Part shown: in pieces, positions 1 through 44,253 of the stretch | Numbering within the stretch: position 1 is the stretch's first letter | Layout: each line of letters starts with the position of its first letter | Origin: an uncultured Schlesneria sp. | GTDB lineage: Bacteria > Planctomycetota > Planctomycetia > Planctomycetales > Planctomycetaceae | DNA length: 44,253 bases | Assembly (NCBI GenBank): GCA_903904835.1 | Contig: CAIVEI010000026.1 | Span: forward strand, 1 to 44,253 | Direction: 5' to 3' | Translations under genes and position numbers: made by a program | The notes under the pieces: generated by a model | Seen by the model: only the letters and a program-made list of their open reading frames with translations | Told to the model about the DNA's origin: nothing | Database searches by the model: none

Positions 1-310
1 CAGGATTGGAATTGGTGGGCCTCGAAGACTCGACCGCACCCTACGAAACTGCAAAACGAATGAACTCGGTCGATGTTGGTCACGTTGGCCGACTTCAACA
101 CCCGTAAAACACTACGAAACAGGGAACTTGGCCAACTTGCCCAACTTTTTTTGTGATGCTCGGCGGCTCGCCAGGATCGGAATTGGTGGGCCTCGAAGAC
201 TCGACCGCACCCTACGAAACTGCAAAACGAATGAACTCGGTCGATGTTGGTCAACTTGGCCGACTTCAACACCCGTAAAACACTACCAAATAGGGAACTT
301 GGCCAACTCC
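1..310. repeat. 171-bp tandem direct repeat, two copies
   Basis: The stretch beginning CAGGATTGGAATTGGTGGGC at base 1 recurs almost unchanged at 172 (CAGGATCGGAATTGGTGGGC). Each copy is about 140 bases, with a 171-base period. Both copies end in AACTTGGCCAAC-type short repeats. A third, diverged piece of the same unit (GGTGGGCCTC followed by GACTCGACCGCACCC) lies at 714-741. No convincing gene is present. Confidence 0.85.
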
Positions 311-522
311 ACCAACTTACTTCCGGATTTGCGATGAGTGTTTTGTTTGATGTTTTAGAGAGTCTCGAAGACGCCCAGGCGATGTTATCCGAGGTCGGCG
401 ACTAGAACCTGCTGCTACGGTCCGTCCATAGTTGCGCAACCTCGTCGCGCAGACTTTCATGCACGCAAAATGACGAGAAACAGGTGTTTTCCGCCATAGT
501 TGCGCAAAAACCCCACGAAGAC

Positions 523-563
523 AAAAAGGGACAGGCACTGCAGACGGAGCCAGTCCCCTTTTT
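523..563. repeat. REP-like GGGACAGGCAC hairpin
   Basis: AAAAAGGGACAGGCAC at the left and GCCAGTCCCCTTTTT at the right can pair into a hairpin with one bulged base. A second copy with a perfect 11-bp outer stem lies at 2209-2250. This GGGGACAGGCACC signature is widespread in environmental bacteria as a REP-type element, and such elements are often mobilised by IS200-like RAYT transposases. No such transposase gene is in the window. Confidence 0.65.
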
Positions 564-580
564 GAAATCAGAGAGATTTC

Positions 581-676
581 AACCACGGATAACACCGATG
601 ACCACGGATCAAAGAAGAAGAGAATGACATATTGGCTTTTTGCGTTTATCAGCGCCCGTCCGCGTTATCCGTGGTT
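581..676. repeat. Inverted-repeat element with ACCACGGATAAC ends
   Basis: AACCACGGATAAC (581-593) and GTTATCCGTGGTT (664-676) form a perfect 13-bp inverted repeat around about 70 bases. Part of the left arm is repeated inside (ACCACGGAT near 601). The layout resembles the element with GCCGCAGAT arms at 29182-29321. Confidence 0.75.
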
Positions 677-978
677 AAAAAAACTTCTGTACTCCAGTCT
701 CTGCGTTGGGTTTGGTGGGCCTCAATGACTCGACCGCACCCGACACGATCTCAAAATTCAAGTTCAGTTTGTCCATAGTTGCGCAAATGCTGTCATCTTG
801 TCGCAAGCCTTGTCATCCGATGTCGGCGAATGGAAGCCGCAGCGACGAGCTTGCCATAGTTGCGCAAATCTTTTGAACGACGATTTCCAAACGACAATTT
901 CACTTCGGAATCGGACCGATGAACATCCAACCGGCTCACTGAAGATAGTAATCCCGTGACATCCGGCGTTCGGCCGGA

Positions 979-2100
979 TCAATAAGCGTATCCACCGTAG
1001 TCAGAGTCAACTCGATTTTTGAAGCTTTCAGGCGGTTCAAACGCAAACGAAGCAAACCTTGTCGCTCCACGCTTCGGCTCGGCAACACGAAAATCATATT
1101 CCTTGGGATTCTTTAGTTTGCTCTTGTCGACAACCTGATTATTCCCAACCTGATTCTTATCGTCGTTTGAATTCGGACCGACAAAAATATTCTGTTTAAT
1201 CTCCGCAGTAATATGGCTGATATTAAAAAAGTGCCCGTCTCCGTCATTGATGAACGTGTTCTGCGCAATCAGCATTCGATGGGGAGCAGGATTATCAAAT
1301 CGGTCCTCTCCGTAGGGAATGAGGACGTCTCCATTTCTGGTTTTTCTCGCAACAACGTTGCCAACAAACTTGTGATTCCCGCCATTCGGAAAATCAAGAA
1401 ACCACCCGAGGGAGATGCCGTCGAGATCGGTGAACAGGCAGCCTTGAACATCACTTTCATACGCACGAACCTTCAGGATATGGCCTCCCTTGCAGTCGCG
1501 CGACCACACACCACGCATTGTCAGCTTGGTAATGTTGTGATTCACGTAGAGATTGTGCGAGTGACCTCCGCCGTCACCGTTGCGTTCAAAAACCGAATTC
1601 TCCACCGTGAGATTGCAGAGATTTCCAGCACGGGTTTCATTGAAAAACCCTTGCATATTGTCGTGAATAAACATGTTGCGCATCGTGAGGGTATTCCCCC
1701 GTAGATAGACTGCGGCCTGGTCCCATGCCGCCTCACCTCGCTTGCCGTTATCCTCATTGAGGATTTCGAAATTATCGAGAGTCGTATTGTTGCCATAGAT
1801 CATCCAGATCGCTCGTCCATCCGAGATCTTGCCTTTCCCGTTAATTCTGGGTCGGCCACCGACACCAACGACGGTGACATTACTTGCTTTGAGTACCCCG
1901 ACATCGTTGTATGTGCCATCCTGCACCTCGATTCGATCACCGTCTTTGGCATCCTGAAAAGCTTGACTTGGAGTCTGATAGTAGGCTTTGCCAACAATGT
2001 GAACCGGTCCACGCCCGTGCTCAGCAGCATGAACCGGAACTGCGACGAGGATTGTTATCACAACGAAAAAAAGTGAATTGCGACGCTCAATCAAGTTCAT
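979..2100 (-). CDS. Secreted right-handed beta-helix (pectate-lyase-like) protein
   Basis: The product has 373 residues with an N-terminal hydrophobic signal segment (about residues 9-26, ending VHAA). The rest is a run of short hydrophobic strands separated by Asn/Gly turns, such as NVTVVGVGG, TLDNFEIL, LTMRNMFI and LTVENSVF. That is the pattern of right-handed parallel beta-helix proteins (pectin lyase fold, NosD/PbH1-type repeats). It is likely exported to the periplasm or surface to bind or cut a polysaccharide. I cannot assign catalytic residues, so the substrate is unknown. The ATG at 2100 is kept although no strong ribosome binding site precedes it. The nearest co-directional feature upstream is the tRNA, so the gene probably has its own promoter. 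Fold call fairly sure; enzymatic activity unproven. Confidence 0.8.
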   Translation of the reverse strand: MNLIERRNSLFFVVITILVAVPVHAAEHGRGPVHIVGKAYYQTPSQAFQDAKDGDRIEVQDGTYNDVGVLKASNVTVVGVGGRPRINGKGKISDGRAIWMIYGNNTTLDNFEILNEDNGKRGEAAWDQAAVYLRGNTLTMRNMFIHDNMQGFFNETRAGNLCNLTVENSVFERNGDGGGHSHNLYVNHNITKLTMRGVWSRDCKGGHILKVRAYESDVQGCLFTDLDGISLGWFLDFPNGGNHKFVGNVVARKTRNGDVLIPYGEDRFDNPAPHRMLIAQNTFINDGDGHFFNISHITAEIKQNIFVGPNSNDDKNQVGNNQVVDKSKLKNPKEYDFRVAEPKRGATRFASFAFEPPESFKNRVDSDYGGYAY

Positions 2101-2126
2101 TGTGGTTTTTCACAGAAAACGAAGAG

Positions 2127-2156
2127 TACGGGCTAACCGAAGAAGGCGACCCAGTG
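2127..2156. repeat. Decayed 30-nt hairpin unit of the dual-hairpin family
   Basis: This stretch aligns with the right hairpin of the element at 22717-22818 (shared CTAACCGAAGA / CTTACCGAAGA core and CAGTGGCA / CCGTGGCA end). Its stem is largely lost. I read it as a degenerate single-unit remnant. Confidence 0.45.
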
Positions 2157-2208
2157 GCATCCGGATTGCTCATGGAATAAGAGAATAGGATGAGAAAACG
2201 GATGAACA

Positions 2209-2250
2209 AAAAAGGGGACAGGCACCGCGGACGGCGCCAGTCCCCTTTTT
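2209..2250. repeat. REP-like GGGGACAGGCACC hairpin abutting tRNA-Pro
   Basis: AAAAAGGGGAC (2209-2219) pairs perfectly with GTCCCCTTTTT (2240-2250), and inner bases GGC/GCC extend the stem. It starts 5 bases past the 3' end of tRNA-Pro on the minus strand and ends that strand in a T-run, so it might also terminate the tRNA transcript. The related copy at 523-563 is also followed by GAAATC. Confidence 0.75.
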
Positions 2251-2254
2251 GAAA

Positions 2255-2329
2255 TCGGGCTGACAGGATTTGAACCTGCGACCTCTTGACCCCCAGTCAA
2301 GTGCGCTAGCCAAGCTGCGCTACAGCCCG
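2255..2329 (-). tRNA. tRNA-Pro(GGG)
   Basis: Read on the minus strand, a 7-bp acceptor stem CGGGCTG/CAGCCCG closes a full cloverleaf. The D-arm has GCGC/GCGC. The anticodon stem CTTGA/TCAAG holds the loop CTGGGGG with anticodon GGG, and the T-arm contains GGTTCAAATCC. The discriminator is A, and no CCA is encoded (TTT follows). Anticodon GGG reads proline CCC/CCU codons. Confidence 0.95.
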
Positions 2330-2519
2330 ATGTCGCGGACGTTTTTGACCCGTCCGTCTGTGAACTATTGCAACGTCGGACGTTCAATGCAAGCGAGGGT
2401 TTCAGGTTTTCCGGCACCATCCCGCACATTCAGTGTTTTCTGGACCGGCGATCACATAGAATTTGTTGAATTCGTTGATTCTACCGTTTTTTTGCCTTCT
2501 CATTCGGTCGGATAAATCG

Positions 2520-5500
2520 ATGCATATGCGATCCGTTTCTTTTTGTTTGCTGTTTGCGGTTTTGATGCACTCAGCCTTTACCGGGCTTTTCGCCAGACCG
2601 GTTCTTGCCCAGGGAGCCAGCGCCGCCGTCGATCCAGATCATGCAGCGAAACGGACCAAAGGACTGGAAATATTTAAAACCAAGGTCCGAACGACTCTGA
2701 AACAACATTGTGTTTCGTGTCATGGTGAGAATTCGACGGAAGGAAAACTCGACCTGGCTACTCAATCGGGTCTGCTGAAGGGGGGCGAACGAGGGCCAGC
2801 GGCGGTGATCGGGCGGGGTGACAAAAGCTTGCTCAGTCGATTGATCACTCATCAGCAAGAACCGCATATGCCGAAGGATGCGGACAAACTGCCGGCTGCC
2901 GAGATCGCGGCGATCCTGGAATGGATTGATCTGGGTGCGCCTTATGATGAACCGCTTGTTCCTCAAAAGGTGGACTCGATTCGGTGGACGGAACGAAAAA
3001 TCGGAGCGGAATCGAAGACGCTCTGGTCTTATCAACCGCTGCAACGGGTTCAGCCGCCGACGGTTCCTGACGAGCGGCGTTGGGCGACATCGCCGATTGA
3101 CCAATTCGTACTGGCCAAACTGAATGAAGTGAATTTGAACCCGAATGGACCGGTCGGTCGTGCAACGCTTGCTCGTCGGCTTTATTTTGATTTGATCGGG
3201 TTGCCGCCGAAGTCTGAGGATGTTCAGGCGTTCGTGGCGGACCCGCGACCGGATGCTTATGAAAGGTTAATCGATCAGATTCTGGCGAACCCTCATTATG
3301 GCGAGCGGTGGGGACGACGATGGCTGGACCTGGCTCGATTTGCGGAAAGTCATGGGTTTGAACATGACTATGACCGGGCTTCGGCTTACCACTACCGGGA
3401 CTTCGTGGTTCAGGCATTGAATGAGGGAATGCCTTACGATCAGTTTGTCCGCTGGCAAATTGCGGGTGACGAAGTCGCTCCTGAAAACCGGCTGGCGATG
3501 ATGGCGACCGGGTATCTGGCGGCGGGGGTTCACTCGACTCAAATCACCAAGAATGAAGTCGAAAAACATCGCTATGACGAGATGGATGACATGCTCGGCA
3601 CCATTGGCACGTCGCTGTTAGGCTTAACTGTTGGCTGTGCTCGATGTCACGACCATAAGTTCGATGCTATCCCGCAAGCCGATTACTACCGATTGTTATC
3701 GACGTTTACCAGGACGATTCGCAGCGAAGTGGAACTCGACTTTGACCCTGAGGGATATCAGCGAGCCAAGTCGGTGTTTGATCGGGACCATCTTCCGTTC
3801 GAGCAAGCGCTTCGTAAGTATGAAACGAGTTCGTTGCCGCAGAGTTTTGCTGAATGGCAGGCTAAGCGGGACGCGGCAGCCGAGCAGAGCATCTGGCTGC
3901 TTCCAGCAGGGATTAAGTATCAATCATCGGGGAACGCGATGTTCACTCGGCAACCAGACTCGTCATGGCTGGTAAGTGGTCCAAGTCCGGCGAATGATGT
4001 CTGGACGATCACCTTTGAAACGAACTTGAGAGACGTCAAGTCGATCCGCCTGGAGGCGCTGGCCGATCCATCGCTGGTTCGATCAGGTCCTGGCCGGGGA
4101 CCGAACGGCAATTTTGCCTTGTCTGATTTTCAAGTCACCGCGCAGCCGCTGGGTGAGCCTGCGAATGTTAAGCCGGTAGCGATACCAGTGAAACTGGTCG
4201 GGGCCCGCGCGACCTTCGAACAGAACGGCCTCCCTGTCGCTGCGGCGATCGACGACAATCCAGGGAGTGCCTGGGCCGTCGATCCCGAATTTGGCAAGGA
4301 TCATGCGGCGGTCTTTACGACCGCTGAGCCGTTTGGGTTCGAGCGAGGGACACTGGTGACGATCACGTTGAAGTTCAATGTCAACGTCCATCACTCCATT
4401 GGCCGACCAAGAGTGACAATTTCACAGCACACCGATCTGCCAGCGACCACGGGTGGAGCGTTTGACGAAGTGATTCAGGCAATTCTCGAACGACCGTTTG
4501 CTCAACTGACCGACGATCAGAAGACGAAGGTTTTGGATTGGTACAAATCGCGTGATGCGGGCTGGAAAAGCCTGGAAGATCGCCGAGCTGCGCATGCGGC
4601 TCTTGCACCGAAACCCCGGATTCAAAAAGTGCTGGTTGCGAGCGAGGGGTTGCCTCCCGTCACGCTGCACACACAGGCCGAAGCCGAATTCCTGAAAGAG
4701 ACACACTTCCTCAGACGGGGCGAGCCGAACAATAAAGAATCGGTGGCAACACAAGGTTTCTTGCAGGTGCTGATGGCCAATCCGGACACGCCGCAACTGT
4801 TCCAGGCTCAGCCCCCCGCCGGATGGCGAACGTCGTATCAGCGAACATCGCTGACGAACTGGTTGATTGACCGTGAAGCGGGTGCGGGGAACCTGCTGGC
4901 TCGCGTGATCGTCAACCGGATCTGGCAGCATCATCTCGGTCGCGGCATTGTGGCGACCCCATCCGATTTTGGAACACGTGGCGAATTGCCAACTCATCCC
5001 GAGCTTCTGGATTGGCTGGCAGGGGAACTGGTCCGGCACCACTGGGAACTGAAGCCACTGCACCGGGCCATGTTGACGAGCAGTGTTTATCGGCAGAGCT
5101 GTGAAACTGATGAAGTTCGTGCGTCGATCGATCGCGAAAACAAGCGGCTGTGGCATCGACCACGTCGTCGGCTGGAAGCAGAAGTGATCCGTGACGCGAT
5201 CCTGGCCGAGAGCGATCTGCTGGATGATCGACTGTATGGGCCAGGTCGGCTGGACGAAGGACATCGGCGTCGAAGTCTGTATTTCACCGTCAAGCGAAGT
5301 CAGTTGATGCCGTCGATGACAGTGTTTGATGCGCCTGATGGGACAACGCCTGTTGCGGATCGGCCTCAAACAACAATTGCACCTCAGGCCTTATTGTTGA
5401 TGAACAATTCGCGCGTGAGAGAGGCGGCTCGACAGTTCGCCACTCGATTGTTGCCAATCGCAAAGGGATCACCCGAAAACGCCGTGCGGACTGGATATTT

Positions 5501-5672
5501 CGATGCCGTGTCGCGCCAGCCAACTTCGGACGAATTGACCAGTAGCGTGGCGTTTCTCGGACAGCAGAGGGAGTCGTATTCGACGGCTGACCCGAATGGC
5601 CGCTTGTTGGCGGCACTCGAAGACTTTTGCCAGGTTTTGTTTTGCTTGAATGAATTTGTCTATGTGGAGTGA
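2520..5672 (+). CDS. PSCyt1-PSCyt2(DUF1549)-PSD1(DUF1553) planctomycete cytochrome protein
   Basis: This is a large exported protein of the planctomycete-specific cytochrome family. I prefer the ATG at 2520 (1050 residues) over an in-frame start at 2463. It begins a clean signal peptide ending near VLAQGA. A first heme motif CVSCH lies near residue 63 in a PSCyt1 domain (NSTEGKLDL). The PSCyt2/DUF1549 block follows (about residues 185-440) with a second motif, CARCH, near 373. Next comes a beta-rich insertion with discoidin-like phrases (DNPGSAWAVD), then the C-terminal PSD1/DUF1553 domain (VNRIWQHHLGRGIV, RRLEAEVIRDAIL). The usual partner, a DUF1501 gene, does not follow here; two DUF1501 genes lie 25 kb away. 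The family is abundant in planctomycetes and its role is not settled. A link to polymer breakdown is inference. Confidence 0.92.
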   Translation: MHMRSVSFCLLFAVLMHSAFTGLFARPVLAQGASAAVDPDHAAKRTKGLEIFKTKVRTTLKQHCVSCHGENSTEGKLDLATQSGLLKGGERGPAAVIGRGDKSLLSRLITHQQEPHMPKDADKLPAAEIAAILEWIDLGAPYDEPLVPQKVDSIRWTERKIGAESKTLWSYQPLQRVQPPTVPDERRWATSPIDQFVLAKLNEVNLNPNGPVGRATLARRLYFDLIGLPPKSEDVQAFVADPRPDAYERLIDQILANPHYGERWGRRWLDLARFAESHGFEHDYDRASAYHYRDFVVQALNEGMPYDQFVRWQIAGDEVAPENRLAMMATGYLAAGVHSTQITKNEVEKHRYDEMDDMLGTIGTSLLGLTVGCARCHDHKFDAIPQADYYRLLSTFTRTIRSEVELDFDPEGYQRAKSVFDRDHLPFEQALRKYETSSLPQSFAEWQAKRDAAAEQSIWLLPAGIKYQSSGNAMFTRQPDSSWLVSGPSPANDVWTITFETNLRDVKSIRLEALADPSLVRSGPGRGPNGNFALSDFQVTAQPLGEPANVKPVAIPVKLVGARATFEQNGLPVAAAIDDNPGSAWAVDPEFGKDHAAVFTTAEPFGFERGTLVTITLKFNVNVHHSIGRPRVTISQHTDLPATTGGAFDEVIQAILERPFAQLTDDQKTKVLDWYKSRDAGWKSLEDRRAAHAALAPKPRIQKVLVASEGLPPVTLHTQAEAEFLKETHFLRRGEPNNKESVATQGFLQVLMANPDTPQLFQAQPPAGWRTSYQRTSLTNWLIDREAGAGNLLARVIVNRIWQHHLGRGIVATPSDFGTRGELPTHPELLDWLAGELVRHHWELKPLHRAMLTSSVYRQSCETDEVRASIDRENKRLWHRPRRRLEAEVIRDAILAESDLLDDRLYGPGRLDEGHRRRSLYFTVKRSQLMPSMTVFDAPDGTTPVADRPQTTIAPQALLLMNNSRVREAARQFATRLLPIAKGSPENAVRTGYFDAVSRQPTSDELTSSVAFLGQQRESYSTADPNGRLLAALEDFCQVLFCLNEFVYVE

Positions 5673-5945
5673 GGTCTTGGTTCTACGAAACTCAGTGCTG
5701 TTTCTGTTTCGAAGAGATCGTCTGAACGCCGATCAGCCTGTGCCGCTGGCTTCAGGTGAAACTGAGAAATCGATGAAAATATGAGCTTCCCGGCTGTTTT
5801 GTTCTTGAATTCGAGAAAGAGGCTGCGTGACGTTCGTTTTTGGGGTAGAATGCCTGTGTTTGTCGTTCCGTTCAAACATTCTCATCCTTTCGTGAGCGAT
5901 TGATTTCTATTGAGTTTTTACACCGTGAGAAAAAGGACTAAGCCG

Positions 5946-8900
5946 ATGCAGGGACGCTCGACTCGGTTAACGCTGCAATTCGTCAGCGGGCTGTTTTTGG
6001 CTCTGTTGCTGATCGTTTTGCGCGACGATGTCGAGGGGCAAGAGATTCCCTCGGTTTTAAAACAGTCAGAGATCACCTCGCCGGAATCGCTTAAGAAAGA
6101 AAATACGTCGGGATCTGTCAAGAGTTCTCCGGAGGGTGCATTACCCCCAGCATCGGTGAAATACCTGCTGGATAAGAACGGAGATCCCGTTCCGGTACCC
6201 TACAGCGCGACACTGGAAGATTTTCTGAAATTTCTCGAAAAGCGAAATAAGCCAGTAATCGGACCGCAAGCCGCCTCGATTTCCAAGATCGAGATCGATG
6301 GAACTGCCGATGACGAGAGAGCCAATTTGAAAGTGGTGTTCACGATCCGCTTGCATGAGCCTGATCAGTTTGTGAGCGTACCTCTTTATTTAAACGAGGC
6401 CGTATTGAAGCAATGGTCATATACGGGTGATGGTGAGGACAGTCCGCCCGAGAAAAAGGACCCCGAACAGGGGTATGTCTGGTGGTTCAAGGGACGTGGG
6501 CCTCATACGCTTGAGCTATTGGTGAGTGTTCCGCTTAGAAAACAACTTCCGTCCCGACGCATGGTCTTATCGCTGCCACCGAGTCCATTCAGTCGAGCAC
6601 AATTGACGCTGCCATATGCTTCCGTTGCGACGAAAGCGTTCCGGGAACAGACGTTTGTTGACGTGAAGTCTGTCGGCGAATCAAAGACGACGATCGAAGC
6701 GACCGATCTGGGAAGCCGGTTCGATCTGACCTGGAATCAGGCGATTGCCGTTCAACCCAACGAAGTTTCGCTGGAATCTCAAACGAATATTCGTGCTCAG
6801 ATCGAGTCTGAAAGTGTCCTGCTACGAGCTGACCAACTCGTGAATTCGCTCCAGGGCCAGTTCGACAAGCTGACGGTTCGACTTCCGCCGGGTGCGGAAT
6901 TAATCAAACTGGATGACTCAGAAAAACTGACTTACAAAATCGATCCAAAAACTCCTCAAGTCGTGGTCGTCTCGCTGAAAGAGAAAACGAACTCGGCACA
7001 ACTGACATGGACCGTCCGTCTTCCGGTCAAATTCCGCACGCTGACTCTCGATGGGTTTCAACTTGAAGGAGCGAGGAAACAAGTCGGGCGAATTGGATTA
7101 TCGATCGCCGATGGTCTTCGTTTTTTGGCAGAGCCAAACGATCCCAGCGTCCTTCGAATCAACGCGGGTGAATTTCCGGCGAACATGGGGCCGGTCAATC
7201 GGGCGTATCAGTTTCTTGGTCAGCCATTCAAACTCACGACCAAATTCGACGATGTGAAACCCTATTTCCAGGTCAAACCACAACTGACCTTAAAGGCATC
7301 GGCTTCGCAACTGGAACTCGACGGCACTTTCGAATACCGGGTTGACCGTGACAGTTTGAACGAGGTGGTCCTCACGTGGCCCGATCATAAAACCGAGGGA
7401 TGGATCATTGACGGGGTGGATGAACCGGGTGTTGTCGAAAGTTACTCAACTGATGAAAAGGGTCAGATTACCGTCAGGTTGATCCAGAATCAGAAAGATC
7501 GATTCAATTTGCGATTTCGTGCGCGGCGCCCGATCAAAGCAAATGAAGACGTTGATTTCACGTTGCCTCGTCCAAAATCGGCATCACGACTTTCGGCAAC
7601 GACCGTTATTGTCGCCAATGCTGACAATGTCGAGACCGAACTCACTCCGCGTGGCGAGACCTTCATGCGACCACTTCCGACATCGAATCTGGAATTGCCA
7701 GATTCGGTTCATTCCCGAAAGTTAACGGCCTATCGTGTGGATACGGACGAGCAATCGTTCAGCTTACGTGTGGCACCGCAACCACAGCGAATCCGCACAG
7801 AATCCCTGGTGGAAGCCCAATGGCAGGATAACCAGTTCCAGATTGTCCAGCATCTGATTTACGACGTTTCGTACGAGCGACTTTCTCAAATCCGAGTCAC
7901 CATTCCGACCTCGCTTGATGCCGATCACGTTCGATATTTCACGAGTCGCGACCTGGAACTGACATCCGAATTGCTTTCCACGCCGCCGGGAGCACCTCGG
8001 CAGGTTCAGTTGAAATTAGGAGAAGGCCAACTTGGCCGCTTCGAGATTCAAGCCAGATATCTGGTCCCGTTCGCAAAAGATTCTGCATTCGAAACCGACG
8101 CGGACCTTTCGCTTCCCATTATCAATAGCTTGGACGAGCCTTTTTCAGAAACACGTGTGTCGCTCGTTCAACCCGAATGGTTCGACGCAGAGCCCATTTC
8201 ATCGAGTACCTGGAAACCACAGTTTTCGCGGCAAGAGTCACGACTGTGGCTATCGACCGGAAGCCCGGTCTCCATTCCGCTGAAGCTGGTTCGTTCGACA
8301 CACTCTACTGGCAGGGGAAGTGTCTCTCATGCGTTAATCGCAGTCCAGATCGACGGGACAGGGCAGGGAATTGTCAGGGCTCAGTTTCGAGTCACTTCTC
8401 GCTCGACAACGATTCCCATCGTTCTTCCACCGACTGCATCCCCCGCAAAGTTTTTCTGGGACGAGCAGCCCGTGCTGGCTCGTGATCTTGTTGAATCACC
8501 GGCCGAATCTCGCAAGTATGAGATTCAAGTTGCTGACGAAATTGAGAAGGGAGCTTCAACCGAACATTTGCTTACAATCGAATATCAAGATCGAATCAGT
8601 TCGCCATTAGGTTGGACCGAGAGACTTGAGTTACGCCCGCCGGAACTTCCCAAGTGTTTATGGTATGCGCAGGTGATCTGGCAGACGGGGTTACCGTCAG
8701 GCCAACATCTTTTCACCTATCCAACATCGGCAACACCGATGTTTCACTGGCAACGAACCGGGTTTATCTGGAGCCGCAAATCAGACCTCAGTTCTGACTA
8801 CGTGCAGCAATGGGTAACACCTCGCTCGGTAAAAAGGCCTCCCGAATCGGACTTATTGGTTCCCGAGGCGACGACCAACAATTATATGTTCAGTCAATTT

Positions 8901-9338
8901 GGATCACCTCAGCCGCTAACGTTTCAGACGCTAAGCAGCCCGATGGTCTTGTTTTTCGGCGCCGGATTCTCGTTGGCTGTCGGCTTCGTCATGTTGAGAC
9001 TCGTGGTCTTACGACATGTGATGACCTTGCTGTTAACGTCACTGATCGTTGCACTGATTGGACTATGGTATTCAGCACCACTGGAACTGCTGATCCAGCC
9101 AATGGTCGCGGGCCTGGTCTTTCCTGCGACTGCGGTCTTGCTCGATAGCTGGGTGCGAAATCGTAACGACAACGGAGTCTTGTCGTTTGAAGGGCAGGGG
9201 GATTTTCCGCCGATGCAGGCGTTTGGCAGCCACTATGGAGGACGGCTTGCCGATCCGAATGGGGTGACGGTTCATCGTCCCGGCAGCCGCGACAGCCGTT
9301 CAAACGTTCCCATCGAATCAGGAAGCGGCGTGTCATGA
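5946..9338 (+). CDS. Large exported beta-rich membrane protein, unknown family (module A)
   Basis: The ATG at 5946 is preceded by AAAAGGA at good spacing. A TTG at 5910 is also in frame but has no comparable site. The 1130-residue product has an N-terminal signal or anchor (about 9-28) and a phrase DKNGDPVPVP near residue 75. About 900 residues of beta-rich sequence follow, with repeated strand patterns and no recognisable catalytic motif. Three hydrophobic segments lie near the C-terminus (about 999-1020, 1023-1046, 1050-1070). Its stop overlaps the start of the next gene (ATGA), so the two are probably translated together. The layout matches each half of the next protein. I do not recognise a named family. 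A large envelope protein with a long exported body is the simplest reading. Confidence 0.85.
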   Translation: MQGRSTRLTLQFVSGLFLALLLIVLRDDVEGQEIPSVLKQSEITSPESLKKENTSGSVKSSPEGALPPASVKYLLDKNGDPVPVPYSATLEDFLKFLEKRNKPVIGPQAASISKIEIDGTADDERANLKVVFTIRLHEPDQFVSVPLYLNEAVLKQWSYTGDGEDSPPEKKDPEQGYVWWFKGRGPHTLELLVSVPLRKQLPSRRMVLSLPPSPFSRAQLTLPYASVATKAFREQTFVDVKSVGESKTTIEATDLGSRFDLTWNQAIAVQPNEVSLESQTNIRAQIESESVLLRADQLVNSLQGQFDKLTVRLPPGAELIKLDDSEKLTYKIDPKTPQVVVVSLKEKTNSAQLTWTVRLPVKFRTLTLDGFQLEGARKQVGRIGLSIADGLRFLAEPNDPSVLRINAGEFPANMGPVNRAYQFLGQPFKLTTKFDDVKPYFQVKPQLTLKASASQLELDGTFEYRVDRDSLNEVVLTWPDHKTEGWIIDGVDEPGVVESYSTDEKGQITVRLIQNQKDRFNLRFRARRPIKANEDVDFTLPRPKSASRLSATTVIVANADNVETELTPRGETFMRPLPTSNLELPDSVHSRKLTAYRVDTDEQSFSLRVAPQPQRIRTESLVEAQWQDNQFQIVQHLIYDVSYERLSQIRVTIPTSLDADHVRYFTSRDLELTSELLSTPPGAPRQVQLKLGEGQLGRFEIQARYLVPFAKDSAFETDADLSLPIINSLDEPFSETRVSLVQPEWFDAEPISSSTWKPQFSRQESRLWLSTGSPVSIPLKLVRSTHSTGRGSVSHALIAVQIDGTGQGIVRAQFRVTSRSTTIPIVLPPTASPAKFFWDEQPVLARDLVESPAESRKYEIQVADEIEKGASTEHLLTIEYQDRISSPLGWTERLELRPPELPKCLWYAQVIWQTGLPSGQHLFTYPTSATPMFHWQRTGFIWSRKSDLSSDYVQQWVTPRSVKRPPESDLLVPEATTNNYMFSQFGSPQPLTFQTLSSPMVLFFGAGFSLAVGFVMLRLVVLRHVMTLLLTSLIVALIGLWYSAPLELLIQPMVAGLVFPATAVLLDSWVRNRNDNGVLSFEGQGDFPPMQAFGSHYGGRLADPNGVTVHRPGSRDSRSNVPIESGSGVS

Positions 9339-12300
9339 AGGTGATTTCCCGGCGTGTCGCGATCTGCGCGACAGGATTGATCGGACTGTTAGCAGTCGGG
9401 CTTTGGCTGGAACGCGCCTGCTCTGTTGAAGCGGTCGAACCGGGTCGCGCCGTGATCGAATTTGACCGAGCGGATATTCTTGAGGACCAGCCAGCAGCTT
9501 GGCCGAAGGAGGTCCAACGATGTGTTGATATCCCTCGCGAAGAATTTATTTCGTTAATCGAACAACTGAATTCGCGATCCCGCGGACCGCGTTCAGCGTG
9601 GTTGAAATCAGCCCATTATGAAGCAAGCTTGGTAAATGACACGCTACACGGCGGCCTGATGACCGCTTCGGTTCAGCGACTCGACGGTCCAGTTTCGTTG
9701 TTGGGACTGGGGTCATTTTCGTTTGCTATCCAGGAGTTGAAATGGCAGAATCGGCCCGCAATCTGGGGATCTTCGGCGGATGGTAGAGCCTGGGTACTAA
9801 CCGACGGCGAAAACGATGAATTACTTGGGGAATGGACTTGTAAAGGAAGGGCATTTCCCGGTGGTATCGATTTTGATCTGCAGTTGCCCGAGGCCACAAC
9901 ATCCTTTCTGGATCTTCGCATCCCCCGTGGTTTTTCCGTTTATTCTCCCACTGCGGAAGTGACGATATTGTCTGATGCGCCCAACGAACCGACACAACTG
10001 TGGCGGATTCAGTGCGGTAGCGACCACCTTTGTCGCGTCACGTGTGTTGCTCGCGAGGGGATTGAAGATCGCCGATCAGCGCTTCTGGTCGAACACGACA
10101 TGAATGTGATCGTCCGTGAAGAGGACCTGCGATTTCAACTGATTCTCAATCTTGAAGCACTGGAAGCTCCCGTACGGGACCTCACGTTACGAATCCCGGC
10201 GGGCCTCACAATCTATTCGGCAACCTATGGTGCGGACACTTCCGTTCCCATTCAGCGAAAGCCGGAATCAGATGGAAGATTGTCCATTCGCTTGCCTGGA
10301 CCGTTAAGCGGACGGGGCCGACCTTTACGTATCGACGGCATCGCAACAAAAGAACCTGACAGGCCGGCGATTTCGCCCCAAGTCGTCGTAGAAAACAGCA
10401 CGTTCATTGGGGGACGTCAGTCATTGACCGTTCAATCTCCGCTTCAGGTGAGGTCGATTCGTTCCAACGGATACCGTCAGTTGACGCCGCTTACGCCAAC
10501 CCTCGACGGCGAAATGTTCACATTCCAGCAGCTAACCTCGGACGCACAATTAATTCTTGACGTTCATCGCCCGCCGGTATCGCTTTCGGGGCAATTACTC
10601 AGCCTGCTAATTGCGGATGAAGATTCGTGGATGCTCGACACCGAGATCATTTGGACTTCTCCCTCGGGAGGCGGGTTTCGCACGAGTTGCTTGTTTCCCG
10701 CTAACTGGGAAGTCACCGATGTCCAGATGGCAGGCAGAGCAAACGGCTTTCAAGAGTTGGAACCTCCCAACGGTGTCCAAAGGGGAGCGGAAACGGACAA
10801 GCTCAGTTGGGATGTGCAATCACAATCAGGTGGGCAGTCGCCGTCGGATGATCAAATGGTGCTGGCCATCGAATTTCTTGAAGCGATTCAGCCAGGACAA
10901 ACGCGGGCCGTTCGTGTGATTGCTCGACGCAAACCGCCTGAACCTGGCCAGGCTGTTCCCATACCTCTGCCGCAGCTTCTGAACTGTGACACAACGGAAG
11001 TGACGTTCGGAATTCAGAACCCGGATTCAATGACCCCGGACCTGTCAGAAGAGACACGACTGGAGCGGATCGCGCACCCAACGACCGCCTCTTTTACGGC
11101 AACTCCAGATAACCATGAACGCAGGTGGTATCGCGGGGATTCATTGGACGGGTCGGCGACGTTCAAGCTAATTCCTCGACTTCCCCCGGTTGCAGTCCGA
11201 ACAGAAACGGCGGTCGAAGCATTGCTGAGTGAATATCGAGTGAGATATTCGCTTCAGTATCAATCAAACGAGACGGTCGCGGATCGATTGCTGGTGTATT
11301 TGACCGAGCCAAACACGGATGTTCGCTGGACACTGAAAGGCCCACAGCCAATTGAACTGACGGCATCTCGACTGAAGAAATCGCAGCACCTGGAGTGGAA
11401 CCTCTCGTCAAAGGGTGAGCTCTGGGAAATCAAGCTGCCGCGAGCGATCGAGCGAGAAGTCACCATCGAAGGAATCTCTACAAACCGCTGGTCGGTCGTA
11501 AGTCGTCCAGCACTAGCCTTTGTCCCTCAGGCGATTGACAAGCTGGCACAACTCAAATTGTCCCATCCCGACAACCTCGAATTGAATCTCGAAGTGGACG
11601 GACTGAAGCCGACCGGACAACGGATGTGTTGGTGGTATTCAACACCCGAGGGCGAATTCGAATTGGCAATCCGTAACCCCGAGCCATCTCGTGAATTTCC
11701 GCTGATGCTATCAATACAATTGAGCACGCTCATGTCTACCGACACGAGTGGATTTGATTTATATCGGGCACGTCTTCAACTGGAAAACGGATCGGCACAA
11801 GAAACATTACGGATCACGCTTGATCCGAAGGCGATCGTGCAGGATGCGATCGTCAACGGCGAATCTGTCGCGGTCAATCTCAGACGGGGTGCGTTCTCCA
11901 TACCTGGATTGAATGCAACGCGACGGGATGTGGTTGAACTCGTCTATCGTGTTCCGACTCGCGGCAACGTCATTTACGAGAAGCGTCCAATTATTGTGCC
12001 TCAAGTCTCAGCTCAAGTACTGGGATTTTTTTGGGAGTTTGCCGTCCCACCTTCGTCGCGACTCTTCGCGGAACCCAAAGGGGCACGGCTGTCCGGTCCG
12101 CTCCCGTCACCGACATGGAATGAACGAATATTTGGCCCACTTGGCCGCACAGAGTCTGAACACATCTTCCAACCGTTACAGCTTGAAGCGTGGCGACAAT
12201 TGTTCCAGCCTGATCCGCCGTACCTTTCAGCCGACAGCGGATTCGAACGCGCCTCCGAAGCTCCCGCAGAATGGCAGCGTCATCAGGCCACCTCACCCGA

Positions 12301-15300
12301 ATTGCCTGCGGAGCTTTCCGTTGAGTTGTGGCATTCCTCACGAATCAAACTGCTGACATGGATCAGCTTCTGTTCTTGTTTGACGCTCGGGATTGGACTG
12401 AGAATGCTTGGTTGGCGTTATCGCGACCGCGTTGCAGCATATATTCTCGGGTTTTCACTTGCCGCTACATTTTCGGCTTCAGCTCCATTTGCTGGTTTTT
12501 TTGGCGGTGCGATCTCTGGAACTTTGATCGGGTTGTTGATCCCACGTCAGTTGCTCTTTCCATACGAAGCCACCAGAACAAAAACAACGAATCAACCTTT
12601 GCCCCTGCCGGCCACATTGACTGCGTCGCTGTTGGGGGTCCTGACATTTTCAGGCCTTTCGCCGATCCTATTTGGCAATGTTCTTGCACAAGAGCCGATT
12701 GTCGAACACGGCGGAGCCGCGAAATACCCAATGGTTTTCGTTCCTGTCGATAAAAACGGCCAACCGTCGACGACGCTTCCCTTGGTGTATGTTCCTAAGG
12801 ATGCGCTGGCACGATGGAAAGGAATGGCCCGAGATTGGGGCGCGACGCCAAGTTACCTGCTCTCAAACGCTCGGTACGATCTTCAAGGAGCTGCCGACGG
12901 TCATTGGAATGTCGTGGCGAAATACCAGGTGCATTTACTCAAGTCGTCGTCATCAAGTGTCGTGGTCCCGATTACTCTTACCGACGTCAGCCTGCCGGAT
13001 GCGGACTCTTGCCTCGTCAACGGCGTCCCACATCCGATCGGCGCGCTTCCGAACGGTACGGGATACTCGATCGAACTGGCATTCCCCCTTAATGCCAACG
13101 TTACAGATTCAACGAATGGTGCTGTCGCTTCATTCAATATTGAACTTCGACTTCGCAAACCCCGTTCAAGCGGTCGAGGGTTTGAACTTTCAATTCCGCC
13201 TGTTGCCAACAGTCATATTAACGTCGCGTTACCGGAAGCATTTCCGTTTGCAGAAATCCTGGGTGGCCGCGGTTTGACTGCGCGTGACAAGAACAACCGC
13301 ATCATCGAAAGCGACTTGGGATCAACGAAGAACCTTGAGGTTCGATGGGGTCAATCCGCACCCCGTTTGAAACCGCAACAAGCATCCGCATCCCTGCTGC
13401 AGCATCTGGAGTTGCGACCGAACAGCGTTGAATTACGGTTCCACCTCAAAGCGATTCCCGAAGAAGGGAGCCTGGATTCAATAGAATTCAACATTCCGGA
13501 CAATGCCGTTGTTCGAGGTGTACAATCGCGCGACGATGATTTATTGCGTAGCGATGTAGTCGTCATCAAAAGCGGTCAGCGCCGCTTACGACTGGTGTTC
13601 GAAAAGCCGAATCGCTCACCGTTTATAGTCGACGGAAGTCTGCTGCTGTTGCAGACGGATTCACTCGTCCAAACGCCTTTACCAAAGTTCGGGCTGGCCT
13701 CATCAGAAGGGATGCAATGGCGATATGATCACAATTGGTGGGGAGTTTCGGCTCACAATGATTATCGCGTTGAAGCATCCAACCTCGACCCCGAAAACGT
13801 CAACACGATTTCGGTTGATGCTTACCTACAGGCGTGGGAAGACTCGACAGACCCTCGCCATCCCGAAACAGGCATTCCCCGTCCGCCTCAATCGGCATTT
13901 GAGCTGCGAGAAGGAACAACACCTGTATTCGTACTGGTTCCGTATCAATCACGGCGTCGCACCTTCCAATGGAAACAGGTGGGCGCGATTGGCAAACGTC
14001 GGTTGGAATGGACGTTGACCGGAGAAATCGAAACCGTTCAATTATCAACGTATCAGACAGTCTTAAACGTCGATCGTCGATTGCGAATCGAGATGGTCTC
14101 GGTCATCGAAAACGGAGCCGAGCGACGGACTCGCTGGACGGAGTCACGAACCGACCCGTCGCGAGTTGTGGTATTTCTTAGTGATAAAACGCAGGGAAAG
14201 CAGACTATCACCCTGCGTGGAAGCCTGCCCCTAACATCCGGTATTGCCATCACGTTGCCATTCGTACGCCCTGAAGATTGCGACATCACGAATTCTCAGT
14301 TGGTTCTCACCCGAGACCCGGAAGTCGATGTCATCCTTACGGCACCGCGCGAATGGAAGCCCGAAATCGAAAATTCCAATACTGCGAAAACAGAACCTGA
14401 TGGTCAGATTTTGGAGGGTTCCTTTCAGGTGAGTGATCCTGCCGCGCGTGGTACGATTCAAACGTCGTCCCGCCATTCCCGTTGTTCGACTCGTGCAGCG
14501 GCAATTCTTCGCCGAACAGAAGGTTCTGGCTGGAAGCTGATTTATCGGATGGAAATGATCCCCGAAGGAGACTCGCCACTGCGAATGGGATTGAACTTCC
14601 CTGCGTCATTTAATGAAACCGACAGTGTCTTTGTTGAGCGGGCCGAACCGGCATGGCATGATATTAACGAAGGCGTACGACAGCTTGATTTGCTTCTGAA
14701 TCGCGGAGATGGCTCGGGAAGTGTGGTCGTGGAATTCGAATCCAGCCTCACAGAACCGAAGCAAGCTGAATGGGAATTGCCGTTTCCTGTCCCACTACAT
14801 TCGAACGGCCTGGAAACGTTGCTTGTCATCGAGCCTGAAAACATTTGGTATCCGACCAATGGCCGAGACGTCCGCATTGCGGATCTACCCGATTGGTCAG
14901 CTAATTTTTACGAGAATCTTCCTGGGGGGAGTTCGGCGTTTCGTGTAGCCGGACCATCCGTCCGAATTCAACGTGACATGATGCCGCCGAATCTTCGAGA
15001 GCCATCACTCCGATTGCTAGACCAGCGAATGTGGTTTCATAACGATGGCCGTTGCACGGGGGTGTCGCAGGCTTATTTATCATCGGTCCGAGAAGATCTT
15101 GAATTCGACCTTCCACCGGGACTGAATGTCACGGCACTTTTTCTGGATGACTATCCGTTGCCCCTTGCAACGCCGACCGAAAGTCGATTGAAGATTCCAA
15201 TGACTGACGCGGGAACCGAAGCCATTTTGACGATCGCATGGTCCGCAGATCCTGGCAATGCCAGCTTCGGACGACCAGTATCAAGTCAACTTTTGTGGCC

Positions 15301-15976
15301 ACGCGATATTCGCGTCGAGCGAAATCTGATGACGATCGTGCCCGACAAACCGATGTCACTTTGGTGCCGGTCAGGCTTGGCCGAGAATAGTCAATTCGAT
15401 CAGGGCTTGGACCGGTTAGAAGCATTACTCGATCGCCATCAGGCTCTTGGCTTAGAGACTCGCGGGGCTGTATCAAACCGCTGGTGGCTTCATCAATTAC
15501 AAACGCGACTCTTGGCGCTCGTCCCACAAGAGATTGAACACCGAACGAAACAGTCTGACGCCAGGCTTCGACGTCGAGCCCAGATCGTGGAATCGCTCGA
15601 TCAGCTGGAACCGGTTCCCGATGCGCCGTCAATCAGCTGGCATGCTCGATTACTGGAAGAACCGACGACCGATTTCGAAGGGACAGTCCGAGGATCAGGA
15701 GATCGTGAGGGAACAATTCGACTTTGGCGGTTTGATCGGCGATGGGTTCTTGGAGGTTGTTCAGCAATTCTTGCTTTGATTCTCATTCCACTTTTGCGTC
15801 GGATCATACGAGTGGAGTGGAGTGAATGGCTTCATCGACATGTTGCCGTTTCGTGGCTGATGCTAGCCACCTTCTGGTGGTTGTTTTTAACCCCCAGCGC
15901 ACTGGGCACGATATTATTGATCGTCGCCCTGTTCCGCGCTTTGACTCAGTACAAACTTGCCAAGCCATCCGCCTGA
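9335..15976 (+). CDS. Giant two-module exported membrane protein, unknown family (modules B and C)
   Basis: The 2213-residue product starts inside the stop of the upstream gene (ATGA overlap). A signal or anchor lies at about residues 7-25. The first half is beta-rich and ends in a cluster of membrane segments at about 1003-1117. The segment at 1089-1117 looks like a signal peptide ending NVLA. Immediately after it comes a phrase VPVDKNGQPSTTLP like the start of the upstream protein (LLDKNGDPVPVP). A second ~1000-residue beta-rich body follows and ends in membrane segments at about 2136-2158 and 2167-2205. So the protein reads as two copies of the upstream protein's plan joined end to end. 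Sequence similarity between modules is weak by eye and mainly in pattern. No enzyme motif was seen. The frame stays open throughout with ordinary residue composition, so it is a real gene. Confidence 0.85.
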   Translation: MKVISRRVAICATGLIGLLAVGLWLERACSVEAVEPGRAVIEFDRADILEDQPAAWPKEVQRCVDIPREEFISLIEQLNSRSRGPRSAWLKSAHYEASLVNDTLHGGLMTASVQRLDGPVSLLGLGSFSFAIQELKWQNRPAIWGSSADGRAWVLTDGENDELLGEWTCKGRAFPGGIDFDLQLPEATTSFLDLRIPRGFSVYSPTAEVTILSDAPNEPTQLWRIQCGSDHLCRVTCVAREGIEDRRSALLVEHDMNVIVREEDLRFQLILNLEALEAPVRDLTLRIPAGLTIYSATYGADTSVPIQRKPESDGRLSIRLPGPLSGRGRPLRIDGIATKEPDRPAISPQVVVENSTFIGGRQSLTVQSPLQVRSIRSNGYRQLTPLTPTLDGEMFTFQQLTSDAQLILDVHRPPVSLSGQLLSLLIADEDSWMLDTEIIWTSPSGGGFRTSCLFPANWEVTDVQMAGRANGFQELEPPNGVQRGAETDKLSWDVQSQSGGQSPSDDQMVLAIEFLEAIQPGQTRAVRVIARRKPPEPGQAVPIPLPQLLNCDTTEVTFGIQNPDSMTPDLSEETRLERIAHPTTASFTATPDNHERRWYRGDSLDGSATFKLIPRLPPVAVRTETAVEALLSEYRVRYSLQYQSNETVADRLLVYLTEPNTDVRWTLKGPQPIELTASRLKKSQHLEWNLSSKGELWEIKLPRAIEREVTIEGISTNRWSVVSRPALAFVPQAIDKLAQLKLSHPDNLELNLEVDGLKPTGQRMCWWYSTPEGEFELAIRNPEPSREFPLMLSIQLSTLMSTDTSGFDLYRARLQLENGSAQETLRITLDPKAIVQDAIVNGESVAVNLRRGAFSIPGLNATRRDVVELVYRVPTRGNVIYEKRPIIVPQVSAQVLGFFWEFAVPPSSRLFAEPKGARLSGPLPSPTWNERIFGPLGRTESEHIFQPLQLEAWRQLFQPDPPYLSADSGFERASEAPAEWQRHQATSPELPAELSVELWHSSRIKLLTWISFCSCLTLGIGLRMLGWRYRDRVAAYILGFSLAATFSASAPFAGFFGGAISGTLIGLLIPRQLLFPYEATRTKTTNQPLPLPATLTASLLGVLTFSGLSPILFGNVLAQEPIVEHGGAAKYPMVFVPVDKNGQPSTTLPLVYVPKDALARWKGMARDWGATPSYLLSNARYDLQGAADGHWNVVAKYQVHLLKSSSSSVVVPITLTDVSLPDADSCLVNGVPHPIGALPNGTGYSIELAFPLNANVTDSTNGAVASFNIELRLRKPRSSGRGFELSIPPVANSHINVALPEAFPFAEILGGRGLTARDKNNRIIESDLGSTKNLEVRWGQSAPRLKPQQASASLLQHLELRPNSVELRFHLKAIPEEGSLDSIEFNIPDNAVVRGVQSRDDDLLRSDVVVIKSGQRRLRLVFEKPNRSPFIVDGSLLLLQTDSLVQTPLPKFGLASSEGMQWRYDHNWWGVSAHNDYRVEASNLDPENVNTISVDAYLQAWEDSTDPRHPETGIPRPPQSAFELREGTTPVFVLVPYQSRRRTFQWKQVGAIGKRRLEWTLTGEIETVQLSTYQTVLNVDRRLRIEMVSVIENGAERRTRWTESRTDPSRVVVFLSDKTQGKQTITLRGSLPLTSGIAITLPFVRPEDCDITNSQLVLTRDPEVDVILTAPREWKPEIENSNTAKTEPDGQILEGSFQVSDPAARGTIQTSSRHSRCSTRAAAILRRTEGSGWKLIYRMEMIPEGDSPLRMGLNFPASFNETDSVFVERAEPAWHDINEGVRQLDLLLNRGDGSGSVVVEFESSLTEPKQAEWELPFPVPLHSNGLETLLVIEPENIWYPTNGRDVRIADLPDWSANFYENLPGGSSAFRVAGPSVRIQRDMMPPNLREPSLRLLDQRMWFHNDGRCTGVSQAYLSSVREDLEFDLPPGLNVTALFLDDYPLPLATPTESRLKIPMTDAGTEAILTIAWSADPGNASFGRPVSSQLLWPRDIRVERNLMTIVPDKPMSLWCRSGLAENSQFDQGLDRLEALLDRHQALGLETRGAVSNRWWLHQLQTRLLALVPQEIEHRTKQSDARLRRRAQIVESLDQLEPVPDAPSISWHARLLEEPTTDFEGTVRGSGDREGTIRLWRFDRRWVLGGCSAILALILIPLLRRIIRVEWSEWLHRHVAVSWLMLATFWWLFLTPSALGTILLIVALFRALTQYKLAKPSA

Positions 15977-16007
15977 TCATTATTTCTGACTTCGAATTCA
16001 GGGTCCT

Positions 16008-16092
16008 GTGCCGCTGCATCGGAGTCTTAGGAGATGAGTGTCTTCTCCCTTCAAAGAGCACTGCGTGACAGCAGACGGTCATACAGTGGCAT
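16008..16092. repeat. Dual 30-nt hairpin element, diverged copy
   Basis: It has the same plan as the clean copy at 40734-40823. A left hairpin (16012-16040, one base short and partly decayed) and a right hairpin (16059-16088: CACTG/CAGTG outer, TGAC/GGTCA inner) are bounded by GTGCCGCTGCAT and ATACAGTGGCAT. It lies just after the giant gene and before the convergent PLP enzyme gene. Confidence 0.75.
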
Positions 16093-16097
16093 ATTCA

Positions 16098-17213
16098 TCA
16101 GATTGTTAGAAATCGATCGCGGGCGGTCACGTCCCACATCTCGATGACATTTCCTGCTTCAATGACATAAGCCTGCTTATGCAGAGCCGATGTTGGGCAG
16201 ACGTGAATCGGAATGGCAAATAGCTCGTCCCCTGGTTGATATCGCCCGGCGAGCGGCGTCTGAAGCACAAGATGCTCTTCATTATGAAGGACCTGTTTGG
16301 CATCTGGAAGATCGGGAAACAATACCCTTTGCCCTTTTGGCGGGTCTGAAGCAACTGATTTATTCCCTAAGTCACAGGTCAATCGATCTGGTGTTGTACG
16401 ACTGATTACTCTGGTTAGCATGGCGACCGCAGGCTCAAAATCCATGTCGGGAAACGCGGCCCCATAACCGGAATCGTGAAATACACACGTGCCGGGAGCC
16501 AGTTCAATCGACGCATCATCCAGATTTGCAAAAACCGGAAACGAACCCGTTCCGCCACAGACAATCGCTGGAACGGGCCAGCCATTGCGTACGAATTGAT
16601 CTCGCAGTGAGGCGGCGACGTTCCAACCGGCCACGACCGCAGCAGTTCTCTCAGCTAGATTCGTCTGATGGTTCTGCCCGTCATACAGATGAAAACCGCC
16701 TGGCTGCAAACCTGGAAGTTCGACGATGCGTTGATAGAGTTTCGTCGCCATTTCCCCCGGCACGACTCCAGTCCGATGAAGTCCAGGATCGAGATCAAGC
16801 AGAACATGAATCGTTAATGATGCAGACGACATCGCAAGGCTTAGTTCGTCAATCATCTTTAGATCATCAGCTGTCACCGCCAGTTTTACATCGGGAAATT
16901 TCTGCAGAAATCGCCTTGCCCGGCCGATGTTTGGCCCCACGAGATTGTACGCAAGGAAGATATCCTTAACGCCACAATCGGCCAGCATCTCGGCTTCAGC
17001 AAACGTCGCACATTTATGCTTGGTAAGGCCCATGCCGAGCTCAATCTTCGTCACTGCAGGCATCTTGTGCGTCTTGCAGTGCGGCCGAAGTCGCGAAACA
17101 TCTCCGGCCATGTCGATCATCCTTCTCAGGTTGCGAATCACGATTTCGCGATAAACGAGCAGAGCAGGGGAGTAAATCTGTGATGTATCTGAAATGGCGT
17201 ATTGGGAATCCAT
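16098..17213 (-). CDS. PLP-dependent D-threonine aldolase / D-serine dehydratase family enzyme
   Basis: The 371-residue product has the alanine-racemase-like N-terminal barrel of this family. RPHCKTHKMP at residues 43-52 holds the expected PLP lysine (K47). The C-terminal domain carries the metal site IPIHVCPT with His337 and Cys339. In characterised family members, from memory, His plus Cys is the zinc pair of D-serine dehydratase, while D-threonine aldolases have His plus Asp, so dehydratase-type chemistry is favoured. GGTGSFPVF near residue 223 fits the phosphate-binding region. It is cytoplasmic, with no signal peptide. The protein starts at the ATG at 17213; the GGA-rich site upstream is rather distant. 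The exact substrate is inferred, the family is secure. Confidence 0.85.
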   Translation of the reverse strand: MDSQYAISDTSQIYSPALLVYREIVIRNLRRMIDMAGDVSRLRPHCKTHKMPAVTKIELGMGLTKHKCATFAEAEMLADCGVKDIFLAYNLVGPNIGRARRFLQKFPDVKLAVTADDLKMIDELSLAMSSASLTIHVLLDLDPGLHRTGVVPGEMATKLYQRIVELPGLQPGGFHLYDGQNHQTNLAERTAAVVAGWNVAASLRDQFVRNGWPVPAIVCGGTGSFPVFANLDDASIELAPGTCVFHDSGYGAAFPDMDFEPAVAMLTRVISRTTPDRLTCDLGNKSVASDPPKGQRVLFPDLPDAKQVLHNEEHLVLQTPLAGRYQPGDELFAIPIHVCPTSALHKQAYVIEAGNVIEMWDVTARDRFLTI

Positions 17214-17414
17214 ACTGCTGTCTTACGCTTCCTTTTGTTAGGGATTTCTGTTTGCGACTGCTTGACCATCGCAGTCAAGCCATCTCGATAATATGAGGAA
17301 CGAAGCCAGCTTGACGAGCTCGGGAGGATCTCGCATGTCGCCTCGTTCGGACTTAGGAAGAGGTCGCTTTAGCACGCGGAAGGCCAAAGTCATCAGCAGT
17401 ACACCTCTGCTTCA

Positions 17415-18524
17415 TCAAGACAACCGTTTCAGTTTCGAGACGCGCCCCGTCCCCACCCACTCTGCAACAAAAATACTGCCATCCTGGCCAAAACAGGCGT
17501 CGTGCGGATGAACAAACTTTCCATCCTGCCACTTCGACTTGTCGCCGCGAATGGTGAATTTGTCCGATGTCACACGAGCGACATCGTCGCCGAGGCGCGC
17601 GACGATGTCGTTCTTTTCATTCAATAATGTGACTCGCGCGTGCAGCTCGGGAACGACCATCAGATTCTTCCATGTCTCAACGTTGGCAGGTAGCCCGTAG
17701 CCCTTCAGTGTCTCGATATATACACCTTCCATCGTGAAATACTGGAGCGTGTGATGTGCACGGTCGCAGACGACGATCGACGGCACCCGCCCCGCTCGCT
17801 TATCTACCCAAACGCCGTGAGGAGTCGCGAACTTTCCTTCACCCGGTCCGACACCGCCAAAGCAGCTGACCCACTTGCCATTCTTGTCATAGCGGTGCAC
17901 ATAAGAAGCGCCATAACCGTCGATCAGCAGGAACCCGCCGTCATCGAGAAACGCAAAATTCGTCGGCAGAAACCGGTCGGAACCCCAGACCTTCGTCGGT
18001 TCAGGTCGATCTTCAGGACGAGTATTCTCGCCTAGCGCATAGACGCCTGATTCCATCGGTGCATATTGCTGCCAGACAATCCCACCCTTGAGATCCATCT
18101 TGGCGAAGGTCTTCAGGTGCTGGTACGCACAGACGTACAAGAACTCTTGGCTGCCTTCCTCGCGAATCTCGATCCCGTGACCGCCCCCTTGAAATTGGGC
18201 ACCGAACGAGCGGATATATTTCCCCTCGGAATCGAATACGAAGATCGACGGATGGTCTTTCAGATCGGCTCGCCCCTCGTGGATAACATAGAGGTTTCCC
18301 GACTTATCGACGGCAACATTATGAGTCGTCTGCCACGTATACTTGTCGGGCAACTGAGGCCATTCGTGCTGAACTTCATATTGGTACTCTCCTTCGCCAA
18401 CGATTAACGGCTTGTCAGTTTTCGCGGCAGTGAGAATCATCGGTGCTTCAATGACGGCCGCAATACCTGCTGCTGCCGTGGACAGAAATTGACGACGAGA
18501 AACGGAATTTGATGGTGAAGGCAT
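17415..18524 (-). CDS. Tat-exported NHL-repeat six-bladed beta-propeller protein
   Basis: The start is set at 18524 because AAGGAG lies seven bases before this ATG and it places the Tat signal SRRQFLSTAAAG at the N-terminus. A longer in-frame start at 18650 would bury the signal. The 369-residue mature part shows NHL/6-bladed propeller phrases: NVAVDKSGNLYVIHEG, VFDSEGKYIRSFG, HRYDKNGKWVSCFGG, GKFATPHGVWVD and FVHPHDACFGQDGSIFVAEW. The last two resemble peptidyl-alpha-hydroxyglycine lyase-type propellers, but I do not claim that activity. It lies 82 bases after the nucleoside hydrolase gene on the same strand, so co-transcription is likely. The ligand is unknown. Confidence 0.85.
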   Translation of the reverse strand: MPSPSNSVSRRQFLSTAAAGIAAVIEAPMILTAAKTDKPLIVGEGEYQYEVQHEWPQLPDKYTWQTTHNVAVDKSGNLYVIHEGRADLKDHPSIFVFDSEGKYIRSFGAQFQGGGHGIEIREEGSQEFLYVCAYQHLKTFAKMDLKGGIVWQQYAPMESGVYALGENTRPEDRPEPTKVWGSDRFLPTNFAFLDDGGFLLIDGYGASYVHRYDKNGKWVSCFGGVGPGEGKFATPHGVWVDKRAGRVPSIVVCDRAHHTLQYFTMEGVYIETLKGYGLPANVETWKNLMVVPELHARVTLLNEKNDIVARLGDDVARVTSDKFTIRGDKSKWQDGKFVHPHDACFGQDGSIFVAEWVGTGRVSKLKRLS

Positions 18525-18606
18525 CGAGCGGCTCCTTGTTGGGACGAACAACCCTTGGCGTTTGCGAAAATGATGAGACGATGATTCAATCGGGACGAAA
18601 AACAGG

Positions 18607-19644
18607 CTACTTCGACGGTGGTTGACTCGAAAGCTGTACCAAGGCTTCAAGCACCCGACTTTGCTGAATCTCAGATAACTTCAAATAGCGATGTCGCCCT
18701 TCTGCTGCCGGGGTAAACTTGGTAAAACCATCCGCTTCAACCTCAATATTTCCTGAAAGTGAAAGATCGAAATAGCCTCGTTCGGGATGAACTGCATAAA
18801 GCACACTGGTCAAGTCCCACGTTGGACGGTTGTGCGGCGGTGGTTCATAACGGCGATAGGATTCGGCGACCGGATGATCCGCGACATAGCCGTAGTCTTT
18901 CACAATACTCTCTGCCGGATAGGCCAGAGCGATGCCGATTTCGAATCCGCTCCAGACCACGGGTGTCGGCCATTCTTCGGACAACTTTTTGCAATTGGCA
19001 ATGTCCTGGACAACGTTGTATTCACAGTAATGAGGGTTTCGATTAATTGGGGTAAAGGCCCCCGCCATCACGGAAAGGATTTTGACTTTTTTGCGGATCA
19101 GATCTATTCCCGAAAGGGGCGAAGCGTCGTCCGGCTTCGAATCAAGCAGCCGTGCAAGGTTGGTCGAAAATCCAACCTGGGCAATACTGACTGACCCATC
19201 CGGCTCAGCCGCCAAGAGCATTCGAAGCAATGCAACCGCTTCCGGTGCGTCACGATTACTGAGAAGATCATGAGGATACCGAAACCGCGATCTCCCGTCT
19301 TCGATCACCATCTCGGCTGCCATCGGCAGAAACTTACCCGGTTCGGGAGTTTTACCAGGTCGAACAACGCCAATAGGTGTCTCGCCGCGAAGGTAGAACG
19401 TATTTATGGCGTCGACAAACGGTCCGGCCAGATCACTGTCCTTGGTAATTGTCACCCCTAACAAACGACACGCACTACGAGCCTGCAGGGAATGGATCAT
19501 TCCCAAGGCCAGAACGTCGTCGACGTCATTGCCAATATCCGTATCGAAGATAAGTCGAACGGGTTCCGCTGCGTGGCAAACTGCCGGTTGCATCGTGATT
19601 ACCGTAATTAAAAGCAAAGAAAAACAGGGCAAGCGGATCGCCAT
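18607..19644 (-). CDS. Exported inosine/uridine-preferring nucleoside hydrolase
   Basis: The product hydrolyses the N-glycosidic bond of nucleosides to base and ribose if it behaves like its family. The diagnostic calcium-binding motif DTDIGNDVDD is present at residues 34-43 after a signal peptide ending CHAA. VGFSTNLARLL and VMAGAF match other conserved blocks. The ATG at 19644 is preferred over the in-frame ATG at 19662 because GGAGGAA lies at the right distance before it, giving 345 residues. Exported members are common in planctomycetes and suit scavenging of nucleosides from outside. The next gene on the strand is the propeller protein, 82 bases away. Confidence 0.9.
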   Translation of the reverse strand: MAIRLPCFSLLLITVITMQPAVCHAAEPVRLIFDTDIGNDVDDVLALGMIHSLQARSACRLLGVTITKDSDLAGPFVDAINTFYLRGETPIGVVRPGKTPEPGKFLPMAAEMVIEDGRSRFRYPHDLLSNRDAPEAVALLRMLLAAEPDGSVSIAQVGFSTNLARLLDSKPDDASPLSGIDLIRKKVKILSVMAGAFTPINRNPHYCEYNVVQDIANCKKLSEEWPTPVVWSGFEIGIALAYPAESIVKDYGYVADHPVAESYRRYEPPPHNRPTWDLTSVLYAVHPERGYFDLSLSGNIEVEADGFTKFTPAAEGRHRYLKLSEIQQSRVLEALVQLSSQPPSK

Positions 19645-19995
19645 GAGTCTACGTTCCTCCATTGCGTCGAGTCGTTAAAGTCCACCAATTCCAAGCCAGA
19701 ATGTTACGGAACGCGAAGAACTGCAAGTGAGACGCCAATTTTGTCGATGAAACCTCAGAAAAGCCTGAAGACATTTTCAGGCAAAAAGTCGTTAAAATCC
19801 TGGCAGAATCGGTTAAAATCGAAAAGGAGGAAGAACGAGCTTGACTTCTAACGAGAACAAAGTCGTTTTCTGTTTAAGCCAACAGTTTGTGAGAACGCAT
19901 GAGCCGCTGTAAAGCGTTATTTCGTGAATTGGTTTCGCGGGCGAGAGTATTTAGGCGATTACTTTTCAAACATATCGATTAGGGATGGTTCAACC
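19645..19995. other. Divergent promoter region with a small hairpin
   Basis: This 351-base stretch lies between two divergently transcribed genes. It holds a hairpin GCCTGAA-GACATT-TTCAGGC at 19763-19782 flanked by AAAA on each side, and GTCGTTAAA at 19671 and 19788. I see no gene and no convincing promoter boxes. The hairpin could terminate a leader in either direction, or be an operator; neither can be shown. Confidence 0.4.
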
Positions 19996-20382
19996 ATGTA
20001 TGCATTCTGGTCTCATCGTTTTTTGTTGGTATCGCTGGCAACGATTGTGGTCGCAGCACCAGTTCGTGCGTCCGGCCAATCGCGCAGCATGATGATGAAT
20101 CAGGCGCGGCAGAATTATCAGCAACAAATGAAGATGCAGGCTGAAGAACAAAAGGCTATGGAACTTGCTGCCCAGCAAGTTGCCGCCGCTGAAGCAGCTG
20201 AACAAAAGCGTAAAAGAGATAATCACGCCAAAGCCAATCGAGCACGGCAGGAAAAAGAAGCCAAGCGGCGCGAAGCGGCAATCGCAAGAATGAAATCAGA
20301 AAACTCTGGGAAGGAAACCGCGAGTGCGACGAAGGGATCGGCAAACGCCACCAAGCCGACTTCGGACAAAAATCCAAAATAA
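19996..20382 (+). CDS. Small secreted coiled-coil protein, unknown function
   Basis: The 128-residue protein starts at the ATG at 19996, preceded by AGGGATGG. An in-frame ATG-less extension from 19924 would hide the signal peptide. The signal (about residues 8-27, ending PVRASG) is followed by a Met/Gln-rich stretch, then a charged Ala/Glu/Lys/Arg helix of about 70 residues that should form a coiled coil. The Lys/Ser/Thr-rich tail looks disordered. I do not recognise a family. Similar short low-complexity exported proteins are common in planctomycetes. It stands alone, 186 bases before the glycosyltransferase. Confidence 0.7.
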   Translation: MYAFWSHRFLLVSLATIVVAAPVRASGQSRSMMMNQARQNYQQQMKMQAEEQKAMELAAQQVAAAEAAEQKRKRDNHAKANRARQEKEAKRREAAIARMKSENSGKETASATKGSANATKPTSDKNPK

Positions 20383-20568
20383 AAGTCGGCGTTGCAACTC
20401 GTTCAGAAGGGAATTTTTCAAAACCCCGCGTTAGAATTCCCGGCGTGGATTCTCTGTGAATTCGCCCGAGTTTCCTCTTTTTTGTCTCAACGAATGGGCC
20501 TCCTGTTTCTCGCGATTAGTCCTTAACTTCTAAGGACAATTGTTGATGGGAGACCACGCGAGCGATCC

Positions 20569-21534
20569 ATGGTTTTGTCGATCATCATTCCGGTCTTCAA
20601 CGAGGCCGAAAGTTTGGTCGAACTTCATTCGCAAATCGTTCGCGTAGCGTCAGAACAAACCCTCGATCTGGAAGTGATTTTCATTGACGATGGCTCCCGT
20701 GACGGGTCATGGCAAGAAATTCAAAAACTGGTCGCGTTCGATGAACGTGTCCGTGGCCTGCGATTACGCCGAAATTTTGGCAAGGCAGCAGCCCTGACGG
20801 CGGGAATGGCTGCGGCAAAGGGTTACACCATTTGCATGCTGGACGCCGATTTGCAGGATGACCCTTCCGAAATCCCTCGATTTACCGCCAAACTTAACGA
20901 AGGCTTCGACGTCGTCAATGGCTGGAAATTGAAACGTCTTGACCCTTGGCATAAGGTCTACCCGAGCAAAGTCTTCAACTGGCTCGTTGGTCGATTGACC
21001 GGCCTGAAACTGAACGACCACAACTGTGGCATGAAGATGTTTAAGGCCGAAGTTAGCCAAGAAATTCGAATCTATGGCGAGCTGCACAGGTTCATCCCAG
21101 TGCTTGCTCATGCACGAGGGTTTCAAGTCACCGAGATTGGCATAAACCACCGCGTTCGCCAGCACGGGCATTCAAAATACGGCGTACGCCGGTTCCTGCG
21201 TGGGTCTCTCGACCTGATGACCGTCGCATTTCTGACAGGGTACGGACAGAGACCCCAGCACATGCTTGGTGCGATCGGACTGATTTCATTCGGAATGGGT
21301 ATTTCCGGACTCGGTTATCTTGCGCTGACATGGCTGTTGATGAATATCTTCTCCGTTTGGCCTCCTGAGCCGATCGGTAATCGTCCACTGCTGGCGTACT
21401 CCATCGCCTTGACGATTCTCGGTGCGCAAGCAATTTCTTTAGGACTGCTGGCGGAACTGATCGTGCATTACACCAGTCGGCCGAGCGACACTTACAGCGT
21501 GGCAGAAGAAGCTGTCAGAAAAGATGATCAATAA
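20569..21534 (+). CDS. GT2 glycosyltransferase, polyprenyl-phosphate sugar transferase type
   Basis: The 321-residue product has the GT-A signature: DDGS at residues 40-43 and the DAD of LDADLQDDP at 92-94 for nucleotide-sugar and metal binding. DHNCGMKMF and RQHGHSKYG match the dolichol-phosphate mannosyltransferase/GtrB-like subfamily. Two membrane segments lie near the C-terminus (about 232-262 and 276-302), as in GtrB-type enzymes that pass a sugar to undecaprenyl phosphate at the inner face of the membrane. The start at 20569 gives a natural [12 protein letters not shown] beginning, although its ribosome binding site is weak. The downstream flippase or acceptor genes are not adjacent, so the sugar and the glycan it serves are unknown. 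Confidence 0.9.
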
Positions 21535-21720
21535 ATCCGGTCGGATGGGTTCGCACTTCACGAGTGACCTCTGTATTTTACTGGCTGGATAACTCCCGGA
21601 CCGTGAAATCACACACGAAAAATGGTACTGAGGGCGCTCGTTTCGCCTGAAGTTGCTGTTAATCACACCGGAGCTGGGCTGGTAAGAGCGGACAACTTCG
21701 ATCCATTAAGGAACTGCAAC

Positions 21721-22569
21721 ATGTCTCAACAGTTTAATCGACGTCATTTCTTGCAAGCGGGTGCTGCTGGACTGGCAGCTGTGGCAGCGTCGCGCCTGTC
21801 ATTTTCTGACGACGGTAATGACCCGTATCTCGGTTTGAAAATGGGCCTCCAAAGTTATTCGCTTCGCGAATTCAAGGTTGACGAAGCACTGGAACAAACG
21901 AAAACATTGGGCCTGAAATACTGGGAAGCATTCCCCGGTCACCTTCCGATGGGAAGCGTCCCCAAGCACATCGAAACCCAGAAAGAACTGCTGTCAAAGG
22001 CCGGCGTAACACTGTTTTCCTACGGAGTTCTTCCGTTTGACACAAACGAAAATGCCGCTCGTGAACGATTCGATTACGCCAAAGCCATGGGGATCAAGTC
22101 ACTGAGTGCCGACCCGAATCCCGATAAAGCGACGTTTGATTTGCTCGACAAATTGGTCGCCGAATATGACATCGCGATCGCGATCCACAATCACGGCCCC
22201 GGTCACCGCTACAACAAAATCAGCGACGTCGAGAATGTCGTGAAAGATCGACATCCAAAGATCGGTGCCTGCGTCGATACCGGACATTACCTTCGCAGCG
22301 ACGAAAATCCAGTCGAAGCGGTGCAACGGCTTGGCAAGCGAGTCTTCGGTGTCCACCTGAAGGACGTTAAATCGCTTCCCAGCGGTCAGAAGCAATTCAA
22401 GATCGCAGGCGAAGGGGACCTGAAGGTCACGGAACTGCTGAAAGCTCTTAAAGCTCTCAAGTACGAATACTGCGTGGCGGTCGAATACGAAGAAAACGCC
22501 AAGAACCCGCTTCCAGACATCGAAGCCTGTTTGAAGCATGTTCGTGAATGTGCATTGAAGGTCGTCTGA
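21721..22569 (+). CDS. Tat-exported sugar phosphate isomerase/epimerase-like TIM-barrel protein
   Basis: The start at 21721 is supported by AAGGA eight bases upstream and by the Tat signal NRRHFLQAGAAGLAA it exposes; a longer frame from 21622 is unlikely. The 282-residue product has the xylose isomerase-like TIM-barrel pattern (AP endonuclease 2 superfamily). GLQSYSLREF opens the barrel, and IAIHNHGPGHRY, GACVDTGHYL and VFGVHLKDV carry the His/Glu/Asp metal residues typical of the family. The end, YCVAVEYEENAKNP, is also typical. Exported members are frequent in planctomycetes and their substrates are mostly unknown. A strong terminator follows at 22606. Confidence 0.88.
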   Translation: MSQQFNRRHFLQAGAAGLAAVAASRLSFSDDGNDPYLGLKMGLQSYSLREFKVDEALEQTKTLGLKYWEAFPGHLPMGSVPKHIETQKELLSKAGVTLFSYGVLPFDTNENAARERFDYAKAMGIKSLSADPNPDKATFDLLDKLVAEYDIAIAIHNHGPGHRYNKISDVENVVKDRHPKIGACVDTGHYLRSDENPVEAVQRLGKRVFGVHLKDVKSLPSGQKQFKIAGEGDLKVTELLKALKALKYEYCVAVEYEENAKNPLPDIEACLKHVRECALKVV

Positions 22570-22605
22570 GATCGCTCCAAAGTAATAAGAGCCTCGATAA
22601 TGAAG

Positions 22606-22647
22606 GCCACTGGCGGCTGCTTTGAGCCGCCAGTGGCTTCTTGTTTC
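22606..22647 (+). terminator. Rho-independent terminator after the TIM-barrel gene
   Basis: GCCACTGGCGGC (22606-22617) pairs perfectly with GCCGCCAGTGGC (22626-22637) around an 8-base loop, followed by a moderately T-rich tract (TTCTTGTTTC). It lies 36 bases past the stop at 22569. Confidence 0.75.
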
Positions 22648-22716
22648 ATCCCCGGAAAGCCGGAGGACTCGCGAGCGAGGACGCACTCCAGTGGCACACC
22701 CGGCAGTTAAAACTTG

Positions 22717-22818
22717 GGGTACCACGGTTTTGGATTCTTCGACAAGGCCGTGTCTTCATGGCTCGACAACGGCTCCGAAGAGCACGGCCTTACCGAAGAC
22801 GGTAAAACCGTGGCACCC
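22717..22818. repeat. Dual 30-nt hairpin element, CACGG subtype
   Basis: Left unit 22723-22752 (CACGG...CCGTG) and right unit 22783-22812 (CACGG-CCTTACCG...CGGTAA-CCGTG) are each exactly 30 bases, separated by 30. GGGTACCACGGTTTT and AAAACCGTGGCACCC also pair as an outer stem. The plan equals that of the CACTGC subtype at 40734 with different bases in the stems. A decayed end (CCAGTGGCAC) lies just before it near 22688. Confidence 0.8.
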
Positions 22819-22871
22819 ATTTCGCAAGGGTCCGTAACTGCGTAACAAAACTGTTGCAGACCCTTGTTCGA

Positions 22872-23360
22872 TTAGAGGCCGACTTCCTTTGCCTGGACCC
22901 CCGGCTGGTAATGGGAATAAACGAAGACAGGAATCTTCAGCTCGCCCAAATGGCTCTTGATTAATGGAAAGACTTCTTCCCATTCTAAGCCCCCCACACC
23001 GGTCGCCAAGCGGGGGAGTGCCAGACTTTTCACTTCACCCGTTTCCAGTTCGTGCTGAAGTCGACGCAGGCAGTGATTGACATTAGCGGTCGTGGCCCGG
23101 CCTGGTTTCGATCCGTGATTGTGATCACCATCCTGAGTCAACAGGCAAAAGACTTGTGCATTGAAACCACCCCAGAACCAGATTTCTCCGGCTTTAGGAT
23201 GTGCCTGATTTGCATAGTGCCGAAAGTCTTTGGCCATTGATGGCCACTTCTCTCTTAAATGAAGGGCCAACCCGTGATCGAAATGATCATTCGGAGCAAT
23301 TCCGTGGGCAATGGCTTGAGCTTTCGTCAGCAGAATGTCACCTGAGACTTCGTGAATCAT
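22872..23360 (-). CDS. Macro-domain (ADP-ribose-binding) protein, TARG1-like
   Basis: The 162-residue protein is a single macro domain. VSGDILLTKAQAIAHGIAPND matches the adenine/ribose-binding first block, and LPRLATGVGGLEWEEV resembles the phosphate loop and following helix of the ALC1/TARG1 branch (OARD1-like), which removes ADP-ribose from acidic residues or deacylates O-acetyl-ADP-ribose. It is cytoplasmic. No DarT-like toxin gene is beside it, so an antitoxin role is not supported. It stands alone between the terminator region and the SRPBCC gene. Activity is inferred from family pattern. Confidence 0.85.
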   Translation of the reverse strand: MIHEVSGDILLTKAQAIAHGIAPNDHFDHGLALHLREKWPSMAKDFRHYANQAHPKAGEIWFWGGFNAQVFCLLTQDGDHNHGSKPGRATTANVNHCLRRLQHELETGEVKSLALPRLATGVGGLEWEEVFPLIKSHLGELKIPVFVYSHYQPGVQAKEVGL

Positions 23361-23672
23361 CGTCTTCTCTGGCTTTCAATACGTGGTCGATTTCTGTCGT
23401 CAATTTTCGCCCTGCGAATTTCAATTCACACGTCGCAGGTTCCGTTCCAATCGACCGAAATGCCTGAAGAAAACGGTTGCGCGATTCACTAGGCAAGAAA
23501 TCAGCGACGATCGGTGGTTAATTTCTTGCCATCTGGCTGAATTTTGACAGTTGATCTGCGGTACTGATTTATCGTTATTGAAATGGGACTTATGGGACTT
23601 ATGGGACCAATGGGACCAATGGGACCATATGAGCATGGATTTCTGGCGCGTGTTTTTCAGCCATTCATGACG
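23361..23672. other. Intergenic stretch with 9-bp tandem repeat
   Basis: These 312 bases lie between two minus-strand genes. Apart from the 9-bp array at 23583-23627 I see no gene, terminator or clear promoter. Confidence 0.6.
23583..23627. repeat. 9-bp tandem repeat, five units
   Basis: Two units of ATGGGACTT are followed by three of ATGGGACCA, in perfect register and then an interrupted ATATG. The unit length is a multiple of three, but the frame it would encode (repeating Met-Gly-Pro) has no gene context. Confidence 0.95.
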
Positions 23673-24839
23673 TTAGTGCGGCATCGTCTTGGCAAGTGCC
23701 ACCAGTTGGTCGAGAGCACGTCCCCAGCCGTCGTGAAACCCCATTTTTTCGTGCTTCTCTTTTCCTGCGACATCGCTGTGAAGGACTTTGGCGGTGTACC
23801 CCGTCAAGTCACCTTCCGGAGTGAAGCTGATCATCGCTGTGAAGACAAAAGGCATCTTTGACGTATCGCGAGGCCGAAAACCTGGTTCCATCGCGCCAGT
23901 CCAGACGAGCTTTCGATTTTCAATCAGTTCCAGATAACAGCCGACGTTCGGAAATTCATCCCCGTCCGGCGAACGCATCACGGTCCGGAACATCCCTCCC
24001 GGTTTCAGATCGACCTCACAATCGATGGTCTTCCACGGAGCGGGGGTAAACCACTTCTTGATGTACTCGGGCTTAGTCCATGCGGCCCAAACAAGTTCGG
24101 GCCGAACATCGATGAGTCGTTCAAACACCAGATCGAGTTCAGGGTTCAGGCTCTCATAGGAAATTGTTTTCTCAGTCGTAGCGGCAGTTGTCATCACGTC
24201 CTCGGTTTGCGTTTTGGTGGTGAGACGCTGATTTTGCTGGTCATTTTCTGACGGATTGCTGCAAGCCACGATGCCAAACTCGTCTCCGGCATCAAGTATC
24301 TTCAGCAAGGTTTTACGAAAAGTGTCATTCATCCCACCTAATTTCAGCTGTCTTTCCGCAAGTTCTATCCAAGCGAGATTCAGTTTCGATTGATCAATGT
24401 TACGATCTCGCTCGTTTTTTCGCCTGCGTTCGGCGATTGCCTCCGCCAGTTGCGGGAAAACGGCAAAATCGCCTTTCAACACATCTTTGGCATGCGCATT
24501 CAACGCAGCAGCGCAGTGATCCATTTGCGCCATCTGAATGTCACGAGTATCCGTCGGCTTCGATTTGATAAATTCGAAACCGGGATCACGGATCGCCATC
24601 AAATCACCAAATGCGTAGCTTTGTTCTTTCATCAGCGTTCGGTCAACGCTCGCCAACCGGATATCGATTCCAAACCCATAATTGATCCCTTCAACACCGA
24701 CCCATGTCACTCCGTTGCTGAAGCCGACCAAAAACGGATTCACGTATTTTCCCTCGGGAGACGGCACTTCGTCGAAGCCGTACTCTCCAAGAAATTGGAA
24801 TGCAATGATTGCATAATCGCGAAACTGAGTTTTGTCCAT
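23673..24839 (-). CDS. AHSA1/SRPBCC-domain protein with a ~215-residue N-terminal extension, or two fused genes
   Basis: The open frame encodes 388 residues from the ATG at 24839. The C-terminal ~170 residues are an AHSA1-type SRPBCC hydrophobic-ligand domain: [54 protein letters not shown]. The first ~200 residues are unrelated and unrecognised ([36 protein letters not shown]), with a polar linker between. An internal ATG at 24194 is preceded by GAGGACGTG. It gives a complete, normally sized AHSA1 protein (174 residues) starting [10 protein letters not shown]. So either the domains are truly fused, or an upstream gene lost its stop and the SRPBCC protein is still made from 24194. The sequence alone cannot decide. 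Confidence 0.75.
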
Positions 24840-24964
24840 TTCTTTCCCCAACGACCAATTTATCGTTGCGGAATGATGACAGATCTGCGGCGACTGCCAC
24901 AGCCTATCTGTATAAATTCAATTAGCGCGATCGCGTCACCAGTTGTTTGCTCAAAACCAAAACC

Positions 24965-24994
24965 CACTGAGTGACCTAAGACGGTCATTCAGTG
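24965..24994. repeat. Solo 30-nt hairpin unit of the dual-hairpin family
   Basis: CACTGA (24965-24970) pairs with TCAGTG (24989-24994), and an inner GACC/GGTC pairs around TAAGAC. The unit is exactly 30 bases. Compared with the right unit at 40790-40819, the outer stem has changed on both sides together (CACTGC/GCAGTG to CACTGA/TCAGTG), which supports selection for the fold. Confidence 0.8.
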
Positions 24995-25048
24995 ACTCCA
25001 TTTGATATCGAAGAACGGTTTTCCGACAAAAGCTCTTACAACGGCAAT

Positions 25049-25891
25049 CTACGCGGCAACGGTATCCAGCGCGCCGGGAGCAACGGGCGGAGCCACTGCG
25101 ACTTCTGCTGCGACAACTTCCGTAATCAATGCCGCATAGTCAACGGCACCTGGGCTTTTCGGAGCGTAGTCGAAAATCGACTGACCGAAACTGGGGGCTT
25201 CCGCCAGCTTGATGTTTCTTCGAATGCGACTGTCAAAGATCCTGGCGTTCTTCCAGGGTGCTCGCGGGTCGCTTTGCTCAAGGAAATGCATCAGGTCGTC
25301 GGTAATATCCGCAGCCAGTCGCGTCGACGTTTCATAAAGGCAGAGGACGATTCCGCTGACCGACAGATCGCGGTTCAATCGCCGTTTGACCAGTGCCGTT
25401 GTCTCAAATAATTTCGACAAACCTTGCAGCGCCAGAAAGTGCGGCTGAAGCGGGATAAAAACTTCTTTTGCCGCCGTGAGTGCATTGATCGTCAAAACGC
25501 CCAATGAAGGTGGGCAATCCATCACAATGTAGTCCAGCGGTTGTTGCTGGCAAAGCCGATCAATCGCTCCACGCAGGATCATTTCCCGCCCTGGAGTGTC
25601 AGCCAGCTCGACTTCGGTTGCGGCGAGATCCAGGTCCGATGGGACAACCCACAGGTTATCTACCGCCAGTTGTTTCACTTCTGCAAGCGTTTTCTTACCA
25701 GAAAAAACGTCGTAAACCGTTGGTGTTTGGCCGAATGCGTCAACACCCAAATGCAGCGAAGCATGTCCCTGCGGATCGAGATCGATCAGGCAGACACGTC
25801 GTCCAAGCTTCGCAAGCCCGGCAGCGAGGTTCACACTGGTGGTCGTTTTACCAACGCCACCTTTCTGGTTCATCACACAAATGCTACGCAT
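25049..25891 (-). CDS. parA: ParA/Soj-family partition ATPase, orphan
   Basis: The 280-residue product carries the deviant Walker A motif KGGVGKTT at residues 10-17. A Walker A' region follows ([12 protein letters not shown]), then the Walker B-like [11 protein letters not shown] and the family end phrase [20 protein letters not shown]. The N-terminus lacks the DNA-binding extension of P1-type ParA, so it is of the Soj/chromosomal type. The ribosome binding site AAAGGA is well placed. No parB and no parS-like palindrome (TGTTTCACGTGAAACA type) was seen next to it. It may position chromosomes, plasmids or another cargo. It ends in an Ala/Val/Pro-rich tail after the conserved core. Confidence 0.9.
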
Positions 25892-26027
25892 CGGGCGTCC
25901 TTTCCCGGATAGTCTAAAACTCTTGGCATCCTCAGTTTAGTCGACCCGCCGAAACTCGGAAAGACGGCTTTGCCCGGGATTATTTGATAGCCCGAAGCGC
26001 AATCGAGGGGATTGGCCTGCCCCGTGC

Positions 26028-27737
26028 TTATGGTAATACCTTCAGCCCCGACAGTGTCCGTTGCAGCTTGACCACACCGATCTCGGAAACCTTAGACCCT
26101 GTGGTATCCACTCTTTTCAACGATTTCGCGTCCTGAATTGCTTTTCCGATCGCATCTAAACCGGAATCTGTGATCTCTGTATTATTCAGCCGGATCTCAG
26201 TCAAGTTGGAAAAATATTTCACTCGTTGCAAAAGCCGTTTCAAATCGGTATCCGTGCAACGACTCCCCGCAAGATCGACAACGATCCCTCCGTCGTCGTT
26301 CTGAGTCACCGAGCCACCAACATTCCGCGCAATCGCAACTGCTGATCCCCGTTGGAATTGCGAATAATTCATATCGAGCCCAATCGCTGCGGCAACCGTG
26401 GCGATGGCCCAGGTGATTCCCCAACTTCGCTTTCTTTGCGGTGATGTTTCGCAACGAAGAATCAACAATAGGAACAGTGTCGACGCGGCGGCGATCAAAG
26501 CCAGCCAGGCTGCGTCCATTTGCACACGTCCCCGCAGCAGCTTGGCACCCAGCAGCGCCATCATAACCCCCGCCAGCAACGTCAGATTCACAATCGTGAC
26601 CCAGCCAAGCGGTCCCGAAAACAGTTTTCGTCGGGTCGACGACATCGCCTCGGAGGTCTTCGTAAATGTCACCGCAAAGACGACCAACACCCCGACGATC
26701 AATCCTTCATAAACGTCGGCTCCAGTCTTGATGATCTTGGCCACACCATCAATCACGACGCGTAAGAATAAGGCTCCCAACAAAGTACCTTGAATTGTCC
26801 CAAGCCCCCCTTGCAGACTGCATCCACCCACAACCGAAGCTGCGATCGCGTTCAATTCATAGCCGCGAGCTAATGTCTGAGGGTCAGCCACACTAAGCTG
26901 ACTGACGTACAGCACCCCGGCCACAGAAGACAGAAATGAACTGATGCAGTACGCCAGCCATTTCATGCGATTGGTCTGAATACCGCTGAGCCGAGCCGCC
27001 TGTTCATTACCCCCCAACGCGTAAAGGTGTCGTCCGGTGACGGTTTTACTCAGTAATAACCAGAGAATCACCGCGAAAATCGCCACAAGAATCGTCAGGT
27101 TCCAAACGGTTCCCGACATCGCTCCCGACAATTCACGAAACGACTTGTCAGCGATATTAATCTGAGTTCGCGCACCACCAAGCATCGACTGAGTTACATT
27201 CTCGACAATCGCACGGCTGAGGCTCCGCAGGCCAACCAGCGTCCCCAGCGTGGCAACGAACGGAGGCAGACCGACCTCGGTAATCAGCCACGCATGCAGA
27301 CTGCCAATCAGCACCCCGATGATCAACGTTCCGACAATCGATGCAATAATGACCCACGTCCCGACCGGCAGCGACTGATTGACCGCTTCCGGTGCGAGCA
27401 GCACCATGAATGTCGCACAGATTGACGCACTGAACGCGATCACCGATCCAGCGGAAAGGTCGATCCCCCCGGCGATGATCACGACTGCGGCACCTAATGC
27501 GATCAACGACAACATCGTCGTCTGACGCAAAAGATCGACGATACTGACGTCCCATTTTGTGACGTAGTTGTGATGTTCATCCAGAAGAGTTGTACAGAAC
27601 AGTACAAAAAATATGGCAGCAATCAGACCCAACTGATGCCGTCCCGCGTCTGAAGTTGCGGCGAACCGCCGCAACCCTATGACACCGACGGACGCCATGA
27701 TCATGACGACCAGCGTAGCGACTACAGACGAACCCAT
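26028..27737 (-). CDS. Sugar-type ABC permease with extra membrane segments and a C-terminal LRR domain
   Basis: Residues 1 to about 350 are a ribose/xylose-type permease (RbsC family; BPD_transp_2). The signature includes GAAVVIIAGGIDLSAGSVIAFSA, GLPPFVATLGTLVGLRSLSRA, YALGGNEQAARLSGI and the late VVGGCSLQGGLGTIQGTLLGA. Normal family length is about 320-350 residues; this one has 569. The extra C-terminal part holds about three more hydrophobic segments (about 370-460) and then a 96-residue tail (474-569) with leucine-rich-repeat phrases LTEIRLNNTEITDSGLDAI and LKRVDTTGSKVSEIGVVKL. The start lies five bases after the stop of the upstream binding-protein gene, so translation is probably coupled. 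The transporter ATPase (RbsA type) is not in the window. The role of the LRR tail is unknown. Confidence 0.88.
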   Translation of the reverse strand: MGSSVVATLVVMIMASVGVIGLRRFAATSDAGRHQLGLIAAIFFVLFCTTLLDEHHNYVTKWDVSIVDLLRQTTMLSLIALGAAVVIIAGGIDLSAGSVIAFSASICATFMVLLAPEAVNQSLPVGTWVIIASIVGTLIIGVLIGSLHAWLITEVGLPPFVATLGTLVGLRSLSRAIVENVTQSMLGGARTQINIADKSFRELSGAMSGTVWNLTILVAIFAVILWLLLSKTVTGRHLYALGGNEQAARLSGIQTNRMKWLAYCISSFLSSVAGVLYVSQLSVADPQTLARGYELNAIAASVVGGCSLQGGLGTIQGTLLGALFLRVVIDGVAKIIKTGADVYEGLIVGVLVVFAVTFTKTSEAMSSTRRKLFSGPLGWVTIVNLTLLAGVMMALLGAKLLRGRVQMDAAWLALIAAASTLFLLLILRCETSPQRKRSWGITWAIATVAAAIGLDMNYSQFQRGSAVAIARNVGGSVTQNDDGGIVVDLAGSRCTDTDLKRLLQRVKYFSNLTEIRLNNTEITDSGLDAIGKAIQDAKSLKRVDTTGSKVSEIGVVKLQRTLSGLKVLP

Positions 27738-27742
27738 AATAT

Positions 27743-28903
27743 TCAGGAACCTGTCAGACCGTATTTCTTAAGCCACAACTGGAATTGATCCAGCGTCAGG
27801 AATTCCACGCCCGTAAAATCACTCGGTTTCAGCGGTGAGTCCGCCGAGGGAACGACGACTTTCAGGCCGGTATCAAACAGGTCTCCATCGGGCTTTCCAT
27901 AGTTGGGAAGCATCTTTTCCAGGACATCCTTCTGGTCACGAACCAGTGCGTCGAGCATTCTGATCCCTTCATAACCCATCGCAAACGGATTCTGAACCAC
28001 CATCGCATCAATACTACCTTCACCCAATGCAGTAATTGCAGTTGGCTCGGCATCAAACACCACGATCGTGAAATCTTTACGACGGTTTGCTTCTTTCACG
28101 ACGTCCACAATGGCGGGGGCGTTGTACGACCAAATCCCGACCAGGACGCTAAGGTTCGGATGATTTCGAATGGCATTTCGAACGTTATCGCGAGCCTTCG
28201 TCTTGTCGTTTTCGTCGGTCATCGTATCCTTGTCGATAAACTTTTCGCCCGCCCCCTGACCAAACCCGCCGATTCGCTCAATCGCGTTCTGGGCACCTTT
28301 CAGACCGACAAACGTGACGTATTCGCCCCCTTGGGGCTTTAGTTCCTTCGCACATTGCCCCAGAACCTTTCCACCCGCCAGGTTGTCTGTCCCAATGAAC
28401 GCATGACGTGCATCGCCGAACTGACTTCGATCAACGTCGGAATCGATCGTCAGGATCTTGATCCCCTTCTTCTGCATTGAACGTAATTCATCGGCAATCG
28501 CCACGTTCTTTGCATCGATCGCCGAAACGCCGACCCCTGCAATGTCACTTTGAGTCCCATACTGCTGCAGCTTGGCAAGCTGTCCTTGAGCCGTTCCGTC
28601 ATTAACGTCCAGCACCGCATCCAGCCCAACTTCATTCAGCTTGAGTTCGCTCTTGGCCGCAAGCAGCCCTTCGCGACAGGCGTCCCAGAACGGTGAATCA
28701 CCATTCGTCAGAATAATCAATCGCTTTAAACCAGCAGTCCCGCCAGTCGAACTATGTGCCTGAGGCGTTTTACCCGAATGGGCGGCAGCCTCCATCGACG
28801 TTGATGTCGTTTTGGTTTTTGGAACGTTTGGTTCACATCCACCAACAAGAAAAATGGAACTAACGATCCAACAAAAATACGACAATCTGCGCAACAGAAT
28901 CAT
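27743..28903 (-). CDS. Sugar-binding lipoprotein of an ABC transporter (periplasmic-binding protein, RbsB type)
   Basis: The start is set at 28903, where AAGG precedes the ATG and a lipoprotein signal begins; an upstream in-frame start at 28966 is unlikely. The lipobox LVGGC places the lipidated cysteine at residue 23. After a Ser/Thr-rich linker the 386-residue protein has the type-1 periplasmic-binding fold: LIILTNGDSPFWDACREGL, GVGVSAIDAKNVAIADEL, IKILTIDSDV, IGTDNLAGGKVLGQ and IVVFDAEPTAITAL. These match ribose/xylose-type binding proteins. It is probably co-transcribed with the permease and delivers a sugar from the periplasm. The specific sugar cannot be read from the sequence. Confidence 0.9.
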   Translation of the reverse strand: MILLRRLSYFCWIVSSIFLVGGCEPNVPKTKTTSTSMEAAAHSGKTPQAHSSTGGTAGLKRLIILTNGDSPFWDACREGLLAAKSELKLNEVGLDAVLDVNDGTAQGQLAKLQQYGTQSDIAGVGVSAIDAKNVAIADELRSMQKKGIKILTIDSDVDRSQFGDARHAFIGTDNLAGGKVLGQCAKELKPQGGEYVTFVGLKGAQNAIERIGGFGQGAGEKFIDKDTMTDENDKTKARDNVRNAIRNHPNLSVLVGIWSYNAPAIVDVVKEANRRKDFTIVVFDAEPTAITALGEGSIDAMVVQNPFAMGYEGIRMLDALVRDQKDVLEKMLPNYGKPDGDLFDTGLKVVVPSADSPLKPSDFTGVEFLTLDQFQLWLKKYGLTGS

Positions 28904-29181
28904 GGAGCGAGCCTTATGAAGAAGTATGAAAAACAAAGATTTGAGGACTCGCACGATACACAGCACGCAAAGGCACGGTCAAGCACGGCGACGCCAAGTC
29001 ACGTGGCGCCACAAAGGATTTTTTTCGAGAAAACAAGGGACGTAGCGAAACGAGGGTATGACCGTTTTTAGGTGAGACAACGGCCTTCAGGGTCACAAAC
29101 GCTTCCAGCCTCTTTCATCACCCACGTTTCCAAAAAAACGTCAACGACTCCCTGAGGGCAATGCGAAAGCGAAGGAAATTT

Positions 29182-29321
29182 GCCGCAGATGAACACAGAT
29201 CCGCACCGATAAATTCAGACGAGAAATATTTCAGACGAGAAAAATCCATTGAAACGAGTTTTTCTACGATTTCACCTCGGATTTATTCCTCCTTCGATTT
29301 GTGGTTCTGTGGATCTGCGGC
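29182..29321. repeat. Inverted-repeat element with GCCGCAGAT ends
   Basis: GCCGCAGAT (29182-29190) and ATCTGCGGC (29313-29321) are perfect inverted arms. The bases just inside also pair in part (GAACACAGATCC with GGTTCTGTGGATC). It resembles the element at 581-676 in plan but not in sequence. Confidence 0.65.
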
Positions 29322-29351
29322 TTCATTCTCTTTGAAAAGATTTCTATTCAA

Positions 29352-29386
29352 GGAAGCTAAGCTTCTGTATAAGAAGCTTAGCTTCC
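29352..29386 (-). terminator. Perfect 15-bp hairpin downstream of the SHOCT gene
   Basis: GGAAGCTAAGCTTCT (29352-29366), loop GTATA, then AGAAGCTTAGCTTCC (29372-29386). It lies 12 bases past the stop of the minus-strand SHOCT gene. No strong T-run follows on that strand, so it may be a repeat element or an RNA-stabilising structure as well as, or instead of, a terminator. Confidence 0.6.
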
Positions 29387-29398
29387 GTATAACCGGCA

Positions 29399-30190
29399 TC
29401 AAAGCCGTGACAGCAACTCGGCTTTCTTCGTCGCGAACTCAGAATCCGTGATTGCGCCACTAGACTTCAACGCCGCCAACCGTTCGATGGCCGCAAAAAT
29501 ATCGGATTCGGCAGTCGATCCGTTTGCCGACGCGGATGCAACCGGCGCCAGGACCGGTGTTCCGTTCTTCATCACGACAGGAAGACTCGCCAGATTCACA
29601 GTCCCAAACTGGCTGCTCAACGTGATCGAGCTGCCCGCCCCCTGCTGTTGCGAGAACCCGCCGATCTGATGATCTTGAGTGTCATAAACCCAAACCTCGC
29701 CCCCGGAATCGACCGCCAGACGACGAGCGTTCGCAAAGTAGGCATAACGCATATTGTTCTGACTGCCGGATGCGTTCGGTGACCCCAGTTCAGCAGGCCA
29801 CCAGTTCGCGTGGGGATCAGGAACAAACAGGTTCGACGAACCGAAACCACCGCCGGTCGTCTGATTCTGATAGTCGCTGCCACCCTGGCTTTGTGACTGA
29901 AAACTTCCCGACTGTAGCAGCCCAGGCTGATTGGCCAGTACATTGGAGATTTCAGAACACAGCGAATCAACGCGGCCTTTGAGATTGTTATTAAACATAT
30001 CTCCCAGCATGGTCATGCCACCACGCATCCACTGGCCGGAACCACCAAACTCCGAATGGCTGAACTGAGCCATCGAGCCATTTCCATTCAACACGGCCCA
30101 AAACATTTGAGTGACCGCGTCCTGACTGAAACCATGTCGTTGAGCAAGGTCGTTAACGAGACTTTGCCCTTCAGGCGTTAACTGTGTCAT
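29399..30190 (-). CDS. SHOCT-domain protein
   Basis: The 263-residue protein starts with a helical region (LTPEGQSLVNDLAQRHGFSQ, residues 4-23). A Gly/Ser/Gln-rich flexible part covers about 45-125, and a beta-rich section follows with a conserved-looking VYDTQDHQIGGFSQQQG. The last ~35 residues (about 229-263, IFAAIERLAALKSSGAITDSEFATKKAELL; motif phrases IERLAALK and GAITDSEF) are a classic SHOCT domain, a short oligomerisation or adaptor module found at protein ends. There is no signal peptide. It is not obviously in an operon and is divergent from the DUF1501 gene. Molecular role unknown. Confidence 0.85.
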   Translation of the reverse strand: MTQLTPEGQSLVNDLAQRHGFSQDAVTQMFWAVLNGNGSMAQFSHSEFGGSGQWMRGGMTMLGDMFNNNLKGRVDSLCSEISNVLANQPGLLQSGSFQSQSQGGSDYQNQTTGGGFGSSNLFVPDPHANWWPAELGSPNASGSQNNMRYAYFANARRLAVDSGGEVWVYDTQDHQIGGFSQQQGAGSSITLSSQFGTVNLASLPVVMKNGTPVLAPVASASANGSTAESDIFAAIERLAALKSSGAITDSEFATKKAELLSRL

Positions 30191-30527
30191 AACAAATCAA
30201 TCGAATTCGCAAATGAGGAAAGAAACATGGAAAACAGTCGGAATTCGAGCGCGAATTCTGCCAGACATCTGGCGAGACGTATTGTATCTGCGGACATACG
30301 CAGAATCCATATTTAATTCACTTCTTTTTTGAACTTATTTGATCGGTTCGACGCGTCGGCGGAATTTCGACCGTTCTCCAGATCAAATGGGCCATCCAAG
30401 CCATTTCCCGTCCGCCAATTAGTCTCATTGGGCGTTATGATTTCTCAAGATACCGTGGATTGGGGTCGACGAATGTAGTAAGCTTGATGTGTTAGCAGAA
30501 GCGTGTGAATTCCAGGAAACTGACAAG
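30191..30527. other. Divergent intergenic region with two small hairpins
   Basis: These 337 bases separate two divergent genes and should hold promoters for both. Visible structures are GCCAGA-CA-TCTGGC (30260-30273) and CTGCG-GACATA-CGCAG (30288-30303), possible operator half-sites. No clear -35/-10 pair could be fixed. Confidence 0.4.
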
Positions 30528-31856
30528 ATGCGATTGTTTGCGGGTTCAGGCCGTCGATTTTGTGACCAGGTGTCTCGGCGGTCCTTTTTGCAGATCGGAT
30601 CGTTAGCGGTTGGTGGATTGTCGTTGCCACAACTGCTTCAGGCTGACCAGAAGCAAGCTAAGGGAAACTCCCACAAAGCTGTGATCATGGTTTACCTGTC
30701 CGGCGGGCTGTCACACCAGGACTCGTTCGATCTCAAGCCTGCGGCTCCTGCCGAAATTCGCGGTGAATTCTCACCAATTCCTTCGTCAGTCCCTGGATTT
30801 GACGTTTGCGAACTGTTGCCAAAGCTTGCCGGTTTCATGGATCGCTGTGCCGTCATTCGATCCGTCGTTGGCCAACGGGATGAACATTCGAGCTTCCAGA
30901 GTCTGACCGGTTATACGATGGGTGAAACCCAGCAGAACCGGTATCCGAATTTCGGCTCGATAGTGGCCAAAGTTCAGGGACCGACCAATCCGATCGTGCC
31001 ACCGTTTGTCGATCTTTTCCCAACAATGCAGCACCGACCCTACAACAGTACCGGGGCAGGGTATCTGGGAAGTCCATATCAGCAGATGCGGGCCGACGGC
31101 GAAGATCTTGCCAGCATGAAGCTGAGGTATATCGAATCGGTTCAGTTTGCTAACCGGCAGAAATTGCTCGAAGGACTCGATGCGTTCCGCCATGCTGCCG
31201 ACCGAAGTGGAATGAACGACCTTGACCAAAGTTATCGTCGTGCGTTTGAAGTGCTGACCTCGTCGAAATTGCTCGAAGCGATCGATGTCGAAAAGGAAGA
31301 CCCACGTGTCCGTGCCCGCTATGCATTGGGTTCTTCAAAGCATCAGGGGGATGGTGCTCCACTTTGGAACGACCAACTTCTGATCGCACGTCGCTTGATC
31401 GAAGCGGGTGTGCGCGTCGTCACAGTTGCCTATGGATTCTGGGATACTCACGGCAATAATTTTGGACACTTGAAGAATAACCTGCCCGTCGTTGATGCAG
31501 GTCTTTCGGCATTGGTCGAAGATATCCATCAACGCGGATTGGCCGATGATGTCAGCCTGGTTGTCTGGGGCGAGTTCGGTCGGACACCAAAAATCAACAA
31601 AGACGCAGGTCGCGACCACTGGGCTCCGGTGCAGGCGGCACTCCTTTCCGGCGGCGGAATGCAAATGGGTCAGGTGATCGGCTCGACAGACAAGACCGGT
31701 GGATATGCCGAATCCCGTCCCGTTCATTATCGCGATGTCCTGGCAACGATCTACCACAACCTGGGGATTGACCCCCATCAGTTTGTGCGAGACATCAATG
31801 AACGCCCCGTGCAGATTCTGCCAGAGGATGCTCGACCAATCCGCGAACTGATCTGA
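30528..31856 (+). CDS. Tat-exported DUF1501 protein (first of pair)
   Basis: The ATG at 30528 follows AGGAA at acceptable spacing; a GTG at 30489 is also in frame. The 442-residue product has a Tat signal (SRRSFLQIGSLAVGG) and the DUF1501 pattern. VIMVYLSGGLSHQDSFDLKP opens the domain and WGEFGRTPKINKDAGRDHW marks its alkaline-phosphatase/sulfatase-like core. In planctomycetes DUF1501 genes usually sit beside a DUF1549/DUF1553 cytochrome gene; here it heads a unit with a second DUF1501 and a sulfatase. The function of DUF1501 is not established. Envelope hydrolase activity is inference from the fold family. Confidence 0.92.
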   Translation: MRLFAGSGRRFCDQVSRRSFLQIGSLAVGGLSLPQLLQADQKQAKGNSHKAVIMVYLSGGLSHQDSFDLKPAAPAEIRGEFSPIPSSVPGFDVCELLPKLAGFMDRCAVIRSVVGQRDEHSSFQSLTGYTMGETQQNRYPNFGSIVAKVQGPTNPIVPPFVDLFPTMQHRPYNSTGAGYLGSPYQQMRADGEDLASMKLRYIESVQFANRQKLLEGLDAFRHAADRSGMNDLDQSYRRAFEVLTSSKLLEAIDVEKEDPRVRARYALGSSKHQGDGAPLWNDQLLIARRLIEAGVRVVTVAYGFWDTHGNNFGHLKNNLPVVDAGLSALVEDIHQRGLADDVSLVVWGEFGRTPKINKDAGRDHWAPVQAALLSGGGMQMGQVIGSTDKTGGYAESRPVHYRDVLATIYHNLGIDPHQFVRDINERPVQILPEDARPIRELI

Positions 31857-31877
31857 GGCTGGCAAGGAGGGCGATGG

Positions 31878-33299
31878 ATGTTCAGCTTGCGATCCTCAGG
31901 AGTTTCATTGTGCGATGGAATTTCCCGTCGCGAACTGATGCGAATCGGCGGGCTTGGTGCTTGTGGATTGTCACTGAGTCATCTCTTGAAACCCCAATCG
32001 GCGCGAGCGGTCGAGTCATCCCTTAACGCCATCATCAGACCATCGACAGGAAAGGCGAAATCGTGCATCGTCCTCTTCCTGATGGGTGGGCCGCCCCAAC
32101 ATTCGACATGGGACCCAAAGCCGGACGCACCGAGCGAAGTGCGTGGCCAGATCGGTTCCATCGCCACAACGATTCCTAACGTACGCTTTAGCGAATTGAT
32201 GCCGAAACTTGCGTTGCGAGCCGACAAGCTGGCCGTCTTGCGGGCCGTCTCAACCAACGACAACGCTCATTCGTCAAGCGGTTATTACATGCTGACCGGT
32301 CGACCACATGCGCCGATGAACGCCGAAAACGCGAATCCGGGACCGCCGAACGATTGGCCGAATTGGGGTGCCGTCCTGCAGCGACTGTCACCCCCTGCCA
32401 GAGACCTGCCGACATCGGTTCGTTTGCCGAATCACATTTTTAATACCGACGGTTCGACCTGGCCGGGACAGGATGGAGGAATGCTCGGCCACGTTGCCGA
32501 CCCCTGGTTGTTTCGATGTACTCCCGCTTCGCCCGATTACCGGATCACTGAGTTCCAGCTACCAACCGATGTTTCGCTGGAAAGGCTCTCGGTTCGACGT
32601 GACCTTGCTCGAGCAATCGATCGTCAACAAAGCTCTGCTTCCGCCTCTGGCTTGGCCAAGTCGTTTGACGAACTGCAACAGAGGGCCTATGGCGTCTTGG
32701 CCTCGGCTGCATCTCGTGGAGCATTTGATCTGTCCGCTGAGCGTCCCGAAACTCGAAGTCGATATGGCCCCAGCCAGTTCGGCCAAAGCTGCCTGCTGGC
32801 GCGGCGCTTGATCGAAGCTCAGGTCCGACTTGTCCAGGTTAACTGGTATCGTGGGCCTGACGAGCCGACAGACAAGCCATGCTGGGACTCGCACGCCGAC
32901 GAGACGAATCGATTGAAGAACGTGCTCGTCCCGCCGACAGACGATGCGGTTTCAGCGTTGCTGGACGATCTGAGCGACCGTGGCTTACTCGATGAAACGC
33001 TCGTTGTCTGCATGTCGGAATTCGGTCGAACACCGAAAATGAATGGCGGCGGGGGCCGTGACCATTGGGGATCGGTCTTCTCAATCGCTCTCGCGGGGGG
33101 CGGTATCAAAGGTGGTGTCGTCCACGGTGCATCCGACGAAATCGGTGCCTATCCGAGATCGGGCCGCGTAGCGCCGGAAGACCTGACGGCGACGATCTTG
33201 CATTGCCTGGGATTCACACCGGATACCGAGTTTTTTGACGTGCAGGGACGCTCGCATGCGCTCAGCCGAGGGCAGATCATTCAGTCGATCCTTTCTTAG
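31878..33299 (+). CDS. Tat-exported DUF1501 protein (second of pair)
   Basis: AAGGAGG lies seven bases before the ATG at 31878, the best ribosome binding site in the window. The gene starts 21 bases after the previous stop, so it is co-transcribed with it. The 473-residue product has the twin-arginine signal SRRELMRIGGLGACG and the DUF1501 blocks SCIVLFLMGGPPQHSTWDPKP, HSSSGYYMLTG and MSEFGRTPKMNGGGGRDHWG. It differs enough from the first copy to be an old paralogue rather than a recent duplicate. The role is probably the same as that of its neighbour, with a different substrate. Confidence 0.92.
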   Translation: MFSLRSSGVSLCDGISRRELMRIGGLGACGLSLSHLLKPQSARAVESSLNAIIRPSTGKAKSCIVLFLMGGPPQHSTWDPKPDAPSEVRGQIGSIATTIPNVRFSELMPKLALRADKLAVLRAVSTNDNAHSSSGYYMLTGRPHAPMNAENANPGPPNDWPNWGAVLQRLSPPARDLPTSVRLPNHIFNTDGSTWPGQDGGMLGHVADPWLFRCTPASPDYRITEFQLPTDVSLERLSVRRDLARAIDRQQSSASASGLAKSFDELQQRAYGVLASAASRGAFDLSAERPETRSRYGPSQFGQSCLLARRLIEAQVRLVQVNWYRGPDEPTDKPCWDSHADETNRLKNVLVPPTDDAVSALLDDLSDRGLLDETLVVCMSEFGRTPKMNGGGGRDHWGSVFSIALAGGGIKGGVVHGASDEIGAYPRSGRVAPEDLTATILHCLGFTPDTEFFDVQGRSHALSRGQIIQSILS

Positions 33300-33335
33300 C
33301 ACACCTGTCAACAATCAGAATGGCGGCCTACTGCG

Positions 33336-34850
33336 ATGTTTCGGTATCAACATTTGATTTTTTCCACCTGTTGCATCCTTAGTGGATTGCCCGCTTTGTT
33401 ACCTGCAGCGGATGTCATAAAGCCCTCTATTCCTGCTAAGCCAAATGTGCTGTTCATTGCCATTGATGATCAGAACGATTGGATCGGTGCGTTCGGGGGC
33501 CATCCGCTAGCACAGACGCCACAGATCGATCGGCTTGCCCGACGAGGCACTGCCTTTCTGAACGCACATTGCCAGGCACCGCTTTGTTGCCCGTCGCGGA
33601 CCAGCTTACTGCTGGGGGTCCGGCCGACCACGACCGGCGTTTACGGACTGGCCCCTTCGTTCCGTTCGCTCGATGGATGGAAAGACCGAGTCGCGTTGCC
33701 ACAGCACTTTAAGGCGAACGGCTATCGAACACTGGCCGCAGGAAAGATCTACCACGGAGATGTTGGCGGGCCAGCACAACGAGCACGGGAGTTCGATGTC
33801 TGGGGGCCGGCAAGCACGGTCGGTACCCTCCCTCAGAAGAAGCTGATCGGTCCAACCCCGATGGGAAATAATCCCTTGATCGACTGGGGTGTCTTTCCGC
33901 ACAAGGACGAAGACAAAGGTGATTATCAGATCGCCAGTTGGGCGGTCAATCAAATCAAGTCCGCGCCAAAGGACCAACCATTCTTTCTGGCCACAGGATT
34001 CTTCCTGCCACATGTACCATGCTATGCCACACAACGCTGGTTTGACCTCTATCCCGACGATGACAGCGTCCTTCCTCTGGTCAAAGAGGATGATCGCAAC
34101 GATACACCTCACTTTTCCTGGTATTTGCACTGGAGCCTTCCAGAGCCTCGATTGAAGTGGGTCAAAGAGCATAACCAGTGGCGGAACCTGGTCAGGTCGT
34201 ATCTGGCCTGTACCAGCTTTGTTGATTCGCAGATCGGTCGAATGCTCAATGCCCTGGATGAAGCGGGGCTTTCCGAAAACACAATCGTTGTCTTGTGGAG
34301 CGACCACGGCTGGCATCTGGGTGAAAAAGGAATCACCGGCAAGAACTCACTGTGGGAGCGAAGTACTCGCGTTCCATTAGTCATCGCCGGCCCCGGTGTG
34401 AACCCTGGTGGGCGATGCAATCAACCAGCAGAATTACTTGATCTCTACCCGACTTTGATTGATTTATGCGGGTTAACCCACCGGACAGATTTGGAAGGCC
34501 TCAGCCTGGCTCTTCAACTGGTCGATGCCACGACCAGACGAGATCGCCCCGCAATCACCTCCCACAATCAGGGCAACCACGCGATTCGCAGTGAACGCTG
34601 GAGATACATCCGATACGCGGACGATAGCGAAGAACTCTACGACATGGACCGAGACCCTCATGAATGGGAAAACGTTGCAGCAAAGCCTGACCTCGCGTCA
34701 GTGATCGCCGATCACCGGAAATGGCTTCCCAAGACGGATTCTCCACTAGCGAAAAACAGCGCCCATCGCATCCTGACTTTCGACAAGTCAACCGACGAAG
34801 CGACCTGGGAAGGTACGACAATCCACCGAAATGACCCGATCCCTGAATAA
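33336..34850 (+). CDS. Exported sulfatase (iduronate-2-sulfatase-like)
   Basis: The product removes sulfate esters from sugars if active. The formylglycine motif C-x-P-S-R is present as CCPSR with Cys84 as the residue to be oxidised, and metal ligands Asp44-Asp45 lie in FIAIDDQNDW. SDHGWHLGEKG near residue 320 gives the second metal block. It has 504 residues with a signal peptide (about 7-25) and the family length for iduronate-2-sulfatase-type enzymes. It lies 36 bases after the DUF1501 pair, so it is probably part of the same unit for breaking down sulfated polysaccharide. The anaerobic or aerobic sulfatase-maturing enzyme is not in the window. Confidence 0.93.
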   Translation: MFRYQHLIFSTCCILSGLPALLPAADVIKPSIPAKPNVLFIAIDDQNDWIGAFGGHPLAQTPQIDRLARRGTAFLNAHCQAPLCCPSRTSLLLGVRPTTTGVYGLAPSFRSLDGWKDRVALPQHFKANGYRTLAAGKIYHGDVGGPAQRAREFDVWGPASTVGTLPQKKLIGPTPMGNNPLIDWGVFPHKDEDKGDYQIASWAVNQIKSAPKDQPFFLATGFFLPHVPCYATQRWFDLYPDDDSVLPLVKEDDRNDTPHFSWYLHWSLPEPRLKWVKEHNQWRNLVRSYLACTSFVDSQIGRMLNALDEAGLSENTIVVLWSDHGWHLGEKGITGKNSLWERSTRVPLVIAGPGVNPGGRCNQPAELLDLYPTLIDLCGLTHRTDLEGLSLALQLVDATTRRDRPAITSHNQGNHAIRSERWRYIRYADDSEELYDMDRDPHEWENVAAKPDLASVIADHRKWLPKTDSPLAKNSAHRILTFDKSTDEATWEGTTIHRNDPIPE

Positions 34851-34975
34851 CCATTTCGAACTTCGTTGGATCGCCTCGTATCGTTTGAGATTCAATTAGT
34901 CTCCTTGTAGCATGCGCCATCATTCATCCCTGAATCATTGAATCAATCGCCTCATACGCCCCGAAGGATCACAAG

Positions 34976-35356
34976 ATGGGTTTCATCGATATCACTCAGT
35001 TTCAGCACATCGAACCAGTACCCGGCTGCCGGATGCGAACCCCGTTCGGCAAGAACATGATGCTTTCGTACCTGGAAATGGACGAAGGAGCCGAAGTTCC
35101 GCTCCACTCCCATCCGCACGAACAGGGTGGCATGTTAATCAAGGGAACGCTGCAACTGACCATCGGCGACGAAACTCGATTGTGCGAAGCGGGTGCAATG
35201 TTTCTGATCCCCCCTCACGTGAAACACCGAGCCGTCGCCGTCGGCGGCCCTTGCGTCGTGCTGGATGTCTTCAGCCCTGTGCGCGAAGACTATGCTGAAC
35301 TGACAAATCGCTACATTCCTCCAGTCGGCCAGCCAAATCAAACGCCATCTTCATAA
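34976..35356 (+). CDS. Small cupin-domain protein
   Basis: The 126-residue single-domain cupin carries metal-binding positions at His44, His46 and Gln50 (PLHSHPHEQGG) and His84 (PPHVKHRA). GKNMMLSYLEMDEGA and LCEAGAMFLIPP flank them as in the conserved cupin motifs 1 and 2. AAGGA precedes the start at good distance. It is cytoplasmic, with no signal peptide. It follows the sulfatase by 125 bases and could share its transcript. Its stop lies six bases from the convergent stop of the FtsK-like gene, leaving no room for separate terminators. Substrate unknown. Confidence 0.9.
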   Translation: MGFIDITQFQHIEPVPGCRMRTPFGKNMMLSYLEMDEGAEVPLHSHPHEQGGMLIKGTLQLTIGDETRLCEAGAMFLIPPHVKHRAVAVGGPCVVLDVFSPVREDYAELTNRYIPPVGQPNQTPSS

Positions 35357-35362
35357 ACAGGC

Positions 35363-38300
35363 TTACTCCACAGTGAGCTCATCAATGCTTGGTAAATCGG
35401 CGGAATTATCAGAATGGGATGCCTCGACTGCTAATATCGCATTATTAGCACCAGCCACTGAGGGAGCTGCCGGTAAAACACCTTTTCCCGGCAATGTTGC
35501 GGACAGGGCGACACGAGTCCCTGTCGAGCCCAACTGGCTGAGCCAACCTGACGTCGGTGGTGAAAATGGACGGAATTTTTCGAGTGTTCCGGTATCCCCT
35601 CGATAGAGCAACGCCCGGTTTTCACCGAGTCGCCCTGCGAGCGGACTATCGACAAGACTCGAAGAATCATTGGCATTCATCGCGAACAAGACTCGATATT
35701 CAAACCGGTTCATCTGATCGCGAGCGAGCCAGCGTTGTGCGGTTTGATAGCTATCAACCCAGGCATAGGTAAAGATCCCCACGGCAGGACCCTCACGCAA
35801 GATCTCACTAAAGAGCTGAGCCGTGTTAGCACCCTTATCACCGCCACCACTAAACCCGAAGTCATCTTCTGATTTTCTGAGATCTCGAAACCGGGCCAGA
35901 TCATAGATAAAGAGGAAGACAGGTGGACCCGGCTCGTCGGCTCGTCGATGCAATTCGGCAATGATCTCATTGACGACAGACGCAGTCTCTTTGGGTGAGA
36001 CAACTTTGATCGCTTCACCCGGGTCCCCTTGACCATCAAACGTCGGTGTTCCTGCCGGCTTCCAGACGGTGGCCAACTGCCGCCAACTCTGGGCAGACTC
36101 ACTGTTGGGCAGACTGCCATCAAGTACATAAATGGTCGTGGAAGACGTTCCTGTCGTCACGGCCTGTGCCCCAAGCGCCAAGGCACTTGTTGCCATGACA
36201 CCCAGTGCAGCCTTGTCGTCGCGGCCGACAATCAGAACGTTACTCCCTTCTCGTAAACCGAAACTCAATTCCAGCGGCCCGCCCAACGAGACCGAATCAC
36301 CCAGCCAGCAAGTCCAAGGCGAATCAATCGTAGAACGACCTTCGCCCGGCGCATGTTGAACGGCTTGTCTGCTTTTGGCAACAACGCGCTGCAGCCGACG
36401 ATTCGTTGTCGGGTCGGCAGGAATATTCCCTTCAAACACCAGGGGAGGAACCAGCGACATCTTTTGAATGTCGTCCGTGCAGCGTCCTCGATTCCCTTGT
36501 CCAGACGCTTCGTCACGGACGGTCTTGAGATACCCGGCACGTTCGTCTTCACCCAGCCAAACGACCTGGAACGGGTGATTTCCCTCGATCAGTCCGTTGG
36601 CATCGTTATAGATCGCTTCGCCAGGGCGAGTCAGTAGTCGAGCGGCGGTGTTTTCTTCACTCAAAATTAAATGGGCATCCGTCTCACTGCATTGCAAGGC
36701 GATGCGAACAGCAACTTGACCGAGAGTACTTCGTGCCAGCGAATACGCTCCCGCCAGCGTTTGCGAGCCGAGCAGGATATGCACACCGAATGCACGCCCT
36801 TGCCGAATCAGACGGTCCAGCAGCAGCGAAGCCTGCTGCGACATGGCGTCATCTTCAATGAAGAATTCTTGAAATTCGTCAACCAGCAATAACGTTCTTG
36901 GCATCACGACATCGGGCCGGGCATCTCGAAAACCGGCAATGTCCTGCACACCCGCCTCGCGGAAAAGTTCGCCTCGATCACGCAGCAGTGCGTCCAGACG
37001 TTCGAGAACGCTCACACCAAATTCCCGGTCACTCTCAATCGCAATCACGCGAGCGTGCGGCAACTTCTGTTCGGCGTAAACCTTGAATTCGACCCCCTTC
37101 TTAAAGTCGATCAGATAAAACTCGACTTCGGCAGGACTGTAGTAAAGCGCCAGATTCGTAATTAATGCATGCAGCAGGGTCGACTTACCGGAACCTGTCT
37201 TACCGGCGACAAGCACATGCTGCGATGTCCCTTTACCCAGTCGAAGACTTTGCAACTTCGTGGCACCGGCTCGACCCACCGGTACGTCGATCCCTTTGCG
37301 ACTGTCGCTGGCCCAGAACTGATCCGCAGTCGGTGCCACGCGCTCGAAGGGGACTTCGACTCGACGCACATCGCGAGCGTGCTGTCCCGCCAGCCGGACA
37401 ATGTGACCGAAGTCCTCGGCGGCTGGTGGAGCATCCAGCGCCAGAGGCCACGCTCCAAGATCCGGGTCGTTCAGATGAAAACCATCCTCAGTCCAATGCA
37501 GGACCGTTGCATGCTTTTCCAGATCCGCCGGAGAGAAGCCACGAGGAAGCTCTTGTGATTTATCGAAACTCATCATCAGATACACACCGCATCGACTTCC
37601 TCCATCGGCAATGCTGACGAGTCTTCGTAGTGCAATGTCGGTAAAGTTGACGGGAAAATTCGCGATCACCAGCACTCGGTAAGGCTCGGCCACCTCCCCG
37701 GCGAAATGGTTATAATCGTCGATCGTTGCGAACTCATTCCTCAGATAGGTCTGCAGCACGGTTTCCATATGCTCTGTCAAATCAGCCAGCCGCTTTTCGA
37801 TATGCGCTGGTTCCGTCCAGATCCGGCTCGACACGAGAAGCTCGTCGTAATCGGCCAGATGCATAAACGCCGCAAAGTTGGCTCCAAGACCAACGGGATC
37901 GAGGATTGTAAAGCGGACCTTGCCGGGGGGGAGCGAAGTCAGGAAGCGCAGCATCGTCGACTGCAGTGTTTTGATGGCGGCATCGCGTCCTTGACCTGTT
38001 GCATTCAGGACCAATGACGGACGTTCCTGTAATGGCAACAGAATTGGAACATCAAACCTTTGACGATCCGCTTTGAGCCGGGGGTTGGCTGAAAGTCCCC
38101 CCTCAACCATGTCGAGATCCGCTTCAATCCGGCCGAGACTGAGAACCCTTGGCGAGATCTCGGGGTAGGGCCTTTTATCAGCCGCCACGATGTCCCAGTT
38201 CGGACAGATTTCGTTGGCGGCGGCACATAACGAATCGCTCAGTTTGCCAAAGTTCATGAGATCCGTTTGCCACGCGCGGATCAGCTCGATCCAGGTCTGC

Positions 38301-39607
38301 TGATAACGCTGCCGACTGCCAGCCATTCGAGCGTCAAACTCGGACTGCAATTTCTGGAAATCAGACTCACGACGGAAAACCATGTCTTGTGAATCGACCT
38401 GATATTTCTTTTCAATCGCGGCACGCTGATTTGTTCGCTGGGCCTCGACTTCATTCAACCGCGTTGGAAATGTCGCATGAGCCTTTTGCAATGTCGTTGT
38501 ATAGATTCGTTCCGCTTCAGTCGTTCGCGTCCGATGCTTCGCTTCCGCGCCGGCTAATGCTGAGTCACGCCTCTTCACACGCTGCTCATGCAGGTGCGAG
38601 CATTCGGCCTCAAGCATGTTCAGTTCGGTCTTCGATGTTTTGTCCCAAACCGAAAAAGCGAAATGAGCATTCACTCGCTGTTGAACAAGCTCTTCATAAT
38701 CGGGCAACGTCCGATGAGTCGCGTAAAGATGCACGAAAAACATCGACAAAAGACTGACCGCTGCGGAAACACCTGCGGCGATGAGCAGCCAGTCTCGATC
38801 CGTTGATTTTAACTTGAGCTGCAAAAGAGCGGGATTAATAAGCCCCCAGATCAGCCCGAACAGCCCGGCCGTGATCAAGAGAAACAGAAGCAGAGGAACA
38901 ATTCCCATAAACAGCCGTGGAAGAAAACGACCCATGATCCGGCTTTTCAGCGGTTCTCCGGCGGCAATCGCTGAAAGGCAAGCCGATTTCATCGCGTCGG
39001 GATTCGAACGCACAATCGTCGGCTCAACTTCAGACGGCTCACTCCACATATGACTCCGCTGGAGAAACGAGACCGCCTTTTCATAACCTGTATCGAGACT
39101 CTGAATACCTGTCTTCAGCTCGATTTCCGCAGCACCCACCGCCGATTCTGCCAGTTGTAAGCGCTGAAGCGGGCTTCCGTCGGAATCGTCGTCAAGCAGA
39201 GAGGAAACCAGCCAGGTCGCTTCGTCGCGTTCCTTCTCGGCGGATGCATTCTCGGATTTAAAACGTTCGTCAGTTCCCGAAAGAAGATCTCGGTACTCCG
39301 ACTGAATCGCTGCCGATTTGGCCTGGCAAAGCCGATCAATGTCTGCCAGTTGAGTTTCGCGGTTCCGATCCAGCTCGACCCGCTCTGAGTCGTAATTCTC
39401 TGTCAAAAGCTGAAAAACGCTTTGGTACTGCTGCTGTTCCGAGGCAACTTCGGTCGCATGCCTGGATTCGATTTCCTGTTCGGCAGCGCTCCGAAGGCTT
39501 ACTCGTTCGAGCAGCGTCTGGAGCAATTGCCGTTCGGTGGCCAGAGTCAATTGGTCAGACAAGATAGTAGGCCCGAATTGTGATCCGCTGGGAAGATCGT
39601 GCTGCAT
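35363..39607 (-). CDS. Coiled-coil membrane protein with three FtsK/EssC-like ATPase domains
   Basis: I place the start at the ATG at 39607 (1414 residues); a TTG at 39679 is in frame but has no clear binding site. Long charged coiled coils (about 40-200 and 310-450) flank two membrane segments (about 228-256 and 271-295). Three P-loop-type domains follow. The first (about 500-715) lacks a Walker A lysine (LNATGQGRDAAIK). The second (about 755-1035) is complete, with GKTGSGKST near 799-807 and LLLVDEF near 903-909. The third (about 1085-1370) is degenerate (VGRDDKAALG). This triple layout resembles type VII secretion ATPases EssC/EccC rather than FtsK, which has one. No WXG100-like partner, DNA-binding gamma domain or other secretion gene is nearby. 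The function is probably translocation of protein or DNA across the inner membrane. Confidence 0.85.
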   Translation of the reverse strand: MQHDLPSGSQFGPTILSDQLTLATERQLLQTLLERVSLRSAAEQEIESRHATEVASEQQQYQSVFQLLTENYDSERVELDRNRETQLADIDRLCQAKSAAIQSEYRDLLSGTDERFKSENASAEKERDEATWLVSSLLDDDSDGSPLQRLQLAESAVGAAEIELKTGIQSLDTGYEKAVSFLQRSHMWSEPSEVEPTIVRSNPDAMKSACLSAIAAGEPLKSRIMGRFLPRLFMGIVPLLLFLLITAGLFGLIWGLINPALLQLKLKSTDRDWLLIAAGVSAAVSLLSMFFVHLYATHRTLPDYEELVQQRVNAHFAFSVWDKTSKTELNMLEAECSHLHEQRVKRRDSALAGAEAKHRTRTTEAERIYTTTLQKAHATFPTRLNEVEAQRTNQRAAIEKKYQVDSQDMVFRRESDFQKLQSEFDARMAGSRQRYQQTWIELIRAWQTDLMNFGKLSDSLCAAANEICPNWDIVAADKRPYPEISPRVLSLGRIEADLDMVEGGLSANPRLKADRQRFDVPILLPLQERPSLVLNATGQGRDAAIKTLQSTMLRFLTSLPPGKVRFTILDPVGLGANFAAFMHLADYDELLVSSRIWTEPAHIEKRLADLTEHMETVLQTYLRNEFATIDDYNHFAGEVAEPYRVLVIANFPVNFTDIALRRLVSIADGGSRCGVYLMMSFDKSQELPRGFSPADLEKHATVLHWTEDGFHLNDPDLGAWPLALDAPPAAEDFGHIVRLAGQHARDVRRVEVPFERVAPTADQFWASDSRKGIDVPVGRAGATKLQSLRLGKGTSQHVLVAGKTGSGKSTLLHALITNLALYYSPAEVEFYLIDFKKGVEFKVYAEQKLPHARVIAIESDREFGVSVLERLDALLRDRGELFREAGVQDIAGFRDARPDVVMPRTLLLVDEFQEFFIEDDAMSQQASLLLDRLIRQGRAFGVHILLGSQTLAGAYSLARSTLGQVAVRIALQCSETDAHLILSEENTAARLLTRPGEAIYNDANGLIEGNHPFQVVWLGEDERAGYLKTVRDEASGQGNRGRCTDDIQKMSLVPPLVFEGNIPADPTTNRRLQRVVAKSRQAVQHAPGEGRSTIDSPWTCWLGDSVSLGGPLELSFGLREGSNVLIVGRDDKAALGVMATSALALGAQAVTTGTSSTTIYVLDGSLPNSESAQSWRQLATVWKPAGTPTFDGQGDPGEAIKVVSPKETASVVNEIIAELHRRADEPGPPVFLFIYDLARFRDLRKSEDDFGFSGGGDKGANTAQLFSEILREGPAVGIFTYAWVDSYQTAQRWLARDQMNRFEYRVLFAMNANDSSSLVDSPLAGRLGENRALLYRGDTGTLEKFRPFSPPTSGWLSQLGSTGTRVALSATLPGKGVLPAAPSVAGANNAILAVEASHSDNSADLPSIDELTVE

Positions 39608-39795
39608 GATGTCTCGTCCCAGTCGACACTCAACAAAGAGCGCCCAGGCGAGCCGGACCAGATCGGCTTTTAACTCCAATGACCAGCGTCACCAAAACGA
39701 CGTTCATCATTGGAATCGAAAACCGAGATAACCCGACTCGCGATTATAGTTCAATTTGCTCACGGAAATGAATTGTAGCTGTCTCTCAATTCGCA

Positions 39796-40566
39796 TTAGT
39801 TACTGGATGGACGTTTGGGTCGTCCATTCGGTGGCCCGCCTGGCCCGCCCGGCCCACCGTCACGTCCGCGATTTCCGCCAGGGCCGCCTGGGCCACCCGG
39901 CGGAGGCCCGAACCCCTCGGGACCACCAGGACCGCCGGGGCCTCGGTTCTTCATCTCTTCCAATTGCTGCTTCTGATCGGATGTCAAAATCTTTGCCAGG
40001 CGCTTGTCGACGTCTTTTTGCAATGCCGCAAGAGAAGCTTTTTGTTCCCTCGAAAGATTCAACATCTCTTGAACACGGCTCGGCAAGACCTGGCCAATCG
40101 GCGGCGGGCCACCCATACCTGGGCCGCCCGGTCCACCTGGGCCACCCATACCCGGTCCACCAGGTCCGCCTGGCCCACCAGGTCCACCCGGACCGCGACC
40201 TTCTGGACCGCCCGGCCCGCCCCCTTCAGGACCGCGCCCGCCTGGGCCTCCCTGGCCCATCGCAGCCGATTCTTTGTCAAACGCGGCCTTTAATTCTTCT
40301 TTGGTGACGACACCGTCCTTGTTGGCATCAGCCCGATCAAACATCGCCAATAACCGTGGATCAGTCATTTCGTCCTTCGAAAGTTGACCGTCCTGATTCG
40401 TATCGAGTGTCATCATTCGATTGATAAACGCAGTCGAATCGACCGGCGCACCATTACCTCCACGACCACCCTCTGGCCGACCTGGCGGTTGTGCGACCGC
40501 TGATGCGACCACCATTAAAGCTCCGCCGATCGTCGCGAATGTCGCCAGTCCAACGATATTTCTCAT
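39796..40566 (-). CDS. Exported EF-hand protein with Gly/Pro-rich repeats and a Spy/CpxP-like helix
   Basis: The 256-residue protein has a signal peptide (about 5-26, ending AVAQ). Two calcium-binding EF-hand loops follow (DTNQDGQLSKDE at 55-66 and DANKDGVVTKEE at 80-91). A Gly-Gly-Pro-repeat region covers about 104-150. The helical section at about 163-205 (LNLSREQKASLAAL, ILTSDQKQQLEEM) resembles the LTxxQ pattern of Spy/CpxP. A second Gly/Pro-rich tail ends the protein. AGGAA precedes the ATG at good distance. It is likely a periplasmic calcium-responsive protein. The GGP repeats are not strict collagen triplets. EF-hand plus Gly/Pro proteins are common in planctomycetes; their role is not known. 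Confidence 0.85.
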   Translation of the reverse strand: MRNIVGLATFATIGGALMVVASAVAQPPGRPEGGRGGNGAPVDSTAFINRMMTLDTNQDGQLSKDEMTDPRLLAMFDRADANKDGVVTKEELKAAFDKESAAMGQGGPGGRGPEGGGPGGPEGRGPGGPGGPGGPGGPGMGGPGGPGGPGMGGPPPIGQVLPSRVQEMLNLSREQKASLAALQKDVDKRLAKILTSDQKQQLEEMKNRGPGGPGGPEGFGPPPGGPGGPGGNRGRDGGPGGPGGPPNGRPKRPSSN

Positions 40567-40608
40567 GTCAAATTCCTGTGATTAAAAGTTGCCGGTTTTC
40601 ATGTCGAA

Positions 40609-40686
40609 TCGGCTTCCAGCCGACGAGATTCGTAGCGTCGGCTTCCAGCCGAATGTATTCGCAATTCGTAGTATGGGCTTCAGCCC
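40609..40686. repeat. Three short GGCTTCCAGCC hairpins
   Basis: TCGGCTTCCAGCCGA occurs at 40609-40623 and again at 40638-40652, and a variant GGGCTTCAGCCC at 40675-40686. The last two are preceded by ATTCGTAG. They form a small tandem set of stem-loops upstream of the EF-hand gene. Confidence 0.8.
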
Positions 40687-40733
40687 GTACACTCAAAGCC
40701 TTAATACAATTTTCAAAAAGCGATCAACCGACC

Positions 40734-40823
40734 GTGCCACTGCATCGGAGTCTTCTCCGACGCAGTGACTTCGCGTTGTCATCGAACAGCACTGCGTGAC
40801 CGAGTACGGTCATGCAGTGGCAC
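40734..40823. repeat. Dual 30-nt hairpin element, best-preserved copy
   Basis: Left unit 40738-40767 is CACTGCAT, inner hairpin CGGAG-TCTT-CTCCG, then ACGCAGTG. Right unit 40790-40819 is CACTGCGT, inner hairpin GACCG-AGTA-CGGTC, then ATGCAGTG. Outer ends GTGCCACTGCAT and ATGCAGTGGCAC are perfect inverted repeats. Because each arm can also pair with the other unit, the whole can fold as two separate hairpins or as a cloverleaf with an outer stem. Confidence 0.9.
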
Positions 40824-40843
40824 AACTCTTGTCGCGCCAATTC

Positions 40844-41530
40844 TTATTTTTCAAACGGAGCGTCCTCAGGAGTTCGCCCAATGATGATGTCAAACCGAGC
40901 GGCATATTCACCAATCTTCGATTCCTGAATCGGCTTGAAATCCACCATCAGAAGTTCGCGATCAATCAAGTCTCGGGTCCCATTGAAAACGCCATCCCGA
41001 ACATTCCCTTCATGACCTCGAATGACAAGCTGAGTCGTCAATAGTTTGCGATCACCCTTCTTCACCATCACATGAATGTGCGGAGCAGGTCGACCGGGAT
41101 AGGGGACTGGCTTAATCGTTCGAAACCGATATTCGCCCGTTGATGCCGTCGTGAACCGACCAAAACCCTGAAAATTCTGATCCCGAGTCTTCTGCTTCGG
41201 AACGCTGTCCGACGTATGCAGATAGACCGCATTCGCATCGCACTGCCAGATCTCAATCGTCAGATCTTTTAGCGGAGTTCCGTTCTCACTGAGAACTCGT
41301 CCGGTCAAATGAGTGATCTCGCCAATGGCCGGAGTAATATTATCGTTGATAATCAGTAAATCATTGTCCTGATCCAGTGGCAACTTGTCCGGATAAAACG
41401 GCCCTTCAGTCTGCGGAGGAGTACGGAAAAGTTGCTCGGCAAACAGACCCGGGGTGGTCAGTAGCGCTGTTCCAAACGTCGCATTCCGCAAAAAATGCCG
41501 GCGTGAGAACGGGGACGAATTGAAATTCAT
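40844..41530 (-). CDS. Tat-exported intradiol ring-cleavage dioxygenase-like protein
   Basis: The start is set at the ATG at 41530, preceded by AAAGG and directly exposing a Tat signal (SRRHFLRNATFG); the frame continues to 41599. The 228-residue product has the intradiol dioxygenase (protocatechuate 3,4-dioxygenase/catechol dioxygenase) core. TEGPFYPDKLP opens it, LTIEIWQCDANAVYLH carries the first iron-ligand tyrosine region, and GEYRFRTIKPVPYPGRPAPHIHV holds further Tyr and the two His of the non-heme Fe(III) site. Exported forms are frequent in planctomycetes and are of uncertain substrate, perhaps aromatic parts of complex polymers. Confidence 0.88.
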   Translation of the reverse strand: MNFNSSPFSRRHFLRNATFGTALLTTPGLFAEQLFRTPPQTEGPFYPDKLPLDQDNDLLIINDNITPAIGEITHLTGRVLSENGTPLKDLTIEIWQCDANAVYLHTSDSVPKQKTRDQNFQGFGRFTTASTGEYRFRTIKPVPYPGRPAPHIHVMVKKGDRKLLTTQLVIRGHEGNVRDGVFNGTRDLIDRELLMVDFKPIQESKIGEYAARFDIIIGRTPEDAPFEK

Positions 41531-41914
41531 GTGAAACCTTTCTGGGTGATTTCGTTTTTTTTGCACCAACCTTATCACGTAAAGGTCGTCGGCCCGCATC
41601 AGATACCGCCGTAATTTATCAGGAATTCAGGTTCTGAACGGATCATTTTCGCAAGCCGCCTTTTACCCCCGTTTTGTTTCCGGGGATTTGCTTGACTTCA
41701 ACTGCACAACCCCGTCTGATTGATCGGCGAAGTCTGTGGCTCAAAACACTGATATCAGTCCTCGAACCATGGCTCAAAACACAGGAAAACCGCGTGAGTA
41801 AATGCTCGCCGAACAATTGGCAGAACGAGCGGTTTTCGGTTGGACAAATGATCTGGCACGATACACTGTCCTGTGACTTTATTTCATCCCTTTCCGAAAA
41901 ACGGGGTTGTCAGC
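41531..41914. other. Divergent promoter region between dioxygenase and STAS genes
   Basis: These 384 bases hold no gene. TGGCTCAAAACAC occurs twice, 33 bases apart (41737-41749 and 41770-41782), a candidate operator pair, with a palindrome TGATATCA between them. A possible promoter for the STAS gene is at 41840-41867. Confidence 0.45.
41840..41867 (+). promoter_or_regulatory. Possible sigma-70-type promoter of the STAS gene
   Basis: TTGGACA (41840-41846) and TACACT (41862-41867) resemble -35 and -10 boxes with 15-16 bases between them, upstream of the start at 41915. Planctomycete promoters are poorly conserved, so this is tentative. Confidence 0.3.
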
Positions 41915-42289
41915 ATGAGTGCGAAAATCTCTTTCGAATCAGAAGTCATCGACGGTGACATCCTCGCGATCGTCCTCCGAGGCGATCTGGACTCGGTGAC
42001 CACTCCTGAATTTGATCAGGAGATCCAGCGGCATCTGGAAGCGGGCCATAAAAAAATCATTATTGACTGTCGCTATATGGGTTACATTTCCAGCATCGGC
42101 ATTGGTTCATTGGTCGCATTGAAAACCAGACTGGCGAAAAAAGGAGGTACCGTCAAACTGGCGGCCATCCAAGGCCCCGTCATGCAGGTTCTTCGCCTCG
42201 TCCGCCTGGATAAGGTGCTCGATATGTACGGCGATCTCGAATTTGCAAGACAATCATTCCACGACAAAGAACCATCTGCAGAAGCCTAA
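41915..42289 (+). CDS. STAS-domain anti-sigma factor antagonist
   Basis: The 124-residue protein is a single STAS domain of the SpoIIAA/RsbV type. VLRGDLDSVTTPEFDQEIQ is the first block and IIIDCRYMGYISSIGIGSLVALK contains the loop with the phosphorylatable serine (Ser59 by position). Such proteins bind anti-sigma kinases when unphosphorylated and so free a sigma factor. The ATG at 41915 gives a normal-length protein; the ribosome binding site is only GGGG. A frame open from 41873 is an artefact of the leader. No kinase or sigma gene lies nearby in the window. Confidence 0.92.
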   Translation: MSAKISFESEVIDGDILAIVLRGDLDSVTTPEFDQEIQRHLEAGHKKIIIDCRYMGYISSIGIGSLVALKTRLAKKGGTVKLAAIQGPVMQVLRLVRLDKVLDMYGDLEFARQSFHDKEPSAEA

Positions 42290-42593
42290 CGCGTCGCTCA
42301 AGACTTAAAGCTCGGGTTGTGTGCAACTGCATCGGAGTCTTCGGAGACGCAGTGTCTTCTCTTTTTTCAAGGCAATCGAAAAGCACTGGGTGGCCAAAGA
42401 CAGCCATCCAATGGCACACGAAAATTGAGATGAGACAACGCACCAGCCAAACAGCACAGCCGATCCCGCAACGGCGCAGCCGTTTTCTACGCGTCGCATG
42501 ACGGGCTGAAAATTGGTTTATCGTTCGCGCATTGATTCGCAAGCTAGCGGTTGACAAAAAAAAGCCTAAGGCATTGAGATCAACAAACCTTCG
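42290..42593. other. Intergenic stretch holding a dual-hairpin element
   Basis: The 304 bases between two convergent genes contain the repeat at 42321-42417 and little else that I can identify. No clear terminators are seen. Confidence 0.5.
42321..42417. repeat. Dual 30-nt hairpin element with compensatory stem changes
   Basis: Left unit 42325-42354 (AACTGCAT, CGGAG/CGGAG region, ACGCAGTG) and right unit 42384-42413 (CACTGGG, TGGC-CAAAGACA-GCCA, TCCAATG). In the right unit the inner stem is TGGC/GCCA where the copy at 40734 has GACCG/CGGTC, and CACTGG pairs with CCAATG apart from one mismatch. Paired positions have changed together. Confidence 0.8.
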
Positions 42594-42890
42594 TCATTCG
42601 GCCACAATCAAAACATCACCCGGCCCCATATCGACAGCAATTTTCAGCAGCGCTTGAGCAATCAAAGTCGAGCCTTCCGATAATTCAAATGTCGCGAGAA
42701 CCGCTTCGAGATCATCCCGCAAAGCGAGTCCATCGTCAGCGTTCCCCTGCTCAATCAGCTTTTCCAGCTCAGAAATATTGTCAAAAGCCAGCAACGCGTT
42801 TTTGAATTCCGACCACTCACTGGTGGTCGTAGAAATCGGTCCGGCATCAACCACCCCGGCAGCGGACTTGATTCGTGCCACAACGCTCAT
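42594..42890 (-). CDS. Small hypothetical protein
   Basis: The ATG at 42890 has GGGGA at seven bases' distance, supporting a real gene of 98 residues. The product is acidic and mostly helical (EFKNALLAFDNISELEKLIEQG, DDLEAVLATFEL), without a signal peptide, membrane segment or known motif. I do not recognise it. It is convergent with the STAS gene and preceded by a long repeat-rich stretch. Confidence 0.55.
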   Translation of the reverse strand: MSVVARIKSAAGVVDAGPISTTTSEWSEFKNALLAFDNISELEKLIEQGNADDGLALRDDLEAVLATFELSEGSTLIAQALLKIAVDMGPGDVLIVAE

Positions 42891-43003
42891 ACTGGAATCC
42901 CCTGTTTATCAAATGAATCAAACACATCATTCGAAAATTCCGCCACACAAGTCAACCCAACCAGATCGTTTCCCGACCCCGCAGCCCGTTGTGCGAGGTA
43001 ACT

Positions 43004-43711
43004 CCCGACCCCGCAGCCCTGGTGTGCAAGTGGTCTCCTCACACCGCACACGCGACCAACCGAAGGTCTCCCGCCCATCTAAGCGACCCTCATTTCTTCC
43101 CTTCCTTCCCTTCGTTTCCTTCTGTTCAAAATCTTTCCGTATTTCCCGTATTTTTCGTGTTTTCGAACTTTCGTGTTTTCGTGATCCGCCTTCATCTTCC
43201 GCATTTCCAGCAATTGAAGTCTTCTCCGTGACCTCCGCACCTCCGTGGTGAAATCCGTTCTGCTCGACTTATCTCAAAAAGCTTTGAGCAACTATGGACA
43301 TTGACAGGGCTTTTTGCCAATTCCGAGATCTGATCTCCGAGATCTGATATTTGAAATCTGATATTTGAAATCTGATCTCTGTTTTCCAAGATCTGAAATT
43401 TTGAGCAACTATGGCGAAGCTTGAGCAACTATGGCTGCCCCCCTGTCGTGCGCGTGTCTCCCGACCCCGCCCTCTTGACCGACCGAAGGTCTCCCTCCCA
43501 TATTGCCCACCCACATTTCTTCCCTTCGTTCCCTTCGTTCCCTTCTGTTCAAAATCTTCCCGTATTTTTCGTGTTTTCGTACTTTCGTGCTTTCGTGATC
43601 CGCCTTCGTCTACCGCATTTCCAGCAATTGAAGTCTTCTCCGTGACCTCCGCGCCTCCGTGGTGAAATCCGTTCTTCTCGACTTATCTCAAAAATCTTTG
43701 AGCAACTATGG
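43004..43711. repeat. Direct repeat of about 260-290 bp, two copies
   Basis: Copy one spans about 43004-43297 and copy two about 43448-43711. Shared stretches include TTCCAGCAATTGAAGTCTTC, TCCGTGACCTCCGC, CTCCGTGGTGAAATCCGTTC and CTCGACTTATCTCAAAAA. Both copies end at TTGAGCAACTATGG. The CTCCGTGGTGAA core is a repeat seen in many planctomycete and other environmental genomes. Confidence 0.85.
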
Positions 43712-43731
43712 CGAAACTTGAGCAACTATGG
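43284..43731 (-). repeat. CCATAGTTGCTCAA repeats, five copies
   Basis: On the plus strand TTGAGCAACTATGG occurs at 43284-43297, 43401-43414, 43421-43434, 43698-43711 and 43718-43731. The second/third and the fourth/fifth are spaced exactly 20 bases apart with CGAA(G/A)C between. The minus-strand form differs by one base from the CCATAGTTGCGCAA repeats at the left end of the window. The copy at 43718-43731 overlaps the end of the adjacent gene and its CCATAG provides that gene's stop codon. Confidence 0.9.
43328..43383. repeat. 14-bp tandem repeat, four units
   Basis: ATCTGATCTCCGAG, ATCTGATATTTGAA (twice, identical) and ATCTGATCTCTGTT follow one another in register. It lies between the two long direct-repeat copies. 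Confidence 0.85.
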
Positions 43732-44253
43732 GTTCTGCCCACTCGCGACTTCCCCCTCCGATCGGTTTTCCGTTTCGACCTCTTCAGGTTTTGGGTCCAG
43801 TTCACTCGGCAGATACCAGTACCACTTTCCCTGGAATGAATCATGGGCGGACCGGAGATCCAGCGCGTCATACGCGCGACGTAACGTCGCTTTCGAGATG
43901 TTGTGGGCATCCCCGTCTACCAGAAGTTGTGCCTTTGAGAGAGGGCCATGCTCTGATAAGACTCCCTGCAGCCAGGCAACCGCCTTCGCAAGCTTCGATC
44001 GCGCTTCGCGTGCCACCCGCTTCTGGTCCTGAACATATTCCTCACACTTCGTGAGATACTCGTCCCCTGTTACGGTCGAACCGGATTGATCCCATTGGAT
44101 CACGCCATTCTTGATCTGATACGCCAATGAGTTCGGTAATTCACAGTAATTCGTTTTCACCGGCATCAGCAATCGCCGATTCCGGTTTTCCAGATCCTGC
44201 CCGACCATCCAGACTGAACGTGCCGCCGCTCCGAAGGGTCCCATATCCCCCGC
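43726..44253 (-). CDS. C-terminal part of a mobile-element AAA/RepA-like ATPase (cut by the window edge)
   Basis: The frame stays open to the last base of the window, so the gene starts outside it; 175 residues are visible. FGAAARSVWMVGQDLENRNRRLLMPVKTNY matches the last beta-strands of RepA/AAA_25-type helicase-like ATPases found in integrated elements and phages. Then come a linker, a helical section and a winged-helix-like end (ISKATLRRAYDALDL, FQGKWYWYLP). These proteins usually act in replication of plasmids, phages or islands. The stop codon TAG lies inside a CCATAGTTGCTCAA repeat, so the last residues may have been set by insertion of that repeat. An acidic tail (PKPEEVETENRSEGEVASG) precedes it. 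Confidence 0.75.
   Translation of the reverse strand, partial: AGDMGPFGAAARSVWMVGQDLENRNRRLLMPVKTNYCELPNSLAYQIKNGVIQWDQSGSTVTGDEYLTKCEEYVQDQKRVAREARSKLAKAVAWLQGVLSEHGPLSKAQLLVDGDAHNISKATLRRAYDALDLRSAHDSFQGKWYWYLPSELDPKPEEVETENRSEGEVASGQNP

Follow-up and report, generated by a model that had tools for sequence, protein, structure and literature searches.

A double-hairpin repeat family of Schlesneria, very probably a non-autonomous palindromic mobile DNA element

The double-hairpin sequence at positions 40734–40823 belongs to a real repeat family, as a preliminary description of this DNA had observed, and the family very probably represents a non-autonomous palindromic mobile DNA element of Schlesneria, akin to MITEs and REPINs, with a core that occurs within at least two different sets of transposon ends. 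Positions refer to the window, that is, the whole 44,253-nucleotide stretch analysed, which is contig 26 of the 8.18 Mb, 211-contig genome of an uncultured Schlesneria sp. (G000); all copies of the element located in it are given on the plus strand.

Results

An alignment of copies found by BLAST defines a core of ~97 nt that consists of two inverted, non-identical hairpin units and a variable spacer. Unit A has the consensus GTGC-CACTGC-ATCGGAGTCTTCTCCGAC-GCAGTG and is followed by a spacer which begins with TCTTC, continues as a variable stretch and ends with GAAGA, while the consensus of unit B is CACTGG-GTGACCGAAGACGGTCAT-CCAGTG-GCAC. In the tag-first reading GTCTTC is the loop of both units, and the stem of each has an a.c mismatch in the identical position. 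The plan of 30-nt units first described stands, with the correction that each unit carries, beyond its 30 nt, an extra tag of 4 nt (GTGC ahead of unit A, GCAC behind unit B); the two arms had also been taken for near-copies of one another, which they are not, units A and B being different and inverted.

The copy at 40734–40823, which served as the BLAST seed and scores 99.5 bits (E 8e-26) with the covariance model R1, divides into unit A at 40734–40767 (tag GTGC and hairpin CACTGC...GCAGTG with loop GTCTTC, delimited by the sequence and by alignment A1, made from the first 30 copies with L016, L020, L027 and L030 left out for an incomplete or shifted end), a spacer at 40768–40789, the length of which differs between copies in the core alignment, and the inverted unit B at 40790–40823 (hairpin CACTGC...GCAGTG and tag GCAC), placed by the alignment and by compensatory stem changes. 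Its flanks are unlike those of the complete CTAG-ended element at 42286–42446 (103 bits, E 7e-27 for the core; matched by eye to the consensus of young copies), in which a left arm (42286–42320), core (42321–42417) and right arm (42418–42446) can be distinguished; the DNA directly to its right, ~42447–42540, is likewise repetitive and recurs at many places in G001 and G002. Further core copies lie at 16008–16092 (75.9 bits, E 6e-19) and, with a CACGG stem variant, at 22717–22816 (79.1 bits, E 7e-20 for a match spanning 22719–22816). A decayed copy comprising a single unit B is found at 24933–24998 (31.9 bits, E 4e-6) and a weak remnant of unit B at 2078–2160 (21.3 bits, E 0.004; 22.8 bits with nhmmer), near which a tRNA gene (Rfam RF00005) occupies 2255–2329 of the minus strand. 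R1 therefore matches all six of the elements previously grouped as one family, four with two units and two weaker single units, the E values being those of a search of 444 kb with a model built from 29 copies that count the window's four two-unit copies among its training rows. The alternative cloverleaf fold was likewise recovered, in that the computed minimum-energy RNA fold of 40700–40860 is a four-way cloverleaf (z −4.9).

A BLAST search with the 40734 copy alone gave 39 other places in G000 at E ≤ 4.7e-12, among the best 40 of 101 first-look candidates, which were those scored. The preliminary description had called for a covariance-model search and would have been refuted by a genome that held no further copies; all 150 candidates scored with R1 in G000 (of 3217 from the first look) match, the worst at E 2.6e-7, and with one place matched on both strands they represent at least 149 places. 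A count over 400 kb of own-genome sequence gave 15 places at E ≤ 0.01, from which ~300 copies per genome can be estimated, a figure that may be high, the sampled contigs having already appeared in match lists. Under stricter filters R1 has matches in 12 of the 14 other genomes of the genus. Only one of 22 genomes from other genera of the family is positive, with four matches, as is one of 22 from elsewhere in the class, with a weak match, giving 15 positive rows of 59 in the whole survey, own genome included. An exact 30-base pattern occurs in 93 stretches of the genome collection, 92 of them in three uncultured Schlesneria bins; the lone exact match elsewhere, in a Bacteroidia bin (L324), is probably a binning error or a contaminating contig. 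At L113, on contig 2 of G001, the core forms a cluster with several copies spaced 131–133 nt apart by a common linker, a case of tandem growth.

The stems of these copies covary. In the two-hairpin model of 29 cores 95.6% of cells are paired, and changes on both sides of a pair number 24, against a mean of 7.7 in shuffles and at most 5 with slid partners. The whole-element model of 38 copies (alignment A2, comprising 38 of 40 listed copies, with L113 and L019 left out) has 85.1% of cells paired and 43 both-side changes against 21.1 in shuffles and 25–33 when slid, while the pairs with such a change number 20 against 14–18 slid, a thin margin; in both models the shuffled controls ignore relatedness, which the slid controls keep, and the structure was drawn from members of the alignment, so that the comparison with slid versions is tilted in its favour. 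Stem changes are compensated beyond the shuffled and the slid controls alike, in agreement with the covarying stems first described and not with covariation that goes no further than shared ancestry. In the copy L252, unit B together with its outer tag has become perfectly palindromic, as though through template switching.

The two hairpins of young copies stand on a further long stem, formed by arms that extend 34 nt to the left and 29 nt to the right of the core, and the element as a whole measures ~160 bp with ends CTAGTGCGTTGTCAA. The young copies of G005 carry the extension CTAGTGCGTTGTCAAGACTTAAAGTTCGGGTTGT to the left of the core and CCGAATCTTTAGCGTTGACAACGCACTAG to the right, and one of them, the 160-nt copy at L100, folds as single-stranded DNA into the outer stem and two hairpins at −49 kcal/mol (z −10.6). 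Both ends are recognisable in 35 of 82 distinct full-core copies, and this CTAG-ended type is seen in G000, G001, G002 and G005 and in at least one copy of G003. Its terminal inverted repeats and length of less than 200 bp are those of a bacterial MITE. No target-site duplication of 3–12 bp was detected in 33 CTAG-ended copies (2890 length/offset tests, best z 2.67), L100, L106 and L231, with near-perfect ends, have none, and a separate duplication test of the type, over 200 combinations, gave a lone 4-bp signal (8 where 4.5 were expected) to which we attach no weight. The end motif, at ≤ 1 mismatch, has 66 matches in G000, G001, G002 and G005, and the reversed pattern has 16. Seventeen of the 20 end-motif places fetched from G005, G001 and G000 hold a core or partial core within ~300 nt and three (L256, L258, L260) do not; six of the other matches lie in G002, and the remainder are tied to known copies by position. 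On our reading, the 66 matches in the four genomes include no facing pair 0.5–5 kb apart such as an autonomous partner would present, and the associated transposase that the preliminary description had proposed to look for was not found for the own-genome type. A second palindromic family, with ends of about CTCAGACCAAAGTAGCCATCATCGCTCCGCGTGATGAGCA, lies inside or beside copies at L377, L365, L246, L251 and L111.

We conclude that the element moves because orthologous sites in related species lack copies, including those corresponding to 40734 and 42321. For six young G005 copies the flanks, joined minus the element, were searched in G000–G004 and G006; four (L097, L099, L100 and L106) have contiguous empty sites in G000, G001 or G002, the site of L095 is occupied in all three, and L101 gave partial matches only. 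The element is missing from the empty-site alignments, some of which can be read as having a single CTAG/CCAG-like site, at a divergence of ~20% that leaves the ends not placeable to the base. Positions 602–646 of a joined-flank query belong to another short repeat, with dozens of matches in G000, G001 and G002. For the own genome, 14 sites were searched in G001 and G002 and eleven of these were aligned, with 24965, L005 and L024 left out; a further site from the joined-flank search was aligned beside five of them. The copies at 40734, L014, L023 and L004 are absent from both relatives, the orthologous intergenic stretch for 40734 being strongly diverged; 42321 has an empty site in G001 and a site filled by another repeat in G002; 16008 is absent in G001 and has a diverged copy in G002; and 22717 is present in G001 and not in G002. 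Copies are found in one or both relatives at L008, L012, L017 and L019, that of L012 in G002 appearing in the opposite orientation. Insertion polymorphism between relatives, a further property of bacterial MITEs, is thus present.

A different form of the element occurs in G010, where the core, in its CACGG stem variant, lies within different arms, CAGGGCCATCGCCTTTTTCAAATTGGG, and the ends are CAGGGCCATCGCC. A 21-nt piece of these arms occurs 132 times in G010 at ≤ 2 mismatches and has zero matches in G000, G011 or G012; by eye, the core of copies in the last two genomes lies between arms that are different again or shorter. In 28 distinct complete G010 copies, chosen from 32 loci via near-exact end motifs, the flanks repeat at exactly 10 bp, with an identity of 0.761 against 0.285 ± 0.035 for re-paired flanks and slight rises also at 9 and 11 bp. 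All ten bases are duplicated in 11 of the 28 copies and at least eight in 19, while five have two or fewer matching. This fixed-length duplication is seen in G010, not in the own-genome type.

ISAs1 elements typically make 8–10 bp duplications, and among the PF01609 and PF13808 loci examined in G000, G005 and G010 (24 loci, 21 distinct) the G005 locus L417 proved to be an ISAs1 element (NF033564, 404 bits) with ends CAGGGCAATCGCA and a 10-bp duplication, ACCCGTATCC. Over its first 13 bases this element agrees with the G010 ends at 11 positions, which has a chance probability of 1e-5 for one random 13-mer, before allowing for 21 loci. Within G010 itself PF13808 (ISAs1) has no match and the sole PF01609 locus lacks the G010 element ends; ends shared with an autonomous element of the same genome were found neither in the four-genome end-motif search nor at the G010 PF loci, and most of the genomes are drafts, from which multi-copy insertion sequences can be missing.

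All copies had been described as intergenic. This holds for 15 of 18 places in 444 kb, which lie outside called genes, and less well on the short loci, where 28 of 82 copies are inside some ORF; calls were made with a naive ORF caller (coding fraction 0.87 over 444 kb), and we take these ORFs to be mostly spurious.

Discussion

The mobile palindromic element that was one half of the preliminary reading is supported by the many intergenic copies, the covariation, the empty orthologous sites and the 10-bp duplications in G010. We envisage that the two inverted hairpins of the core, which in complete copies sit at the tip of an outer stem formed by the two inverted arms, are moved by a transposase supplied in trans, with the ends, and perhaps the folded structure too, as its recognition sites. 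Copies would be inserted into intergenic DNA, often near gene ends, and old copies would decay to single units. An ISAs1-type transposase may have moved the G010 form and some other enzyme the CTAG-ended form of the window genome, and the structure of the element presumably matters as DNA.

Whether the mover could instead be a RAYT, acting on the element as a REPIN, in which two inverted REP units travel together as single-stranded DNA, has to be weighed with care, and we regard it as rather unlikely. As characterized in PMC3116915, REPINs are inverted doublets, extragenic and of high copy number, with a variable spacer and compensatory changes, all of which apply to the Schlesneria element, whose palindromic units form an inverted doublet outside genes. 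Each unit moreover has a 5′ tag and the same a.c stem mismatch in the tag-first orientation, and the CTAG-ended type leaves no duplication. The tag is GTGC, however, and not GTAG, GTGG (or CGTC), while the G010 form makes 10-bp duplications, a footprint not known for REPs. Y1 genes are present in all 16 genomes searched, with 15 in G000, and eight loci among 80 Y1 places have a one-sided core match within 600 nt (L036, L037, L142, L150, L155, L156, L165 and L177, with two core HMMs on 77 loci), a count that comes from part of all Y1 genes, the 80 places being ~73 distinct with ~7 listed twice. None of the 80 has core matches within 600 nt on both sides, and this result, with R1 applied to 63 Y1 loci and to 30 loci of relatives of one RAYT (in part the same places) before the HMMs, counts against a RAYT as the mover; L137 has matches on both sides, but ~1.3–1.4 kb away. 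Nine loci were in addition read by eye. Of the own-genome RAYT loci, the five inspected for repeats have other palindromes, as do L165 and L177 beside the RAYT gene, and those at L036 and L037 are of another kind. One RAYT has units upstream in G001 and G002 (L150, L156) that are missing in G000 (L038). In G005, whose copies are the youngest, the best relative of this RAYT is 46% identical and has an in-frame TAG. A RAYT-like gene at L038, L150, L156 and L176, one location shared by G000, G001, G002 and G003, precedes what, from its translated sequence, we take to be an imuA-like gene. The probability of a RAYT mover is raised a little by RAYT-bearing segments that, by eye, lie inside core copies: at L177:1262–2140 (G011) a RAYT with its own palindromes interrupts a core copy, with GTCTCACCGC on both sides of the segment, and, less clearly, a similar segment at L165 ~1270–2125 (G012) has core pieces on both sides. 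The core would here be either a landing place for RAYT segments or the relic of a link between core and RAYT. The Rfam 'sRNA' Acido-Lenti-1 (RF01687) has matches at L032:2056–2102 and 2257–2302, which form an inverted pair next to a RAYT gene, and at L113:1131–1177, a repeat in the stretch holding the element cluster; this RNA family may be a RAYT-type REP.

The other half of the preliminary reading, a structured RNA, and with it a terminator or mRNA-stabilising element kept by the host, is very improbable. The computed folds are stable, and copies lie by gene ends, with a stop codon exactly in the terminal tetranucleotide at 8 of 78 facing gene 3′ ends (5 of 41 on the A side and 3 of 37 on the B side; 74 copies, naive ORF calls); upstream of the 42286 element the ORF at 41873–42289 likewise has its stop TAA at 42287–42289, within the terminal CTAA of the element. 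Three terminator-like sites in 40500–42600 are all in or beside the two elements there, but this is not above shuffles (3 vs 2.5). Orthologous copies at five sites differ, by eye, mostly by uncompensated changes, although at L019, counter to this trend, the relatives have changed on both sides of unit A, and at other orthologous sites copies are absent altogether. Outer-stem mismatches are balanced, with 65 G-T against 63 A-C, and therefore favour neither strand as RNA; most hairpin mismatches come from two fixed G-T pairs (32 and 33 cells), the others (3 G-T vs 0 A-C in A, 9 vs 5 in B) being too few to judge. It is this lack of strand bias in the outer stem, together with the lack of any Rfam match to the element, that leads us to a mobile DNA rather than an RNA gene.

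For the mobile DNA element favoured here, the two kinds of ends raise the possibility, which we advance tentatively, that conservation concerns the double-hairpin core and not the transposon ends, two or more unrelated end sets with different insertion chemistry having taken up the same core. One set, in G010, is ISAs1-like with 10-bp duplications and the other, in G000, G001, G002, G005 and at least one G003 copy, is CTAG-ended without duplication. Both arm types could alternatively form one lineage, in which the arms gradually diverged and the footprint of the CTAG copies was lost by decay. The inner arm beside the core (about TCGGGTGCC) does look alike in both types, but L100, L106 and L231 are without duplication despite near-perfect ends, while 19 of 28 G010 copies keep at least eight of ten bases, and we judge a single lineage improbable. 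If the core is indeed the conserved part, the folded core would be a portable module that helps elements spread, and it might present hairpins at replication forks or make insertions at gene ends harmless. Elements of the REPIN type and of the MITE type are generally regarded as distinct and as using different enzymes, and one core with both kinds of footprint in a single genus would offer a natural experiment on the role of the hairpins. The family also provides an under-studied phylum with a clear repeat, and public metagenome bins allow its insertions to be placed in temporal order.

No publication on a Schlesneria double-hairpin repeat was found among the best literature matches, and comparison is therefore with systems from other bacteria. 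With REPINs and BIMEs the element shares an inverted pair of tagged hairpins, a variable spacer, extragenic location, hundreds of copies, compensatory changes and decayed singles; it differs in its GTGC tag, in the long outer arms of complete copies, in that no RAYT bracketed by two full units was found and in the 10-bp duplications of one species. Bacterial MITEs such as RUP, Correia/NEMIS and ERIC are likewise shorter than 200 bp with inverted ends and duplications (the latter as in G010), and the resemblance of the element ends to those of a full insertion sequence parallels that argued for RUP and IS630-Spn1 in PMC2229807; unlike them, the Schlesneria element has a conserved double-hairpin core, and its own-genome type has neither duplication nor known partner. 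YPAL (RU-2) of Yersinia, compared here by description, is about 168 bp, palindromic and intergenic with empty and filled sites, but its duplications vary from 3 to 26 bp (PMC2229807). The Tn3-derived TIMEs are similarly miniature elements, which generate mosaic non-autonomous transposons, although they have Tn3 ends and no double-hairpin core figures in their description (PMC4133298). Among these systems the Schlesneria element is near REPINs in its build, with MITE-type footprints in one species, G010.
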